Both the position numbers and the translations under genes were made by a program. A DNA stretch of 64,000 nucleotides, from positions 6,140,501-6,204,500 of the forward strand of contig NZ_CP125377.1 in the NCBI RefSeq assembly GCF_034008315.1, written 5' to 3'. This DNA comes from Pseudomonas sp. P8_241 (GTDB lineage Bacteria > Pseudomonadota > Gammaproteobacteria > Pseudomonadales > Pseudomonadaceae). Every line of letters begins with the position of its first letter. Positions within the stretch are counted from its first letter, which is position 1. The notes under the pieces were generated by a model. The model was not told the origin of the DNA. It did no database searches and saw only the letters and a program-made list of their open reading frames with translations. Positions 1-64,000 of the stretch are shown piece by piece.

Positions 1-690
1 TGCGACGACGCCGACCTCGATCGCGCCGCCGACACCGCAATGATGGCCAACTTCTACAGCTCCGGCCAGGTCTGCACCAACGGCACTCGCGTGTTCGTAC
101 CAGCCCACCTGAAAGCTGCGTTCGAAGCCAAGATCGTTGAGCGTGTTGCGCGCATCCGCGTCGGCAACCCGGAAGACGAAAACACCAACTTCGGCCCGCT
201 GGTCAGCTTCGCCCACATGGAAAGCGTGTTGGGTTACATCGCCAAAGGTAAGGAAGAAGGCGCTCGCGTTCTGTGCGGCGGCGACCGCATGACCGACGGC
301 GAATTCGCCAAAGGCGCGTTCGTGGCACCGACCGTGTTCACCGACTGCACCGACGACATGACCATCGTTCGCGAAGAAATCTTCGGCCCGGTGATGGCGA
401 TCCTCACCTACGAAACCGAAGAAGAAGTGATCCGTCGGGCCAACGACACCGACTTCGGCCTGGCCGCCGGTATCGTCACCAAGGACCTGAACCGCGCCCA
501 CCGCGTGATTCATCAACTGGAAGCCGGTATCTGCTGGATCAACGCCTGGGGCGAGTCCGACGCGAAGATGCCGGTGGGCGGCTACAAGCAGTCGGGCGTT
601 GGCCGTGAGAACGGGATCAGCTCGCTGAACAACTTCACCCGCATCAAATCGGTACAGGTTGAGCTGGGCGATTACGTCTCGGTGTTCTAA
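1..690 (+). CDS. betB: Betaine aldehyde dehydrogenase, C-terminal part (cut by window edge)
   Basis: Oxidises betaine aldehyde to glycine betaine with NAD(P)+ in the cytoplasm; aldehyde dehydrogenase superfamily. Only the last 229 residues are in the window and the reading frame is open from base 1. The catalytic cysteine lies in SSGQVCTNG (codon 73-75). The family motif EEIFGPV and the C-terminal [13 protein letters not shown] are present. The catalytic Glu and the coenzyme-binding part lie upstream of the window. betA follows after a REP pair, the usual betIBA arrangement. The assignment to betB rather than another aldehyde dehydrogenase rests mainly on this neighbour. Confidence 0.93.
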
Positions 691-719
691 GGCAGCCTCT
701 GCTTCTCCCGGGACCCCGC

Positions 720-810
720 TATCGCCAGCAAGCCGGCTCCTACAGGTGGCGTCGTGCACAACAGTCACGGCGCCCCGCACTTCTATAGGAGCCGGCTTGC
801 TGGCGATCGA
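720..810. repeat. REP doublet between betB and betA
   Basis: Two inverted copies of the family I repeat (TCGCCAGCAAGCCGGCTCCTA at 722-742 and its inverse at 787-807) enclose a 44-base spacer. This is the REPIN layout common in Pseudomonas. It separates two genes that are normally cotranscribed and could form a stable mRNA hairpin between them. Confidence 0.9.
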
Positions 811-859
811 GTGCGCAGCACTCGCCAAGACCTGACCAACTTCAAAGAGGGTGCATTCA

Positions 860-2560
860 ATGTCCCAAGAATTCGATTACATCATCATCGGTGCCGGCTC
901 GGCCGGTAACACTCTGGCGACCCGTCTGACTGAAGACGCAGGCGTCACCGTCCTGCTGCTCGAAGCCGGCGGCCCGGACTACCGTTTCGACTTCCGCACG
1001 CAAATGCCGGCCGCACTGGCGTTCCCGCTGCAGGGCCGTCGCTACAACTGGGCCTACGAAACCGATGCCGAGCCACACATGGACGGTCGCCGGATGGAAT
1101 GCGGTCGCGGCAAGGGCCTGGGTGGTTCTTCGCTGATCAACGGCATGTGCTACATCCGCGGCAACGCCATGGACTACGATGGCTGGGCCAAACTGCCAGG
1201 TCTGGAAGACTGGACCTACCTCGATTGCCTGCCGTATTTCCGCAAGGCCGAAACCCGTGACATCGGCCCGAACGACTACCACGGTGGCGACGGCCCGGTC
1301 AGCGTGACCACGCCGAAGGCAGGCAACAACCCGCTGTTCCACGCCATGGTTGAAGCCGGTGTGCAGGCCGGTTACCCGCGCACCGAAGACCTCAACGGTT
1401 ACCAGCAAGAAGGCTTCGGCCCGATGGACCGCACCGTGACGCCGAAAGGTCGTCGTGCCTCCACCGCACGCGGTTACCTGGACGTCGCCAAAAAGCGTTC
1501 GACCCTGACCATCGTTACCCACGCCCTGACCGACAAGATCCTGTTCGACGGCAAGCGTGCGGTCGGCGTGCGTTACCTGGTCGGCGACGCTGAGGAGCGC
1601 GTTGAAGTCAAAGCGCGCAAGGAAGTACTGCTGTGCTCCGGCGCCATCGCTTCGCCGCAGATCCTGCAACGCTCCGGCGTCGGCCCGGCCGAACTGCTGA
1701 ACAAGCTCGACATTCCGGTGGTTCACGACCTGCCGGGTGTCGGTGAAAACCTGCAGGATCACCTTGAGCTGTACCTGCAATACGCGTGCACCCAACCGGT
1801 CTCGCTGTACCCGTCGCTGCTCTGGTACAACCAGCCGGCCATCGGCGCCGAGTGGCTGTTCAACGGCACCGGCATCGGCGCCAGCAACCAGTTCGAAGCC
1901 GGCGGTTTCATCCGTACCCGTGAAGAGTTCGAGTGGCCGAACATCCAGTACCACTTCCTGCCGGTCGCCATTAACTACAACGGCAGCAACGGTGTGAAAG
2001 AACACGGTTTCCAGGCGCACATGGGCTCCATGCGTTCGCCAAGCCGCGGGCGCATCCAGGCCAAGTCCAAGGACCCGCGCCAGCACCCGAGCATCCTGTT
2101 CAACTACATGGCCACCGAGCAGGACTGGCAGGAATTCCGCGACGGCATTCGCCTGACCCGTGAAATCATGCAGCAACCTGCACTGGACGCTTTCCGTGGC
2201 CGCGAAATCAGCCCGGGCATCGACGTGCAATCCGATGAGCAGCTGGACAAGTTCATCCGCGAACACGCCGAAACCGCGTTCCACCCGTCCTGCTCGTGCA
2301 AGATGGGCACCGACGACATGGCCGTGGTCGATGGCGAAGGTCGCGTGCACGGCATGCAAGCTCTGCGTGTGGTCGATGCCTCGATCATGCCGATCATCAC
2401 CACCGGCAACCTCAATGCACCGACGATCATGATGGCGGAGAAAATCGCCGACAAGATCCGTGGCCGCAAACCATTGCCGCGCAGCACCGCCACTTATTAT
2501 GTGGCGGGTGAAGCGCCGGTGAAGGGCAAGCCTTTGCGTGAAGTGACCCAGATCGCGTAA
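860..2560 (+). CDS. betA: Choline dehydrogenase
   Basis: Membrane-associated GMC-family flavoprotein that oxidises choline to betaine aldehyde, the step before BetB. The N-terminus has the FAD dinucleotide-binding GAGSAG (residues 11-16). The GMC signature [15 protein letters not shown] follows. The C-terminal active site has HPSCSCKMG (His about residue 475) and [12 protein letters not shown]. At 566 residues it has the family's usual length. I chose ATG 860 rather than the upstream in-frame GTG 851 because AAGAGG lies at the proper distance before 860. It is the last gene of the bet group; a REP doublet follows. Confidence 0.96.
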
Positions 2561-2582
2561 GGCGTTATACCGCGTCACGGCC

Positions 2583-2674
2583 AATCGCTGGCAAGCCAGC
2601 TCCCACAGGTTTTATGTCGGCCGCAAAATTTGCGTCCAACTTGGTCACTGTGGGAGCTGGCTTGCCAGCGATGA
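2583..2674. repeat. REP doublet downstream of betA
   Basis: Family I repeat in inverted orientation: TCGCTGGCAAGCCAGCTCCC at 2584-2603 and its inverse ending at 2671. Both halves have CCCACA in place of the CCTACA seen in most other copies, so the pair carries matching substitutions. Confidence 0.88.
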
Positions 2675-2842
2675 GGCCAGACCATTCAGCACACATCGTG
2701 CCGTCAGACTCAGCAATCCACCCCTACCCCATTCCAAACTTGATCCTCCCCCCGCGCAAGCCTAATCTAGCGCCACGCAATCGTTTCACCTCTCCCCTCG
2801 CTACACCGCTTCACCGTCACTCCATACCAAGGAGGTTCCCGA

Positions 2843-4285
2843 ATGTTCGATTTCCACCCCCAGCTCAAGCAGCGTTTTGCTGCCTTGCGCACGGGCGCTG
2901 AATTCTTTTCCCTGCGTTACGTGCGCGAGTCCGGCCAGTACCTGTCGGTACGCAAGAACGTCGCCGAACCACCGAGCCTGAGCCGTGACGAAGGGGCGAT
3001 GCTGACGGTGCGGGTCAATGGTGTAGAAGCCTATGCCGCAACTAATGACCTGTCGCCACAAGGCCTGCAAGCGGCGCTGGACCGCGCCGAGCAACAAGCT
3101 CGACGACTCAAACCCCACGCCCTGCTGGATCTGCGCGCTCAGGCCGTTTCAAGTGATCGCGCCGATTACTTCTCGCCAAATCTCGATCAGCCGTTCCCGT
3201 CCCTGAGCGACTGCTATCAACTGCTCGGTGCCGAGTCCGCCGCCGTACCCAAGGATGAACGCCTGGTCAATTGGCAAGTCAGCCTCGGTATCACCCACGT
3301 CGAGCAGATCTACCTCAACAGCGCTGGTGCCGAATTGCGCCAGGCCCAACGTTTTGTCTATCCGGGCATGGACGTTACGGCCTACGACGGCAACGACAGC
3401 CAGACCCGCAGCCTTGGCCGCGAGAACTTCGGCCAGCAGGGCGGTGCCGATGTCATCAGCCGTTGCGGCCTGATCGGTGCCGGCGCGCAAGTCGCCGATC
3501 AGGCGCTGCAATTGCTGTTGGCACCAAACACTCCGCAGGGCCAGCGCGATCTGCTACTGATGCCCGACCAGATGATGTTACAGATCCACGAATCCATCGG
3601 TCATCCGCTGGAACTGGACCGCATCCTTGGCGATGAACGCAATTACGCCGGCACCAGTTTCGTCAAAGCCGAAGATTTCGGCAGCCTGCAATACGGCTCG
3701 AAATTGCTCAACGTGACCTTCGACCCGGACATCCCCGAACAGCTCGCCAGCTACGGCCATGACGACGAAGGCAGCGCCGCCAGCAAACAATTCCTGATCC
3801 GCGAAGGCCGGTTGCTGCGCCCGCTGGGTGGCGCGCTGTCGCAGTTCCGCGCGGGTATGGATGGCGTCGCCAACAGCCGCGCCTGCGGCTGGAACCGTCC
3901 GCCGATCGACCGCATGGCCAACCTCAATATCGAGCCAGGCGATCAGCCGCTGGAACAACTGATCGGCAACATCGAGCATGGCATCCTGATGAGCACCAAC
4001 CGCTCGTGGTCCATCGACGATGCGCGCAACAAATTCCAGTTCGGTTGTGAATGGGGCCAGTTGATCGAAAATGGCGAGCTCAAAGGCGTGGTGAAAAATC
4101 CGAATTACCGGGCGATTTCCGCGCAGTTCTGGAAGAGCCTTAGCGCTGTTGGCGATGCGAGCACCTTCAAGGTGCTCGGCACACCGAACTGCGGCAAGGG
4201 CGAACCGAATCAGGTGATTCGCGTCGGCCATGCCTCGCCGGCCTGCGTGTTTAGCAACGTTGATGTGTTTGGGGGAGATGCCTGA
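2843..4285 (+). CDS. TldD-family metallopeptidase (catalytic subunit)
   Basis: A TldD/PmbA-superfamily protein of 480 residues. TldD/TldE heterodimers are cytoplasmic zinc peptidases that trim microcin precursors and degrade unfolded peptides. The zinc motif HESIGH (His249, Glu250, His254) marks this as the catalytic TldD-like partner; the GCEWGQLIENG region near the C-terminus is also typical. A strong AAGGAGG precedes ATG 2843. Its stop codon overlaps the start of the next gene (TGATG), so the two are translationally coupled. It is probably a second pair, not the housekeeping tldD-pmbA. The substrate is unknown. Confidence 0.88.
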   Translation: MFDFHPQLKQRFAALRTGAEFFSLRYVRESGQYLSVRKNVAEPPSLSRDEGAMLTVRVNGVEAYAATNDLSPQGLQAALDRAEQQARRLKPHALLDLRAQAVSSDRADYFSPNLDQPFPSLSDCYQLLGAESAAVPKDERLVNWQVSLGITHVEQIYLNSAGAELRQAQRFVYPGMDVTAYDGNDSQTRSLGRENFGQQGGADVISRCGLIGAGAQVADQALQLLLAPNTPQGQRDLLLMPDQMMLQIHESIGHPLELDRILGDERNYAGTSFVKAEDFGSLQYGSKLLNVTFDPDIPEQLASYGHDDEGSAASKQFLIREGRLLRPLGGALSQFRAGMDGVANSRACGWNRPPIDRMANLNIEPGDQPLEQLIGNIEHGILMSTNRSWSIDDARNKFQFGCEWGQLIENGELKGVVKNPNYRAISAQFWKSLSAVGDASTFKVLGTPNCGKGEPNQVIRVGHASPACVFSNVDVFGGDA

Positions 4286-5622
4286 TGAGTCCATCGAAAG
4301 CTCAGGCCGAGTCGTTCAAGGCATTGGTCACTGGTTTGCGCGAAGCGCTGAACGAACCAGAGCAGTTCACCCTCAGCTACGCCGCCGAGTCATCGGCCTT
4401 CGTGCGCTTCAATCACGCCAAGGTGCGTCAGGCCGGACAGGTGCAGCAAGCGAGCATCGGTCTGAAGCTGATCAACGATGGTCGCCACGCCGACCTGCAC
4501 ATCACCCTGTCGGGCGACGCTGAAGTTGACCTTCAGCGCTTGATGGAAGGTGTGCAACAGCTGCGCGAAACGCTGCCGCTGCTGCCGCAGGACCCGTACC
4601 TGCTGCTCAACCATAACGGCTGGCAGAGCGAGAATGTGCAGGAGCATCCGCTGCCGGATACCGAACAGGTGGTCGCCGAGATTGCCAAGGCCGCCGAAGG
4701 ACTGGACCTGGTCGGCTTTTACGCGGCCGGCCCCATCAGCCGCGGCTTCGCCAGCTCCTCAGGCGCATTCGGCTGGCATCAGGCCAACAGCTTCAATTTC
4801 GATTTCAGCCTGTTCCACGCAAACGGTCAGGCGGTGAAAGCCTGCTATGCCGGGCACGACTGGAGCAGCGAAGGATTTGCCAGGCGCTTCCAGCAGGCCC
4901 GAGAACAACTGGAGTATTTGGGTCGCCCATTGCGCACGCTGGCACCGGGTCAGTACCGCGCTTACCTTGCGCCGGCCGCGCTGGAAGAAATCATGGGCAT
5001 GCTGTGCTGGGGCGGTTTTTCGGCGCAGTCGATTGCCAGTAAAAGCAGCCCGCTGCAAAAGCTCTACGGCGGCGACCAGTCGTTCAGCCCGCTGGTTTCG
5101 CTGGATGAAAAAGTCAGCGGTTCATTGAGCCCGGCGTTCTCCGAGGAAGGCTATCCACGCAGCGACCTTGAGTTGATTGTCCAGGGCAAGGCCGGCGCGC
5201 AACTGGTGGGCTCACGCAGCGCCGCTGAATATGGCCTGAGCGCCAACGGTGCCAGCGGCGGTGAATCGCCGAGCGCGTTGAACATGCAGGCCGGGGCATT
5301 GCCAGAGGCAGACATCCTCCAACAACTGGGGACCGGTTTGTACATCAGCAACCTGTGGTACCTGAACTACTCGGATCAACCGGCGGCACGCCTGACCGGC
5401 ATGACTCGGTTTGCCACGTTCTGGGTCGAGAACGGCGAGATTCAGGCGCCGGTGAGCACCATGCGGTTTGATGACAGTGCCTTCAGCCTGCTGGGTTCGC
5501 AGCTGGAAGCGCTGACCGAGGAGCGCGAGTTGCTGCTGTCGGCGAGTACTTACAGTCAGCGGGCAACGGCATCGGCGCTCCTGCCGGGGGCCCTTGTCAG
5601 CCGATTGACCTTGACCCTGTAA
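4285..5622 (+). CDS. TldE/PmbA-family protein (non-catalytic partner)
   Basis: A 445-residue member of the TldD/PmbA superfamily that lacks the HExxxH zinc motif of its upstream neighbour, as expected for the TldE/PmbA half of the heterodimer. Such partners shape the substrate tunnel. The start ATG shares one base with the stop codon of the TldD-like gene, which favours equal synthesis of the two subunits. A REP doublet follows the stop. Function beyond the family is inferred. Confidence 0.85.
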   Translation: MSPSKAQAESFKALVTGLREALNEPEQFTLSYAAESSAFVRFNHAKVRQAGQVQQASIGLKLINDGRHADLHITLSGDAEVDLQRLMEGVQQLRETLPLLPQDPYLLLNHNGWQSENVQEHPLPDTEQVVAEIAKAAEGLDLVGFYAAGPISRGFASSSGAFGWHQANSFNFDFSLFHANGQAVKACYAGHDWSSEGFARRFQQAREQLEYLGRPLRTLAPGQYRAYLAPAALEEIMGMLCWGGFSAQSIASKSSPLQKLYGGDQSFSPLVSLDEKVSGSLSPAFSEEGYPRSDLELIVQGKAGAQLVGSRSAAEYGLSANGASGGESPSALNMQAGALPEADILQQLGTGLYISNLWYLNYSDQPAARLTGMTRFATFWVENGEIQAPVSTMRFDDSAFSLLGSQLEALTEERELLLSASTYSQRATASALLPGALVSRLTLTL

Positions 5623-5634
5623 CACCGCAATACC

Positions 5635-5726
5635 CTGTAGGAGCTGGCTTGCCAGTGATCGCGGTCTTTCTGCCAACAACTATGTTGAATTTGACCGCCT
5701 CATCGCCGGCAAGCCAGCTCCTACAG
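5635..5726. repeat. REP doublet between tldE-like gene and MFS gene
   Basis: TGTAGGAGCTGGCTTGCCAG begins at 5636; the inverse copy ATCGCCGGCAAGCCAGCTCC begins at 5702. It occupies most of the intergenic space. Confidence 0.88.
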
Positions 5727-5764
5727 TATCGGTGAAACGCTGATCTTCCCTGACAAGAGGTCCC

Positions 5765-7192
5765 ATGCCCAACCGCCCGCCTCTCGACGCCGTTACCGCC
5801 CGCTGGATTCCCTGGGTGGTTGCCATTGCCTTCTTCATGCAGTCCCTCGACGGCACCATCCTCAACACCGCCCTGCCGGCCATGGCCCGGGACCTTGCCG
5901 AAGACCCGTTGCGCATGCAGGGCGTGATCATCGCCTACATGCTCACCGTCGCTTTGCTGATTCCCGCCTCTGGCTGGATTGCCGACCGCTTCGGCACCAA
6001 GAAAATCTTCTTCAGTGCGATCCTGCTGTTCAGTCTCGGCTCGCTGCTCTGCGCGCTATCGACCAGCCTGTCCCAGTTGATCGGTGCCCGCGTCATTCAG
6101 GGACTGGGCGGCGCATTGATGTTGCCGGTCGGGCGACTGGTGGTGCTGCGCGCCTACCCGCGCTCGGAACTGGTGCGGATCATGGGTTTCATCACCATTC
6201 CCGGCCTGCTCGGCCCGTTGATCGGCCCGACCATGGGCGGCTGGATGGTGCAGTACCTGACCTGGCACTGGATCTTCCTGATCAACCTGCCGGTGGGGTT
6301 GGTCGGCTGCTACGCCGTGTGGAGATTCATCCCGGACCTGCGCGGTTCCGAGCGCACCCGTTTCGATAGTCTGGGCTTCGTGCTGTTTGGCGCGGCGATG
6401 ATTCTGATCACCATCGCCATGGAAGGCCTGGGCGAACTGCACCTGCCGCACTTGCGAGTGATGTTGCTGCTGTTCGGCGGCATGGCGTGCCTCGCCGCGT
6501 ACTGGCTGCGCGCCGGGCATATCGAAAACCCATTGTTTGCGCCTTCGCTGTTCAAGACCCGGACCTTTGCCGTGGGCATTCTCGGCAACCTGTTCGCCCG
6601 CCTCGGCAGCGGTGCCCTGCCCTTTCTGGTGCCGTTGCTGCTGCAAGTGGCGCTGGGCTATTCACCGTCCCAGGCCGGGATGAGCATGTTGCCGCTGGCC
6701 GCTGCGGCGATGGTCGCCAAGTGGGTGGCGCGACCGCTGATCGAACGCCTGGGCTACCGCATCGTGCTCACCGGCAACACCCTGGCGCTGGGGATCATGC
6801 TGGCGAGCATGGGACTTGTCAGCGAGCAGACGCCATATTGGCTGCTGTTGTGTCTGCTGGCAGTGCTCGGGGCGATCAACTCCTTGCAGTTCACTGCGAT
6901 GAACACCGTGACCCTGATCGACCTCGACGACGCCAGCGCCAGCAGCGGCAACAGCCTGCTGTCGGTGGTCGCGCAGTTGTCCCTGAGCCTGGGCGTTGCC
7001 TGCGCCGGTGCGCTGCTTGGCGGGTTCACGGCGGAGATTGGAAACGACGGCGTAGAGACGGTTTTGGGTGCATTCCAGCTGACCTTCGTGACCGTCGGAA
7101 TCATGGCCATGCTGGCCGCGACCATCTTCTCGCAACTCTCAAAGGAAGACGGACGGCGCGTCAAGCGTCCGGAAGAGCACATCGAACCTTAG
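5765..7192 (+). CDS. MFS multidrug efflux transporter, DHA2 (14-TM) family
   Basis: An inner-membrane proton-driven exporter of 475 residues, in the size range of the 14-helix drug:H+ antiporter-2 family (EmrB/MdtD type). Helix 1 has SLDGTILNTALPAMA (motif D1 type), and the loop after helix 2 has motif A as GWIADRFGTKK. Helix 5 has GLLGPLIGPTMGGWM, matching motif C of antiporters. AAGAGG precedes ATG 5765. There is no adjacent EmrA-like adaptor or TolC-like gene, so it resembles MdtD, which works alone. The substrate cannot be read from the sequence. Confidence 0.88.
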   Translation: MPNRPPLDAVTARWIPWVVAIAFFMQSLDGTILNTALPAMARDLAEDPLRMQGVIIAYMLTVALLIPASGWIADRFGTKKIFFSAILLFSLGSLLCALSTSLSQLIGARVIQGLGGALMLPVGRLVVLRAYPRSELVRIMGFITIPGLLGPLIGPTMGGWMVQYLTWHWIFLINLPVGLVGCYAVWRFIPDLRGSERTRFDSLGFVLFGAAMILITIAMEGLGELHLPHLRVMLLLFGGMACLAAYWLRAGHIENPLFAPSLFKTRTFAVGILGNLFARLGSGALPFLVPLLLQVALGYSPSQAGMSMLPLAAAAMVAKWVARPLIERLGYRIVLTGNTLALGIMLASMGLVSEQTPYWLLLCLLAVLGAINSLQFTAMNTVTLIDLDDASASSGNSLLSVVAQLSLSLGVACAGALLGGFTAEIGNDGVETVLGAFQLTFVTVGIMAMLAATIFSQLSKEDGRRVKRPEEHIEP

Positions 7193-7249
7193 GGCGAATG
7201 GCCACCGGACTGGTACACTGCGCGACATTTTGTTTTGCAGGCCAGTCCC

Positions 7250-8635
7250 GTGACCACCATCGCCACCGAATTTAATACTTTGCCGCTGTCCGCCGCCATG
7301 CTGGCTAACCTCGACTCCCTCGGTTATGCCCAGATGACGCCGATCCAGGCGCAAAGCTTGCCGGTGATCCTCAAGGGGATGGACCTGATCGCCCAGGCCA
7401 AGACCGGCAGCGGCAAGACCGCTGCCTTCGGTATCGGCCTGCTGAACCCGATCAACCCGCGCTACTTCGGTTGCCAGGCACTGATCCTGTGCCCGACCCG
7501 CGAACTGGCTGATCAGGTCGCCAAGGAAATCCGTCGTCTGGCCCGCGCCGAAGACAACATCAAGGTCCTGACCCTGTGCGGCGGTGTTTCCCTCGGCCCG
7601 CAGATCGCTTCGCTGGAGCACGGCGCACACATCATCGTCGGCACCCCGGGTCGTATCCAGCAGCACCTGCGCAAGGGTTCGCTGGTCCTTCATGGCCTGA
7701 ACACGCTGATCCTCGACGAAGCCGACCGCATGCTCGACATGGGTTTCTACGACTCCATCGAAGAAATCATCATGCAGGCCCCGGAGCGTCGCCAGACCCT
7801 GCTGTTCTCTGCCACCTACCCGGTAGGCATCAAGCAGCTTGCGTCAAAGTTCATGCGCAACCCGCAGCAGGTGAAGGCCGAAGCGTTCCACGACGACACG
7901 CAGATCGAGCAGCGCTTCTACGAAATCTCCCCGGACGACCGCATGAGCGCCGTGACCAAGGTCCTGGGTCACTTCCGTCCGGCGTCCTGCGTCGCCTTCT
8001 GCTACACCAAGCAGCAAGTGCAGGAAACCGTTGATCACCTGTCCTCCAAAGGCATTTCCGCCGTCGGCCTGCACGGCGATCTGGAACAGCGCGACCGCGA
8101 TCAGGTGCTGGCAATGTTCGCCAACCGCAGTACTTCGGTATTGGTTGCCACCGACGTTGCTGCCCGTGGTCTGGACATCGATTCCCTGGACATGGTGATC
8201 AACGTCGAGTTGGCCCGTGATTCGGAAATCCACATCCACCGCGTCGGCCGTACCGGTCGTGCCGGTGAAAAAGGTCTCGCGATCAGCCTGGTCGCACCGT
8301 CCGAAGCACAGCGCGCACAAGCCATCGAACTGTTGCAAAAAACCCCATTGACCTGGGATCAGGTAGACAACCTTACCTCCCAGGGCGGTGGTCCGCTGCT
8401 GCCGCAGATGAGCACCCTGTGCATCGGCGCTGGCCGCAAGGACAAGGTTCGTCCGGGCGACATTCTGGGCGCCTTGACCGGTGACGCCGGCATTCCGGGC
8501 GCTCAGGTCGGCAAGATCGCGATCTTCGACTTCCAGGCTTACGTGGCCGTGGATCGCAGCGTCGCCAAGCAGGCCCTGCAGCGTTTGAACGACGGCAAGA
8601 TCAAGGGCCGTTCGTTGCGCGTTCGCATCCTCTGA
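7250..8635 (+). CDS. dbpA: ATP-dependent RNA helicase DbpA
   Basis: DEAD-box helicase acting on 23S rRNA (hairpin 92) in large-subunit assembly. Motifs in order: Q motif MTPIQAQ, AKTGSGKT (motif I), PTRELA, DEAD, SAT and HRVGRTGRAG (motif VI). The last about 75 residues (from LCIGAGRKDKVRPGDILGAL to the end) form the DbpA RNA-binding domain that separates DbpA from RhlE or SrmB. The start is uncertain: GTG 7250 gives MTTIATEF, and an in-frame TTG lies at 7235. Neither has a strong ribosome binding site. It stands alone, with a REP doublet downstream. Confidence 0.92.
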   Translation: MTTIATEFNTLPLSAAMLANLDSLGYAQMTPIQAQSLPVILKGMDLIAQAKTGSGKTAAFGIGLLNPINPRYFGCQALILCPTRELADQVAKEIRRLARAEDNIKVLTLCGGVSLGPQIASLEHGAHIIVGTPGRIQQHLRKGSLVLHGLNTLILDEADRMLDMGFYDSIEEIIMQAPERRQTLLFSATYPVGIKQLASKFMRNPQQVKAEAFHDDTQIEQRFYEISPDDRMSAVTKVLGHFRPASCVAFCYTKQQVQETVDHLSSKGISAVGLHGDLEQRDRDQVLAMFANRSTSVLVATDVAARGLDIDSLDMVINVELARDSEIHIHRVGRTGRAGEKGLAISLVAPSEAQRAQAIELLQKTPLTWDQVDNLTSQGGGPLLPQMSTLCIGAGRKDKVRPGDILGALTGDAGIPGAQVGKIAIFDFQAYVAVDRSVAKQALQRLNDGKIKGRSLRVRIL

Positions 8636-8640
8636 TTCAC

Positions 8641-8727
8641 TGTAGGAGCCGGCTTGCTGGCGATGAACGATGACGCGGTCGACCCGATGGACCGCAGCGT
8701 TTGCATCGCCGCAAGCCGGCTCCTACT
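8641..8727. repeat. REP doublet downstream of dbpA
   Basis: TGTAGGAGCCGGCTTGCTGG at 8641 and the inverse copy GCAAGCCGGCTCCTAC ending at 8726. The right-hand copy lacks a few bases (ATCGCCGCAAGCC). Confidence 0.87.
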
Positions 8728-8765
8728 GGTTTTGCGTTGGATTAAAAATTTGTGAGGACACCGTT

Positions 8766-9944
8766 TTGCGCTCTACCGAAGTCGTGATCATTGGCGCTGG
8801 CGCCGCAGGATTGATGTGTGCGCTGACAGCCGCTGGGCGCGGGCGCAAGGTGCTGTTGCTCGACCACGCCAACAAGGCTGGCAAGAAAATCCTGATGTCG
8901 GGTGGTGGCCGCTGTAATTTCACCAACATGTACACCGAACCGAACAATTTTCTCTCGCAGAACGCGCACTTCTGCAAATCCGCTCTGGCCCGTTACACCC
9001 AGTGGGATTTCATCGGCATGGTCGCTAAGCACGGCGTGCCTTACCACGAGAAAAAACTCGGCCAGTTGTTCTGCGATAACAAGTCCAGCGACATCCTCGA
9101 AATGCTTCTGAACGAGTGCGATCAGGTCGGCGTCAGCCTGCACCTGGACACCTCGATCCAGACCATCGAGAAGCTGGAAAAAGGCTATTTGCTGGATACG
9201 ACGCTTGGTCAAGTGACGTGCGAATCCCTGGTGATCGCCACTGGCGGTCTGTCTATCCCGACCCTGGGCGCAACCGGTTTCGGTTATCAAGTGGCCAGGC
9301 AATTTGGTCACGAGCTGCTGCCGACCCGTGCCGGTCTGGTGCCGTTCACCATCACCGATCAGCTCAAGGAATTGTGCACCGAGCTGTCTGGCACGTCGGT
9401 GGATTGCCTGGTGAGCTGTAACGACCAGAGCTTCCGCGAAAATATCCTGTTCACTCACCGAGGCCTCAGCGGCCCGGCGATTCTGCAGATTTCTTCGTTC
9501 TGGGAATCCGGCGATACGGTCGAGATCAACCTGATGCCGGACCACGACGTGCCGAGCTGGTTACAACAGCAGCAGGCCGAACGCCCCAACAGCGAGCTGA
9601 AAACCCTGCTCGGTGAAATCTTCACCAAGAAGATGGCCAACCTGTTGGCGGACAACTGGTTCGTTTCCAAACCGATGAAGCAATACACCCACGCGGAAAT
9701 GGCCGCCATCGCGGAAAAACTGGCAAGCTGGAAAGTCGTGCCGGCGGGCACTGAAGGCTACCGCACAGCCGAGGTGACTCTGGGTGGCGTAAACACCAAT
9801 GAAGTCTCCTCCAAGACCATGGAATCGCTGAAAAGCCCTGGTTTGTACTTCATCGGCGAAGTGCTCGATGTGACCGGGCATTTGGGCGGGTTCAATTTCC
9901 AGTGGGCCTGGGCCTCGGGTTACGCGGCGGCGCAATACGCCTGA
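8766..9944 (+). CDS. BaiN/YhiN-family FAD-dependent oxidoreductase (HI0933-like)
   Basis: A 392-residue flavoprotein of the HI0933/YhiN/BaiN family. The N-terminus has the FAD motif IIGAGAAGLMCAL, then KAGKKILMSGGGRCNFTN, the hallmark of this family. The C-terminus has GEVLDVTGHLGGFNFQWAWASG, closing the FAD site. I chose TTG 8766 because GTGAGGA lies about 8 bases upstream and the protein then starts just before the FAD motif; the longer open frame from 8670 runs through a REP copy. The physiological substrate is unknown in most bacteria. REP doublets lie on both sides. Confidence 0.88.
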   Translation: MRSTEVVIIGAGAAGLMCALTAAGRGRKVLLLDHANKAGKKILMSGGGRCNFTNMYTEPNNFLSQNAHFCKSALARYTQWDFIGMVAKHGVPYHEKKLGQLFCDNKSSDILEMLLNECDQVGVSLHLDTSIQTIEKLEKGYLLDTTLGQVTCESLVIATGGLSIPTLGATGFGYQVARQFGHELLPTRAGLVPFTITDQLKELCTELSGTSVDCLVSCNDQSFRENILFTHRGLSGPAILQISSFWESGDTVEINLMPDHDVPSWLQQQQAERPNSELKTLLGEIFTKKMANLLADNWFVSKPMKQYTHAEMAAIAEKLASWKVVPAGTEGYRTAEVTLGGVNTNEVSSKTMESLKSPGLYFIGEVLDVTGHLGGFNFQWAWASGYAAAQYA

Positions 9945-9956
9945 CACCCAAAGCCC

Positions 9957-10045
9957 TGTAGGAGCTGGCTTGCCAGCGATGCGGACAACACGGTCTGCCA
10001 GACAGACCGCTTGATCATTCATCGCCAACAAGCCGGCTCCTACAA
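9957..10045. repeat. REP doublet upstream of the YccS-like gene
   Basis: TGTAGGAGCTGGCTTGCCAG begins at 9957; the inverse copy ATCGCCAACAAGCCGGCTCC begins at 10021. The stretch 10046-10161 after it shows no clear promoter consensus to me. Confidence 0.87.
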
Positions 10046-10161
10046 ATGCCGTGTGTCACAGGGAAGGAACAAATTTTGCTGTCAGATGTGATCGGCGCCA
10101 TTGCGTCGGCGTCATTAGTGGCTCAATTTAGCGTCATTGCCTCGGAAGGCCTTCGCACTTC

Positions 10162-12345
10162 ATGTCATCGACTTCGCTCCGTCAGTCTCTGCGGCGCCTG
10201 TGGGCGCTGGATAAATTCAGCTACAGCGTGCGGGTGTTCATCGCCCTGACCGGCACCATGGCGCTGTGCTGGTATCAGGATGAAATGGGGCTATTGATCC
10301 CGTTGTTCCTGGGGATTATCGCCAGCGCCCTCGCCGAGACCGACGACAGTTGGCAGGGCCGCCTCAACGCGTTGGCGGTAACCCTGGTGTGTTTCGCCGT
10401 TGCCGCCCTGTCCGTCGAACTTCTGTTCCCCTATCCCTACCTCTTCATCATCGCTTTCGCCCTCGCCGCGTTCTGCCTGACCATGCTCGGTGCCTTGGGC
10501 GAACGCTATGGCGCGATTGCCTCGGCGACGCTGATTCTGTCGGTCTACACCATGATCGGCGTGGACCAGCGTGGCGGTGCGGTCACCGATTTCTGGCACG
10601 AGCCGGTGCTATTGGTGGCCGGCGCCGCGTGGTATGGCCTGCTGTCGGTGCTGTGGCAGGCGCTGTTTTCCAATCAACCGGTACAGCAGAGCCTGGCGCG
10701 ATTGTTTCGGGAGCTGGGTTTTTACCTGAAGCTGAAATCGTCGTTGTTCGAGCCGATCCGGCAGATGGACGTGCAAGCACGACGTCTGGAACTGGCCCAG
10801 CAGAATGGCCGTGTTGTCGCCGCACTGAACGCCGCCAAGGAAATCATTCTGCACCGGGTCGGCAATGGTCGGCCGGGCTCGAAAGTCAGCCGCTACCTCA
10901 AACTCTATTTCCTCGCCCAGGACATCCACGAGCGGGCCAGTTCCTCGCACTATCCTTACAACGCCTTGGCCGAAGCGTTTTTTCACAGCGACGTGCTGTT
11001 CCGCTGTCAGCGCCTGCTGCGCCAGCAGGGCAAGGCTTGCCGGGCCCTGGCTGAGTCGATCCAGATGCGCCAGCCGTTCATCTACGACGCCAGCTTCGCC
11101 GAAGCGTTGAGCGATCTGGATGCCTCCCTCGAACACCTGCGCATCCAGAGCAACCCGGCCTGGCGTGGTTTGCTACGCTCGTTGCGGGCACTGACAGCGA
11201 ACCTTGGCACCCTCGACCGTTTGCTCAGCGACGCCAGCAACCCCGATGCCCTGGCCGATGCCACCGACAGCAGCCTGCTCGACCGCTCACCCCGCAACCT
11301 CAAGGATGTATGGCTGCGTTTGCGCACGCAGCTGACGCCGACTTCGCTGCTGTTCCGTCATGCCCTGCGATTGCCCCTGGCCTTGAGCATCGGCTACGCC
11401 ATGGTGCACTTGATCCACCCGTCCCAGGGTTACTGGATCATTCTCACCACGCTTTTTGTCTGCCAGCCGAACTACGGCGCGACCCGGCGCAAACTGGGTC
11501 AGCGAATCATCGGCACCGCCATCGGCCTGACTCTGGCCTGGGCGCTATTCGACCTGTTTCCCAACCCGCTGATCCAGTCGTGCTTTGCTATCGCCGCCGG
11601 GATCGTCTTCTTTACCAACCGCACCACCCGTTACACCTTGGCGACAGCGGCGATTACGTTGATGGTGCTGTTCTGCTTCAATCAGGTTGGCGATGGTTAC
11701 GGTCTGTTCCTGCCGCGGCTGTTCGACACCTTGCTCGGCAGTCTGATCGCCGGGCTGGCGGTGTTCCTGTTCCTGCCGGACTGGCAGGGTCGACGCCTGA
11801 ACAAAGTGCTGGCCAACACCCTGACCTGCAACAGCATTTACCTGCGCCAGATCATGCAGCAATACGCCGCCGGCAAAAGTGACGACCTGGCCTATCGCCT
11901 GGCGCGCCGCAACGCGCACAACGCCGATGCGGCGCTGTCGACCACCTTGGCCAATATGCTGATGGAGCCAGGGCATTTCCGTAAGGAGGCGGACGTGGGC
12001 TTTCGTTTCCTGGTGCTGTCGCACACGCTGCTCAGTTACCTGTCAGGCCTGGGCGCTCACCGCGAAACCCCGCTGCCGGCGGACGTGCGCGAGCACTTGA
12101 TCGAAGGCGCCGGCGTGAAGCTGGCCGCCAGTATCGACGAGATCGCGCAGGGCCTGGCGAGCAAATCCGCGATTGCGATTCAGAGCGATGAAGAGGAAGC
12201 GCTGGCCAACGAGCTGGAACAAATGCCCGATGAAATCGATGAAGGCCAGCGATTGGTGCAGACTCAACTGGCGTTGATCTGCCGGCAGCTTGGGCCGCTG
12301 CGGACATTGGCGGCGCACCTGATCAAGGACACCAGTGAGGATTGA
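10162..12345 (+). CDS. yccS: YccS/YhfK-family inner-membrane protein (FUSC superfamily)
   Basis: A 727-residue integral membrane protein with two clusters of hydrophobic helices (about residues 15-165 and 385-520), separated by a soluble helical part rich in Leu, Arg and Ala. A C-terminal cytoplasmic domain follows. This is the FUSC layout of the YccS/YhfK family, related to aromatic-acid exporters (AaeB) and to fusaric acid resistance proteins. The conserved second-bundle region contains HPSQGYWIILTTLFVCQPNY. Transport function is likely but the substrate is unknown. Start ATG 10162 (MSSTSLRQ) has only a weak, distant GGAAGG upstream. Confidence 0.86.
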   Translation: MSSTSLRQSLRRLWALDKFSYSVRVFIALTGTMALCWYQDEMGLLIPLFLGIIASALAETDDSWQGRLNALAVTLVCFAVAALSVELLFPYPYLFIIAFALAAFCLTMLGALGERYGAIASATLILSVYTMIGVDQRGGAVTDFWHEPVLLVAGAAWYGLLSVLWQALFSNQPVQQSLARLFRELGFYLKLKSSLFEPIRQMDVQARRLELAQQNGRVVAALNAAKEIILHRVGNGRPGSKVSRYLKLYFLAQDIHERASSSHYPYNALAEAFFHSDVLFRCQRLLRQQGKACRALAESIQMRQPFIYDASFAEALSDLDASLEHLRIQSNPAWRGLLRSLRALTANLGTLDRLLSDASNPDALADATDSSLLDRSPRNLKDVWLRLRTQLTPTSLLFRHALRLPLALSIGYAMVHLIHPSQGYWIILTTLFVCQPNYGATRRKLGQRIIGTAIGLTLAWALFDLFPNPLIQSCFAIAAGIVFFTNRTTRYTLATAAITLMVLFCFNQVGDGYGLFLPRLFDTLLGSLIAGLAVFLFLPDWQGRRLNKVLANTLTCNSIYLRQIMQQYAAGKSDDLAYRLARRNAHNADAALSTTLANMLMEPGHFRKEADVGFRFLVLSHTLLSYLSGLGAHRETPLPADVREHLIEGAGVKLAASIDEIAQGLASKSAIAIQSDEEEALANELEQMPDEIDEGQRLVQTQLALICRQLGPLRTLAAHLIKDTSED

Positions 12346-12370
12346 GATTTTCGCTGTCCGGACCGACGCA

Positions 12371-12462
12371 ATCGCTGCCAAGCCAGCTCCCACAGGGTTA
12401 TCTGGTGGTCACACGTTTTGCGTTCACCTTCGCCCACTGTGGGAGCGGGCCTGCCCGCGATG
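12371..12462. repeat. REP doublet, divergent copy
   Basis: ATCGCTGCCAAGCCAGCTCC at 12371 is paired with an inverse copy of a different subtype, TGTGGGAGCGGGCCTGCCCG, beginning at 12439. It lies between convergent genes. Confidence 0.82.
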
Positions 12463-12488
12463 AGGCCGGCAATTCTGGATCCGCCTAC

Positions 12489-13223
12489 TCACATCCCATG
12501 CTGCCTCATCAATTTGGCATAACTTCCATCCGCCTTCATTGCCGCTATCTCCCGGTCAAAACCGGCGACGATCTGCTGGTGCCTGGGGTTCTTCAGGCTG
12601 ACCAGGATGTGCAGGCTGTTCTCGCTCAACGGCTTGGGGAGGAACTCCACGGCATTGCGTACTTTGGGTGATTCGCGCGCCAGGTAATAACGCGCGACGT
12701 ACTCGTCTTCAAGGGTCAGCTTGACCCGGTCGGCAGCCAGCATGCGCACTGCCATGGCAAAGCTGTGCACCGGAACTTTCTGCATCGATTCGTCTTCATC
12801 GAACGCCGGCGAATAAGCATAACCGCGCACGACAGCGATCAGGTAAGTGTGCATCTGCTGCAAATCGTTGTATTCAATCGGCGCGTCTTTGCGTTTGATA
12901 AAGCGCACGCGGTTGAGCAAGTACTCGCCGGAAAACTGGCCAATCTTCCTGCGCTCATCGTTGTACCAGGCGTTGACCAGCACATCGTAGCGCCCGTCAC
13001 CCAATCCCATCAGCGCCCTTGCCCAAGGCACCTGTTCAAACTCACTGGCATAACCGGCCCTGGCCAATGCCGTGCTGACGATATCCGTGGCCAGGCCACC
13101 ATTGACGAGCGTGGCATCGGTAAAGGGCGGCCAGGCATCAGCGATCAGGCGCAACCTTTCTGCTGCCGCACTTTGAACCAGCAACAATCCAATCAAGGCA
13201 ACGGCTCGATGCAATCGCGGCAT
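12489..13223 (-). CDS. Periplasmic solute-binding protein, family 3, orphan
   Basis: A 244-residue protein with a Sec signal peptide (MPRLHRAVALIGLLLVQSAA, cut near AAA-E). The mature part is a bacterial family 3 solute-binding domain: RLRLIADAWPPFTD at the N-terminus, then two alpha/beta lobes. Proteins of this type bind amino acids or related compounds in the periplasm. No ABC permease or ATPase genes lie beside it, so it may serve a remote transporter or act as a sensor input. The ligand cannot be predicted. It resembles in layout the second orphan at 38367-39182. Confidence 0.82.
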   Translation of the reverse strand: MPRLHRAVALIGLLLVQSAAAERLRLIADAWPPFTDATLVNGGLATDIVSTALARAGYASEFEQVPWARALMGLGDGRYDVLVNAWYNDERRKIGQFSGEYLLNRVRFIKRKDAPIEYNDLQQMHTYLIAVVRGYAYSPAFDEDESMQKVPVHSFAMAVRMLAADRVKLTLEDEYVARYYLARESPKVRNAVEFLPKPLSENSLHILVSLKNPRHQQIVAGFDREIAAMKADGSYAKLMRQHGM

Positions 13224-13478
13224 GCCAGAAAATCCTTAGTGGGCGGTTTACCCGTCTTGTTTTCAGCCAAAACCCCAAGGCCCGTTCCGGCATGCCCCGG
13301 GTACTCATCTTTAGCTCATCGAACCACTGCAAAGCCCTTCATTGCAGATTACACAAAGAAGTCTGCGCTGCGACAATTGAATGATGGCATTTTGGCCTTT
13401 ATCACAGATTCCTCCGCCATAAAGACTTCTGCCGCCAGTGCGCTTAGTATCGGAACGACGTTTTCAGGGAGTAAAAAA

Positions 13479-13931
13479 ATGACAGTCGATTGGATCTGCA
13501 AACATCACAGCGATCTGGGAAAGGAACAGCTGTATGCCATTTTGCAGCTGCGCGCCGAGGTGTTCGTCGTCGAGCAGCAGTGCGCTTATCAGGACGTGGA
13601 TGGCCAGGACCTGGAAGGTGACACGTGCCACCTGATGGCTTGGGACGGCAATCAACTGGTGGCCTATCTGCGCTTGCTTGACCCTGAGCTGCAAGGCGGG
13701 GACGTCGTGATCGGCCGGGTGATCATCGCCCCGCACGCACGCGGCGCCGGGCTTGGACATACGTTGATGGACCAGGCGTTGAAGCAGATTGAAGAACGCT
13801 GGCCGCAGACACCAATCTACCTTTCGGCCCAGACGCATTTGCAGGGGTATTACGGGCGGTACGGATTTGTTGTGGCCGGTGAGGAGTTTGACGAGGACGG
13901 TATTCCACATATTGGAATGCGTCGTTCCTGA
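13479..13931 (+). CDS. GNAT-family N-acetyltransferase, ElaA-like
   Basis: A 150-residue GCN5-related acetyltransferase. It starts with the ElaA-type pattern LYAILQLRAEVFVVEQ and contains the acetyl-CoA loop region IGRVIIAPHARGAGLG (motif A, R-x-x-G-x-G type), then YGRYGFVVAGEEFDEDGIPH near the C-terminus. This matches the ElaA subfamily, whose substrate is not established. Start ATG 13479 follows GGGAG; the frame is open much further upstream but that stretch overlaps the opposite-strand solute-binding gene. It appears to be a single-gene unit followed by a REP doublet. Confidence 0.88.
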   Translation: MTVDWICKHHSDLGKEQLYAILQLRAEVFVVEQQCAYQDVDGQDLEGDTCHLMAWDGNQLVAYLRLLDPELQGGDVVIGRVIIAPHARGAGLGHTLMDQALKQIEERWPQTPIYLSAQTHLQGYYGRYGFVVAGEEFDEDGIPHIGMRRS

Positions 13932-13938
13932 CGGCCCC

Positions 13939-14029
13939 ATCGCTGGCAAGCCAGCTCTCACAGGGTACCGATTGGATTGAAAAATTTTGATCCAACCGCG
14001 ATTACTGTAGGAGCGAGCTTGCTCGCGAA
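13939..14029. repeat. REP doublet joining two REP subtypes
   Basis: The left arm is TCGCTGGCAAGCCAGCTC (from 13939), of the GGCAAGCC subtype. The right arm, TGTAGGAGCGAGCTTGCTCG from 14006, is the GAGCTTGCTC subtype. The arms share only the outer TGTAGGAGC-like part. Confidence 0.82.
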
Positions 14030-14054
14030 GGCGTCAGCACAGGCAACGCAAATC

Positions 14055-14354
14055 TCAGGGATACTCCAACACCGCCTTGATCTCCCGCAGATGACGTTCG
14101 ATCCAGCCTGAGTCAATCGCCCCCCAATCGCGGATCAGATAACACCCCGCATGGTTGCGAGCGCCCTCTTCCTGCTTGAATTCGCAAACGATATCCAGAT
14201 CCGCCAACGCCACGATGGTGTCCTGAGCCGTGCGCCGGGGCATGCCGGTCGCTTCGATCAGTGCCGGTACGCTACTGGCCAGTCCACTGTCGATCAGGTA
14301 CGCCACGTACAATCGGCGATAAAAGCTGCTTTTGGTTTTGCTTACGTCCGTCAC
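14055..14354 (-). CDS. Small winged-helix DNA-binding protein
   Basis: A 99-residue protein with a predicted winged helix-turn-helix: a helix containing SVPALIEATG, a recognition helix MPRRTAQDTIVALADLD, then a short wing with EFKQEEGARNHAGCYLI. It probably binds DNA as a small regulator; no ligand domain is visible. I chose GTG 14354 (MTDVSKTK) because GAAAGGA stands about 7 bases upstream; a TTG start at 14375 would add seven residues. It lies directly downstream of the YgjP-like gene on the same strand and could be cotranscribed with it. Target genes are unknown. Confidence 0.75.
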   Translation of the reverse strand: MTDVSKTKSSFYRRLYVAYLIDSGLASSVPALIEATGMPRRTAQDTIVALADLDIVCEFKQEEGARNHAGCYLIRDWGAIDSGWIERHLREIKAVLEYP

Positions 14355-14378
14355 GTTCAGTCCTTTCAATGTCAAAGA

Positions 14379-14404
14379 TCGCCGCCTGCGGTAGCTCCTA
14401 CAGG
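14379..14404. repeat. Solitary family II repeat arm
   Basis: The sequence GATCGCCGCCTGCGGTAGCT followed by CCTACA matches one arm of the family II repeat (GATCGCAGCCTGCGGCAGCT then CCTACA). No inverted partner lies nearby. It overlaps the end of the YgjP-like gene by a few bases. Confidence 0.7.
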
Positions 14405-14886
14405 TCCCGCCACGTCAGGTACACCCGCACATCAAATTCGACCTGGTGATACCCCGGCAACATGTGTTCACACAACTTGTAGAACGCCTTGTTGTGGTCC
14501 GACTCCTTGAAGTGCGCCAGTTCATGCACCACGATCATTTTCAGGAACTCGGACGGCGCGTCCTTGAACAGCGACGCGATGCGGATTTCCTTCTTGGCCT
14601 TGAGCTTGCCGCCCTGCACACGGGAAATCGTGGTGTGCAGGCCCAACGCGCGGTGAGTCAGATCCAGGCGGTTGTCGAACAACACTTTGTCGATGGACGG
14701 AGCATTGCGCAGGTACTCCTGTTTGAGATCCAGCGCATACGTGTACAGCGCCTTGTCGCTCTGCACCGCGTGTTTTTCCGGGTAACGCTGGCTCAGGTAA
14801 TCGCCCAGCCGGGCGTCGGCGATCAGCTGTCGCACCTGATCCTGCAAGTTGGCGGGATAGGCCTGGAGGTATTTCAACACGGTCAT
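14398..14886 (-). CDS. YgjP-like zinc metallopeptidase domain protein
   Basis: A 162-residue protein of the YgjP/DUF45 (M48-like) family. The zinc site reads HELAHFKESDH: His121, Glu122 and His125 form HExxH and His131 is the likely third ligand, as in the HELxHL..NH pattern of the family. No signal peptide or membrane segment is seen, so it is cytoplasmic. The N-terminal half is helical and lacks the usual short YgjP beta region, so it may be a family variant. Biological role is not established. The winged-helix gene follows on the same strand. Confidence 0.82.
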   Translation of the reverse strand: MTVLKYLQAYPANLQDQVRQLIADARLGDYLSQRYPEKHAVQSDKALYTYALDLKQEYLRNAPSIDKVLFDNRLDLTHRALGLHTTISRVQGGKLKAKKEIRIASLFKDAPSEFLKMIVVHELAHFKESDHNKAFYKLCEHMLPGYHQVEFDVRVYLTWRDL

Positions 14887-14930
14887 CGGGGCGGCATTAG
14901 AGTCACTGAAAGGTCGCCAGTGTAGCGAAT

Positions 14931-17054
14931 TCAGCGGCTCAGCGCGCTCCAGTCGAATGGCTGCACAAATTCGCCAGAGTCTTCGGCTGTCATGGGCCGC
15001 GCAACCAGAAACCCTTGCACATACTCGCAGCCATTGGCTCGCAGCCAGTCATATTGCGCGACCGTTTCCACGCCTTCGGCAATCACCAGCATGCCGAACT
15101 GTTTGCACAGATCGATCACACTGCGCACCAATGCCGCATCGCGTACGGATTCCGGCAGCCGGGCGATCAAGTGGCGGTCCAGCTTGAGCGTGTCCAGTTC
15201 AAGGTCGCGCAGATGCGACAGCGAGCAGGACCCGCAACCGAAATCATCCAACGCCACCCGCACCCCGAGATCGCGCAGCAGGCGCAGTTGTTTGCGGGTT
15301 TCTTCGGGGTTATGCATCAAGGCTTCTTCCGTGACTTCGACTTCCAGATGACGCGGTTGCAAGCCATGACGCTCAAGCACCTGACGCAGTTCGGTGGCCA
15401 GATTGGGCATGCCGAATTGCGTGCTGCTCAAACTGATGCCCAGGACCAGGTCCTCGGTAAACAACGTTTCCCAGGCTTTGCGTTGTCCGGCGCTGCGATG
15501 GTAGATCCAGCTGCCCAGACGACTGATCAGCCGCGCTTCTTCCAGCAAGGGTAAAAACAGCCCCGGCGGCACATCACCAACACTCGGATGCTGCCAGCGC
15601 AGCAAGGCCTCGAATCCGCGAATCCGCCCGTCGGCGATCGCCACCTGAGGCTGATACACCAGATTGAAATCCCGATTGTCGATGGCGCTGCGCACGCTGT
15701 CTTCGAGCATCAGGCGCGAGCGTGCCCGTCCGTTCATCTCATGATCGTAGAATCGATATTGCTGACGCCCGGCACGCTTGGCTTCATACATGGCGATGTC
15801 AGCGGCCCGCAGCAGCCCATCAAGGTTGGCACCGCAATCGGGAAATGTGGCAATCCCGATGCTGGCCCCCAGGGCGATATCGAGCCCGTCAATTTGCTGA
15901 CAGATCGATACTCGTTCGATGAGCTTCTCTGCAATCTTGGCCGCTTGCTCGGGAAACTCCAGATCCAGAAACGCCGTAAACTCGTCTCCGCCCATGCGGG
16001 CCAGAATGTCAAAGGGCCGTAGGCAGGATTTCAACTGTTCGGACACCCAACGCAACACACGATCGCCGGCGTCGTGCCCCAGGGAATCGTTGACACGCTT
16101 GAAACCGTCGAGATCCAGATACAGCAAGACCCAAGCGCTATCGGAACGCTCGCCCCGCAGCAACAGGTTTTCCACGGTCTGGTAAAAGCCCCGGCGATTG
16201 AGCAAACCGGTGAGTGGGTCAGTGACGGCCTGGAACTCCAGTTGCTGATGCAGATGGCGCACCACCGACATGTCCAGCACGGTCACCACCATCGACGGCT
16301 GCTCCGAGGGCAGTGGCGCGCAGGACAACGCGACCGGCAACTGCTGTCCGGGCGCCGTACGTAATACGGCATCGTGCAGACGCAGGGTTTCGCCCCGTTT
16401 GTAACAGGCGAAAAAATCGGATTCGGCCCAGACTGAAAAATGTGGTTTTTGCAGGTAATCGAGAAATTCTTCGCCTTGCAGTTCCTGCACCGTCGCGTTG
16501 AGCAGCCGCGAAATCGCCGGGTTGGCGAAGCGAATGACACCGTCCTCGCCCACTACCAGGATCCCTTCGGCGGCGTTGTCCAGCACCGACGCATTAAAAG
16601 CCCGAGCGCGCTCCAGGGCCTGACTAAGGCGCTGTAATTGTCGGCGATTGCGCTGATGCTCAAGCAGCGCCTGAACCTTGGGCTTGAGGATCTGTGGGTC
16701 GAAGGGCTTGAACAGATAATCCACGGCGCCGCTGGCGTAGCCCTTGATCACCGCGTCCTGGGACTGCTCATTGGCCGTCAGGAAGATAATCGGCGTGAGG
16801 CGAGTCCGCTGGCTTCCGCGCATGAGACGGGCCACTTCAAGTCCGTCCATGCCTGGCATCTGCACATCCAGCAGCACCAGGTCGACATCGTATTCAAGTA
16901 ACAGGCCCAGCGCCTCGAAACCCGACGCAGCGGTAATGACCTGCCAATCCTGACGCTGCAGCAAGGCGCGCATGCTGATCAGATTTTCAGGGTAGTCATC
17001 GACTATCAATAATGTTGAGCGGCTTTCATCCGGCGTGGGTTGCGCGCATTCCAT
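14931..17054 (-). CDS. Response regulator with PAS, GGDEF and EAL domains (c-di-GMP turnover)
   Basis: A 707-residue cytoplasmic signalling protein. Domains in order: receiver (about 14-130, phospho-acceptor Asp63 in LLDVQMPGMDG, Lys in LFKPFD), PAS (about 150-265), GGDEF (about 275-435) and EAL (about 450-695). GGDEF is intact (ARMGGDEF near 354) and is preceded by RPFD at the right distance for the inhibitory I-site. EAL is intact (FEALLRW near 482), with DDFGCG, TLKLD and VIAEGVET. The conserved Asn of the EAL metal site is Ser here (GISLSSTQF near 540). It could make and/or degrade c-di-GMP. No partner histidine kinase lies alongside. Confidence 0.92.
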   Translation of the reverse strand: MECAQPTPDESRSTLLIVDDYPENLISMRALLQRQDWQVITAASGFEALGLLLEYDVDLVLLDVQMPGMDGLEVARLMRGSQRTRLTPIIFLTANEQSQDAVIKGYASGAVDYLFKPFDPQILKPKVQALLEHQRNRRQLQRLSQALERARAFNASVLDNAAEGILVVGEDGVIRFANPAISRLLNATVQELQGEEFLDYLQKPHFSVWAESDFFACYKRGETLRLHDAVLRTAPGQQLPVALSCAPLPSEQPSMVVTVLDMSVVRHLHQQLEFQAVTDPLTGLLNRRGFYQTVENLLLRGERSDSAWVLLYLDLDGFKRVNDSLGHDAGDRVLRWVSEQLKSCLRPFDILARMGGDEFTAFLDLEFPEQAAKIAEKLIERVSICQQIDGLDIALGASIGIATFPDCGANLDGLLRAADIAMYEAKRAGRQQYRFYDHEMNGRARSRLMLEDSVRSAIDNRDFNLVYQPQVAIADGRIRGFEALLRWQHPSVGDVPPGLFLPLLEEARLISRLGSWIYHRSAGQRKAWETLFTEDLVLGISLSSTQFGMPNLATELRQVLERHGLQPRHLEVEVTEEALMHNPEETRKQLRLLRDLGVRVALDDFGCGSCSLSHLRDLELDTLKLDRHLIARLPESVRDAALVRSVIDLCKQFGMLVIAEGVETVAQYDWLRANGCEYVQGFLVARPMTAEDSGEFVQPFDWSALSR

Positions 17055-17378
17055 GCTGCTTCTCTTTCTGCGGGGGAGTCAGGCCGGTGTCTCGTGAAAA
17101 CCGGACATTTACTAAGCCATTACTCTAGACCTGGATCCAATAAAGCAGTAGGTGTCAGTGCGCCATCATCTAACCAAAGGGTTAATTCGCCGACTAACGG
17201 TCACACCTGCAGGCCGCTAAAACCGGGACAGATGGCAATACGACAGGATGTTGGCGTCAACCATCTGCCAGACGGGCGTTAACAAACCACCCCTCCACGA
17301 TTATAAAGACCGCCCCAAAAGGCGCGGGCTAGAGCTTCTGGCACGTGCGTGCAGCATGAATCAAATGGAAGAACCGAC
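17055..17378. other. 324-base divergent intergenic region
   Basis: This gap separates the GGDEF-EAL gene (minus) from the alginate lyase gene (plus). It holds a sigma-70-like promoter for the lyase at 17279-17307. The remainder is comparatively AT-rich with no REP copies, no long inverted repeats and no convincing small gene. Confidence 0.6.
17279..17307 (+). promoter_or_regulatory. Candidate sigma-70 promoter of the alginate lyase gene
   Basis: TTAACA at 17279-17284 and TATAAA at 17302-17307 are separated by 17 bases, close to the consensus. The predicted start near 17314 leaves a leader of about 65 bases before ATG 17379. Confidence 0.5.
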
Positions 17379-18047
17379 ATGATCGACCTCGCAACCTGGA
17401 ACCTCAGCGTTCCTGTTGGCAGCCCGCCGTACACCGTACAAACCTCCAGACTGGTGGACGGCTTCAAGGATCAATACTTCCATTCCGACACCGGCACCCT
17501 GTTTTTCTGGACCCCGGTGACCGGTTCTCGCACCGAAAATGCGATCTATCCGCGTACCGAACTACGCGAAACCTACAGCAATGGCACCTTGCGCAATTGG
17601 TATTACCCCGACGCCGACAACACCTTGCGCGCCACCCTGGCGGTCAACCAGGTGCCGAGTTCAGGGAAAATCGTCATTGGTCAAATCCATGCGTACGAAA
17701 GCCAAAAACCCATGGTGAAAGTGGAGTATCAGTACAAGACCAAAACCCAGACCGGCAACATCGTCGCGAAGGTACGCATGCACCCTACCGATGACACAGG
17801 CCGGGTGATCACCATTGCCACCGGGGTCAAACTCGACCGCGAATTCTCCTACCTCATTCACCTGAGCCCCGGCGGCGCGTTGGGCATCAGTGCGGCAGGC
17901 TACCAGTGGGACACCAACATAAGCGCGACCTGGCGCGACAAACCGCTGTATTTCAAAGCCGGGGTGTATGTACAGGACAACACCGGCTACACCAGCGAGG
18001 GCGGGAAGGTGACGTTCAGCAAGCTGGATATTGATCACGACAAGTAG
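17379..18047 (+). CDS. Polysaccharide lyase family 7 alginate lyase
   Basis: A 222-residue single-domain alginate lyase that cleaves by beta-elimination. All three PL7 signature blocks are present: RTELRE (beta-strand with the neutralising Arg), GQIH (Gln/His pair of the active site) and YFKAGVYVQDN (YFKAGxYxQ, with the catalytic Tyr). Length and layout match P. aeruginosa PA1167. There is no signal peptide: ATG 17379 begins MIDLATWNLSVPVG, directly in the catalytic fold. It may act inside the cell or leave by a non-Sec route. QIH favours activity on mannuronate/guluronate junctions or polyG, but substrate choice is uncertain. Confidence 0.92.
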   Translation: MIDLATWNLSVPVGSPPYTVQTSRLVDGFKDQYFHSDTGTLFFWTPVTGSRTENAIYPRTELRETYSNGTLRNWYYPDADNTLRATLAVNQVPSSGKIVIGQIHAYESQKPMVKVEYQYKTKTQTGNIVAKVRMHPTDDTGRVITIATGVKLDREFSYLIHLSPGGALGISAAGYQWDTNISATWRDKPLYFKAGVYVQDNTGYTSEGGKVTFSKLDIDHDK

Positions 18048-18051
18048 AAAA

Positions 18052-18102
18052 TCGCAGGCTTCGGCAGCTCCTACAGGTATTCAAACCGCAGGCTGCGATC
18101 AT
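18052..18102. repeat. Family II inverted repeat downstream of the alginate lyase
   Basis: ATCGCAGGCTTCGGCAGCTC at 18051 is followed by a short inverse arm CCGCAGGCTGCGATC ending at 18100. It lies between the convergent lyase and fba genes and could end lyase transcription, although no T-run follows on the plus strand. Confidence 0.65.
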
Positions 18103-18113
18103 TGGATTTCAAT

Positions 18114-18140
18114 AAAAAAAACCCGCCTCTCGGCGGGTTT
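18114..18140 (-). terminator. Intrinsic terminator of fba
   Basis: AAACCCGCC (18119-18127), loop TCTC, GGCGGGTTT (18132-18140). Read on the minus strand, the 9-bp stem is followed by an eight-base T-run interrupted late, the classic form just after the fba stop. Confidence 0.88.
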
Positions 18141-18163
18141 GTATGCGACTCAAACACTAAGGC

Positions 18164-19228
18164 TTAGTTGACCTTGGCGTTCAGCTCACCTTTCAGGTAA
18201 CGCTGATACATGCCTTCCAGCGAGATCGCCTTGATCTTCGAAGCGTTGCCGGCAGTGCCGAAGGCTTCGTAGCGCGCGATGCACACGTCACGCATGGCGG
18301 TAACGGTGGCGCCGAAGAATTTACGTGGGTCGAACTCGCTCGGGTTGGTGGCCATCAGGCGACGCATGGCGCCGGTGGACGCCAGGCGCAGGTCGGTGTC
18401 GATGTTGACCTTGCGCACGCCGTGCTTGATGCCTTCAACGATTTCTTCAACCGGTACGCCGTAGGTTTCTTTGATGTCGCCGCCGTACTGGTTGATGATC
18501 GCCAGCCACTCTTGCGGAACCGAAGACGAACCGTGCATCACCAGGTGAGTGTTCGGAATGCGCTTGTGGATTTCCTTGATGCGGTCGATGGCCAGCACGT
18601 CGCCGGTAGGCGGCTTGGTGAACTTGTAGGCGCCGTGGCTGGTGCCGATGGCGATGGCCAGGGCATCGACCTGAGTGCGTTTTACGAAGTCAGCGGCTTC
18701 TTCCGGGTCGGTCAGCATCTGACTGTGATCCAGAACGCCTTCGGCGCCGATGCCGTCTTCTTCACCGGCCATGCCGGTTTCCAGCGAACCCAGGCAACCC
18801 AGCTCGCCTTCTACCGAAACGCCGCAGGCGTGAGCCAAGGCTACAGTTTGTTGGGTCACACGGACGTTGTAGTCGTAGTCGGTCGGGGTCTTGCCGTCTT
18901 CACCCAGGGAACCGTCCATCATGACCGAGCTGAAGCCCAGTTGAATGGAGCGCTGGCAGACGTCAGGGCTGGTGCCGTGGTCCTGGTGCATGCACACCGG
19001 GATGTGCGGGAATTCTTCGATGGCGGCCAGGATCAAGTGACGCAGGAACGGTGCACCGGCGTATTTGCGAGCACCGGCCGAAGCCTGGACGATCACCGGG
19101 GAGTCAGTCTTGTCAGCGGCTTCCATGATGGCGCGCATCTGCTCAAGGTTGTTGACGTTGAAGGCTGGAACGCCGTAGCCGAACTCGGCTGCGTGGTCCA
19201 GCATCTGGCGCATGCTGATAAGTGCCAT
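18164..19228 (-). CDS. fba: Fructose-bisphosphate aldolase, class II
   Basis: Zinc-dependent class II aldolase that interconverts fructose 1,6-bisphosphate with glyceraldehyde 3-phosphate and dihydroxyacetone phosphate. It is 354 residues, of the Calvin-cycle (CbbA) subtype. Visible motifs include the zinc ligand region [16 protein letters not shown] and the glycine-rich phosphate loop around VMHGSSSVP. In Pseudomonas, which lacks phosphofructokinase, the enzyme works mainly in gluconeogenesis. It ends the cluster tkt-epd-pgk-two small lipoproteins-fba; a REP doublet lies upstream, so it probably has its own promoter. Confidence 0.97.
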
Positions 19229-19361
19229 TTTGTGTATCTCTCCCGGTTGAGGGTCGTTAATCGTGCCAGCCTGCCGGAGCGGCGGCGGCTATTCAAGTTA
19301 TTGCAGATCGGGGGTTGAGCCCGTACCTGCGAATTCAGTGCTGCATCTGGTCACTGCCCTC

Positions 19362-19462
19362 TGTAGGAGCGAGCCTGCTCGCGATGGTGGCCCAGACAAC
19401 GCGGGCATTCAGGCACCCCGCGTTATCGTTAACGACCATCGCGAGCAGGCTCGCTCCTACAG
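19362..19462. repeat. REP doublet upstream of fba
   Basis: TGTAGGAGCGAGCCTGCTCG at 19362 and the inverse ATCGCGAGCAGGCTCGCTCC ending at 19457. Both arms are of the GAGC-CTGCTC subtype, so this pair matches itself but differs from the GGCTTGC majority. Confidence 0.88.
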
Positions 19463-19478
19463 GTACGGCATAGTCTGT

Positions 19479-19811
19479 TTATTGCGCCTTGCAGCCGCGG
19501 CCAATCAAATCATTGGTGGCAACCCAGTAAACCAGGCCTTCCTCACCTTTCATGTGAAACGCCAGCATGTCGTTGCTGTACAGCGAGCCCGACGCACCCG
19601 GTTCCTCTTTCAAGCGATAAACCTGATCGGCACCGCCCAGGCGCACGTCGACTTCTTTGCGGCTGTCATCGGTGAAGCGCCACAGCACTTTGGCCTGGCT
19701 GTCGCAGGTCCAGGCCGTCCAGTTATCCACGGGGGCGGACGACTGGAACGGATTCAGATAGGCGCACCCTGCCAGCAATGCCAGTGCCGTAACGGCGATA
19801 AAACCTTTCAT
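19479..19811 (-). CDS. MliC-like lysozyme-inhibitor lipoprotein
   Basis: A 110-residue lipoprotein: MKGFIAVTALALLAGCAYLN carries a lipobox (LLAGC), giving about 15 residues of signal and an acylated Cys. The mature part fits the MliC domain (membrane-bound inhibitor of c-type lysozyme): a WTCDSQ start, and SGSLYSNDMLAFHMKGEEG, close to the conserved loop that inserts in the lysozyme active site. It would sit in the outer membrane and protect against host lysozyme. Start 19811 was chosen over a longer frame because it places the signal at the N-terminus. Confidence 0.8.
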   Translation of the reverse strand: MKGFIAVTALALLAGCAYLNPFQSSAPVDNWTAWTCDSQAKVLWRFTDDSRKEVDVRLGGADQVYRLKEEPGASGSLYSNDMLAFHMKGEEGLVYWVATNDLIGRGCKAQ

Positions 19812-19867
19812 CCATGTCCCTCGACCGATGGCACACGCCGCCGGCCCTGAGTAAAGAGTCAGACCCG

Positions 19868-20089
19868 TCAAGGGCAGCCATGTTCCTTGGCGGGGGTCTG
19901 TGTCTCGTATTTGTCCAGGCCATCAGGTCCGGAACGCTTGTTGAGCACCGGGTTGGTTTCCGCTTGCCAGTCGGCCTGGTAGCAGCTTTTTTCCGGCGCG
20001 GATGGCGCAGGTTCCGCTGTGGCTTTCGGGTTACTCCCGCAAGCCACCAGTGAACCTGCGACAATCAACAGCGCTAGCGTCTTGACCAT
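19868..20089 (-). CDS. Small lipoprotein of unknown function
   Basis: A 73-residue predicted lipoprotein: MVKTLALLIVAGSLVACGSN has a clear lipobox (LVAC). The mature part is short, polar and proline/alanine rich (ATAEPAPSAPEK) with two further Cys residues. I recognise no domain. Start ATG 20089 was chosen because the signal peptide begins there; an in-frame start further upstream at 20113 would displace it. The position between pgk and the MliC-like gene is probably in the same transcript; both encode envelope lipoproteins within a sugar-phosphate enzyme cluster. Confidence 0.72.
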   Translation of the reverse strand: MVKTLALLIVAGSLVACGSNPKATAEPAPSAPEKSCYQADWQAETNPVLNKRSGPDGLDKYETQTPAKEHGCP

Positions 20090-20124
20090 TTCAACACTCC
20101 CTTGCCTGGTCAAACGGGCGACCC

Positions 20125-21288
20125 TCAGGCCTTGGCCCGGCTTTCCAGGACTTCAACGGCTGGCAACACTTTGCCTTCAACGAATTCGAGGAACGCACCG
20201 CCGCCGGTAGAAATGTAGGAGATTTGCGCGGCAACGCCATATTTGTCGATGGCGGCCAGTGTGTCGCCGCCGCCAGCGATGGAGAACGCTGCGCTGTCGG
20301 CGATCGCCTGGGCCAAAACTTTGGTGCCGTTACCGAATTGATCGAACTCGAACACGCCGACCGGACCATTCCACAGAATGGTTTGCGACGACTTCAGCAA
20401 CTCGGCGAAATTCGCCGCGGTCTGCGGGCCGATGTCCAGGATCATGTCGTCAGCCGCGACGTCAGCGATCAGCTTCACGGTGGCCGTCGCGCTTTCAGCG
20501 AATTCCTTGGCAACCACTACGTCGACTGGCAGCGGTACGCTGACCTTGGCGGCGATGGCGCGAGCGGTGTCCAGCAGGTCCGGCTCGTACAGGGATTTGC
20601 CGACCGGGTGACCGGCAGCGGCCAGAAAGGTGTTGGCAATACCGCCGCCCACGATCAACTGGTTGCAGATCTGGCTCAGGCTGTTCAGCACGTCGAGTTT
20701 GGTCGACACCTTGGAACCGGCGACGATGGCCGCCATTGGCTGGGCCGGAGCGCCCAGGGCTTTGCCCAGTGCATCCAGTTCAGCGGCCAGCAACGGGCCG
20801 GCAGCAGCAACTTTGGCGAACTTGGCCACGCCGTGGGTCGAACCCTCGGCACGGTGAGCGGTGCCGAAGGCGTCCATCACGAACACGTCGCACAGGGCTG
20901 CGTATTGCTGGGCCAGTTCGTCGGCGTTCTTTTTCTCGCCTTTGTTGAAGCGCACGTTTTCGAACAGCACGATGTCGCCGGCCTTGACGTCAACACCGCC
21001 CAGGTAGTCAGCGACCAGTGGCACTTCACGGCCCAGCGCCTTGCTCAGATAGTCGGCGACTGGCTTGAGGCTGTTCTCGGCCGAGAACTCGCCTTCGGTC
21101 GGTCGGCCAAGGTGCGAGCAGACCATCACGGCCGCGCCTTTTTCCAGGGCCAGCTTGATGGTCGGCAGCGAGGCCAGGATACGCGCATCGCTGGTGACAA
21201 CACCGTCCTTGACTGGGACGTTGAGGTCTTCGCGGATCAATACGCGCTTACCTTGCAGATCGAGGTCGGACATCTTCAACACGGTCAT
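20125..21288 (-). CDS. pgk: Phosphoglycerate kinase
   Basis: Transfers phosphate between 1,3-bisphosphoglycerate and ADP in the cytoplasm. A 387-residue, two-domain protein with the N-terminal signature [16 protein letters not shown], substrate-binding [21 protein letters not shown] in the middle, and the nucleotide-binding [13 protein letters not shown] and [13 protein letters not shown] at the C-terminus. Start 21288 gives [14 protein letters not shown]. It lies 26 bases after epd on the same strand; Epd, Pgk and Fba form the classic gammaproteobacterial group. Confidence 0.97.
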
Positions 21289-21314
21289 GGGTCGCATTTC
21301 CTGAGTAGCTGATC

Positions 21315-22373
21315 TTAGAGAGCAGGTTTTTTTGAAGTCGCTGTTTGCAGATAGTGCTCTGCAACGTCCAGCATTCGGTTGGCAAAACCCCATTCGTTGT
21401 CGAACCAGGCCAGGATGTTCACCAGCCGAGGGCCGGAAACGCGGGTCTGACTGGCATCGACGATCGCCGAATGTGGGTCATGGTTGAAATCACAGCTTGC
21501 GTGAGGTAGCTCGGTGTAGGCCAGCAGGCCTTTGAGCGGTCCGCTGGTGGCGGCTTCGCGCAGGATCCGGTTGACTTCGCAGGCGTCGGTCGCGGTGGCG
21601 GTCTGCATCGTAATGTCGAGGCAGGACACGTTAACCGTCGGCACCCGCACGGCTTTGGCCTGAATTCGCCCGGCAAGTTCCGGCAACAGGCGTTCGATGC
21701 CGCGCGCCAGACCGGTGGACACCGGGATCACCGACTGGAACGCCGAACGGGTGCGGCGCAGGTCTTCGTGGTGATAGGCATCGATGACCGGCTGATCGTT
21801 CATCGCCGAGTGAATCGTGGTGATCGACACGTAATCCAGACCGATCGCCTGGTTCAGCAGACGCAACAACGGCACGCCGCAGTTGGTGGTGCAGGACGCG
21901 TTGGACACCAGCAGTTCGTCGCCGGTCAGGCAGTCCTGGTTCACGCCGTAGACGATGGTGGCGTCGACATCGGTCTCGCTGGCCATCGGCTGGGAAAACA
22001 GCACGCGCGGGGCGCCGGCGTCGAGGAACCGCTGGCCGTCTTCGCGCGTGTTATAAGCGCCGGAGCACTCCAGCACCAGATCAACGCCCAGGGACGTCCA
22101 ATCGATGCCTTCGGGGGTGGCACTGCGCAGGACCTTCACGCAGTCGCCATTGATATGCAGACAATCGCCATCCACTCTCACTTCGCCGGGAAAACGCCCG
22201 TGAGTGGAGTCAAAGCGTGTCAGGTATTCGATGCTGGCCATGTCCGCCAGATCGTTGATCGCGACAATTTCAAACCCGGCCTTGTCGCCTCGCTCGAACA
22301 ACGCACGCAAGACGCAACGACCAATCCGGCCGTAGCCGTTGAGTGCAACTTTGTAAGGACGCGGTTGAGGCAT
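21315..22373 (-). CDS. epd: D-erythrose-4-phosphate dehydrogenase
   Basis: A GapA-like NAD enzyme that oxidises erythrose 4-phosphate to 4-phosphoerythronate, the first step of pyridoxal phosphate synthesis. It is 352 residues. NAD-binding [16 protein letters not shown] is at the N-terminus and the active cysteine is in SNASCTTNC. The epd assignment over gap rests on sequence features such as [19 protein letters not shown] and the fixed position beside pgk and tkt. The product substrate, erythrose 4-phosphate, is made by transketolase encoded just upstream. Start ATG 22373 (MPQPRPYK). Confidence 0.92.
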
Positions 22374-22406
22374 GGGGTTCTCGATAGTATTCGCTAACAA
22401 CACAAC

Positions 22407-22493
22407 CCCTGTAGGAGCTGTCGAGTGAAACGAGGCTGCGATCTTTAAAGATCAAGATCAAAGGATCGCAGCCTTCGGCAGCTCCTACAGGGT
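22407..22493. repeat. Family II inverted repeat between tkt and epd
   Basis: CCCTGTAGGAGCTGTCGAG at 22407 and AAGGCTGCGATC-type inverse AAGGATCGCAGCCTTCGGCA followed by GCTCCTACAGGG ending at 22492. The arms pair over most of their length with a short internal gap. The structure may attenuate read-through from tkt into epd. Confidence 0.8.
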
Positions 22494-22513
22494 ATCGCAG
22501 ATGCCGTTGTTGC

Positions 22514-24511
22514 TTAGTCTTCCAGCAACTCTTCAGCCTGACCCAGGATGTTTTCCAGGGTGAAACCGAACTCTTCGAACAAGGCAGGCGCAGGCGCCGA
22601 CTCGCCGTAGGTGGTCATGCCGATCACGCGGCCTTCCAGGCCCACGTACTTGTACCAGTAGTCTGCGTGAGCAGCCTCGATGGCGATACGGGCGCTGACC
22701 TGCAACGGCAGAACCGATTGCTTGTAGCCGGCGTCCTGGGCATCGAAGACGCTGGTGCATGGCATGGAAACCACGCGAACCTTGCGGCCCTGCTCGGTCA
22801 GTTTGTCGAAGGCCTGAACGGCCAGACCCACTTCCGAACCGGTGGCGATCAGGATCAGCTCTGGCTCACCAGCGCAGTCTTTCAGCACATAACCACCACG
22901 GCTGATGTCGGCGATCTGGCCGGCATCACGGGTTTGGTGCTGCAGGTTCTGACGCGAGAAGATCAGGGCCGAAGGACCGTCCTTGCGCTCCAGTGCGTAT
23001 TTCCAGCTCACGGCCGATTCAACAGCATCGGCTGGACGCCAGGTGTCGAGGTTCGGCGTGCAGCGCAGGCTGGCCAGTTGCTCGATTGGCTGGTGAGTCG
23101 GGCCGTCTTCGCCCAGACCGATGGAGTCGTGGGTGTAGACGTGGATCACACGCTGCTTCATCAGAGCGGACATGCGCACTGCGTTGCGGGCGTATTCCAT
23201 GAACATCAGGAAGGTCGCGCCGTAAGGCACCAGGCCGCCGTGCAGGGCAACGCCGTTCATGATCGCGGTCATGCCGAATTCGCGCACGCCGTAATACATG
23301 TAGTTGCCACTGGCGTCTTCGGCAGTCACGCCTTTGCAGCCTTTCCACAGGGTCAGGTTGGAGCCGGCCAGGTCAGCCGAACCGCCGAGGAACTCAGGCA
23401 GCAACGGGCCGAATGCATTCAGCGCGTTCTGACTGGCTTTACGGCTGGCAATGGTTTCGCCTTTGGCAGCGACTTCAGCGATGTAGGCCGAGGCTTTTTC
23501 GCTGAAATCAGCCGGCAGTTCGCCGCTCAGACGACGAACCAGTTCGTTGGCTTCGGTCGGGAATGCTGCGGAGTAGGCCGCGAAACGCTGGTCCCACTCG
23601 GCTTCGGCAGCTTTACCTGCTTCCTTGGCATCCCACTCGGCATAGATGTCGGCCGGAATTTCGAACGGGCCGTGGTTCCACTTCAGCGCCGCACGGGTCA
23701 GGGCGATTTCCGCGTCACCCAGCGGGGCGCCGTGGCAGTCTTCCTTGCCTTGCTTGTTCGGCGAACCGAAGCCGATGGTGGTCTTGCAGCAGATCAGGGT
23801 CGGCTGCTCGCTTTTGCGGGCCGTATCGATCGCGGTCTTGATCTCTTCCGGATCGTGACCGTCGACATTGCGGATCACTTGCCAGTTGTAGGATTCGAAG
23901 CGCTTCGGCGTGTCATCGGTGAACCAGCCTTCGACTTCGCCGTCGATGGAGATGCCGTTGTCATCGTAGAAGGCAATCAGCTTGCCCAGGCCCAGGGTAC
24001 CGGCCAGGGAAGCGACTTCATGGGAGATGCCTTCCATCATGCAGCCATCACCCAGGAACACATAGGTGTGGTGATCGACGATGTTGTGGCCTGGGCGGTT
24101 GAACTGCGCCGCCAGGACTTTTTCAGCCAGGGCAAAGCCCACGGCGTTGGCCAAGCCCTGGCCCAATGGACCGGTGGTGGTCTCAACACCCGGGGTGTAG
24201 CCAAGTTCCGGGTGACCCGGGGTGCGGCTGTGCAGCTGACGGAACTGCTTCAGGTCTTCGATCGACAGGTCGTAGCCAGTCAGGTGCAGCAGCGAGTAGA
24301 TCAACATCGAGCCGTGACCGTTGGACAGCACGAAGCGGTCACGGTCGGCGAAGGATGGATTGCTCGGGTTGTGCTTGAGGTAGTCGCGCCAAAGTACCTC
24401 GGCGATATCCGCCATACCCATGGGGGCACCCGGATGGCCGCTGTTGGCTTTTTGCACGGCATCCATGCTGAGGGCACGAATGGCGTTGGCACGCTCACGA
24501 CGGCTAGGCAT
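22514..24511 (-). CDS. tktA: Transketolase
   Basis: Thiamine-diphosphate enzyme of the non-oxidative pentose phosphate pathway that moves two-carbon units between ketose and aldose phosphates. It is 665 residues. The N-terminal domain has [18 protein letters not shown] and the TPP motif [18 protein letters not shown] ending in [10 protein letters not shown]. The pyrimidine domain has [12 protein letters not shown] and [17 protein letters not shown]. Start ATG 24511 has AGGAG upstream. It is divergent from the ArsR-methyltransferase gene and heads the epd-pgk-fba group. Confidence 0.97.
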
Positions 24512-24593
24512 CGCTGTTCTCCTGGGGGCTTGATTAAAACGAATCGGAAAAAAGGCGAGCATTTTCCCTCACCCGGACGCCTCGGGGCAATGA

Positions 24594-24622
24594 CAGATAG
24601 TCATCTGAAGGCGTTTTTCCAA
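24594..24622 (-). promoter_or_regulatory. Weak candidate promoter of tktA
   Basis: On the minus strand TTGGAA (24622-24617) and TATCTG (24599-24594) are spaced by 17 bases. The -10 is imperfect, so this is only a candidate. Confidence 0.35.
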
Positions 24623-24706
24623 CGGATAACGGCGGTTTCGGTTGGTGAATCCTTTCCGCCGTCCGTTTGTTGACTGAAGCTAACGCCTGGAAGTGCCATC
24701 TATCGT

Positions 24707-24732
24707 GCAATATCAAAACTTTTTGATATTGC
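24707..24732. promoter_or_regulatory. Perfect 12-2-12 palindrome, probable ArsR-type operator
   Basis: GCAATATCAAAA, centre CT, TTTTGATATTGC: every base of the two 12-base arms pairs. Operators of ArsR/SmtB regulators are typically 12-2-12 inverted repeats. It ends 2 bases before the -35 of the ArsR-methyltransferase gene and lies between that gene and tktA, so autoregulation is likely and an effect on tktA is possible. Confidence 0.75.
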
Positions 24733-24734
24733 CC

Positions 24735-24763
24735 TTGCGATGCTTTCGACCCATGACTAGACT
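24735..24763 (+). promoter_or_regulatory. Candidate promoter of the ArsR-methyltransferase gene
   Basis: TTGCGA (24735-24740), 17-base spacer, TAGACT (24758-24763). The start would be near 24770, only a few bases from ATG 24773, so the message would be nearly leaderless; no Shine-Dalgarno sequence is visible before that ATG. Confidence 0.5.
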
Positions 24764-24772
24764 GCCGGCCCT

Positions 24773-25768
24773 ATGAACTTACGCGTGCCCTCCATTCAAC
24801 ATGACGATTGCGATGAGCTGGCGGCCCTGTGCAAGGCTGGCGGCGATCCTCTGCGGTTGAATGTCTTGCGCGCATTGGCCAACGACTCGTTCGGCGTGCT
24901 GGAACTGGCGCAGATTTTCGGCATTGGCCAGTCGGGCATGAGCCACCACCTCAAGGTCCTGGCCCAGGCCGACCTGGTGGCGACCCGCCGTGAGGGCAAC
25001 GCGATTTTCTACCGTCGCGCCCTGCCTCACACCGAACTGCTGGGCGGCAAACTGCACGCCGCGCTGCTCGACGAAGTGGACAATCTGACGCTGCCGGCTG
25101 ACGTACTGGGGCGCATCGCACAGGTCCATGGGCAACGCGCAGCGGCCAGCCAGGACTTTTTTTCACGGGTCGCGGAGAAGTTTCGCGCCCAGCAAGACCT
25201 GATCGCCGGCCTGCCGCAGTACCGCGACAGCGTGGTGGCCCTGCTCGACAAGTTGAGCTTCGGTCAAGGCGCCACAGCCATTGAAGTCGGCCCCGGAGAC
25301 GGCGCATTTCTGCCGGAACTGGCGCGCCGCTTCACCGAGGTCACGGCGCTGGACAACAGCACCGCGATGCTCGAACTGGCGCGCCAGGTCTGCGAACGCG
25401 ACAAGCTGACTAACGTCAGCCTGCAACTGGCCGACGCCTTGAACGGCGTCTCTCTCAAGGCCGATTGCGTGGTACTGAACATGGTGCTGCACCACTTTGC
25501 CGCACCGGCCGATGCGCTCAAGCACATGGCCCACTTGCTGCAACCAGGCGGTAGCCTGTTAGTGACAGAGTTATGTAGCCACAACCAGAGTTGGGCCAAG
25601 GAGGCCTGCGGTGATCTCTGGTTGGGGTTTGAACAGGACGATCTGGCCCGTTGGGCCACCGCTGCGGGACTCGTTCCCGGGGAAAGCCTCTATGTAGGCT
25701 TACGTAATGGTTTCCAGATCCAGGTCCGTAACTTTCAGCGGCCGGCTGGCGACACTCACCATCGGTAA
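24773..25768 (+). CDS. ArsR-family regulator fused to a SAM-dependent methyltransferase domain
   Basis: A 331-residue two-domain protein. Residues about 10-100 form an ArsR winged helix (DPLRLNVLRALANDS, then recognition helix GIGQSGMSHHLKVL). The ArsR metal motif ELCVC is absent (GVLELAQ instead), so metal sensing is unlikely. Residues about 150-320 form a class I methyltransferase with motif I EVGPGDGAFLPELA and later VVLNMVLHHF. It lies 18 bases before metK, which makes SAM. By analogy with the ArsR-type SAH sensor SahR of other proteobacteria, I infer that it senses SAM or SAH and controls the methyl cycle; catalytic activity is unproven. Confidence 0.88.
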   Translation: MNLRVPSIQHDDCDELAALCKAGGDPLRLNVLRALANDSFGVLELAQIFGIGQSGMSHHLKVLAQADLVATRREGNAIFYRRALPHTELLGGKLHAALLDEVDNLTLPADVLGRIAQVHGQRAAASQDFFSRVAEKFRAQQDLIAGLPQYRDSVVALLDKLSFGQGATAIEVGPGDGAFLPELARRFTEVTALDNSTAMLELARQVCERDKLTNVSLQLADALNGVSLKADCVVLNMVLHHFAAPADALKHMAHLLQPGGSLLVTELCSHNQSWAKEACGDLWLGFEQDDLARWATAAGLVPGESLYVGLRNGFQIQVRNFQRPAGDTHHR

Positions 25769-25786
25769 TTTCAGGAAAACATCGAG

Positions 25787-26977
<1,191 letters not shown>

Positions 26978-26992
26978 CTTCCTGCTGCACCC

Positions 26993-27029
26993 AAAAGCCC
27001 CGCACGGTTCGCGCCCTGCGGGGCTTTTT
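26993..27029 (+). terminator. Intrinsic terminator of metK
   Basis: AAAAGCCCCGCA (26993-27004), a 12-base loop, and TGCGGGGCTTTTT (27017-27029): a perfect 12-bp stem followed by a T-run. Confidence 0.93.
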
Positions 27030-27118
27030 ATTGGGGTTGGCTTTACACCGTGGCGCGGCCAGTCCTGTCACCGGCAATACCCAGCAAAACACCCCCTCGC
27101 TGCACCAACTGATACTGA

Positions 27119-28837
<1,719 letters not shown>

Positions 28838-28920
28838 CCGACGTCCACCGGGAACCCCAAGGTGTCGATCGGCTCAAACAAGCCATCGTCACCCCGCTTG
28901 CTTTCTTACATGGAGCTTTT

Positions 28921-29316
28921 ATGAAACTTCTTTCACCGCTGGCCCTGTTGACCCTTTGCAGCGTGCTGGCCACTCCGCTGATGGCGGATGAAGAAGCACC
29001 GGGGCTGACCGGATGCGCCGCCAAGAAGCAAGGCATCATCAACCAGATCGAACTGGCCAAATCCCACGCTAATCTCGACCAACAGGCCGGTCTGGAAAAG
29101 GCTCTGAGCGAAGTCGAGGCAAACTGCACGGACGCATCGCTGAAAAAAGAACGGGAAAACAAGGTGCTCGACGCCAAGCATGAAGTCAGCCAGCGTCAGG
29201 CCGATCTCGACAAGGCCATGAAAAAAGGCGATCCCGACAAGATCAACAAGCGCAAGGACAAGCTCGCCGAATCCCGCAAGGAATTGCAGGAAGCGCTGGA
29301 TGAATTGGATAAGTAA
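28921..29316 (+). CDS. DUF1090-family periplasmic protein (YqjC-like)
   Basis: A 131-residue exported protein. A signal peptide (MKLLSPLALLTLCSVLATPL, cut after LMA) leads to a short region with the paired cysteines of DUF1090 (LTGCAAKKQGIINQIELAK and EANCTDASLKKERE). A long charged helix follows, very rich in Lys, Asp and Glu, likely a coiled coil. Family members such as E. coli YqjC are periplasmic, of unknown function. ATG 28921 follows GGAGC. It is convergent with the cytochrome c gene. Confidence 0.85.
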   Translation: MKLLSPLALLTLCSVLATPLMADEEAPGLTGCAAKKQGIINQIELAKSHANLDQQAGLEKALSEVEANCTDASLKKERENKVLDAKHEVSQRQADLDKAMKKGDPDKINKRKDKLAESRKELQEALDELDK

Positions 29317-29334
29317 CCGCTCGGTTTGAGATTA

Positions 29335-29379
29335 AAAGATCGCAGCCTACGCAGGAGCTGACGAAGGCTGCGATCCTTT
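29335..29379. terminator. Family II inverted repeat acting as likely bidirectional terminator
   Basis: AAAGATCGCAGCCT (29335-29348) and AGGCTGCGATCCTTT (29365-29379) form a 13-14 bp stem with A and T runs at the ends, between two convergent genes. It is a short form of the family II repeat. Confidence 0.75.
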
Positions 29380-29385
29380 CCTGAT

Positions 29386-29835
29386 TCAATGGTCCCGAAA
29401 CGCCTTATGACATGCGCTGCAAGCATCTTCGACCTTCTGCACCGCCGGCCCCAGATTGCTGGCCTTGTAGGGCTGGACCTGGCTGGCAATCACCAATTCA
29501 CCGGTGGCCGCCTCAAGGTCGCGGGCCATTCCCTGAAAGCGAGCCTGTTGCTCCCAGACATCGCTCGTGGCGCTGGTGTGATCTTCTTCGCGCACCTTCG
29601 GAAAATGTTTCCAGGGTTCATGGGACAAGGCATCAAGCTTCACCGCACCCTCGGCGAACTTCGGGCCGTCGAACGCAATACGCCCACGCAACATGCCCCC
29701 CAGATCTTCACCGGTCTTGAGCATCTGCTTGAAAATGGCCTTGCGTTGACCGAGCGGCGAGTTGGGGTCGACCCCGCCACAGGCGGACAGGGTCAGACAG
29801 ACCAGCAATACAACAGAAAGTCTTTTAAGAGTCAT
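29386..29835 (-). CDS. Class II cytochrome c (c-prime type) lipoprotein
   Basis: A 149-residue protein with a lipoprotein signal (LLVCLTLSACGG, lipobox LSAC). The haem-binding CSACH is at residues 139-143, close to the C-terminus, which is the mark of class II cytochromes c (four-helix bundle, cytochrome c-prime and c556). The rest is mainly helical, with aromatic and charged residues such as FPKVREEDH. It would bind one haem c in the periplasm, anchored to a membrane. Partner and role (electron transfer or gas binding) are not visible. It stands alone on its strand. Confidence 0.87.
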   Translation of the reverse strand: MTLKRLSVVLLVCLTLSACGGVDPNSPLGQRKAIFKQMLKTGEDLGGMLRGRIAFDGPKFAEGAVKLDALSHEPWKHFPKVREEDHTSATSDVWEQQARFQGMARDLEAATGELVIASQVQPYKASNLGPAVQKVEDACSACHKAFRDH

Positions 29836-29963
29836 GGTGGCTTCAGGTCACGGAAAACGGCGGCCAGTATCCTCGCCTGATCGGTAAAGACCAATAGCCC
29901 TATTATCAATACGGGTTGTTTGAGCGCATGGAGCACTCGGGCAACCGGCAAAGGAATCACTCC

Positions 29964-31139
29964 ATGAACAGCCGTTTCAACACCTGGCGTCACAGCCTTG
30001 CCTGGACCCTTCCGATGGTGGCCGTGCTCGCAGGCTGCACCGGTGGAAGCGATGACAACAAACCGAAAACCCACGCCCTGGCCACGTACTCAAGCGCCAC
30101 GTGGGAAGCACTCCCAGCGGTGTCCGACAGCGACCTCGTCGCCGGTTTCGGCTCATGGCGTAGCGCCTGCACGCGACTCAAGGCTGACGCTGTCTGGGGC
30201 GGCACCTGCGCCGCGGCTGCCAATGTGCCGCAAACCGCCAGCGACATTCGCGGCTTCCTCAAGCAGAACCTCGACGTCTACGGCCTGCGCGCCGCCAATG
30301 ACAACCCGAACGGCCTGATCACCGGCTACTACGAGCCGGTCTACCCCGGCAGCCTGACCCAGACCGACGTGGCGAATGTCCCGGTGTATGGCGTGCCCGA
30401 AGACATGATCATCGTTTCCCTCGACAGCATTTATCCGGAATTGAAGGGCAAACGCCTGCGCGGCCGGCTCGAAGGCCGCGTGCTCAAGCCTTACGACGAT
30501 GCAGCCACTATCGAGAGCAACGGGGTCAAGGCACCCGTCGTGGCCTGGCTGACCGACCCGATGAACCTGCAATTCCTGCAAATCCAGGGCTCGGGTCGCA
30601 TCCAGCTCGATAGCGGGCGTCAATTGCGCATTGCTTATGCCGACCAGAACGGACACCCGTATCGCCCCATCGGACGTTGGCTGGTGGAGCAAGGCGAGCT
30701 GAAAAAGGAAGACGTGACCATGGGCGCCATCAGCACGTGGGCCAAGGCCAACCCGTCACGCATTCCTGAACTGCTCGGCAGCAACCCGAGCTACGTGTTT
30801 TTTACTCGCAACCCGGACAGCAACGAAGGTCCTCGCGGATCGCTGAACGTGCCACTGACTGCGGGCTATAGCGCAGCGGTGGATCGCAAGGTGATTCCGC
30901 TGGGGAGCCTGCTGTGGCTGTCTACCACCAAACCGGATGGCACGGCGCTGGTTCGCCCCGTGGCGGCACAGGACACCGGCGGTGCAATTGCCGGGGAGGT
31001 TCGAGCGGACCTGTTCTGGGGCACCGGCGAGGCGGCCGGGCAGTTGGCTGGGGACATGAAACAGCAAGGACAGATCTGGATGCTCTGGCCTAAAGGCGCG
31101 GCACTTCCGCAAGTGCCGCAGGTGGCTGACAAGCTCTAA
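29964..31139 (+). CDS. mltA: Membrane-bound lytic murein transglycosylase A
   Basis: Outer-membrane lipoprotein that cleaves peptidoglycan glycan strands with formation of 1,6-anhydromuramic acid. It is 391 residues. The signal has the lipobox VLAGC (Cys about residue 26). The MltA domain includes NGLITGYYEP and VAWLTDPMNLQFLQIQGSGR. The C-terminal 3D domain has AAQDTGGAIAGEVRADLFWG, containing the catalytic Asp. ATG 29964 follows AAAGGA; a longer frame from 29916 lacks a signal-like start. A 30-bp inverted repeat right after the stop probably ends transcription. Confidence 0.96.
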   Translation: MNSRFNTWRHSLAWTLPMVAVLAGCTGGSDDNKPKTHALATYSSATWEALPAVSDSDLVAGFGSWRSACTRLKADAVWGGTCAAAANVPQTASDIRGFLKQNLDVYGLRAANDNPNGLITGYYEPVYPGSLTQTDVANVPVYGVPEDMIIVSLDSIYPELKGKRLRGRLEGRVLKPYDDAATIESNGVKAPVVAWLTDPMNLQFLQIQGSGRIQLDSGRQLRIAYADQNGHPYRPIGRWLVEQGELKKEDVTMGAISTWAKANPSRIPELLGSNPSYVFFTRNPDSNEGPRGSLNVPLTAGYSAAVDRKVIPLGSLLWLSTTKPDGTALVRPVAAQDTGGAIAGEVRADLFWGTGEAAGQLAGDMKQQGQIWMLWPKGAALPQVPQVADKL

Positions 31140-31143
31140 CAGC

Positions 31144-31220
31144 AAAAAGATCGCAGGCTGCGCCAGCTCCTACAGATGACTCGAAATCCAGTAGGGGCTG
31201 GCGCAGCCTGCGATCTTTTT
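31144..31220. terminator. Long family II inverted repeat, probable bidirectional terminator
   Basis: Two 30-base arms (31144-31173 and 31191-31220) pair at 29 of 30 positions around a 17-base loop. The outer ends are AAAAAGATCG and CGATCTTTTT, so the stem has a T-run on either strand. It separates convergent mltA and the MAPEG gene. Confidence 0.85.
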
Positions 31221-31230
31221 GATCCAGCCT

Positions 31231-31614
31231 TTAAACAGAAACCACAAAGAAACTGATGATCAACCCCATCCCCACAAACCACATCAACGACCGCAACGTT
31301 GCCCAGTCCGCCAGATAGCAAATGATGTAAAGCAGTCGACTGGTAATGAACAATACCGCCAACACATTGATCGTCACCAACTCGGCATTGCCGGCCAGGT
31401 GCGCAACGATCACTGCGGCCGCGAACGCCGGAGTCACCTCAAAGCTGTTCAACTGCGCCGAATTCGCCCGCCTGCCCAAACCTTCCAGGGAGTCGAGAAA
31501 ATCCCGAGGGTCATGGTTGTCTCTCAGCCTGTATCCGCCACTGACCTTCGCGACGCCCGTGCACAGGTAAGGCAGGAAGATCGCAATCAAAATGCACCAC
31601 AGAGCAACCGTCAT
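31231..31614 (-). CDS. MAPEG-family membrane protein
   Basis: A 127-residue protein with four hydrophobic segments, as in the MAPEG family (membrane-associated proteins in eicosanoid and glutathione metabolism). Characteristic elements are GYRLRDNHDPRDFLDSLEG after helix 1 and RRANSAQLNSFEVTPAFAAA, the conserved loop (RAN-x-x-N-x-x-E-x-x-P). Bacterial members are often glutathione-dependent or of unknown activity. It ends 11 bases from a strong inverted-repeat terminator. Confidence 0.88.
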   Translation of the reverse strand: MTVALWCILIAIFLPYLCTGVAKVSGGYRLRDNHDPRDFLDSLEGLGRRANSAQLNSFEVTPAFAAAVIVAHLAGNAELVTINVLAVLFITSRLLYIICYLADWATLRSLMWFVGMGLIISFFVVSV

Positions 31615-31663
31615 TACGCAGTCCCTTCTTCAAATTATAGAAAATCGCATCCATCAACGGTGA

Positions 31664-32497
31664 TCAAAATTTCATCACCAATATGCCGATCAACACCAAT
31701 CCACAGGCTAAGAGGCGCGGCCCGCCAAAAGGTTCTTTCAGATAACGCATACCGAACAGCACCACCAGAATCACACTGATCTCGCGCAGTGCCGCCGCTT
31801 CGGCAATCGATCCCAGCTGCATGGCCCACAGCACCAGAGCGTAGCTGAACAACACGCAGAATCCGACGGCCAGTCCCAACCGCCACTGCTCGCGCCAGAA
31901 CAGCATGAACGCAGGTCGCTTGCGCACCCACGCCAGCAGCGGAAACGGCCAGGCACTGAGCAGGGTGACCCAGACCAGGTAATCCAATGGATGCGACCAG
32001 CGCCGCAGTGCCTGGCCATCGATGAAGGTGTAGCAGCCGATGCACAGACCGATCAACACCACCACCGGCAGCATCGACCACGGCAGACGCGCGCCACCAC
32101 CGCCCTGCCAGAGCAGGCATAACATGCCGAAGGGAATCAGCAGGATTCCGAAAATCTGCTGATGGGTCAGCACTTCCCCGGCAAAGATCAGCGTCAAGGC
32201 CAGCACCACCAGCGGTGACAGGCCACGCATCAACGGGTAAACAAGCCCCAGATCCCCGACCCGATAAGCCTGGATCAGCAAATAGCGATAGAGCAGTTCG
32301 AACGCCGCCGACGCCAGTATCCAAGGCCAGATGTCCAGCGGCGGTAACGCCACGAAAGGCAGCATCAGAGCGACAAAAATCAGCGCCACGCTGTCCATGC
32401 AAGCCACTACCAGCAACCGCTCGGCACTGAACTTGATCAGGGTATTCCACGCTGCGTGCAACAGCGCCGCCACCAACACCAACGCCGTCGCAAGCAC
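31664..32497 (-). CDS. EamA-type drug/metabolite (DMT) transporter
   Basis: A 277-residue inner-membrane protein with about ten hydrophobic segments arranged as two EamA repeats, as in the DMT superfamily. The start is typical (ALLHAAWNTLIKFSAERL) and the second repeat contains ALREISVILVVLFGMRYLKEPFGG. These are exporters of metabolites or amino acids; the substrate is not predictable. It lies 50 bases downstream of the MAPEG gene start and runs in the same direction, so the two may be cotranscribed. Upstream is a near-perfect REP doublet. Confidence 0.85.
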   Translation of the reverse strand: MLATALVLVAALLHAAWNTLIKFSAERLLVVACMDSVALIFVALMLPFVALPPLDIWPWILASAAFELLYRYLLIQAYRVGDLGLVYPLMRGLSPLVVLALTLIFAGEVLTHQQIFGILLIPFGMLCLLWQGGGGARLPWSMLPVVVLIGLCIGCYTFIDGQALRRWSHPLDYLVWVTLLSAWPFPLLAWVRKRPAFMLFWREQWRLGLAVGFCVLFSYALVLWAMQLGSIAEAAALREISVILVVLFGMRYLKEPFGGPRLLACGLVLIGILVMKF

Positions 32498-32516
32498 GGC
32501 CCACTCCTTTTATTGT

Positions 32517-32597
32517 CCCCCCCTTGTAGGAGCCGGCTTGCTGGCGAAGTGACCTTAAGAACGCCATCGCCAGCAAGCCGGCTCCTACAAGGGGGGG
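32517..32597. repeat. REP doublet with 31-bp perfect arms
   Basis: The arms 32517-32547 and 32567-32597 are exact inverted copies, with a run of seven C at one end and G at the other. The loop is 19 bases. It lies between the divergent DMT and MFS genes. Confidence 0.92.
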
Positions 32598-32773
32598 GAG
32601 AGAATTGATTCGCCATATGTCAGTGGCTGTTTATACTGCAACCGACCACGCCGCACTCAGTTGCGCACGACTAATTCCAATAAAAATCCTGCCCTGGCCG
32701 CTCTCGTCGAGAACGGACACCGGTCTGCGTATGCCTGATCACAGCGTCAAGACTACCGACAGAGACCTTGCGC

Positions 32774-33943
32774 ATGCCACTTGCTTTGCTAGCCCTCGCC
32801 GTTGCCGCCTTCGGCATCGGCACCACCGAGTTCGTCATCATGGGCCTGCTGCCCGACGTTGCACGCGACCTTGCCGTGAGCATTCCTCATGCCGGCTTGC
32901 TGATCACCGGCTATGCCCTGGGCGTCGTGTTCGGCGCGCCGATCCTCGCGGTCGGCACCGCCAACATGCCGCGCAAGGCCACGCTGCTGGGCATGACTTT
33001 GATGTTCATCCTCGGCAACATGCTCTGCGCACTGGCACCGAATTACGCCACGCTGATGGCCGCGCGGGTGGTGACTGCGTTGTGTCACGGTGCATTCTTC
33101 GGCATCGGTTCGGTGGTGGCTGCAGGGCTGGTCGCACCAAACAAACGCGCCCAGGCGATTGCCATGATGTTCACCGGCCTGACCCTGGCCAACGTGCTCG
33201 GCGTGCCACTGGGCACGGCCCTTGGACAATACGCGGGCTGGCGTTCGACTTTCTGGGCCGTGTCGGTGATTGGCGTGATTGCCGCCATCGCGCAATGGCT
33301 CTGGCTGCCCAAAAACATTGCAATGGACAAAGCCAACCTCGCCAGCGAATTCAAGGTACTGGGCAAGGCCAACGTGCTGTTGGCGCTGGGCATGAGCGTA
33401 CTGGCTTCGACCAGCCTGTTCAGCGTGTTCACCTACATCGCGCCGATTCTGCAGGACATCACCGGTGTCAGTCCCCACGGTGTGACCATCATGTTGCTGT
33501 TGTTCGGCGTAGGCCTGACCGCCGGCAGCATGCTCGGGGGGCGACTGGCCGACAGCCGTTTGTTGCCGTCACTGGTGGGGATGGCACTGGCGGTCGTCGT
33601 GGTATTGGCGGCCTTCAGCCAGACCAGCCATTCGGTGATCCCGGCCGCCATCACGTTGGTGTTGTGGGGAATTTTTGCTTTTGCCCTGTGCCCGATCCTG
33701 CAACTGCTGATCATCGATCAGGCCCACGAAGCGCCGAACCTGGGGTCGACCTTGAACCAGAGTGCGTTCAATCTCGGCAACGCGGCCGGCGCATGGATTG
33801 GCGGGCTGGTGGTCGCCAGTGGTGCCGATCTGGCGGATCTGCCGTGGACCGGCGCATTGGTCAGCGTGCTGACGGTACTGACCGCGCTGTTTTTTATCTA
33901 CCGCCAGCGTCGGGCCGACGCCCCACTGAATGTGGCTGGCTGA
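32774..33943 (+). CDS. MFS exporter, AraJ/YdhP type (12 TM)
   Basis: A 389-residue major facilitator with about 12 helices. It begins with the characteristic GIGTTEFVIMGLLPDVARDL of the AraJ/YdhP/purine efflux-like group (DHA1). A loop GALITGYALGVVFGAP-type helix and the later NQSAFNLGNAAGAWIGG match this group. It likely exports a sugar, nucleoside or drug by proton exchange. ATG 32774 has no clear ribosome binding site, and TTG 32768 is also possible. It is convergent with the YfdC-like gene, with only 12 bases between the stops. Confidence 0.86.
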   Translation: MPLALLALAVAAFGIGTTEFVIMGLLPDVARDLAVSIPHAGLLITGYALGVVFGAPILAVGTANMPRKATLLGMTLMFILGNMLCALAPNYATLMAARVVTALCHGAFFGIGSVVAAGLVAPNKRAQAIAMMFTGLTLANVLGVPLGTALGQYAGWRSTFWAVSVIGVIAAIAQWLWLPKNIAMDKANLASEFKVLGKANVLLALGMSVLASTSLFSVFTYIAPILQDITGVSPHGVTIMLLLFGVGLTAGSMLGGRLADSRLLPSLVGMALAVVVVLAAFSQTSHSVIPAAITLVLWGIFAFALCPILQLLIIDQAHEAPNLGSTLNQSAFNLGNAAGAWIGGLVVASGADLADLPWTGALVSVLTVLTALFFIYRQRRADAPLNVAG

Positions 33944-33955
33944 GTGTCGTGATGT

Positions 33956-34843
33956 CTACTTTTTGAGCGACTGCGAATCAGGCGTCTGTGCTTGATTCGC
34001 AGGCGGTTTGGGCGGGCCGCTTTCGCTGCGAATCTGCGCATGGCTGATCAGCGCAAAGATGAAGCTGCCGCCGATGATGTTCCCCAGCAGCGTCGGTCCG
34101 GCAAACACCAGCCAGAAATCGCGCCATGGCAATTCCCCGGCAAACACCAGATAGGACACCTCCGCCGACCCCACCACAATATGCGTGAAATCCCCCAGCG
34201 CCATGAGATAGGTGATGAGGATGATGATCCACATCTTGGCGCTCTCCATGGACGGAATCATCCAGACCATGGTGGCAATCATCCAGCCGGAAACGATGCC
34301 CTTGGCGAACATCTGGCTGGCGTCGTTTTCCATGACCTTGCGGCCGATGTCGAGAAAGGCCACGTCGGTCTTGCTGTCGAAAATCGGCAGCTCCAGCATC
34401 ACGTACGCCACCAGCAGGGTGCCGCAGAGATTGCCGACCAGCACCACCGTCCATAGACGCAACAAACGTCCGAAATTGGCCAGCGTCGGCTTGGTCATCA
34501 CCGGCAGCACGGCGGTCAGGGTGTTTTCGGTGAACAATTGCTGACGAGCGAGGATCACCGCGAGAAAACCCGCGCAGTAGCCGAAACTCGCCACCACCTT
34601 GAACCCTTCGCCGTCCGGCAGACGCGAGTTGAGCAATCCCATGCCCATCAGCGACAGGCCCATGGTCAACCCCGCCGCCAGCGCCGACCACCACAACGCC
34701 GCAATGCTGCGCTCCAGTTCCTGATCGCCCTGGGTGCGAATGATCTCGTGCAATACCGCTGCACGGGGCGGCTGGTTCTTTTCGACTTCGTGCTCTTCTT
34801 GCGCCGAAAGATTCGGGGTCTTGCCTTTTTGTGCCGAGTTCAT
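33956..34843 (-). CDS. Formate/nitrite transporter-family protein, YfdC-like
   Basis: A 295-residue inner-membrane protein of the FNT family with six helices between about residues 45 and 265. It has the glycine-rich pore repeats ARQQLFTENTLTAV and LMALGDFTHIVVGSAEV. The long charged N-terminus (NLSAQEEHEVEKNQPPRAAV) resembles E. coli YfdC more than FocA or NirC. Family members conduct small monovalent anions such as formate; the actual substrate of the YfdC group is not known. No formate or nitrite metabolism genes are adjacent. Confidence 0.86.
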   Translation of the reverse strand: MNSAQKGKTPNLSAQEEHEVEKNQPPRAAVLHEIIRTQGDQELERSIAALWWSALAAGLTMGLSLMGMGLLNSRLPDGEGFKVVASFGYCAGFLAVILARQQLFTENTLTAVLPVMTKPTLANFGRLLRLWTVVLVGNLCGTLLVAYVMLELPIFDSKTDVAFLDIGRKVMENDASQMFAKGIVSGWMIATMVWMIPSMESAKMWIIILITYLMALGDFTHIVVGSAEVSYLVFAGELPWRDFWLVFAGPTLLGNIIGGSFIFALISHAQIRSESGPPKPPANQAQTPDSQSLKK

Positions 34844-34901
34844 GAGCTGCGCAACCGGTGGCGGGTTATCTAGCTACGACACGCGGGGTTGGCCTTACGT
34901 T

Positions 34902-35006
34902 CTGTAGGAGCTGCCGAAGGCTGCGATCTTTTGATCTTGATTTTAAGCAGTCAGAGATGACGCCAGGATCAAAGTCGAAAGATCGCAGCCTGCGGCAGGT
35001 CCTACA
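34902..35006. repeat. Family II inverted repeat between thioesterase and YfdC-like genes
   Basis: TGTAGGAGCTGCCGAAGGCT at 34902 and the inverse AAGATCGCAGCCTGCGGCAG then GTCCTACA ending at 35006. The inner parts GATCTTTTGATCTTGATT and AGGATCAAAGTCGAAAGATC also pair partly, giving a long interrupted stem. Confidence 0.82.
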
Positions 35007-35015
35007 CGGCTCGCA

Positions 35016-35420
35016 TTAAGAGCCGGTGTCGTCGTCCTGGAACTGGTCTTTGACGTACTTGATCTCCGTCCGGCCGTGCGGTGCGGGCAAGCCGTCTTCC
35101 CCGAGGTTGACGAAGACCATCTTCTCCACCGTCAGAATGCTTTTGCGGGTGATCTTGTTGCGCACTTCGCACGTCAGCGTGATCGAGGTGCGGCCGAACT
35201 CGGTGGCGGTGATGCCCAGCTCGATGATGTCGCCCTGGCGCGAGGCGCTGACGAAGTTGATTTCGGAAATGTACTTGGTGACCACGCGCTGGTTGCCCAA
35301 CTGGACGATGGCATAAATCGCCGCTTCTTCATCGATCCAGCGCAGCAGACTGCCGCCGAACAAGGTGCCATTAGGGTTGAGGTCTTCGGGTTTTACCCAT
35401 TTGCGGGTGTGGAAATTCAT
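35016..35420 (-). CDS. Acyl-CoA thioesterase, hotdog fold (YciA-like)
   Basis: A 134-residue single hotdog-domain protein. The N-terminal signature NPNGTLFGGSLLRWIDEEAA carries the catalytic Asn/Gly-Gly/Asp positions of the BFIT/BACH-YciA acyl-CoA thioesterases, and VTKYISEINFVSASRQGDII follows. It hydrolyses acyl-CoA to free acid and CoA in the cytoplasm; chain-length preference is unknown. ATG 35420 was chosen because AGGAG stands at the right distance. A longer frame back to 35555 runs through the ahcY promoter. It is divergent from ahcY. Confidence 0.88.
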   Translation of the reverse strand: MNFHTRKWVKPEDLNPNGTLFGGSLLRWIDEEAAIYAIVQLGNQRVVTKYISEINFVSASRQGDIIELGITATEFGRTSITLTCEVRNKITRKSILTVEKMVFVNLGEDGLPAPHGRTEIKYVKDQFQDDDTGS

Positions 35421-35448
35421 GTTCACTCCTGAGCGTCTTGCCGAATGA

Positions 35449-37152
<1,704 letters not shown>

Positions 37153-37192
37153 TTGGTTGATCGCGGTGTGCTGATACACCGCGTCGCCTGAT

Positions 37193-37279
37193 TCGCCGGC
37201 AAGCCGGCTCCTACAAGGGACGGTCGTATGTGAGTAACGCGTACGACACAAATCCTGTAGGAGCCGGCTTGCTGGCGAT
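37193..37279. repeat. REP doublet between ahcY and metF
   Basis: TTCGCCGGCAAGCCGGCTCC at 37192 and the inverse TGTAGGAGCCGGCTTGCTGG from 37256. It interrupts what is usually a single transcript and could alter relative expression of the two genes. Confidence 0.9.
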
Positions 37280-37326
37280 TGCGGGCAAACCGGCTCACAG
37301 GCTTACGCGTTTTAAAGGGTATGACC

Positions 37327-38172
37327 ATGTCCCAAGATCGTCGCTACAGCTTCGAGTTCTTCCCTACGAAGACCGATGCTGGGCATGAAAAGCTGCTCGC
37401 CACTGCTCGTCAGTTGGCTACCTACAATCCCGACTTCTTCTCCTGCACCTACGGCGCCGGCGGTTCGACCCGTGATCGCACGCTCAACACCGTGTTGCAG
37501 CTCGAAAGCGAAGTCAAAGTGCCGGCCGCGCCACATCTGTCTTGCGTAGGCGACAGCAAGGAAGACTTGCGCGGCCTGCTGGCCCAGTACAAATCAGCTG
37601 GCATCAAGCGCATCGTAGCGCTACGCGGTGACCTGCCTTCGGGCATGGGCATGGCCAGCGGTGAAATGCGCCACGCCAATGACCTGGTTGAATTCATTCG
37701 TGAAGAAACCGGCGATCATTTCCACATCGAAGTGGCCGCATATCCGGAGATGCATCCGCAAGCGCGCAATTTCGAAGACGATATCGCCAATTTCGTGCGC
37801 AAGTCCAACGCTGGCGCCGACAGTGCAATCACCCAGTACTTCTTCAACGCCGACAGTTACTTCTACTTCGTCGAGCGTGTACGGGCACTGGGCGTGAACA
37901 TTCCGATCGTTCCGGGGATCATGCCGATCACCAACTACAGCAAGCTCGCGCGCTTCTCCGATGCCTGCGGTGCGGAAATCCCGCGCTGGATCCGCAAGCA
38001 ACTGGAAGCCTTCGGCGACGACACCCAAAGCATTCAAGGCTTTGGTGAGCAAGTCATCACCGAGATGTGTGAACGCCTGCTGCAAGGCGGCGCTCCTGGC
38101 TTGCACTTCTACACATTGAACCAGGCTGAAGCGAGCCTGGCGGTGTGGAACAACCTGAAGTTGCCTCGCTAG
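37327..38172 (+). CDS. metF: 5,10-Methylenetetrahydrofolate reductase
   Basis: FAD enzyme that makes 5-methyltetrahydrofolate, the methyl donor for methionine synthesis. It is 281 residues, a TIM barrel. It begins RRYSFEFFPTKTDAG, with the Glu/Phe substrate residues; FAD-binding parts include CTYGAGGSTRDRT, RIVALRGDLP and ITQYFFNADSYFYFVE. ATG 37327 is 7 bases after AAAGGG; ATG 37321 is too close to it. It sits downstream of ahcY and so may share the SAH-responsive transcript. Confidence 0.96.
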   Translation: MSQDRRYSFEFFPTKTDAGHEKLLATARQLATYNPDFFSCTYGAGGSTRDRTLNTVLQLESEVKVPAAPHLSCVGDSKEDLRGLLAQYKSAGIKRIVALRGDLPSGMGMASGEMRHANDLVEFIREETGDHFHIEVAAYPEMHPQARNFEDDIANFVRKSNAGADSAITQYFFNADSYFYFVERVRALGVNIPIVPGIMPITNYSKLARFSDACGAEIPRWIRKQLEAFGDDTQSIQGFGEQVITEMCERLLQGGAPGLHFYTLNQAEASLAVWNNLKLPR

Positions 38173-38193
38173 AAAAGTCGTTCAAGCAAGATC

Positions 38194-38270
38194 AAAAGAT
38201 CGCAGCCTGCGGCAGCTCCTACACGGGTTACACATCCCTGTGCAGGAACTGCCGAAGGTTGCGATCTTTT
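38194..38270. terminator. Family II inverted repeat downstream of metF, likely terminator
   Basis: AAAAGATCGCAGCCTGCGGC (38194) continues to CAGCTCCTACAC, and the inverse arm runs 38239-38270, ending GCGATCTTTT. The stem has some mismatches but ends with a T-run on the plus strand. Confidence 0.75.
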
Positions 38271-38366
38271 ACTTTCAACGCACTTTTTTTGTGCAGTAAT
38301 CCACGGAGTTAGAGCATCTGCGCTCGGTTTCTGGCTCTTTCCGATTTCTCGTCGTAATCTCAGCCC

Positions 38367-39182
38367 ATGCCTTTGATCAAGCAGTTAATCGCCGTGCTTG
38401 CTTTCACTTGCCTGAGCTTCGCCGCTCGGGGCGAGAAGTTGCGTATTGTCACTGAACCGTGGGCACCTTACGTGTATGAGGACGGCGGCAAGGCTCTGGG
38501 TCTGGACTACGAAACCACCGCCATTGTGTTCAAGCGTCTGGGCATTGAAGTGGAATGGCAGTTCCTGCCGTGGAAACGCTGCCTGTCGATGCTGGAGTCC
38601 GGCCAGGCCGATGGCGCGCTGGACATTTTCCACAGCGACGAACGCGATGCGACCTTGCTCTACCCCAGCGAGCCCCTCTCTGACGTGCAGTTCGTAATGT
38701 TCTACGCCAACAACCGACCTCATCCGTTTCGCACGCTGGAAGATCTGCGCGGCCTGACTATCGGCACCTCGCCGGGCTACCTGTACAGCAAGGACTTCAG
38801 CGACTCGACGGTATTCACCCGCGAGCCGGCACCGAGCCACGAGGCCAACTTCGGCAAATTGGTTCGCGGCCGAATCGACCTGCTCATTACCGACCGCCGG
38901 GTTGGTCAACACTTGCTCGACGAGTTGAAAATCCGCGACAAGATCACCGAAAACCCGATGGTCATCAGCCAACAAAGCCAGTTCCTTGCCGTGCGCCGCA
39001 ATGCCGGCATGGATTTGCTGGTTCAACGTTTCGGCGCAGAACTCAAACGTTTCAAGCGCGAACCCGCCTACGCCGAATTGAGCGCGCGCTATGGCGCGGA
39101 GCCGTCCGCCATCATGAAGAAAGAAAAAACCACCGCCGCCACAGAAAAAGCCGTTGAGCAGCATGAAAGCAGCGCGCAGTGA
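38367..39182 (+). CDS. Periplasmic solute-binding protein, family 3, orphan
   Basis: A 271-residue protein with a Sec signal peptide (LIAVLAFTCLSFAARG) and a family 3 solute-binding domain beginning KLRIVTEPWAPYVYEDGG. The typical YETTAIVFKRLGIEVEW and LRGLTIGTSPGYLYSKDF segments are present. The last about 25 residues are a Lys/Glu/Ala-rich polar tail not needed for the fold. There are no permease or ATPase genes nearby. The rhlE promoter begins right at its stop codon. The ligand is unknown. Confidence 0.83.
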   Translation: MPLIKQLIAVLAFTCLSFAARGEKLRIVTEPWAPYVYEDGGKALGLDYETTAIVFKRLGIEVEWQFLPWKRCLSMLESGQADGALDIFHSDERDATLLYPSEPLSDVQFVMFYANNRPHPFRTLEDLRGLTIGTSPGYLYSKDFSDSTVFTREPAPSHEANFGKLVRGRIDLLITDRRVGQHLLDELKIRDKITENPMVISQQSQFLAVRRNAGMDLLVQRFGAELKRFKREPAYAELSARYGAEPSAIMKKEKTTAATEKAVEQHESSAQ

Positions 39183-39188
39183 TTGCTC

Positions 39189-39197
39189 TGTTATACT
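39189..39197 (+). promoter_or_regulatory. Extended -10 promoter of rhlE
   Basis: TG-T-TATACT (TATACT at 39192-39197) is an extended -10. No good -35 is seen 17 bases upstream (GCAGCG), which is usual for extended -10 promoters. It would give a leader of about 200 bases before ATG 39408. Confidence 0.5.
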
Positions 39198-39407
39198 CCG
39201 GCCTTCCCGCCAGGCTCACGCCCGGACGCTCGGAATCGTTCAAGGCATCTATACCCCGCTACAGCGCAGCTTTGCAGCCCGCGCGAGCGCTCTAGACGAG
39301 CCTTCGTGACCGAAGCAGGACCGGACGGGATTGCGTTCCTCTTAAACGCTATTCGCGCCAGGCAAGACTCCCATTGGGCCAAGCCCTAACTTAGAACAGG
39401 ATTACTC

Positions 39408-41279
39408 ATGTCCTTTGCTTCCCTCGGTCTCTCCGAGGCTTTAGTCCGCGCCATCGAGGCAGCGGGCTATACCGAGCCTACTCCGGTGCAACAGCGGGCC
39501 ATTCCCGCCGTGTTGCAAGGTCGCGACCTGATGGTCGCGGCACAGACAGGTACTGGTAAAACCGGCGGTTTCGCCCTTCCGATCCTGGAGCGGTTGTTCC
39601 CCAACGGTCATCCGGACAAATCCCAGCGTCACGGCCCGCGCCAACCGCGCGTACTGGTCCTGACCCCAACCCGCGAACTGGCGGCACAGGTGCATGAGAG
39701 CTTCAAGGTCTATGCCCGTGACCTCAAGTTCGTCAGCGCCTGCATCTTCGGTGGCGTCGGCATGAATCCGCAGGTTCAGGCCATGTCTCGTGGTGTCGAC
39801 GTGCTGGTGGCCTGCCCTGGCCGTCTGCTCGATCTGGCCGGCCAAGGCAGCGTCGACCTGTCCCACGTGGAAATCCTCGTGCTGGACGAAGCCGACCGCA
39901 TGCTCGACATGGGCTTCGTCCATGACGTGAAGAAGGTCCTGGCCCGTCTGCCGGCCAAGCGCCAGAACCTGCTGTTCTCGGCGACCTTCTCCAAGGACAT
40001 CACCGACCTCGCCGGCAAGCTGTTGCACAACCCGGAACGCATCGAAGTCACGCCGCCGAACACCACGGTCGAGCGCATCGAACAGCGCGTATTCCGCCTG
40101 CCGGCCAGCCACAAGCGCGCCTTGCTGGCTCACCTGATTACCGCCGGCGCCTGGGAACAGGTGCTGGTGTTCACCCGCACCAAGCACGGCGCCAACCGCC
40201 TGGCCGAGTACCTGGACAAACACGGCCTGAGCGCCGTCGCCATCCACGGCAACAAGAGCCAGAACGCGCGCACCAAAGCCCTGGCCGATTTCAAGGCTGG
40301 CACCGTGCGCATCCTGGTCGCCACCGACATCGCCGCTCGCGGCCTCGATATCGACCAGTTGCCACACGTGGTCAACTTCGAACTGCCGAACGTCGATGAA
40401 GACTACGTGCACCGCATCGGCCGTACCGGCCGTGCCGGTCGTTCGGGCGAGGCGATTTCGCTGGTGGCGCCGGACGAAGAAAAACTGCTGAAAAGCATTG
40501 AACGCATGACCAAGCAGAAAATCGCCGACGGCGACCTGATGGGCTTCGATGCCAGCACCATTGAGGCTGAGAAGCCTGAAGTCCGCGAGCGTCCGGACAT
40601 GCGCAACCCGCGCAATCCACGTGGCCCACGCGGCGACGGTCCGAACGGCGGTGGTGGCGGCGGCGGTCGCAAGGACAAAGGCAAGGACAAGGGCAAGGAA
40701 AAACCGGCAGGCGAGCGCGGCGAACGTCCGGCCCGTCAGCAAAAGCCACGTGAAGGCACTCCGGCTCGCGAACAGCGTCCGTCGCAGCCGCCACGCGCCG
40801 CCGCAGATCGTGCGCCGGACGAGTTCCTGGACGACGATATCGATAACTTCGGCAATCGCGTCGACTACGTGCCGCAGCAAAAACCTGCTCAAGGCCGTGG
40901 CCGCCGTCCAGGTGCTCCGGCACAAGGCACTGCGGCAGGTTCGGGGGCTCCGCGCTCCGGCAAGCCACAGGGCGGTCGCTCGAACGCTCCACGCAACAGC
41001 GACGGTGCCAGCACCGGTACGCCGCCAGCCAAGCGCAGCGGTCCACGCAGCGGTGCGCCGCGTGACGGTCAGGCCCGTCGTGAAGACTCGCGCAATCGCC
41101 GCCCGGCCCGTGACGATCAACCGCGTTCGGAACCGGCTGTGCAAAATCCGCGTGGCCCTGCGCCGAAGATCATGCACAAGGAGTCGAAGGCTGATCGCTT
41201 CCCGACACCTGAGCAGCTGGATCAACTGCCAAGCCGTCCTCGCGGCGAAAAACCGGCATTGCTGACCCGCAATCGCTGA
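39408..41279 (+). CDS. rhlE: DEAD-box RNA helicase RhlE with long basic tail
   Basis: A 623-residue cytoplasmic RNA helicase. The core (about 1-385) has motifs in order: [31 protein letters not shown] and [10 protein letters not shown]. The remaining about 240 residues are low complexity, rich in Arg, Gly, Pro, Lys, Gln and Ala ([19 protein letters not shown]), and likely disordered and RNA-binding. Its N-terminus [20 protein letters not shown] matches RhlE. These proteins act in RNA decay and cold growth. A perfect 13-bp terminator follows and a 200-base leader precedes. Confidence 0.93.
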
Positions 41280-41293
41280 GTTATCGCTGAAAT

Positions 41294-41331
41294 AAAAAAT
41301 GCCCCGGCTCGGGAGAGTCGGGGCATTTTTT
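41294..41331 (+). terminator. Intrinsic terminator of rhlE
   Basis: AAAAAATGCCCCG (41294-41306), a 12-base loop, CGGGGCATTTTTT (41319-41331). The stem is perfect over 13 bp, including A and T runs, so it could also work for the convergent yceI transcript. Confidence 0.94.
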
Positions 41332-41343
41332 ATGGCGAAAAAC

Positions 41344-41429
41344 CTGTAGGAGCCAGCTTGCTGGCGATGGGGGCGACTCGGTTTTGCTGTGTTGCGAAAG
41401 ACGCTATCGCCAGCAAGCCGGCTCCTACG
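41344..41429. repeat. REP doublet between rhlE and yceI
   Basis: TGTAGGAGCCAGCTTGCTGG from 41345 and inverse TATCGCCAGCAAGCCGGCTC ending at 41424. It lies between two convergent genes, after the rhlE terminator. Confidence 0.9.
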
Positions 41430-41438
41430 GGCTCAGCA

Positions 41439-42026
41439 TTACTTCGCTTTCACACCTTCAAACGTCACGTACATTTCAACGGCATCGGACGATGGGCCCA
41501 GGTCTTTCTGCTTGCCGAAATCGGAGCGCTTGAGGCTGAAGGTACCCTCGAAGCCTGCACGGTAGCCGCCCCATGGATCCTTGCCTTCACCCAGGAAAGT
41601 GGCCTTGACCACGATTGGCTTGGTTACGCCGAGGATGGTCAGGTCGCCCGCTACGTCAGCTGTGTCCTTGCCAGCGGCGTTTTTACCGGTGGATTTGACG
41701 CTGGTGGAAACGAACGTAGCTTTGCTGCCATTCAGGAAGTCTTTGCTGGAGATGTGCTTGTCGCGCTCGGCGTTGTTGGTGAACACGCTGGCGGTGTTCA
41801 CGTTGAACTCGATCTTGCTGTCTTCAGGCTTGGCTGCGTCGAAGCTGAACTTGCCGTCGATGTCCTTGAATGTCCCGGTGATGTAGCTGTAGCCCAGGTG
41901 GCTGATCTTGAAGTCAACGAAGGCGTGCTGGCCTTCCTTGTCGACGACATAGTCAGCAGCCATTGCGTTACCGGCGGACAACAGGGCCGAACCGATTGCC
42001 AGAGCGGCCAGAGTCTTTTTCAACAT
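41439..42026 (-). CDS. yceI: YceI-family periplasmic lipid-binding protein
   Basis: A 195-residue exported protein with a signal peptide cut after GNAMA. The YceI domain is an extended lipocalin-like barrel that binds polyisoprenoids. Signatures are [48 protein letters not shown] and [14 protein letters not shown]. The gene lies 32 bases after a cytochrome b561 gene on the same strand, the same pair as yceJ-yceI of E. coli, suggesting quinone-related work. ATG 42026 has AAGGAA upstream. Confidence 0.93.
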
Positions 42027-42058
42027 GCTTTGTTTTCCTTTGGAGTCGAGGTTGAACT

Positions 42059-42610
42059 TCAGGCTTTGCGACCCAGCATTCGCTTGAGGGTCACATCACG
42101 ATCGATAAAGTGGTGTTTCAATGCTGCCAACGCATGGAGGCCGGAAAAAATTACCAGCGCCCATGCCAGGTACAGATGAATCACGCCAGCAGTGTCTGCC
42201 TGGTCCGGCAGTCCGGAGACCAGCGCAGGGACTTCAAACAAGCCAAACACCGGGATCCCGACACCTTCTGCGGTGGAAATCAGGTAACCGGCAATCATCA
42301 CAGCGAACAGACTGAGATACAGAAAGCCATGGCCGAACCTGGCGCCAAGGCGCGTCGTGCGGCTGTAGCTGGACAAGGTCGGCGGCGGCGGGCTGATGAA
42401 GCGCCACAGTACGCGCAACACCATCACACCCAACAACACCAGGCCGATGCTCTTGTGCAGGTCCGGTGCATCTTTGCGCCAGGTGCTGTAGTAGTCGAGG
42501 CCGACCATCCACAGCCCCAGGGCGAACAAACCGAACACCGCCAGCGCTACACCCCAATGCATGAAGATGCTGACCCAACCGTAACGGGAAGTAGAGTTTC
42601 GTAGCTGCAT
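42059..42610 (-). CDS. Cytochrome b561 (YceJ/CybB family)
   Basis: A 183-residue inner-membrane dihaem cytochrome with four helices. Conserved His residues are in [16 protein letters not shown], the [12 protein letters not shown] segment, the [15 protein letters not shown] segment and [12 protein letters not shown], suitable as haem ligands. E. coli CybB is a superoxide:quinone oxidoreductase; whether this member shares that activity is unknown. It is followed by yceI and forms the yceJ-yceI unit. Its upstream region is relatively AT-rich. Confidence 0.9.
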
Positions 42611-42801
42611 TGCCCAAATCCTGTGAGAACTGCGACCAAGACTAAAGATTTATCTATCGAATTAAAGCCGAAAATTTCGCTTTGAAATATCGAGAAATAC
42701 GATCAAGAGTCTGAAACAGGTGAGTTAAGGAAAGATTAAAGGCGAAATTGTGGCGGGGTGTGAATGAACTGCTTATAAAAAATCGTCGCCTGAACCGGTC
42801 T

Positions 42802-42868
42802 GATCGCGGGCAAGCCTGCTCATACAGGGTTTGCGCTGATCCTTGTGGGACGGGGCTTGCCCGCGAAA
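42802..42868. repeat. Degenerate REP pair
   Basis: GATCGCGGGCAAGCCTGCTC then ATACAG (from 42802) and the inverse TGTGGGACGGGGCTTGCCCG ending near 42864. It is the most diverged doublet in the window. Confidence 0.7.
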
Positions 42869-42882
42869 GCGATGGTCCAGGC

Positions 42883-42912
42883 AAAAAAAAGCGCGGCCCA
42901 TGAGCCGCGCTT
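42883..42912 (-). terminator. Intrinsic terminator of the amine oxidase gene
   Basis: On the minus strand AAGCGCGGC, loop TCATGG, GCCGCGCTT, then TTTTTT: a 9-bp GC-rich stem with an eight-base T-run, directly after the stop codon. Confidence 0.92.
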
Positions 42913-42932
42913 CTGTTCATCACGAAGTCTTG

Positions 42933-44684
42933 TTAAGCCTTCGCTTGCGTCGTAGCCGCTGGTTTGGTCGCCGGTGTCTTGGCCGAATCGGTTTTTTTCA
43001 CCGGTGTCTTGGCCGGGGCTTTTTTCGCCTCGGTTTTCTTCGCAGGTGCTTTGGCCGGTGCTTTCTTCGCCGGCTCGGTTTTCACCGGGGCCACAGGCTT
43101 CGGCGCTTCAACCGGGACCGGTGCAGCTGCAGGGGCTGGAACTGGCGCCGGAGCTGGCGGTGCGACAGGCTCAGGTGCCTTGACCGGCTCTGGCTTCTTC
43201 TCGTCATCCGAACCGCCGAACAGGTTGCTGAAGAAGTTGCCCTTCTTCGCGGCAACCGCGCCAGCGCCTACCGCCGCTGCGGTGGCCGGAACCAGTTTTT
43301 CCGCTTCGAACGACTTGCCAGCGGCCATGTCTTCAACCTGAGCGGCCGCACGCTGACCGGTGCGCAACGCACCTTCCAGGGTGCCTGGGTACAGGGTGTC
43401 AGTGTGTTCGCCAGCAAAGGCTACGCGCTGGATCGGACGTTCCCACAGGCGCCAGAATTTGCTGATCTGGCCTGGGCCGAACGCCAGGTAAGCGCCACCC
43501 ATCGAAGGGTCGGTACTGTAGCGACGGATTTCATAGCCGGTGAACGAGCCGCGCGCCTGTGGATAAAACGCGTGCAGACGAATCAGCACCTGGTCGACCA
43601 TTTGCTTGTCGCCGAACGCCTGCATCACTCGCGCATTGTCGCCGGACAGGTTGATCACCACGTTGGCGCCGCCCTTCAGGGCTGGCTCGATCCACAGCAT
43701 GCCCAGACCGGCGTTGCTGTAAATCTCACCGGACATGCGCGCTTTAGGCTCCCACACCGGCGTCTTGAACTTCAGCATGATCTGGTCGCGCCAGCCGTAG
43801 TTGGTGCCTTTGATCGCTGCCAGGTGCTGGGCGTCCAGTGAAGGGGTCATCTGGATCTTGTTCAGGGCGCGCAATGGCACGGCCAGAACCACGTAATCCG
43901 CCTGATAACCGACGCTGCCGACCTTGACGGTCACGCCGTCCTTGTCCTGGACGATGGCCGAGACGGGCGAGCTGGTCTTGATGGTTTTCAGCTGCTTGAC
44001 GAAGGCCTGGGCCAGTACCGGGCTGCCACCGAGCAGACGCGAAGCGCGCAGGTCGCGGTCGGACACGCCACGGTAAACGCGGCTCTGCTGGGCGAAATAC
44101 AGCAGCGAGATCCGCGACGGTTCGTCATAACGGGTACGAATCTGTTGGTTTACCAGCTGACGGGCAGTGGCCGGCAGATTCAGGCGATCCAGCCAGTTGG
44201 ACACGTTGATCTGGTCCAGGGCGTGCAGGGTGCTGTTGGCCGACGGGTTCTGCGGGTCGTCGATCGAGCGCGCCAGATCGTCCACGGTCTTTTCGTAGCG
44301 CTTGAGCGCCTCGGCGGTGGCCGGTTGCTTGGTCGCCAGGTCGGCGGCGGAGAAATACTCGCCGTCGATCAGGTAGCTCGGAGTCCGCACGAATTCAGGC
44401 GCCGGCGTGGTGCTCAGCTTGAAGGTCGACACGTATTTGTTCAGCACTGGCTGGGCCTTGTCGTTGCCGATCCACTCACTGGTGGCCATGCCGGAGCGAC
44501 CGCCCGGGCTCGACTTGGCTTCCAGCAGGGTGACCTGCCAGCCCTTGTTTTGCAGCTCGTATGCCGCCGTGAGGCCCGAGACCCCGCCGCCGATCACGAT
44601 TGCGGTTTTATCCTTGGCCAGCGCAGACACGCTGAACAGCCCCAACATCACCAGCGCACAGGCGCGCAGCCAACCGACAGACAT
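42933..44684 (-). CDS. Exported FAD amine oxidase-family protein with Lys/Ala/Pro tail
   Basis: A 583-residue flavoprotein. A signal peptide (LRACALVMLGLFSVSALA) leads into the Rossmann FAD motif IVIGGGVSGLTAAYELQNKG and LLEAKSSPGGRSG, then an amine oxidase domain to about residue 455 closing with VAFAGEHTDTLYPGTLEGAL. The last about 90 residues are low complexity: a Pro/Ala/Val part, then PAKKAPAKAPAKK-type repeats like those of histone H1 and AlgP. The domain would oxidise an amine or a related group in the periplasm; the substrate is unknown. ATG 44684 follows GGAG. It is divergent from bioA. Confidence 0.85.
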   Translation of the reverse strand: MSVGWLRACALVMLGLFSVSALAKDKTAIVIGGGVSGLTAAYELQNKGWQVTLLEAKSSPGGRSGMATSEWIGNDKAQPVLNKYVSTFKLSTTPAPEFVRTPSYLIDGEYFSAADLATKQPATAEALKRYEKTVDDLARSIDDPQNPSANSTLHALDQINVSNWLDRLNLPATARQLVNQQIRTRYDEPSRISLLYFAQQSRVYRGVSDRDLRASRLLGGSPVLAQAFVKQLKTIKTSSPVSAIVQDKDGVTVKVGSVGYQADYVVLAVPLRALNKIQMTPSLDAQHLAAIKGTNYGWRDQIMLKFKTPVWEPKARMSGEIYSNAGLGMLWIEPALKGGANVVINLSGDNARVMQAFGDKQMVDQVLIRLHAFYPQARGSFTGYEIRRYSTDPSMGGAYLAFGPGQISKFWRLWERPIQRVAFAGEHTDTLYPGTLEGALRTGQRAAAQVEDMAAGKSFEAEKLVPATAAAVGAGAVAAKKGNFFSNLFGGSDDEKKPEPVKAPEPVAPPAPAPVPAPAAAPVPVEAPKPVAPVKTEPAKKAPAKAPAKKTEAKKAPAKTPVKKTDSAKTPATKPAATTQAKA

Positions 44685-44829
44685 TCAGCGAACTCCGGAA
44701 ATACACGAGGAAAACAGCGGTTTTTTTTGCAGCCAGACGGCTCAAGAACCGCGAAGAATACGTCAGCCATCAAAACGCCGCCAGCGACGTCTATCGACCT
44801 ATACAAAGTAGCTCAATCGACACAATGGG

Positions 44830-44858
44830 TTGTCCCCGTGGCACGCATTGCATAGGCT
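44830..44858 (+). promoter_or_regulatory. Weak candidate promoter of bioA
   Basis: TTGTCC (44830-44835), 17-base spacer, TAGGCT (44853-44858). Both hexamers are imperfect. Confidence 0.35.
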
Positions 44859-44909
44859 TGCGCGATTGTAGGTCCGCGCTTGTCTCGGACCGCCTCCAGG
44901 AGAGTGAAA

Positions 44910-46316
44910 ATGGGCCTGAATAATCAGTGGATGCAACGCGACCTCGCGGTGTTGTGGCATCCCTGCACCCAGATGAAAGATCACGAACAACTGCCGCTGA
45001 TCCCGATCAAGCGCGGTGAAGGCGTCTGGCTCGAAGATTTCGAAGGCAAGCGCTACCTCGATGCGGTCAGCTCCTGGTGGGTCAATGTGTTCGGTCACGC
45101 CAATCCGCGGATCAACCAGCGCATCAAGGATCAGGTCGATCAGCTGGAGCACGTGATCCTCGCCGGCTTCAGCCATCAACCGGTGATCGAGCTGTCAGAG
45201 CGTCTGGTGAAGATGACACCGGAAGGCCTGACCCGGTGCTTCTACGCCGACAACGGCTCGTCCTGCATCGAAGTGGCACTGAAAATGAGCTTTCATTACT
45301 GGCTCAACCGCGGCCAGACGAACAAGAAGCGCTTCGTCACTCTGACCAACAGCTACCACGGCGAAACCATGGCCGCGATGTCGGTGGGCGACGTGCCGCT
45401 GTTCACCGAGACCTATAAAGCGCTGTTGATGGACACCATCAAGGTGCCGAGCCCGGACTGCTACCTGCGTCCCGAAGGCATGAGCTGGGAAGAGCACTCG
45501 CGCAACATGTTCGCCGCCATGGAACAGACCCTGGCCGAAAACCACGACACGGTCGCGGCGGTGATCGTCGAGCCGCTGATCCAGGGCGCCGGCGGCATGC
45601 GCATGTACCACCCGGTGTACCTCAAGCTGCTGCGCGAAGCCTGCGACCGCTATGGCGTGCACCTGATTCACGACGAAATCGCCGTCGGCTTCGGCCGCAC
45701 CGGGACGATGTTCGCCTGCGAGCAGGCCGGCATCCGCCCGGACTTCCTGTGCCTGTCCAAAGCCCTGACCGGCGGCTATCTGCCGCTGGCGGCGTGCATA
45801 ACCACCGACGAGGTCTACAGCGCGTTCTACGACGACTACCCGACCTTGCGCGCCTTCCTGCATTCCCACAGCTACACCGGCAACCCGTTGGCGTGTGCGG
45901 CAGCCTTGGCGACGCTGGATATCTTCGAAGAAGACAACGTCATCGAGAACAACAAGGCGTTGGCCCAGCGCATGGCCTCGTCCACTGCGCATCTGGTCGA
46001 TCACCCGAACGTCAGCGAAGTGCGCCAGACCGGCATGGTGCTGGCCATCGAGATGGTCAAGGACAAGGCGAGCAAAGAAGCCTATCCGTGGCAGGAGCGT
46101 CGCGGCCTGAAGGTGTTCCAGCACGCGCTGGAGCGCGGTGCTTTACTGCGTCCGTTGGGCAGTGTGGTGTATTTCCTGCCGCCGTATGTGATCACCCCGG
46201 AGCAGATTGACTTCCTCGCCAAAGTGGCCACTGAAGGCATCGACATCGCGACCCGCGAAAGCGTCAGCGTGGCGGTGCCGAAGGACTTTCATCCGGGGTT
46301 CCGTGATCCGGGCTGA
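44910..46316 (+). CDS. bioA: Adenosylmethionine-8-amino-7-oxononanoate aminotransferase
   Basis: PLP enzyme of biotin synthesis that makes 7,8-diaminopelargonate, with SAM as amino donor. It is 468 residues, fold type I class III. The start WHPCTQMKDHE is characteristic of BioA. The middle has NSYHGETMAAMSVGD, and LIHDEIAVGFGRTG supplies the cofactor Asp. The PLP lysine is in LSKALTGGYLPLAA. ATG 44910 follows AGGAGAG. It is alone; the bioBFHCD genes are not in the window. Its need for SAM links it loosely with metK and ahcY. Confidence 0.96.
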   Translation: MGLNNQWMQRDLAVLWHPCTQMKDHEQLPLIPIKRGEGVWLEDFEGKRYLDAVSSWWVNVFGHANPRINQRIKDQVDQLEHVILAGFSHQPVIELSERLVKMTPEGLTRCFYADNGSSCIEVALKMSFHYWLNRGQTNKKRFVTLTNSYHGETMAAMSVGDVPLFTETYKALLMDTIKVPSPDCYLRPEGMSWEEHSRNMFAAMEQTLAENHDTVAAVIVEPLIQGAGGMRMYHPVYLKLLREACDRYGVHLIHDEIAVGFGRTGTMFACEQAGIRPDFLCLSKALTGGYLPLAACITTDEVYSAFYDDYPTLRAFLHSHSYTGNPLACAAALATLDIFEEDNVIENNKALAQRMASSTAHLVDHPNVSEVRQTGMVLAIEMVKDKASKEAYPWQERRGLKVFQHALERGALLRPLGSVVYFLPPYVITPEQIDFLAKVATEGIDIATRESVSVAVPKDFHPGFRDPG

Positions 46317-46357
46317 TTGATTTCAACCGTAATCCTGTTGGATCTGGTAGACCGTTT

Positions 46358-46443
46358 TCGCTGGCAAGCCAGCTCCTACAAGGATTTGTATGTTCCACAA
46401 ACTTTGTGTGCGGCACCTAACCTGTAGGAACTGGCTTGCCAGC
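46358..46443. repeat. REP doublet between bioA and rsmE
   Basis: TCGCTGGCAAGCCAGCTCCT from 46358 and inverse TGTAGGAACTGGCTTGCCAG from 46422; the right arm has one change (GGAACTGG). Confidence 0.86.
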
Positions 46444-46495
46444 TATAAGGTCGGTACGACCTTCAGATGATTTGTATCTTTTTCAGAGACCCAGC

Positions 46496-47215
46496 ATGAG
46501 ACTGTCCCGCTTCTTTATCGACGCCCCCCTGAGCATCGGCGAGCACGAACTGCCGGAGGCTCAGGCCCATTACATCAGCCGTGTGCTACGCATGGCCGAG
46601 GGTGATGCGCTGCAACTGTTCGACGGCTCAGGCCAGGAGTTTCGCGCCACGCTGGTCGACGTCGGCAAAAAACGCGTGGTGGTACAGATCGATGAAAATT
46701 TCGCCGGGCAGATCGAGTCGCCGCTGCAAATCCATCTCGGCCAGGGCCTGTCCCGGGGCGAACGCATGGACTGGGCGATTCAGAAGGCCACGGAGTTGGG
46801 CGTCACTGAAATCACCCCGATCTTCACCGAACGCTGCGAAGTCCGGCTCAAGGATGAACGCGCCGACAAACGCTTGCTGCACTGGCGTCAGGTGGCAATC
46901 AGCGCCTGCGAGCAATGCGGTCGCTCCACAGTGCCGGTGATCCATCCGCCGCTGCTGTTGGCCGACTGGTTGAAACAGACTGAAGCCGAATTGAAATTGG
47001 TGCTGCATCCGGTCGCCGAGCCATTGGTCAGTCACGCCAAGCCTGCGACCCTGGCATTTCTGATCGGGCCGGAAGGTGGATTGTCGGATGCTGAAGTGGA
47101 TCAGGCCAAGGGCGCCGGCTTCCATGCTGCCCGCCTCGGCCCTCGGGTATTGCGTACCGAGACTGCGCCGGTGGTGGCATTGGCGGTGGCCCAGCAGCTT
47201 TGGGGTGACTTCTAG
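46496..47215 (+). CDS. rsmE: 16S rRNA (uracil-1498-N3)-methyltransferase
   Basis: SPOUT-family methyltransferase that modifies U1498 of 16S rRNA using SAM. It is 239 residues. An N-terminal PUA-like part (about 1-70, MRLSRFFIDAPLSIGEHELP) is followed by the trefoil-knot domain with FLIGPEGGLSDAEVDQAKG and RLGPRVLRTETAPVVALAV, the SAM-binding knot. ATG 46496 was chosen because the family begins with MR.SRFF; a longer frame starts in the REP. There is no operon partner. Confidence 0.95.
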   Translation: MRLSRFFIDAPLSIGEHELPEAQAHYISRVLRMAEGDALQLFDGSGQEFRATLVDVGKKRVVVQIDENFAGQIESPLQIHLGQGLSRGERMDWAIQKATELGVTEITPIFTERCEVRLKDERADKRLLHWRQVAISACEQCGRSTVPVIHPPLLLADWLKQTEAELKLVLHPVAEPLVSHAKPATLAFLIGPEGGLSDAEVDQAKGAGFHAARLGPRVLRTETAPVVALAVAQQLWGDF

Positions 47216-47222
47216 GGCCCTT

Positions 47223-47283
47223 TCGCTGGCAAGCCAGCTCCTACGAAGATCAAAGGCATCTGTAGGAGCCGGCTTGCTGGCGA
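47223..47283. repeat. Compact REP doublet downstream of rsmE
   Basis: TCGCTGGCAAGCCAGCTCCT (47223) and inverse TGTAGGAGCCGGCTTGCTGG (47261) enclose a spacer of only about 17 bases. It lies between convergent genes. Confidence 0.88.
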
Positions 47284-47298
47284 AGACCGCGACGCGGT

Positions 47299-47916
47299 CT
47301 AGAGGACATAAAAGAAAATCGCCACAAAGTGCAGCAAACTCCCCGCGATCACGAACAGATGCCAGATCCCGTGGGCATGCCGCAAGCGATGGTCCAGGGC
47401 AAAAAAGATAATGCCCACGGTGTAGAAAATCCCGCCCGCCGCCAGCCAGGCAAACCCTGCTATACCCAATGCAGCCAACAGCGGCTTGACCGCCACCAGC
47501 ACGATCCAACCCATCACCGCGTAAATCACGATCGACAGGACGCGGGCTTCCGAGCGCGGTTTGATCTCTTGCAGGATGCCGATCAACGCCAGCCCCCAGA
47601 CAATCCCGAACAACGTCCAGCCCCACGGCCCGCGCAAGCTCACCAGGCAGAATGGCGTGTAGCTGCCGGCGATCAACAGGTAGATCGAAAAGTGATCGAC
47701 CTTCTGCATGATCGTTTTTTTGCGCCCGCGAACGCTGTGGTAAACGGTCGAAGCGCTGTAGAGCGACATCAAGGTAAATCCGTAGATCGCCACGCTGACG
47801 ATCTTCCATGGACTGCCGTCGAGGCTGGCGATCACCAGCATCCACACCACGCCGACCGTCGCCGCGACCGCTCCCACCAAGTGCGTCCAGGCGTTCAGTC
47901 TTTCCCCGTGATACAT
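47299..47916 (-). CDS. Hemolysin III / YqfA-family membrane protein
   Basis: A 205-residue seven-helix inner-membrane protein of the HlyIII/PAQR family. It starts MYHGERLNAWTHLVGAVAA (conserved E-x-x-N-x-x-x-H), has SLYSASTVYHS and DHFSIYLLIAGSYTPF, and ends near RHAHGIWHLFVIAGSLLHF, giving the Ser, His and Asp metal-site residues of PAQR proteins. In E. coli YqfA affects membrane lipid homeostasis; the name hemolysin is historical. ATG 47916 follows GAGGTGA; the longer frame runs through a REP. Confidence 0.9.
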   Translation of the reverse strand: MYHGERLNAWTHLVGAVAATVGVVWMLVIASLDGSPWKIVSVAIYGFTLMSLYSASTVYHSVRGRKKTIMQKVDHFSIYLLIAGSYTPFCLVSLRGPWGWTLFGIVWGLALIGILQEIKPRSEARVLSIVIYAVMGWIVLVAVKPLLAALGIAGFAWLAAGGIFYTVGIIFFALDHRLRHAHGIWHLFVIAGSLLHFVAIFFYVL

Positions 47917-48003
47917 AGGTTGCTCACCTCGCAATTCATTGCCGCAGAACGCAAGGCTCAGGCCTGAAGCGTAAAAGCGCAATGTTTCAGAACACAAATC
48001 CCC

Positions 48004-48088
48004 CTGTAGGAGCCGGCTTGCCGGCGATGGGGCCATGGTATTTTGCGCTGCTTTGAAGATTGCTATCGCCGGCAAGCCAGCGCCTACA
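48004..48088. repeat. REP doublet between hlyIII-like gene and mdcR
   Basis: CTGTAGGAGCCGGCTTGCCG from 48004 and inverse TATCGCCGGCAAGCCAGCGC ending near 48083, between divergent genes. The right arm reads AGCGCCTACA, with one change from AGCTCCTACA. Confidence 0.88.
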
Positions 48089-48150
48089 AAGGCCTGCGTG
48101 GGCTTATGGAATTAGGCACAATCGAGGCATTCGAATAAGAGCCACGCCCC

Positions 48151-49065
48151 ATGCTGATCGATGAAGAGTTGACCCTGAAAAAGCTTGAGGTATTCCTGGC
48201 CTTCATGCGCACCGGCAACCTGGCGCGGGCCGCTGCCGAATTGCAGACCAGCAACGTCAGCGTGCATCGGGCGATCCATTCCCTGGAAAGCGCTCTGCGG
48301 TGCCCGTTGTTCAAGCACGAAGGCCGCAACCTGACACCGCTGGAAAGCGCTTATGTGCTGGAGGAGCGGGCGCAGAAGCTGATTCAGGATGTCGTCGAAA
48401 GCGTGCGCCTGACTCGCGAAGCCGCCGGGTTCTCCGCCGAACGGTTCAAACTCGGCTCACTGTATTCACTGACAGTGAAGACAGTGCCGCAGCTGATCAT
48501 GGGTTTGAAGATCCGCCGTAGCGAACTCAATATCGACCTGATTCTGGGCTCCAATTTCGACCTGCTCTACAAGCTGAAGAACATGGAAGTCGATGCGATC
48601 CTGGTGTCGCTGGACGACAGTGTCAACGATCCGGATTGCGAGCAGATCCCGCTGTTTTCCGACGACATCTTCCTCGCCACACCCGCCGACTCCAAGTTTG
48701 CCCAACGAACCGAAGTCGACCTGGCCGAGGTTCGCGCCGAAACCTTCATCACCCTGACCCAGGGCTTCGCCACCCATCAGGACGGCAAGCGGGTATTCGA
48801 GCAGGCAGGGTTCGAACCGAAGGTGGCGATGCAGGTCAACGACATCTTCACCCTGCTGAGCATGGTCAGTTCGGGCGTCGGTTATGCGTTGCTGCCAGGA
48901 AGGATCGCGGCGGTGTACGAGAACCGTGTGAAGCTGATCCCATTGCAGGAAAAGTACCGGTTGCAGCAGCACATTGGCGTGGTGTTCCTGAAAGCCAAGG
49001 AGCGTGATCCGAATCTGCTGGCGTTGCTGGCGGAATGTCGGATGTATGCCAATCGGCAGGCTTGA
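48151..49065 (+). CDS. mdcR: LysR-family regulator of malonate utilisation
   Basis: A 304-residue LysR-type regulator. The N-terminal helix-turn-helix has FMRTGNLARAAAELQTSNVSVHRAIHSLE (helix in two parts), and the C-terminal two-lobe effector domain begins near residue 90. It faces the mdc-mad operon tail to tail, about 110 bases from madM. MdcR regulators activate malonate decarboxylase genes in response to malonate. Its likely operator is the palindrome upstream of mdcA, about 7 kb away. The assignment rests on family and position. Confidence 0.85.
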   Translation: MLIDEELTLKKLEVFLAFMRTGNLARAAAELQTSNVSVHRAIHSLESALRCPLFKHEGRNLTPLESAYVLEERAQKLIQDVVESVRLTREAAGFSAERFKLGSLYSLTVKTVPQLIMGLKIRRSELNIDLILGSNFDLLYKLKNMEVDAILVSLDDSVNDPDCEQIPLFSDDIFLATPADSKFAQRTEVDLAEVRAETFITLTQGFATHQDGKRVFEQAGFEPKVAMQVNDIFTLLSMVSSGVGYALLPGRIAAVYENRVKLIPLQEKYRLQQHIGVVFLKAKERDPNLLALLAECRMYANRQA

Positions 49066-49080
49066 AACCGTGTTGCCCCC

Positions 49081-49144
49081 ATCGCCGGCAAGCCGGCTCC
49101 TTCAAAGACTGCGTAAATCCTGTAGGAGCCGGCTTGCCGGCGAT
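49081..49144. repeat. Compact REP doublet between mdcR and madM
   Basis: ATCGCCGGCAAGCCGGCTCC (49081) and inverse TGTAGGAGCCGGCTTGCCGG (49121) with a 17-base spacer, between two convergent genes. Confidence 0.9.
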
Positions 49145-49174
49145 GGCGTCAGACCAGGCAATACAACTCGCGGT

Positions 49175-49939
49175 TTAGCCGACAATCCCGCGAACGATGA
49201 AGAACAACAACGAAGGCCCGAGCAAACAGCCAAGCCCGGTGTGAAAGGTCGCGGTCAACGCGCCATAAGGCACCAGGCGCCGATCCGTCGCCGCCAATCC
49301 GGCGGTCACGCCACTGACCGTCCCGGCCAGCCCACCGAACACCATCGCCGAGCGCGGGTTATCCAGGCCCATCCAGCGCGCCGCCATCGGCGTGCCGACC
49401 ATCACCAGAATCGCCTTGATCAGACCGGTGGCAATCGACAGCGCCACCACATCGGAACTGGCGCCAATGGCCGCGCCGGTCACTGGCCCGACAATGTAGG
49501 TCACCGCACCGGCACCAATGGTGGTCATGCTCACCGCGTCGCGGTAACCGAAAACCCAGGCCAGGCAAGCACCGACAATAAACGGTAACACTGTGCCCAA
49601 CAGCAGCGCGATCACACCGATCAAACCGGCCTTTTTCGCCTCCGTGGCCTGCACTTCAAATGCCGTGGCGACGATGGCGAAGTCCCGCAGCATGGCACCG
49701 CCCATCAACCCGATGCCGGAAAACAGCGTCAGGTCCGCCAGGCCTTTTTGCCCCCCGGTCATTGTGCCGCCGACCCAAGCCAGCACCAGGCCGATGACGA
49801 TGGCAATCGCCGAGCCGTGGATGCGCCCGAAGGTCAGACGTTTGGAAATCAGCACTGACACCCACATGATCACGCCGACAAAGGCGAATGCGGTGACCAG
49901 ACCGTTGTGTTCCAGACCGCTCTTGATGAGATCCCACAT
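49175..49939 (-). CDS. madM: Malonate transporter subunit MadM
   Basis: Larger subunit of the sodium-dependent malonate uptake system, 254 residues with about eight hydrophobic segments. It begins MWDLIKSGLEHNGLVTAFAF, as in other MadM proteins, and has glycine-rich pore-like parts such as VTYIVGPVTGAAIGASSDVV. ATG 49939 has AGGAGG upstream, inside the end of madL; only one base separates the two genes. It functions together with MadL to bring malonate to the cytoplasmic decarboxylase. Confidence 0.93.
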   Translation of the reverse strand: MWDLIKSGLEHNGLVTAFAFVGVIMWVSVLISKRLTFGRIHGSAIAIVIGLVLAWVGGTMTGGQKGLADLTLFSGIGLMGGAMLRDFAIVATAFEVQATEAKKAGLIGVIALLLGTVLPFIVGACLAWVFGYRDAVSMTTIGAGAVTYIVGPVTGAAIGASSDVVALSIATGLIKAILVMVGTPMAARWMGLDNPRSAMVFGGLAGTVSGVTAGLAATDRRLVPYGALTATFHTGLGCLLGPSLLFFIVRGIVG

Positions 49940-49940
49940 A

Positions 49941-50357
49941 TCAGCGACCTCCTGCCGGTGCGCCAACCGGCGTTACATCCACCGGTTCATCGGGCAAGGG
50001 TTCGCCTTTGTGGGTCCGGCTGATCAGGGCAATGGTGCAGCCGCAGATCACTACCGAACCGATCGCCGCCAACACCGCCACCGGACCGCCATGCAGTGCC
50101 GTGACCACGTTTTGCTGCGCCGCCATCGCCACCACCACCGGGATGTACATCGCGCCCCAGAAGCCGACGCCCAGTTCGCAATCCTTGGTCATGCCGCCGT
50201 GGCGGTGCATCCACAACCGTGCGCAGATCAGCAGGATCATCGCGATCCCGACGCCGCCGACGTTTGACTTCACGCCTAGCAAAACACCGAGCATGTCACC
50301 CATGATCACCCCTGCCAGCGTACAGATCGCCAACAGCGCCACACCGTAAATAATCAT
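49941..50357 (-). CDS. madL: Malonate transporter subunit MadL
   Basis: Smaller subunit of the malonate importer, 138 residues with four hydrophobic segments. It begins MIIYGVALLAICTLAGVIMG, typical of MadL; the GVGIAMILLICARLWMHRHG stretch is also conserved. Start ATG 50357 was chosen for this match over an ATG-like site five codons upstream. It lies 65 bases after mdcH, the only sizeable gap in the operon, and is tightly joined to madM. Confidence 0.92.
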   Translation of the reverse strand: MIIYGVALLAICTLAGVIMGDMLGVLLGVKSNVGGVGIAMILLICARLWMHRHGGMTKDCELGVGFWGAMYIPVVVAMAAQQNVVTALHGGPVAVLAAIGSVVICGCTIALISRTHKGEPLPDEPVDVTPVGAPAGGR

Positions 50358-50422
50358 TGTCGTAGTCCTCAAAGTGCATTTCGAATGTTGTTTTTGTTGT
50401 TCGAAGCCTTAAGTCGGGTGAT

Positions 50423-51334
50423 TTAAGAGTGGCGACTTCCCTCCTCACGCATCAGCGCCTGCAAGGTATCGAGCCGGGCACCGTCGTAGGCAATCACGGT
50501 GCCCTGCTCGAACACCCGGCGCGCCAGCCCGGTCAACACCGCACCGGGCGGCAGTTCGATCTGTAAACGTACACCGCGCTCGTAAGCGCTTTGTACCGTG
50601 CCGCGCCAATCGACGATGCGGCACATGTTGAAGGCCAGGTCGTCACGCAAGGCTTCGGGCTTGATCAGCGGTCGCGCGCGACTGCCGCTCAGGTAGCCGA
50701 TTTTTGGGGTGTGCAGCGACACCTGAGCAAAGGATTGGGCCAACCGTTGTGCGGGCGCCTCAAGCAATGGGCAGTGGGACGGCACGCTCACTGCCAGACG
50801 TTTGGCCAGGCCAGCCCCGCAACCTTTCGCTAACTCGGCCAGCGCTTTCATCGCCGCGTCGCTACCGGCAATCACCAGCTGGTTATCGGCGTTGATATTG
50901 GCCAGATAAACCGGCATTTGCGCGCTGTGCACCCGGGCCAGCAACCCTTCCACGGCGGCCAGGTCCAGACCGATGATTGCGGTCATGCCGTAGCCCTGTG
51001 GATAAGCCTGCTGCATCAACTCACCGCGCAGGCTAACCAGATGCAACGCATCGCTGAAACCCAGGGCACCGGCCACCACCGCTGCCGGGTAAGCGCCGAT
51101 CGACAAGCCGGCCACGTAGTCCGGGGCCATGGCCAACTGGCGTGAAGCGGCGACACCGGCGATCAGCAGGCAAAGCTGCACCGCCCTCGTCGACCGCAAC
51201 GCCTCGGCAGAGTCCAGCTGCGTCACATCTTCACCGAGCAGGTCGCTTGCCTCGTTCAACGTTTCCCGAGGCAAACGCGCGAGCATGCCGGGTTGTTGCG
51301 CGCCCTGGCCGGGGAACACCAGCAAGCTGCTCAT
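50423..51334 (-). CDS. mdcH: Malonate decarboxylase subunit epsilon (malonyl-CoA:ACP transacylase)
   Basis: Loads malonyl from malonyl-CoA onto the decarboxylase ACP to start the cycle. It is 303 residues of the FabD acyltransferase fold. It has LVFPGQGAQQPGML at the N-terminus and the nucleophilic Ser in AGLSIGAYPAAV (GxSxG); VSVPSHCPLLEAPAQ supplies the catalytic His. The start ATG 51334 overlaps the mdcG stop by 4 bases (ATGA), so it is translationally coupled. Confidence 0.94.
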   Translation of the reverse strand: MSSLLVFPGQGAQQPGMLARLPRETLNEASDLLGEDVTQLDSAEALRSTRAVQLCLLIAGVAASRQLAMAPDYVAGLSIGAYPAAVVAGALGFSDALHLVSLRGELMQQAYPQGYGMTAIIGLDLAAVEGLLARVHSAQMPVYLANINADNQLVIAGSDAAMKALAELAKGCGAGLAKRLAVSVPSHCPLLEAPAQRLAQSFAQVSLHTPKIGYLSGSRARPLIKPEALRDDLAFNMCRIVDWRGTVQSAYERGVRLQIELPPGAVLTGLARRVFEQGTVIAYDGARLDTLQALMREEGSRHS

Positions 51335-51948
51335 GCTGCTTGCTCCTGAGGATTCCACGGATCAGTCACCAGCGTGGCTTGAGTGGCACTTTTCAGCAGG
51401 ACCCGCGACGAAGTGCCGGCCCATTCGCGCAAGGCAACGGCGCCCGACGGTGTCTGCAATTGCAGGTCAACGCGGCACAAGACGGCATCAAGAACGGCCA
51501 CCAACGCCTGGGCGTCGCGACGACTCAACGGACTCGGTGTACGCAGGATCAGGTCGAGGTCGCTGCCCTCGTGCAAAGCGGCAAATCCACTGGCCAACTC
51601 GAACCCGGCGCTGCCGCTGACACCCCAGACCCAACCACTGTCATCGAGGTGCGAGCGCAGTTGCGCCAAGGCCCGCAGCGCCGGGAAATCGCGCTGGCCT
51701 TGAACATGGCACAGCTCTTCAGGCCGCACCCGCCGCGTAAGGGAAGAGACTTGCATCAACGCGGCAAATCGCTGTTCGCGCAACGGACCGCGCACGCCCA
51801 CAGCCACCTGCCCCGCCGCGCTCAAGGCGCGACGGACCACCACCGGCTGACCGGCACTGATCGACTCGATCACCCAGGCAGGCGCATCCACAGGCAACTG
51901 CTGCGGGGTCATGCCCCACAGCAGGTCGTGAGCCAATAGCGTGCTCAC
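51331..51948 (-). CDS. mdcG: Malonate decarboxylase holo-ACP synthase (phosphoribosyl-dephospho-CoA transferase)
   Basis: Transfers the 2'-(5''-phosphoribosyl)-3'-dephospho-CoA prosthetic group, made with MdcB, onto the serine of MdcC. It is 205 residues of a nucleotidyltransferase-like fold, with the acidic pair in HEGSDLDLILRTP. I chose GTG 51948 because it overlaps the mdcE stop as GTGA; GTG 51951, one codon earlier, is also possible. It is coupled in the same way to mdcH downstream. Related to CitX of citrate lyase. Confidence 0.92.
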   Translation of the reverse strand: MSTLLAHDLLWGMTPQQLPVDAPAWVIESISAGQPVVVRRALSAAGQVAVGVRGPLREQRFAALMQVSSLTRRVRPEELCHVQGQRDFPALRALAQLRSHLDDSGWVWGVSGSAGFELASGFAALHEGSDLDLILRTPSPLSRRDAQALVAVLDAVLCRVDLQLQTPSGAVALREWAGTSSRVLLKSATQATLVTDPWNPQEQAA

Positions 51949-52748
51949 CACTGAGCTCTCAGCAATTGGCGAACCTTGCTCGACGCCGCCCGGTTGGCGG
52001 CCCCCAGACGACCGCTCAGATCACGGTCACCAGCAGCCACATCGCCAATCGCCTGATACAGGCACTCGGTCACCCGCGCCAGATCCGCTGCCGTCGGCTG
52101 CTCGATCTGTTCCACCGACAGGGTTTCCCACAGCAGCCCGAGGCTGGCATAGCTGTCGATGTCATAGGCCATCGGCGGCACGCTGGCCGCCAGGGCTTCG
52201 AGTTCTTCGACGCTGCGCAAGGTCACCCGCGCCGCCGATGCCTTGCCCATGGCGTGCACCATCACCCCCGGATCGCGCAGGGCGATCAAGCGATTGGCCT
52301 GATAGCCGTGGGCCAGAAACGCCCCGGACATTGCCTTGCCCACCAGCAAACCGATCACCGCATGACCCGCCAGACGGGCACGGGCATAACTGTCCGCCGC
52401 AGCGGCCAGTGCCTGATGAATGCCGAGGGCTTCTTCGCGTCGACCGTAGGCCTGGCTCGGCACGTCGACGATAGCGATCACGGCGCGCTTGTGTGTCCTG
52501 TTCTGATCGGCGGCGATGACTTCATCCACGGCCTTGGCCAGGCCCCAGCCTTCGAGCAAGCCCACCTCGCCGTTGCGTGCACGGACGAATCGGTTTTCCG
52601 GATCGACCACCACCGCAATGAAACGCACCGGCTGATTGCCCAGCGAACCGTCCGCGACCTTCAGCGAAGCGGGCAAACCTTCGACCGCTTTCGCCCCGGC
52701 GCTCAAGGCGTTGAACCAGTTCAAGCCTCGCAGGGAATACGAACTCAT
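51945..52748 (-). CDS. mdcE: Malonate decarboxylase subunit gamma
   Basis: Forms the carboxyltransferase-like decarboxylase together with MdcD, converting malonyl-S-ACP to acetyl-S-ACP. It is 267 residues with the crotonase-like fold of acetyl-CoA carboxylase alpha chains. AIVDVPSQAYGRREEALGIH and VGKAMSGAFLAHGYQANRL form the CoA site and oxyanion part. The start (MSSYSLRGLNWF) overlaps the mdcD stop as ATGA and its stop overlaps mdcG as GTGA. Confidence 0.95.
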   Translation of the reverse strand: MSSYSLRGLNWFNALSAGAKAVEGLPASLKVADGSLGNQPVRFIAVVVDPENRFVRARNGEVGLLEGWGLAKAVDEVIAADQNRTHKRAVIAIVDVPSQAYGRREEALGIHQALAAAADSYARARLAGHAVIGLLVGKAMSGAFLAHGYQANRLIALRDPGVMVHAMGKASAARVTLRSVEELEALAASVPPMAYDIDSYASLGLLWETLSVEQIEQPTAADLARVTECLYQAIGDVAAGDRDLSGRLGAANRAASSKVRQLLRAQW

Positions 52749-53596
52749 GGGCGTTCTCCTTGGTACAGATCGCGAACCACAGACGGCTCGATTTGCGGTT
52801 CGGCGTCCAGACGCGCCAACCGTTGCAGGAACAGCTCGACCTGTTGGCTACGGGGTTGCGCCGGCAAACCTTGCTGGAGTAACTCACCCACCTGCTGTCG
52901 GATCTGCGCCACGTCGTCGGCAACATAGCGGTCCACCAGGCCACTGGCGAAGCGCTGCTCGCCACCGGTCAGGCTCCAAATGAAAGGCCGGTCGCGGGAG
53001 TCGTATTCCTCAAGCCCGGCTTCCTGCTCGATCACCTGCGGGCCGTTCAGTCCGAGTCGCGCCTCCTGGGTCACCAACAGATAGCTGCACAACCCGGCGG
53101 CAATCGACATGCCACCAAAGCAACCGACACTGCCCGCCACCACACCGACCACGGGTTGATACCGCTGCAAATCGACAATCGCGGCGTGGATGTCGGCAAT
53201 CGCCGCCAGGCCCAGATTGGCTTCCTGCAAGCGCACGCCGCCGGTTTCCAGCAGCAGCACGGCGCGGGTCGGGATGCCGTTGCGGTTGTCTTCGGCGGCC
53301 AGTTCCAGTGCGCCGGCAATTTTTGCTCCGCCGACTTCACCGAGGCTGCCGCCCTGGAACGCCCCTTCGATGGTCGCGATCACCACCGGCAAACCATCGA
53401 GATTGCCCTTGGCGATCACCACGCCGTCGTCGGCTTGCGGCACCACGCCCTGGCGCGACAACCACGGCGACATGATCCGCTGAAAGGGGTCGAGCAGTTC
53501 GCGGAACGTACCGGCGTCGAGCAACGCCTTGGCCCGTTGCCGCGCACCGAGTTCGACGAAGCTGAGCTTGTTGAGCAGGGATGCGCTGTCAGTCAT
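52745..53596 (-). CDS. mdcD: Malonate decarboxylase subunit beta
   Basis: Partner of MdcE in the biotin-independent decarboxylase. It is 283 residues of the carboxyltransferase beta type. It begins TDSASLLNKLSFVELGARQR; a substrate-binding part is ATIEGAFQGGSLGEVGGAKI and the oxyanion hole lies around GVVAGSVGCFGGMSIAAG. Start ATG 53596 lies 8 bases inside the end of mdcC; a longer open frame lacks the family start. Biotin-dependent forms instead pass the carboxyl to MadD-type proteins, which are absent here. Confidence 0.95.
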   Translation of the reverse strand: MTDSASLLNKLSFVELGARQRAKALLDAGTFRELLDPFQRIMSPWLSRQGVVPQADDGVVIAKGNLDGLPVVIATIEGAFQGGSLGEVGGAKIAGALELAAEDNRNGIPTRAVLLLETGGVRLQEANLGLAAIADIHAAIVDLQRYQPVVGVVAGSVGCFGGMSIAAGLCSYLLVTQEARLGLNGPQVIEQEAGLEEYDSRDRPFIWSLTGGEQRFASGLVDRYVADDVAQIRQQVGELLQQGLPAQPRSQQVELFLQRLARLDAEPQIEPSVVRDLYQGERP

Positions 53597-53888
53597 GGCC
53601 GATCTCCTCGAAGCCTTGTTCCAGACGCAGACGCACCACACCGGGAGTCGCGCCGAAATCGTGGATATCGATGTCCATCGCCGGTGGCGTCTGGCCGTCG
53701 AACATCCGTGCGAACAGATGTTGCCAGCGTTGTTCACTGCCATTGACCGAGGTCTGTACGTTGATCGTTAGCTTGCCGGCCTGACCCGGTTCGATCAGCA
53801 CTTCCAGATCACCCGAGCCGACACAGCCCACCAGGGTACGACCGCGTGGCGGCTGCCCGGCGGGGAATTCAAAGGATAAGGTTTCCAT
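53589..53888 (-). CDS. mdcC: Malonate decarboxylase acyl carrier protein (delta subunit)
   Basis: A 99-residue acyl carrier protein that carries acetyl and malonyl groups during decarboxylation. The prosthetic group attaches at Ser25 in VGCVGSGDLEVLIEP, the conserved SGDLE motif of MdcC and CitD. The ATG shares one base with the stop of mdcB (TGATG), and its end overlaps mdcD by 8 bases. The size and motif leave little doubt. Confidence 0.95.
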   Translation of the reverse strand: METLSFEFPAGQPPRGRTLVGCVGSGDLEVLIEPGQAGKLTINVQTSVNGSEQRWQHLFARMFDGQTPPAMDIDIHDFGATPGVVRLRLEQGFEEIGHD

Positions 53889-54760
53889 CAAAACGCTCCC
53901 TGAAGGATGCCGTCGCGCTCGATACGGTCGAGCAACAGAGTGGCGGCGAACAAGTCGGCGGCACCACCGGGCGAGGCATTCAATGCGATGAGTTGTTGAT
54001 CCAGTTCATGCAGACGGCGACGGCCCGCGAGGCTGGCAGTGCCGCCCGCGTCGAGCACCGCTTGAGCGCCGGATTGCATGGTGTGCAGGCCTTCTTCCCC
54101 GGCGCGGTACAGCACGCAGGTGTCGGCCAGATTCGTCATGATCGCCAGCAGCGCATCGAGCCGGGCGTTCTGTTCCCCATAGCCGGCGGCGCGACTGCGC
54201 AGCAGTTGTGGCAGAGCCCGTTGAGTCACCGCCGGAAAACCCAGTTGCGCTTCTTCACGGGCGCCGCGAGCGCCGTAGCGTTGGGCGACTTGCGCACCGT
54301 GACTGAGCGGGCGTGGAGCAAAATGATCGTCGAGCAGGGCCAACCGCGCAGCCCGTAACGCCACGCTATTGGCGCTGCAGGATTGAGGCTCCAGCGCCGC
54401 GGCAGTGATCAACAAGCCCAAGGCCCAGATCGCCCCGCGGTGGGTGTTCACCCCGCCGGTGGTGTCGAGCATGGCTTGCTCGCCTTCGCGACCGATGCGA
54501 CCCACGGCTTCGCGCAGGGGTAAGCCGATCTCGCCGCACTCGATGGCGGCTTCAGCCATTTCCTTAAAGGCCGACCACAAGGACAGCGCCGACGCGTGCA
54601 TCAGCCCCAGGTGCAAATCGGTGTGGGCGCCATTGCCGCGACGGTCGACCAGTGCCGGTTTCGGCGACAGATCAGCTTCGTCGATCAGCGCGTCCACCGC
54701 CTGGTCCGCCAGCCATTCGGCCAGACTCAGGGTTTTGGGTTGCAGGTTAAGTGCGTGCAT
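53888..54760 (-). CDS. mdcB: Triphosphoribosyl-dephospho-CoA synthase
   Basis: Makes the precursor 2'-(5''-triphosphoribosyl)-3'-dephospho-CoA from ATP and dephospho-CoA for the ACP prosthetic group. It is 290 residues, of the CitG/MdcB family. Motifs visible are [20 protein letters not shown] (the conserved KPGLVD..G.H-like block) and [15 protein letters not shown]. The start shares one base with the mdcA stop (TAATG). MdcG uses its product. Confidence 0.95.
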
Positions 54761-56430
54761 TACCAGCTCCTGAACTTGGCGGGCGGGTTATAGAGGCCAC
54801 CGGACCACTCCACCAGATCGGCCACACTTTTTGCCGCGAGCAACTCGCGAGTGGCGTCGGTGCGGCGGATGCCGAGGTCTTCAGGCAAGGCGATCAGGCC
54901 TTCGCGGCGCATGCGCGCAGTGTCTTTGGGGTTGTGGCGCAGGCCGATGGTGGTCACCCCGGCGACGGCGGCGATCATCGCCTGGCGCTCTTCCAGTGAG
55001 CGCGCCTTGTACAGGTAGGCGATGCCTTCTTCGGTCAACAGGTGGGTCACGTCGTCGCCGTAGACCATGATCGGCGCCAACGGCATGCCGCTTTTCTTCG
55101 CCACATCGACCGCATCGAGGGTTTCGACGAAGGTCGGTTTGCCGCCCTCCTGGAAGGTCTCGACCATCTGCACCACGAGTTTCTTGCCGCGCTCGAGCAT
55201 CGGTTCGGCCACATCGGTGTTGCGCATGTCGAGCCAGGCCGGAGTGCCGTGGCGGCGACCGCGCGGGTCGTGGCCCATGTTCGGTGCCCCGCCGAAACCG
55301 GCCAGGCGCCCGCGGGTAACGGTGGAGGAATGACCGTCGCCATCGACTTGCAAAGTCGCGCCGATGAACAGGTCCACGGCGTATTGCCCGGCCAGTTGGC
55401 TGAACATCCGATTGGAACGCAGGGAGCCGTCGCGCCCGGTAAAGAACACATCCGGCCGCGCCGCAATGTAGTTCTCCATCCCCAATTCGGTGCCGAAGCA
55501 ATGCACGCTTTCGACCCAGCCACTTTCAATCGCCGGGATAAGTGTTGGGTGCGGGTTGAGGGTCCAGTTACGGCAGATCTTGCCTTTGAGGCCGAGGGAT
55601 TCGCCGTAGGTCGGCAGGATCAGTTCGATGGCAGCGGTATTGAAACCGATGCCGTGATTAAGCGACTGCACGTTGTGTTTTTCGTAGATGCCACGAATCG
55701 CCATCATCGCCATCAGCACGTGCACGGGCTTGATGTGCCGAGGGTCGCGGGTGAACAGCGGTTCGATATAGAACGGCTTGTCGGCCACCACCACGAAGTC
55801 GACCCAGGAGGCGGGAATGTCCACACGCGGCAGGTCGCTGACGTCGTCCACCAGCTGATTGACCTGGACGATGACGATGCCGTCGCTGAAGGCCGCCGGT
55901 TCGATCAGCGCCGGGGTGTCTTCGGTGCTCGGCCCGGTGTAGATGTTGCCGGCGCGGTCGGCCATGAACCCGGCCGACAGCACAACGTTGGGAATCAGGT
56001 CCACCACCAGCCGTGCGTAGAGTTCGATGTAGGTGTGGATCGCGCCGATTTCCAGCAAGCCATCTTCAAGCAACTGGCTGATGCGCAGGCTTTGGGTACC
56101 CGCGAAAGAGAAGTCGAGCTTGCGGGCGATGCCACGCTCGAACAGGTCCAGGTGTTCGGAACGTCCGACGCTGGGCATGATCATGTGCAGGTCATGCAGC
56201 TTCTCGGGGTCGGCCTTGGCCAGGGAGCGGGAAAGGAAATCCGCCTGCTTCTGGTTGTTGCCTTCGAGCACCACGCGGTCACCGGGCAGAATCAGCGCTT
56301 CAAGCGCCGCGACGATGTTATCGGTGGGCAACACCACGCCGTCGGCAAGACCTCGCACCAGCTCGAGGCGTCGCTGCTTTTCGCTGCGCCGCCGCGTCCA
56401 TCGCGAGTCGGGGGATATTGTTGTTGTCAT
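54760..56430 (-). CDS. mdcA: Malonate decarboxylase subunit alpha (acetyl-S-ACP:malonate ACP transferase)
   Basis: First gene of the operon. MdcA exchanges the acetyl on ACP for malonate, giving malonyl-S-ACP and free acetate. It is 556 residues of the CoA transferase type. Recognisable parts are [20 protein letters not shown] near the N-terminus and [20 protein letters not shown] in the middle. ATG 56430 follows GGAG. About 77 bases upstream stands a 25-base palindrome that is a likely MdcR site. The operon reads mdcA-B-C-D-E-G-H-madL-madM. Confidence 0.95.
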
Positions 56431-56506
56431 GACCACTCCACGGGTTCGCTGTCGTGGAGCTACCTTAGGAGCGTTGGGTGGGGCGTATCAATCAAGCAGA
56501 GTGGAG

Positions 56507-56531
56507 GATCGTTACGCTCAGGTTAATGATC
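56507..56531. promoter_or_regulatory. Interrupted palindrome upstream of mdcA, probable MdcR operator
   Basis: GATCGTTA (56507-56514), 9-base spacer, TAATGATC (56524-56531); the arms pair at 7 of 8 positions. LysR regulators bind such interrupted dyads near -65. No clear -35/-10 consensus is seen between it and ATG 56430, as is common for activated promoters. Confidence 0.55.
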
Positions 56532-56558
56532 AATATGGGCGGCGTTCATGGCGGCCCC

Positions 56559-56649
56559 ATCGCTGGCAAGCCAGCTCCTACAGGTATTTCGGTTGTACGC
56601 CAATGCCGAGTACATCCGATAACTCTGTAGGAGCAAGCTTGCTCGCGAT
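56559..56649. repeat. REP doublet upstream of mdcA, mixed subtypes
   Basis: TCGCTGGCAAGCCAGCTCCT from 56560 is paired with TGTAGGAGCAAGCTTGCTCG from 56625; the two arms belong to different subtypes. It separates chpC and mdcA. Confidence 0.85.
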
Positions 56650-56680
56650 CAGGCCAGCACTTTCAATACAAAAACCGCGA

Positions 56681-57142
56681 TCAGCCGATCAACCCGGCAT
56701 CCACCAGCAACGCCTCCAGCGCCAACAGATCCGGCACCTTGGCCACTTGATCCCCCACTTGCACTGCGGCCTGTTCCAGCGAACACAACGGCACATCCAC
56801 GTAGCTCAATTGGCTGTCGAGCTTGTAGGAACGCGGAATTCCCTGCACCAGTAGCGCAATGAATTTCAACTCCGGACGGCCGCCCAGGGCATTCAGGATA
56901 ACGATTCGTGCGCGCTCTCCAATCACGGTTTTCTGGCCGCACGCCGACTCGAAACTCAGCAGCGGAATCTGCCGGTCGCGCCACGTCACCAGCCCCAGGT
57001 ACCACGGCGGCGTATCGAGGTCGAACGTCCCTGGCTGCTGGTAATCGATCAGCTCGGCGACAGCGACGTTGGGCAGGATAAGGTTGCGGTCCGCCAACGG
57101 CAGCAGCAGGCCGGTGAGGTTGCTGGTGCGATGCTCAAGCAT
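56681..57142 (-). CDS. chpC: CheW-like chemosensory adaptor
   Basis: A 153-residue CheW-domain protein. It begins LTGLLLPLADRNLILPNVAV and has WYLGLVTWRDRQIPLLSFES, the W/R region that contacts receptors and kinase. In P. aeruginosa, ChpC is the second CheW of the Pil-Chp system that controls type IV pilus twitching and cAMP. The start overlaps chpA by 8 bases. A ChpB methylesterase gene, which lies between chpA and chpC in P. aeruginosa, is absent here. Confidence 0.87.
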   Translation of the reverse strand: MLEHRTSNLTGLLLPLADRNLILPNVAVAELIDYQQPGTFDLDTPPWYLGLVTWRDRQIPLLSFESACGQKTVIGERARIVILNALGGRPELKFIALLVQGIPRSYKLDSQLSYVDVPLCSLEQAAVQVGDQVAKVPDLLALEALLVDAGLIG

Positions 57143-60100
57143 GGGTCTTGCTCCACAAGGCGATGCTTTCGAGCAGCACCGACTCCTGGTACGGCTTGCC
57201 AAGGTAATCGTTGACGCCGATGGCCATGGCGCGGTCGCGATGCTTCTGGCCGGTGCGGGAGGTGATCATGATGATCGGCAGGTGTCGCAGGCGTTCGTCA
57301 TTGCGCACCTGGGTCGCGACTTCGAAGCCGTCCATGCGTGGCATCTCGATGTCGAGCAACATCAGGTCCGGCATATGCTCTTCAAGCAGCAGCATGGCGT
57401 CGACGCCATCCTTGGCGGTCAACACATTCATGCCATGGCGTTCAAGCAGACGACTGGTGACCTTGCGCACCGTGACCGAGTCGTCGACCACCATCACCAG
57501 CAAAGGCCGCTGCGGCTCGGCCTCGATTTCGTGGCCCGCCGGACGTTGCGGCACATGGGCTTGCAAGGCGCGGATCGGCGCCAGTAAATCGAGAATCAGC
57601 ACCACCCGACCATCGCCGAGAATCGTGGCGCCAGACACGCCTTGCACCGCTGAAAATTGCGGCCCCAGGCTCTTGACCACGATTTCGCGAGTGCCGGCCA
57701 TCGTATCCACTTGCACCGCGATGTGGCGTTCGTTGCTCTGCATCAGCAATACCGGCAGCGGCAGGCTTTGGCCCAACAGCTTCGGGCGCAGGCTGGTTTT
57801 CAACAACTCGCCCAGATAAACCAACTCATAACGCTGACCAGCGTACTCGTAAGTCGGCGGATCGAGTCGGTAATGGCCTTCGAGTTCATTGGGCAGCACG
57901 CGGACGATGCCGTCGATGGTATTGAGTGGAATCGCATATTGGTCATCAAAGCATTGCACCATCAGCGCCCGGTTGACGGACACGGTAAAAGGCAGGCGAA
58001 TGCGAAAATGCACGCCCTGCCCCGGTACCGAGTCGATACTCATGGTGCCGCCCAGCTGCCGCACCTCTTCGTGCACCACGTCCATGCCGACGCCGCGCCC
58101 GGAGATCTGGGTGATTTTTTCGGCGGTGGAAAACCCCGGCTGCAGGATGAATTGCAACACGTCGTGATCGCTGATGACGCTGTCCGGTGCGAGCAGGCCG
58201 CGCTTGATCGCCTTGCGCCGCACCGCTTCGAGCGGCACACCGGCACCGTCATCGCGGATGTCGAAAATGATGTCGCCACCCTCGCGCAGCAAATCGAGGG
58301 TGATCTTGCCCTTGGCCGGTTTCCCCGCCGCCAGCCGAGCCTCGGCGGACTCCAGGCCATGGTCGACGGCGTTGCGCAACATATGCTCCAACGGCGCCGC
58401 CATGCGTTCAAGCACGTTGCGATCCATCTCGCCTTCGGCGTTATCGACGATGAAATCTACATCCTTGCCCAACTCGCCGGCCACCTGACGGACGATGCGC
58501 TGCAAGCGCGGCAGCATGCGCTCGAACGGCACCATGCGCGTGCGCATCAGGCCTTCCTGCAGTTCCGTGTTGATGCGGCCCTGTTGCTGCAGCAGGTTTT
58601 GCGCGTCCTGATTGCGCCGATCGAGGGTTTCCTTGAGGTCGAGCAAGTCGGACGCGGATTCGAACAGCGCGCGGGACAGTTGCTGCAACTGCGAATGGCG
58701 GTCCATTTCCAGCGGATCGAAGTCTTCGTAGCCCTGGCGCTCGGCGTCGACTTGCTGACGGCTGAGAATCCGCCCCTGGGTTTCGGTGTCGAGTCGGCGC
58801 AACTGGTCGCGCATCCGCTCGATGGTGGTTTCCATCTCGTTCAGCGCGACCTGCGCATCGCTGACCTGTTGCTCGATCCGGCCACGGAAGATCGACGTTT
58901 CGCCCGCCAGGTTGACCAGATCGTCAAGCAACTCCGCCGAAACCTTGACCATGTCCGCGCCGGCGTCCTGTTGTGGTGCCAGCGGTTCAGGTTTTGCTGT
59001 GGCGGGAGTCGGTGCCGGCGCTTGCGGCACGGCCGGGTGGCTGAAGTTCTGAATCGCATCGATCAAGCGATCCGCCGGCGGCATTTGTTCGCCAGCGCGG
59101 GCGGCGTCGAGCATTTGTGCAAGTCGGTCGTGGCTGCGCTGCAACAGCGCAAATAACGGCGCGGTGGGTTGCAATACACCGGAGGACAAGCCTTCGTAGA
59201 GAAACTCCAGCTCATGGGCCAAATCACCAATCGCGGCGATTTCCACCATCCGCGCACCACCCTTGAGGGTGTGCAGGTCGCGCAACAGGGTCTCCACTTC
59301 CTGACGGTTTGAAGGCTGTGCCTGCCAACGGGTCAAGGCGGCGCCAGAGCTTTCGATGATGTCGAAACCTTCCTCCAGGAAGATCTCCAGCAGCTCGCTG
59401 TCGTGATGGGCCGAGTCATTACTGACCACCGGCTCGATCACATCGGCATGGCCCGCGTGACCCTGGCGCAACGCACGGATCGCTTCGATCAGCTCGCTCG
59501 GATCGCCGAGGGATTGGTGCTGTTGCAACTGCTCAAGCAAATGCGCCAAACGATCATGGCTCTGCTGCAACAAAGTGGCGAGCCCGTCGCTGTAGCTGTA
59601 ACGGCGATCCGCCAGGCCTTCGTACAGGCATTCCAGTTCATAGGCCAGATCACCGACCGGCCCGACTTCGGCCATGCGCGCCCCGCCCTTGAGGGTGTGA
59701 AGATCCCGTTGCAAAGAGGACAGTGGCGCGGCGTTGTCCGGATCACGCAGCCAGCGTTCCAAGGCCTGGCCAGCGCTTTCGAGAATATCCACCGCCTCTT
59801 CGAGGAAGATCTCGACGATTTCATCGTCCAGCCCGGCCGCTCGGTCCTCGGCAGGAGCTGGCTTGCCAGCGAAGAACTCACCGGCACCGCGTTTTTCCAA
59901 TGAAAACGCGACATCGCTGACGTCCATCGCTGGCAAGCCGGCTCCTGCATTGGAACGTGCCAGATCCGCTGTAGCGTCGCCCAATTCGCGGATGCTCAGG
60001 GTGCGGCTGCCGTCGCTGCGAATAAGGCCCATGGCCGACGGATCGAGGCTCTCGTCGAGCAACTCGCGCAAGGCCCTGACCCGCTGCGGTTGCGCACTGA

Positions 60101-63100
60101 CCTCCTGGCCGGCAGCCAGTTCGTCGAGCATGTTGATCAGTGCCTCGTGAGCACCCTGCGCTTCATGGAAAAACCGTTCGCTGACCGCCAGGCTGCTTTC
60201 TTCCACCGCGCCGTAGAGGTCGAGCAAGGCTTCGCACAGCTCATCCACCGGTTGCAGGTCGGCCAGGTGGGCGCCTTCACCAAGGGTGGTCAATTCGTCC
60301 AGCAGCGCGCTGAGTTCCTGACGCTCACCGGGATGTTGCTGCCAGCCCTGCAACAGGCTTTCGGCGTCCAGAAGAATGTCCATGCCCTGGGCGAGGAAGT
60401 TGTTGATCAACTGTGGATCGCGCTTGAGGCGCAACCCGGCGTTCGGCGTATTCAGGTGGGTTTGCAGACGCTCGGCCAGCAGCGCCCGAGCCCGCTCGAC
60501 GACGCGCTGTGCTCCGGGGATTACCGCCAGCGGATCGCTCTTGAGTTGGCGCAGACCCAGATGAAACAAGCCTTCGGCTTCCAGCAGCAGTTCGACTTCG
60601 TCCAGGTCCAGGGCAATCAGGTGCGCCTTGTACTCCCTGGCCAGCTGATCCAGCGGCGTTGCCAGTTCGGCAATCGGCAAGACACCTGCCACGGAGGCGC
60701 TGCCCTTGAGGGTGTGCAGAGCGCGCTGCAACTCGTCGCTGGCCTGTAACGGTACTTGCTCGGCGGCCTGATCGAGGAAACGGTCAAGACTGCCCAAATG
60801 AGTCTCGGCTTCCTTGCGAAAGATCTCCAGTAACAACGGATCGAGTGCCGCCACGTCTTGCGTGTCCTCGTCGGACACCGACTCATCGCTCTTGGCCAAT
60901 GCATGGGCGCGAGCGGCCAACTGATCAACGTCGTTGCGCTGGCGCTGGGTGTTCGCCGCGTATTCGGCCACCAGTTCCGGCAACAGATTCAGCACATCGC
61001 CGATCAGCTGATGCACGGTGGCGCCCGGCTCAACGCTATGCTCCAGCACGCGATTGAGCAGGTTTTCCACAGCCCAGGCCAGTTCGCCAAGCACCAGCGC
61101 GCGCACCATCCGGCCGCTGCCCTTGAGCGTATGAAAGGCACGACGCAGTTCACTGAGGGCCGCACGGTTGTCAGGATTGATCGACCAGCGCGGCAAGTAT
61201 TCGCGAAGGATGTCCAGGACTTCCGCGGTTTCCTCCAGAAAGACTTCCCGTAACTCCTCATCTACCGGCTCTTCACCGGCCGGTGGCGGCAATAGACTGC
61301 CCGGCGTATTCAGCGCGGGAGGGTTCAGCGCCGATACCGGGCTGGCGAGCACGTCGGCCAGGGTCTGGACGAGCTGCGGATCAGCCAGTTCCTGCATCGA
61401 TTGCATGTCCTGCGCCTCACTGAGGCTCAGCACATCATCAAGCAACGGCACCTGCTGTTCGTTGGGGACAAAACCGAGGGATGCCAGGCCTTTTTCCGCG
61501 ACGTCGAGCACCGCTTCGCCCGGCGCCTCGGGGTCATCACTGAGGCGCTCAAGGTAATACTCGATGCTGGTGATCACGTCAGCCAGGTTATCCAGTTCCT
61601 GCCAACCCGGCTGACCCGGCTCCAACAGCAAATGCTCGCGAATGAAGTGATTGCACGTCTCGACCAGACTCGCCGCGCGGCTCAGCGGAATTATCGCCAA
61701 CGCGCCACGCACTTGAGTCAGCAAGGCCGGCAATGCCTGCAAATGTTGGCGATCCCAGTCCGCATCGATGTAGTCGACAATCATGTCCTTGGCCTGCTGC
61801 AAACAGATACGGGCCTCCTTGATCACGATCTGGTGGATCTGCGTCAGGTCGGTGGTCGGCAGGCGACTGTCTTCCTGACTCTCGGGCTCCACAGTGCCGA
61901 CCATGCCGGCCAGCGTCGCCTCGACATACAGCAGGGCTCCGGCGACGTCCATGAGGATCGCATCATCCGGCGCACGCAGGCCCTGGGCGAGGCTCAACAC
62001 CACCGCCAGTTGATCGATGATGACCTTGCGCGGCTGACCAAAGCCCAGCACCGCCAAGGTATCGGCAATTTGCCGCAAGGGCGCCAGCAGGCTGTCGAGA
62101 TCGGACGTGTGCTGGCGGTCGCTGCGCACGAACAGGTCAAGGCGTTCCTTGACCCGCACCAGTTCTTCACAGAGCGCGGCCAGCACCGAGCGCATGGCGT
62201 CACGGTCAGGACCGGCCAGCCGTGCGCGTTCTTCATCGACCATCGCGCTGTCGGGTAGTGCGTCGTCCAGTGAGTAGCGTTCTTTCATGGTCAGCATCTG
62301 CCCGGTGGGAAATTCGGCCTTGGCAATGTAAAAGAGCAAGCTTTTGAGCAACTCCGGCGGTGCCGGCTGATTGATGCCGCGCATACCCTGATCGAGCAGG
62401 CGCTTGAGCTCCTTGTCGGCGTCCTTGAACAGACTGCGCAGGGCCGGGCTGTTGGCGATCACGCCGCCCCGCATGCCTTCGACCAGTGCCGAAGCCACCT
62501 GCCACAACGGGCTCAAGGGGGCGTCGCCGGACAATCCTTCGAGGCGGGCGAAGACCTTGGCCAGGCAATCGAGGTTGCTCTCGCTGTCTTGCTCACGCAA
62601 AAAACCCACCAGTGCCATCTGCAGCAGCTGCCGCAGCTTGCGCACCACACTGGGGAAATCCGCCGGCTCGAGCTGTGCCAGCACCTCAGCCGTCAGCGAC
62701 GGCAAGTCAGGCAGCTGCGGACTGAACAGGCTGGTTTCCGACAACCGTTTTTCACCACGGGCGCTGCGCAGGTCGTTGATCAGCGGTAGCACTACCAGCG
62801 GTAGATCGCGGCGCGCGCCTTGCACCCGATCCAGATAAATCGGCAGTTGCCCCAAAGCCTGCATCAACAGGTGCAATGCCTCGTCACGATGGCTGACGCG
62901 ATTGTCCCGCAAGGCCAGGGCCAGTTGCTCCATCTCTTCGGCGAGCAAGGCCGCGCCGTAGAACTCGACCATCTGCAAACTGCCGTGAACCTGATGGATG
63001 CATGAAAGGCTTGCATCCAGCACGTGCGTCGCCTGCGGGTCATCGAGCACGGTTTCGATCGCGCGATGAGCCTGCTTCAGCGTTTCGGCAATCTCGCCTT

Positions 63101-63140
63101 TGACCCACTCGAGGGCCACATAGTCGTGCCGATCACCCAT
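57135..63140 (-). CDS. chpA: ChpA: multi-Hpt hybrid CheA histidine kinase with receiver
   Basis: A 2001-residue kinase of the Pil-Chp system. Canonical Hpt sites (HTLKG) are at about residues 670, 809, 1148 and 1290; the N-terminal IHQVHGSLQM (His49/His52) is a degenerate one. The CheA core follows: dimerisation/P4 from about 1395, ATP-binding EHMLRNAVDHGLESAEAR near 1590 and DIRDDGAGVPLEAV, a CheW-like part, then a receiver with Asp near 1930 (LLDIEMPRMDG). P. aeruginosa ChpA is about 2470 residues with more Hpt-type domains. Residues about 1064-1097 are encoded by a REP doublet. It follows pilJ after 37 bases. Confidence 0.93.
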   Translation of the reverse strand: MGDRHDYVALEWVKGEIAETLKQAHRAIETVLDDPQATHVLDASLSCIHQVHGSLQMVEFYGAALLAEEMEQLALALRDNRVSHRDEALHLLMQALGQLPIYLDRVQGARRDLPLVVLPLINDLRSARGEKRLSETSLFSPQLPDLPSLTAEVLAQLEPADFPSVVRKLRQLLQMALVGFLREQDSESNLDCLAKVFARLEGLSGDAPLSPLWQVASALVEGMRGGVIANSPALRSLFKDADKELKRLLDQGMRGINQPAPPELLKSLLFYIAKAEFPTGQMLTMKERYSLDDALPDSAMVDEERARLAGPDRDAMRSVLAALCEELVRVKERLDLFVRSDRQHTSDLDSLLAPLRQIADTLAVLGFGQPRKVIIDQLAVVLSLAQGLRAPDDAILMDVAGALLYVEATLAGMVGTVEPESQEDSRLPTTDLTQIHQIVIKEARICLQQAKDMIVDYIDADWDRQHLQALPALLTQVRGALAIIPLSRAASLVETCNHFIREHLLLEPGQPGWQELDNLADVITSIEYYLERLSDDPEAPGEAVLDVAEKGLASLGFVPNEQQVPLLDDVLSLSEAQDMQSMQELADPQLVQTLADVLASPVSALNPPALNTPGSLLPPPAGEEPVDEELREVFLEETAEVLDILREYLPRWSINPDNRAALSELRRAFHTLKGSGRMVRALVLGELAWAVENLLNRVLEHSVEPGATVHQLIGDVLNLLPELVAEYAANTQRQRNDVDQLAARAHALAKSDESVSDEDTQDVAALDPLLLEIFRKEAETHLGSLDRFLDQAAEQVPLQASDELQRALHTLKGSASVAGVLPIAELATPLDQLAREYKAHLIALDLDEVELLLEAEGLFHLGLRQLKSDPLAVIPGAQRVVERARALLAERLQTHLNTPNAGLRLKRDPQLINNFLAQGMDILLDAESLLQGWQQHPGERQELSALLDELTTLGEGAHLADLQPVDELCEALLDLYGAVEESSLAVSERFFHEAQGAHEALINMLDELAAGQEVSAQPQRVRALRELLDESLDPSAMGLIRSDGSRTLSIRELGDATADLARSNAGAGLPAMDVSDVAFSLEKRGAGEFFAGKPAPAEDRAAGLDDEIVEIFLEEAVDILESAGQALERWLRDPDNAAPLSSLQRDLHTLKGGARMAEVGPVGDLAYELECLYEGLADRRYSYSDGLATLLQQSHDRLAHLLEQLQQHQSLGDPSELIEAIRALRQGHAGHADVIEPVVSNDSAHHDSELLEIFLEEGFDIIESSGAALTRWQAQPSNRQEVETLLRDLHTLKGGARMVEIAAIGDLAHELEFLYEGLSSGVLQPTAPLFALLQRSHDRLAQMLDAARAGEQMPPADRLIDAIQNFSHPAVPQAPAPTPATAKPEPLAPQQDAGADMVKVSAELLDDLVNLAGETSIFRGRIEQQVSDAQVALNEMETTIERMRDQLRRLDTETQGRILSRQQVDAERQGYEDFDPLEMDRHSQLQQLSRALFESASDLLDLKETLDRRNQDAQNLLQQQGRINTELQEGLMRTRMVPFERMLPRLQRIVRQVAGELGKDVDFIVDNAEGEMDRNVLERMAAPLEHMLRNAVDHGLESAEARLAAGKPAKGKITLDLLREGGDIIFDIRDDGAGVPLEAVRRKAIKRGLLAPDSVISDHDVLQFILQPGFSTAEKITQISGRGVGMDVVHEEVRQLGGTMSIDSVPGQGVHFRIRLPFTVSVNRALMVQCFDDQYAIPLNTIDGIVRVLPNELEGHYRLDPPTYEYAGQRYELVYLGELLKTSLRPKLLGQSLPLPVLLMQSNERHIAVQVDTMAGTREIVVKSLGPQFSAVQGVSGATILGDGRVVLILDLLAPIRALQAHVPQRPAGHEIEAEPQRPLLVMVVDDSVTVRKVTSRLLERHGMNVLTAKDGVDAMLLLEEHMPDLMLLDIEMPRMDGFEVATQVRNDERLRHLPIIMITSRTGQKHRDRAMAIGVNDYLGKPYQESVLLESIALWSKTHA
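59851..59949. repeat. REP doublet inside the chpA coding sequence
   Basis: CAGGAGCTGGCTTGCCAGCG (59852-59871) and the inverse ATCGCTGGCAAGCCGGCTCC (59925-59944) are family I arms with a spacer of about 53 bases. In the chpA frame the region reads SNAGAGLPAMDVSD and FFAGKPAPAEDR and contains no stop codon. It lies in a linker between two Hpt domains. Confidence 0.92.
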
Positions 63141-63177
63141 AACCACTCCAATCACAATTCAGTTACCCATGGGCGGT

Positions 63178-64000
63178 TCAAGCTTTGTCCACAACCTGCG
63201 CCTTGGCAGCGGGCAAGGTGAAACCGGACACCGACCGGCGTAACTGGCTGGCCATTTTCGCCAGGTTACCGATGCTCTCGGCGGTGGCGGAGGAACCAGA
63301 CGACGTTTGTGTAGTGATCTGCTGGATCACGTTCATCGTCAGGGAAATCTGCCCGGCCGAGGATGTCTGCTGCTGTGCCGCATTGGAAATGCTCTGGATC
63401 AGCGCCGCCAGGGTCTTGGAGACACCTTCGATTTCTTCAAGGGCCACCCCGGCATCCTGCGCCAGACGCGCGCCGCGCACCACCTCGGTAGTGGTCTGTT
63501 CCATGGAGATGACCGCTTCGTTGGTGTCGGTCTGGATCGCCCGCACCAGGGTTTCGATCTGCCGGGTTGCGGCCGATGAACGCTCGGCCAGGCGCTGCAC
63601 TTCATCGGCGACCACGGCAAAACCGCGCCCCGCATCACCCGCCATGGAAGCCTGAATAGCGGCATTAAGCGCAAGTATGTTGGTTTGATCGGCGATGTCA
63701 TCGATCAGGCTGACAATGTCGCCGATTTCCTGTGAGGACTCACCCAGTCGCTTGATCCGCTTGGCCGTGTCCTGGATCTGTTCACGAATGTTATCCATGC
63801 CGTGGATGGTGTTGTGCACCACCTCGTTACCCTTGTTGGCGATTTCCACGGAGCGCTCCGCCACCGCCGAGGATTCAGCGGCGTTGGCCGACACCTGGTC
63901 GATGGATTCGGCCATGTCGTTGATCGCCGTGGACGCTTCGGAAATCTGCTGGGCCTGATGCTCCGAGGCCTGGGCCAGGTGCATGGCGGTGGCCTGGGTT
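63178..64000 (-). CDS. pilJ: PilJ methyl-accepting chemotaxis protein, C-terminal part (cut by window edge)
   Basis: Last 274 residues of an inner-membrane chemoreceptor of the Pil-Chp system; the reading frame is open to the window edge. The visible part is the cytoplasmic signalling coiled coil, with the hairpin tip [20 protein letters not shown] and [18 protein letters not shown]. PilJ normally senses pilus engagement and passes the signal to ChpA, encoded next. The C-terminus ([16 protein letters not shown]) has no NWETF-type CheR docking pentapeptide. Assignment rests on the neighbour chpA and the sequence of the tip. Confidence 0.92.

Follow-up and report, generated by a model that had tools for sequence, protein, structure and literature searches.

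REP sequences lying entirely within open reading frames, among them dimers that code for 20-30 residues, were reported in 2013, and flexible linkers were proposed as neutral sites for them (BMC Genomics, PMC3733652). These intragenic GTAG/CGTC REPs resemble the element analysed here in being GTAG-type palindromes, often dimers, that lie inside ORFs and contribute 20-30 residues. The main text of that article makes no mention of chpA, chemotaxis or a histidine kinase, and neither the tracking of one insert over many species nor an inversion of the spacer, both features of the chpA REPIN, was met in the part available. The same source tells of the Rickettsia palindromic elements, which are likewise in-frame palindromic repeats in ORFs but belong to another element family and another host. 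In Pseudomonas fluorescens SBW25, 14 of 1,067 REP 16-mers overlap genes (PLoS Genet 2011, PMC3116915). The REPINs of this strain share with our element the inverted REP doublet, the many copies and the predicted hairpin; in the part of the article available they are described as extragenic, whereas the chpA copy lies inside a conserved gene.

For the inversion of a spacer, the nearest precedent is template switching at inverted repeats in yeast, where arm homogenisation and spacer inversion change 2-5 bp in coding DNA (Sci Rep 2021, PMC8604942). As far as the accessible part of that article goes, its authors regard long inversions in proteins as unlikely to be neutral. Homogenised arms, a reversibly inverted spacer and a location in coding DNA are common to both systems, but the yeast events comprise 2-5 bp and were seen between strains, whereas the chpA inversions comprise about 50 nt, were seen between species and have a mechanism that we infer. 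Intragenic invertons (Chanin et al., Nature 2024, via PMC11868660, available in part) also recode a bacterial protein by DNA inversion within the gene; the chpA orientations are known from comparison between species and from proteins carrying the same species label. Since other genes had already been known to contain REPs in frame, the bare presence of one in chpA adds a new member to a known kind. Neither a REPIN in chpA nor the inversion of a REPIN spacer within a protein was found in the titles and abstract starts of the open-licence literature. As far as this literature was searched, the new part is that one coding REPIN can be tracked over many species, with a recurrent inversion of its long spacer and a kept pairing of its arms.

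The window, a stretch of 64,000 nucleotides from Pseudomonas sp. P8_241, contains the gene and the element as follows, together with three ORFs elsewhere in the same genome (L, G and P numbers denote chpA loci, genomes and proteins throughout):

57135..63155, minus strand: chpA ORF, the host gene; 2006 codons with six Hpt stretches, a kinase ATPase, a CheW-like domain and receiver domains
60111..60413, minus strand: upstream Hpt-like domain, residues 915-1015; Pfam Hpt 23.0 bits, below the cut-off of 24.6
59925..59948, minus strand: REP arm on the 5' side in the gene, GCAGGAGCCGGCTTGCCAGCGATG, itself palindromic
59875..59924, minus strand: REPIN spacer in orientation A, GDVSDVAFSLEKRGAGE-like peptide
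59851..59874, minus strand: REP arm on the 3' side in the gene, itself palindromic and inverted relative to the other arm
59520..59822, minus strand: downstream Hpt domain, clear, residues 1112-1212; Pfam Hpt 57.2 bits
G000:C1:1296890-1297168, 3471414-3471737 and 6248985-6249305: Y1_Tnp (PF01797) profile matches, candidate REP-associated transposases

Several homologues of the 57135-63155 product carry the source-given name ChpA (chemosensory pili kinase), and the product is predicted to be a pilus-signalling kinase; none of the 25 NCBIfam models listed passes its cut-off. Background on the Pil-Chp system is given in PMC12632253, available to us in part. The initial annotation had placed the block in a linker between two Hpt domains, which holds without reservation for the downstream domain (57.2 bits), while the upstream one can be called Hpt-like only (23.0 bits against a cut-off of 24.6); by eye, a Thr replaces the usual His there. 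A chemoreceptor signalling domain is encoded by the ORF upstream of chpA (63178 to the window's end), and a further REP doublet (56560-56648) lies just past the 3' end of chpA, before the gene for the malonate decarboxylase alpha subunit (54760-56436).

Within chpA, a complete REP doublet (REPIN) occupies 59851-59948 on the minus strand, with two inverted 24-nt arms around a 50-nt spacer. The element proper comprises 98 nt and the frame unit 99 nt, which corrects the 59851..59949 of the earlier reading. The reading frame stays open across it and the block encodes AGAGLPAMDVSDVAFSLEKRGAGEFFAGKPAPA, residues 1070-1102 of ChpA, i.e. 33 residues in the linker. The segments 59839-59877 and 59922-59960 are inverted repeats with 79% complementarity. 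Both outer arm ends of this copy read GCAG, compared to GTAG or GTGG in most chpA copies viewed. REP pattern matches are strongly enriched in the window (35 versus 0.20 expected from shuffles) and in the whole genome, with 695 matches (355+340, at most 2 mismatches) versus 0 for a reversed-pattern control, and the whole element has 53 genome matches, counting partial ones and the chpA copy itself. The inverted arms, the enrichment and the stop-free frame confirm the earlier claim of a REP doublet within the chpA frame. That such an in-frame copy is unusual stands for the window, where it alone, of 18 REP places (17 doublets and one singlet), lies within a coding-like ORF (100 codons or more, with a GC content by codon position like that of coding DNA); as a general statement it has to be weakened, given the REPs already described inside genes in the part of PMC3733652 available.

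Besides, the block is predicted to fold strongly: its RNA reaches -67.1 kcal/mol (z -8.63) and its DNA a z of -9.06, and 0 of 200 shuffles folded as well in either case. The inverted REP pair round a spacer, the many genome copies and the predicted single hairpin are all found as expected for a REPIN; the extragenic location is not, as the block lies inside chpA, and we take this location as a usual habit of REPINs rather than a defining rule. Matches to Y1_Tnp (PF01797) above the cut-off are present in three ORFs of 163-199 codons in the same genome. An AlphaFold2 model of ChpA residues 908-1214, built with 30 sequences (mean pLDDT 73.9, pTM 0.45), has two stretches below pLDDT 50, its residues 131-159 and 161-201, with a helical part on either side; the block corresponds to model residues 163-195 and is predicted to form a loose, disordered linker.

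Many species share the element, and either orientation of its spacer occurs; both facts had been missed by the initial annotation. Among 80 named chpA loci, REP matches occur in the linker of 11 (L009-L019) and apparent remnants or scars in that of three (L021, L024, L025); the other 66 lack both. This set leans to carriers, because the query included the block and the set is limited to the best 80 of 205 relatives. The linker of the 66 loci free of REPs and scars comprises 6-13 residues in 64 cases, 16 in L071 and 27 in L072, in agreement with the earlier claim that the block adds about 33 residues and with the orthologues lacking it that this reading had named as support. In 398 genomes sampled across the genus Pseudomonas, at least 20 carry a REPIN in the same chpA linker (the window, 17 in L149-L165 and two tandem cases, L264 and L265), a lower bound from the matches listed, 30 loci and 20 fetched stretches. 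Identical inserts occur in the pairs L010/L149, L012/L150, L018/L162 and L013/L264, and part of the sampled genomes seem to duplicate named ones. Judged by record names, the carriers appear to be members of the Pseudomonas fluorescens group. Long linkers also occur in distant Pseudomonas (ORFs of about 2400-2670 codons), where some 30-50 residues, mostly acidic or proline-rich, are unrelated to the block; the same residues encoded without a REP, which the initial annotation had named as speaking against it, were not seen there.

Wherever the linker has REP matches, in 29 of 29 loci counting the window's own L089 and three repeat genomes, the element starts in one and the same frame and the ORF is open. 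When 139 chpA loci were scanned for REPs, about half of them in part only, 56 matches fell into the linker and seven single ones elsewhere. Of these seven, six contain one mismatch, and the exact one is found in L082, about 1064 codons upstream. The exact match perhaps lies before the start codon, since the ORF is defined stop-to-stop. A second REP doublet elsewhere in chpA was not seen among these 139 loci, about half of them partial.

Translated, the spacer gives either a VNDDALSLDKRGA-like (A) or a SQAPRLSNENASSLT-like (B) peptide, B being A read from the opposite strand. Orientation was classed in 105 of 148 proteins, many of them near-copies, giving 74 A and 31 B. In a linker-free ChpA tree of 138 proteins (anchor score of at least 140, at least 1800 residues, one for each linker, with the window and L009-L088 added), the carriers fall into one clade of 80 rows with a support of 88. 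Nine rows of this clade, including the scar L024, were classed as empty. The presence of the element requires 9 changes on this tree, at least 6 of them forced by starred branches, and 8 on a smaller tree of 74 rows with shorter flanks; one of the 9 arises because L072, whose linker is unrelated, was counted as present. One gain with several losses is an assumption on our side, because of the nine element-free rows inside the carrier clade and these 8-9 changes in presence. The orientation requires 12 changes on both trees, and a single B clade is rejected with p-AU 8.5e-28 (13 B rows on the 74-row tree, a group named after the tree had been seen).

We consider it likely that these patterns go back to one old REPIN insertion, in frame, in chpA of an ancestor of the Pseudomonas fluorescens-group clade, tolerated as a predicted disordered linker, whose spacer was then turned round several times in place, probably through strand switching between the REP arms. 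We infer the single origin, the inversion in place and the strand switching from comparison of the copies. Tolerance would result from geometry, as insertion, inversion and tandem duplication would all leave the ChpA frame intact. With the spacer either way round, the link between the Hpt-like and the Hpt domain would be lengthened, probably with little functional effect.

The geometry can be followed in 65 distinct genomic copies of the chpA-type REPIN family, selected by their likeness to chpA copies. Sixty have a frame-keeping length, 59 are open in the chpA phase, 51 in the same phase of the opposite strand and 50 in both, compared to 6, 1, 3 and 40 in the other four phases. The ChpA frame survives because most copies of the family have the usual length of 99 nt and are stop-free in one phase on both strands; a family that is almost frame-neutral in one phase both ways would explain the shared phase as well as the harmless flips. 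Selection for an open unused orientation found no support, as this orientation is open in 17 of 21 chpA copies and the B phase in 51 of 65 genomic copies, which is no clear difference. The linker has also been remodelled further, with two (L013), three (P0065, P0114) or four (P0010) tandem copies in linkers of 74 to 130 residues, and with collapsed or deleted-looking forms in L021, L024, L025 and P0138 and a collapsed form in L267. In L265 (G273) the tandem unit of 84 nt (28 codons) includes bases like those on the chpA side of the junction, and therefore the tandem likely arose in place. Regular REP arrays with a spacing of about 125-132 nt are found at G229:C1:760651-762550 and 336103-336984, in a genome rich in the chpA-type REPIN family.

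The strongest competitor of inversion in place, which we regard as unlikely, at about one chance in five, is that a permissive linker was struck repeatedly, REPINs from the host pool having been inserted, or gene-converted over a resident copy, in either orientation. The best case for inversion in place is the group of L014 and L017-L019, in which the B copies L017-L019 are 92.9-94.9% identical to the A copy L014 once they are reversed, compared to 81.6-82.7% in their present direction, and in which the A and B copies are surrounded by identical flanking bases, a point against repeated hits. Further evidence comes from likeness searches in which 40 candidates per genome were scored. The window copy is identical to the chpA copy L009 at 90 of 98 positions and 80-81% identical to the best genomic copies; the REPINs scored at other places of G267 and G296 are at best 88% like the B copy L162. 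L155 is 98% identical to the chpA copy of G404, 88% to that of G109, 85% to that of G295 and 84% to that of G150, compared to 84-85% for its own best paralogues, and 81% identical to the chpA copy of G285, which is under that genome's best genomic copies. L152 shows 86% to chpA of G290 (inverted), 84% to a genomic copy and 80% to the chpA copy of G283. L160, finally, is 93% identical to a copy in its own genome outside chpA and 86% to the nearest chpA copy found, so that recopying from a genomic REPIN fits this genome better. Taken by their sequences, three of the five cases (window, L162, L155) would favour descent within chpA, in that copies in chpA of other species are clearly nearer, one (L152) slightly so, and one (L160) exchange.

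Besides L160 and the 8-9 changes in presence required by the trees, repeated hits are also favoured by the type of the arms. A hand tally over 20 genomes compared the arm type with whichever of three REP types is commonest in the host; 12 genomes match, 7 differ and one is mixed (G285), a combination of match and mismatch that fits some exchange. The host REP type as the only determinant of the arm type was rejected, as 7 of the 20 genomes disagree. In addition, the long-loop arm variants of L010 and L015 also occur at REP-like places outside chpA. One arm with such a longer loop is present in L010, L149 and L015 (right arm) and, by protein, in L025, P0065, P0078, P0128 and P0143; the strings, like GGTGCGGCGATCCGAC or CTCCGGGCGGCGTTCCGAC, are in frame, and the same strings are seen at REP-like places outside chpA (L013, L192).

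A somewhat weaker candidate goes further than past inversions and assumes a living, translated REPIN cassette, i.e. a putative invertase-free intragenic switch whose spacer would still be flipping through strand switching at the REP arms, so that one population would hold both linker peptides between its phosphotransfer domains; judged from the sequences at hand, we regard this as rather doubtful. Within chpA, inverted repeats flank a segment that occurs in both orientations, between species and also among proteins of one species label. The label P. azerbaijanorientalis covers an A protein (P0044) and two B proteins (P0123, P0124), which are identical to it at 1969 and 1970 of 2004 aligned positions.

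Less probable by a good margin is that the block was recruited, its length or its mRNA hairpin being selected for the spacing of phosphotransfer domains or the pacing of translation. The long retention across species would fit such a role, as would the strong predicted hairpin and the kept arm pairing. In 21 distinct chpA copies, 95.0% of the cells of the long stem are paired with 42 two-sided changes, and 97.2% of those of the two arm hairpins with 28 two-sided changes, while slid controls pair in 31-40% (long stem) and 19-42% (arm hairpins). None of 500 shuffles equalled the observed percentage paired, two-sided cells or covariation score, in the stem or in the arm hairpins; two of the five covariation measures, namely pairs with a two-sided change and pair types, were reached by shuffles (23 and 31 of 500 for the long stem, 453 and 365 of 500 for the arm hairpins). 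In one and the same copy, the two arms match each other at 22.7 of 24 positions versus 20.0 after shuffling (maximum of 2000 shuffles, 21.7), in 24 copies called as 98 nt, two of which are repeats of the same genomes (L012/L150, L018/L162), and with L010, L013, L015, L149 and L157 omitted. The controls for pairing and arm agreement remove relatedness only in part. However, strand switching by itself also predicts arm pairing, and many relatives have short linkers while linker length varies up to 130 residues, both of which argue against recruitment.

The divergence of the insert bears on the same point. At a flank dS of 0.25-0.40 (13 related pairs) it is low for such an insert (arms 4.3%, spacer 6.2%), which would favour recruitment; the pattern is uneven, the 6 pairs of the 0.4-0.6 bin reaching 9% and 25%, respectively. 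For the 71 pairs of the 0.6-0.8 bin, on the other hand, the insert dN is about twice that of the flanks (0.20 versus 0.09), with an insert dS of 0.37 versus 0.71, which speaks against recruitment. Strong purifying selection on the linker peptide is unsupported: the pooled dN/dS of the insert is 0.89 versus 0.12 in the flanks for 8 hand-chosen pairs of same-orientation relatives, a choice favouring low divergence; when all 136 same-orientation pairs are taken, their 0.6-0.8 bin gives about 0.55. Local recombination as a cause of the low divergence is also unsupported, since the nearest 30 codons show a dS of 0.39 upstream and 0.60 downstream with no clear dip (46 pairs), short tracts being possible. 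In our reading, the low divergence and the kept pairing point to homogenised arms or to a constraint at the DNA or RNA level, and not to selection acting on the peptide. What is kept seems to be largely a property of the DNA, the arms remaining complementary while the encoded residues change. The near-identical ChpA proteins P0002 and P0003 differ in 3 of 2001 residues, one of which is residue 1102, the last of the block.

A chance likeness or a sequencing error in place of a real insertion, for which no supporting point was found, is hardly credible in view of the 35 REP matches against 0.20 expected, the full-length frame with all expected domains and the REPIN copies held by other genomes at the same place; the frame-shifting error considered by the initial annotation is likewise unlikely, because other species carry such an element in the same frame.

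In this context, the chpA locus is a natural record of a mobile palindromic element in a reading frame, in which the frame and the DNA pairing are kept, the residues change and the middle occurs both ways. It makes testable, at one small locus, how the arms of REPINs remain matched, and also whether bacterial proteins really acquire multi-residue changes when a spacer between inverted repeats is turned round. Finally, the frame-keeping length and the two-way stop-free phase suggest how one REPIN family may enter genes without breaking them, a property that can be searched for in other genes.
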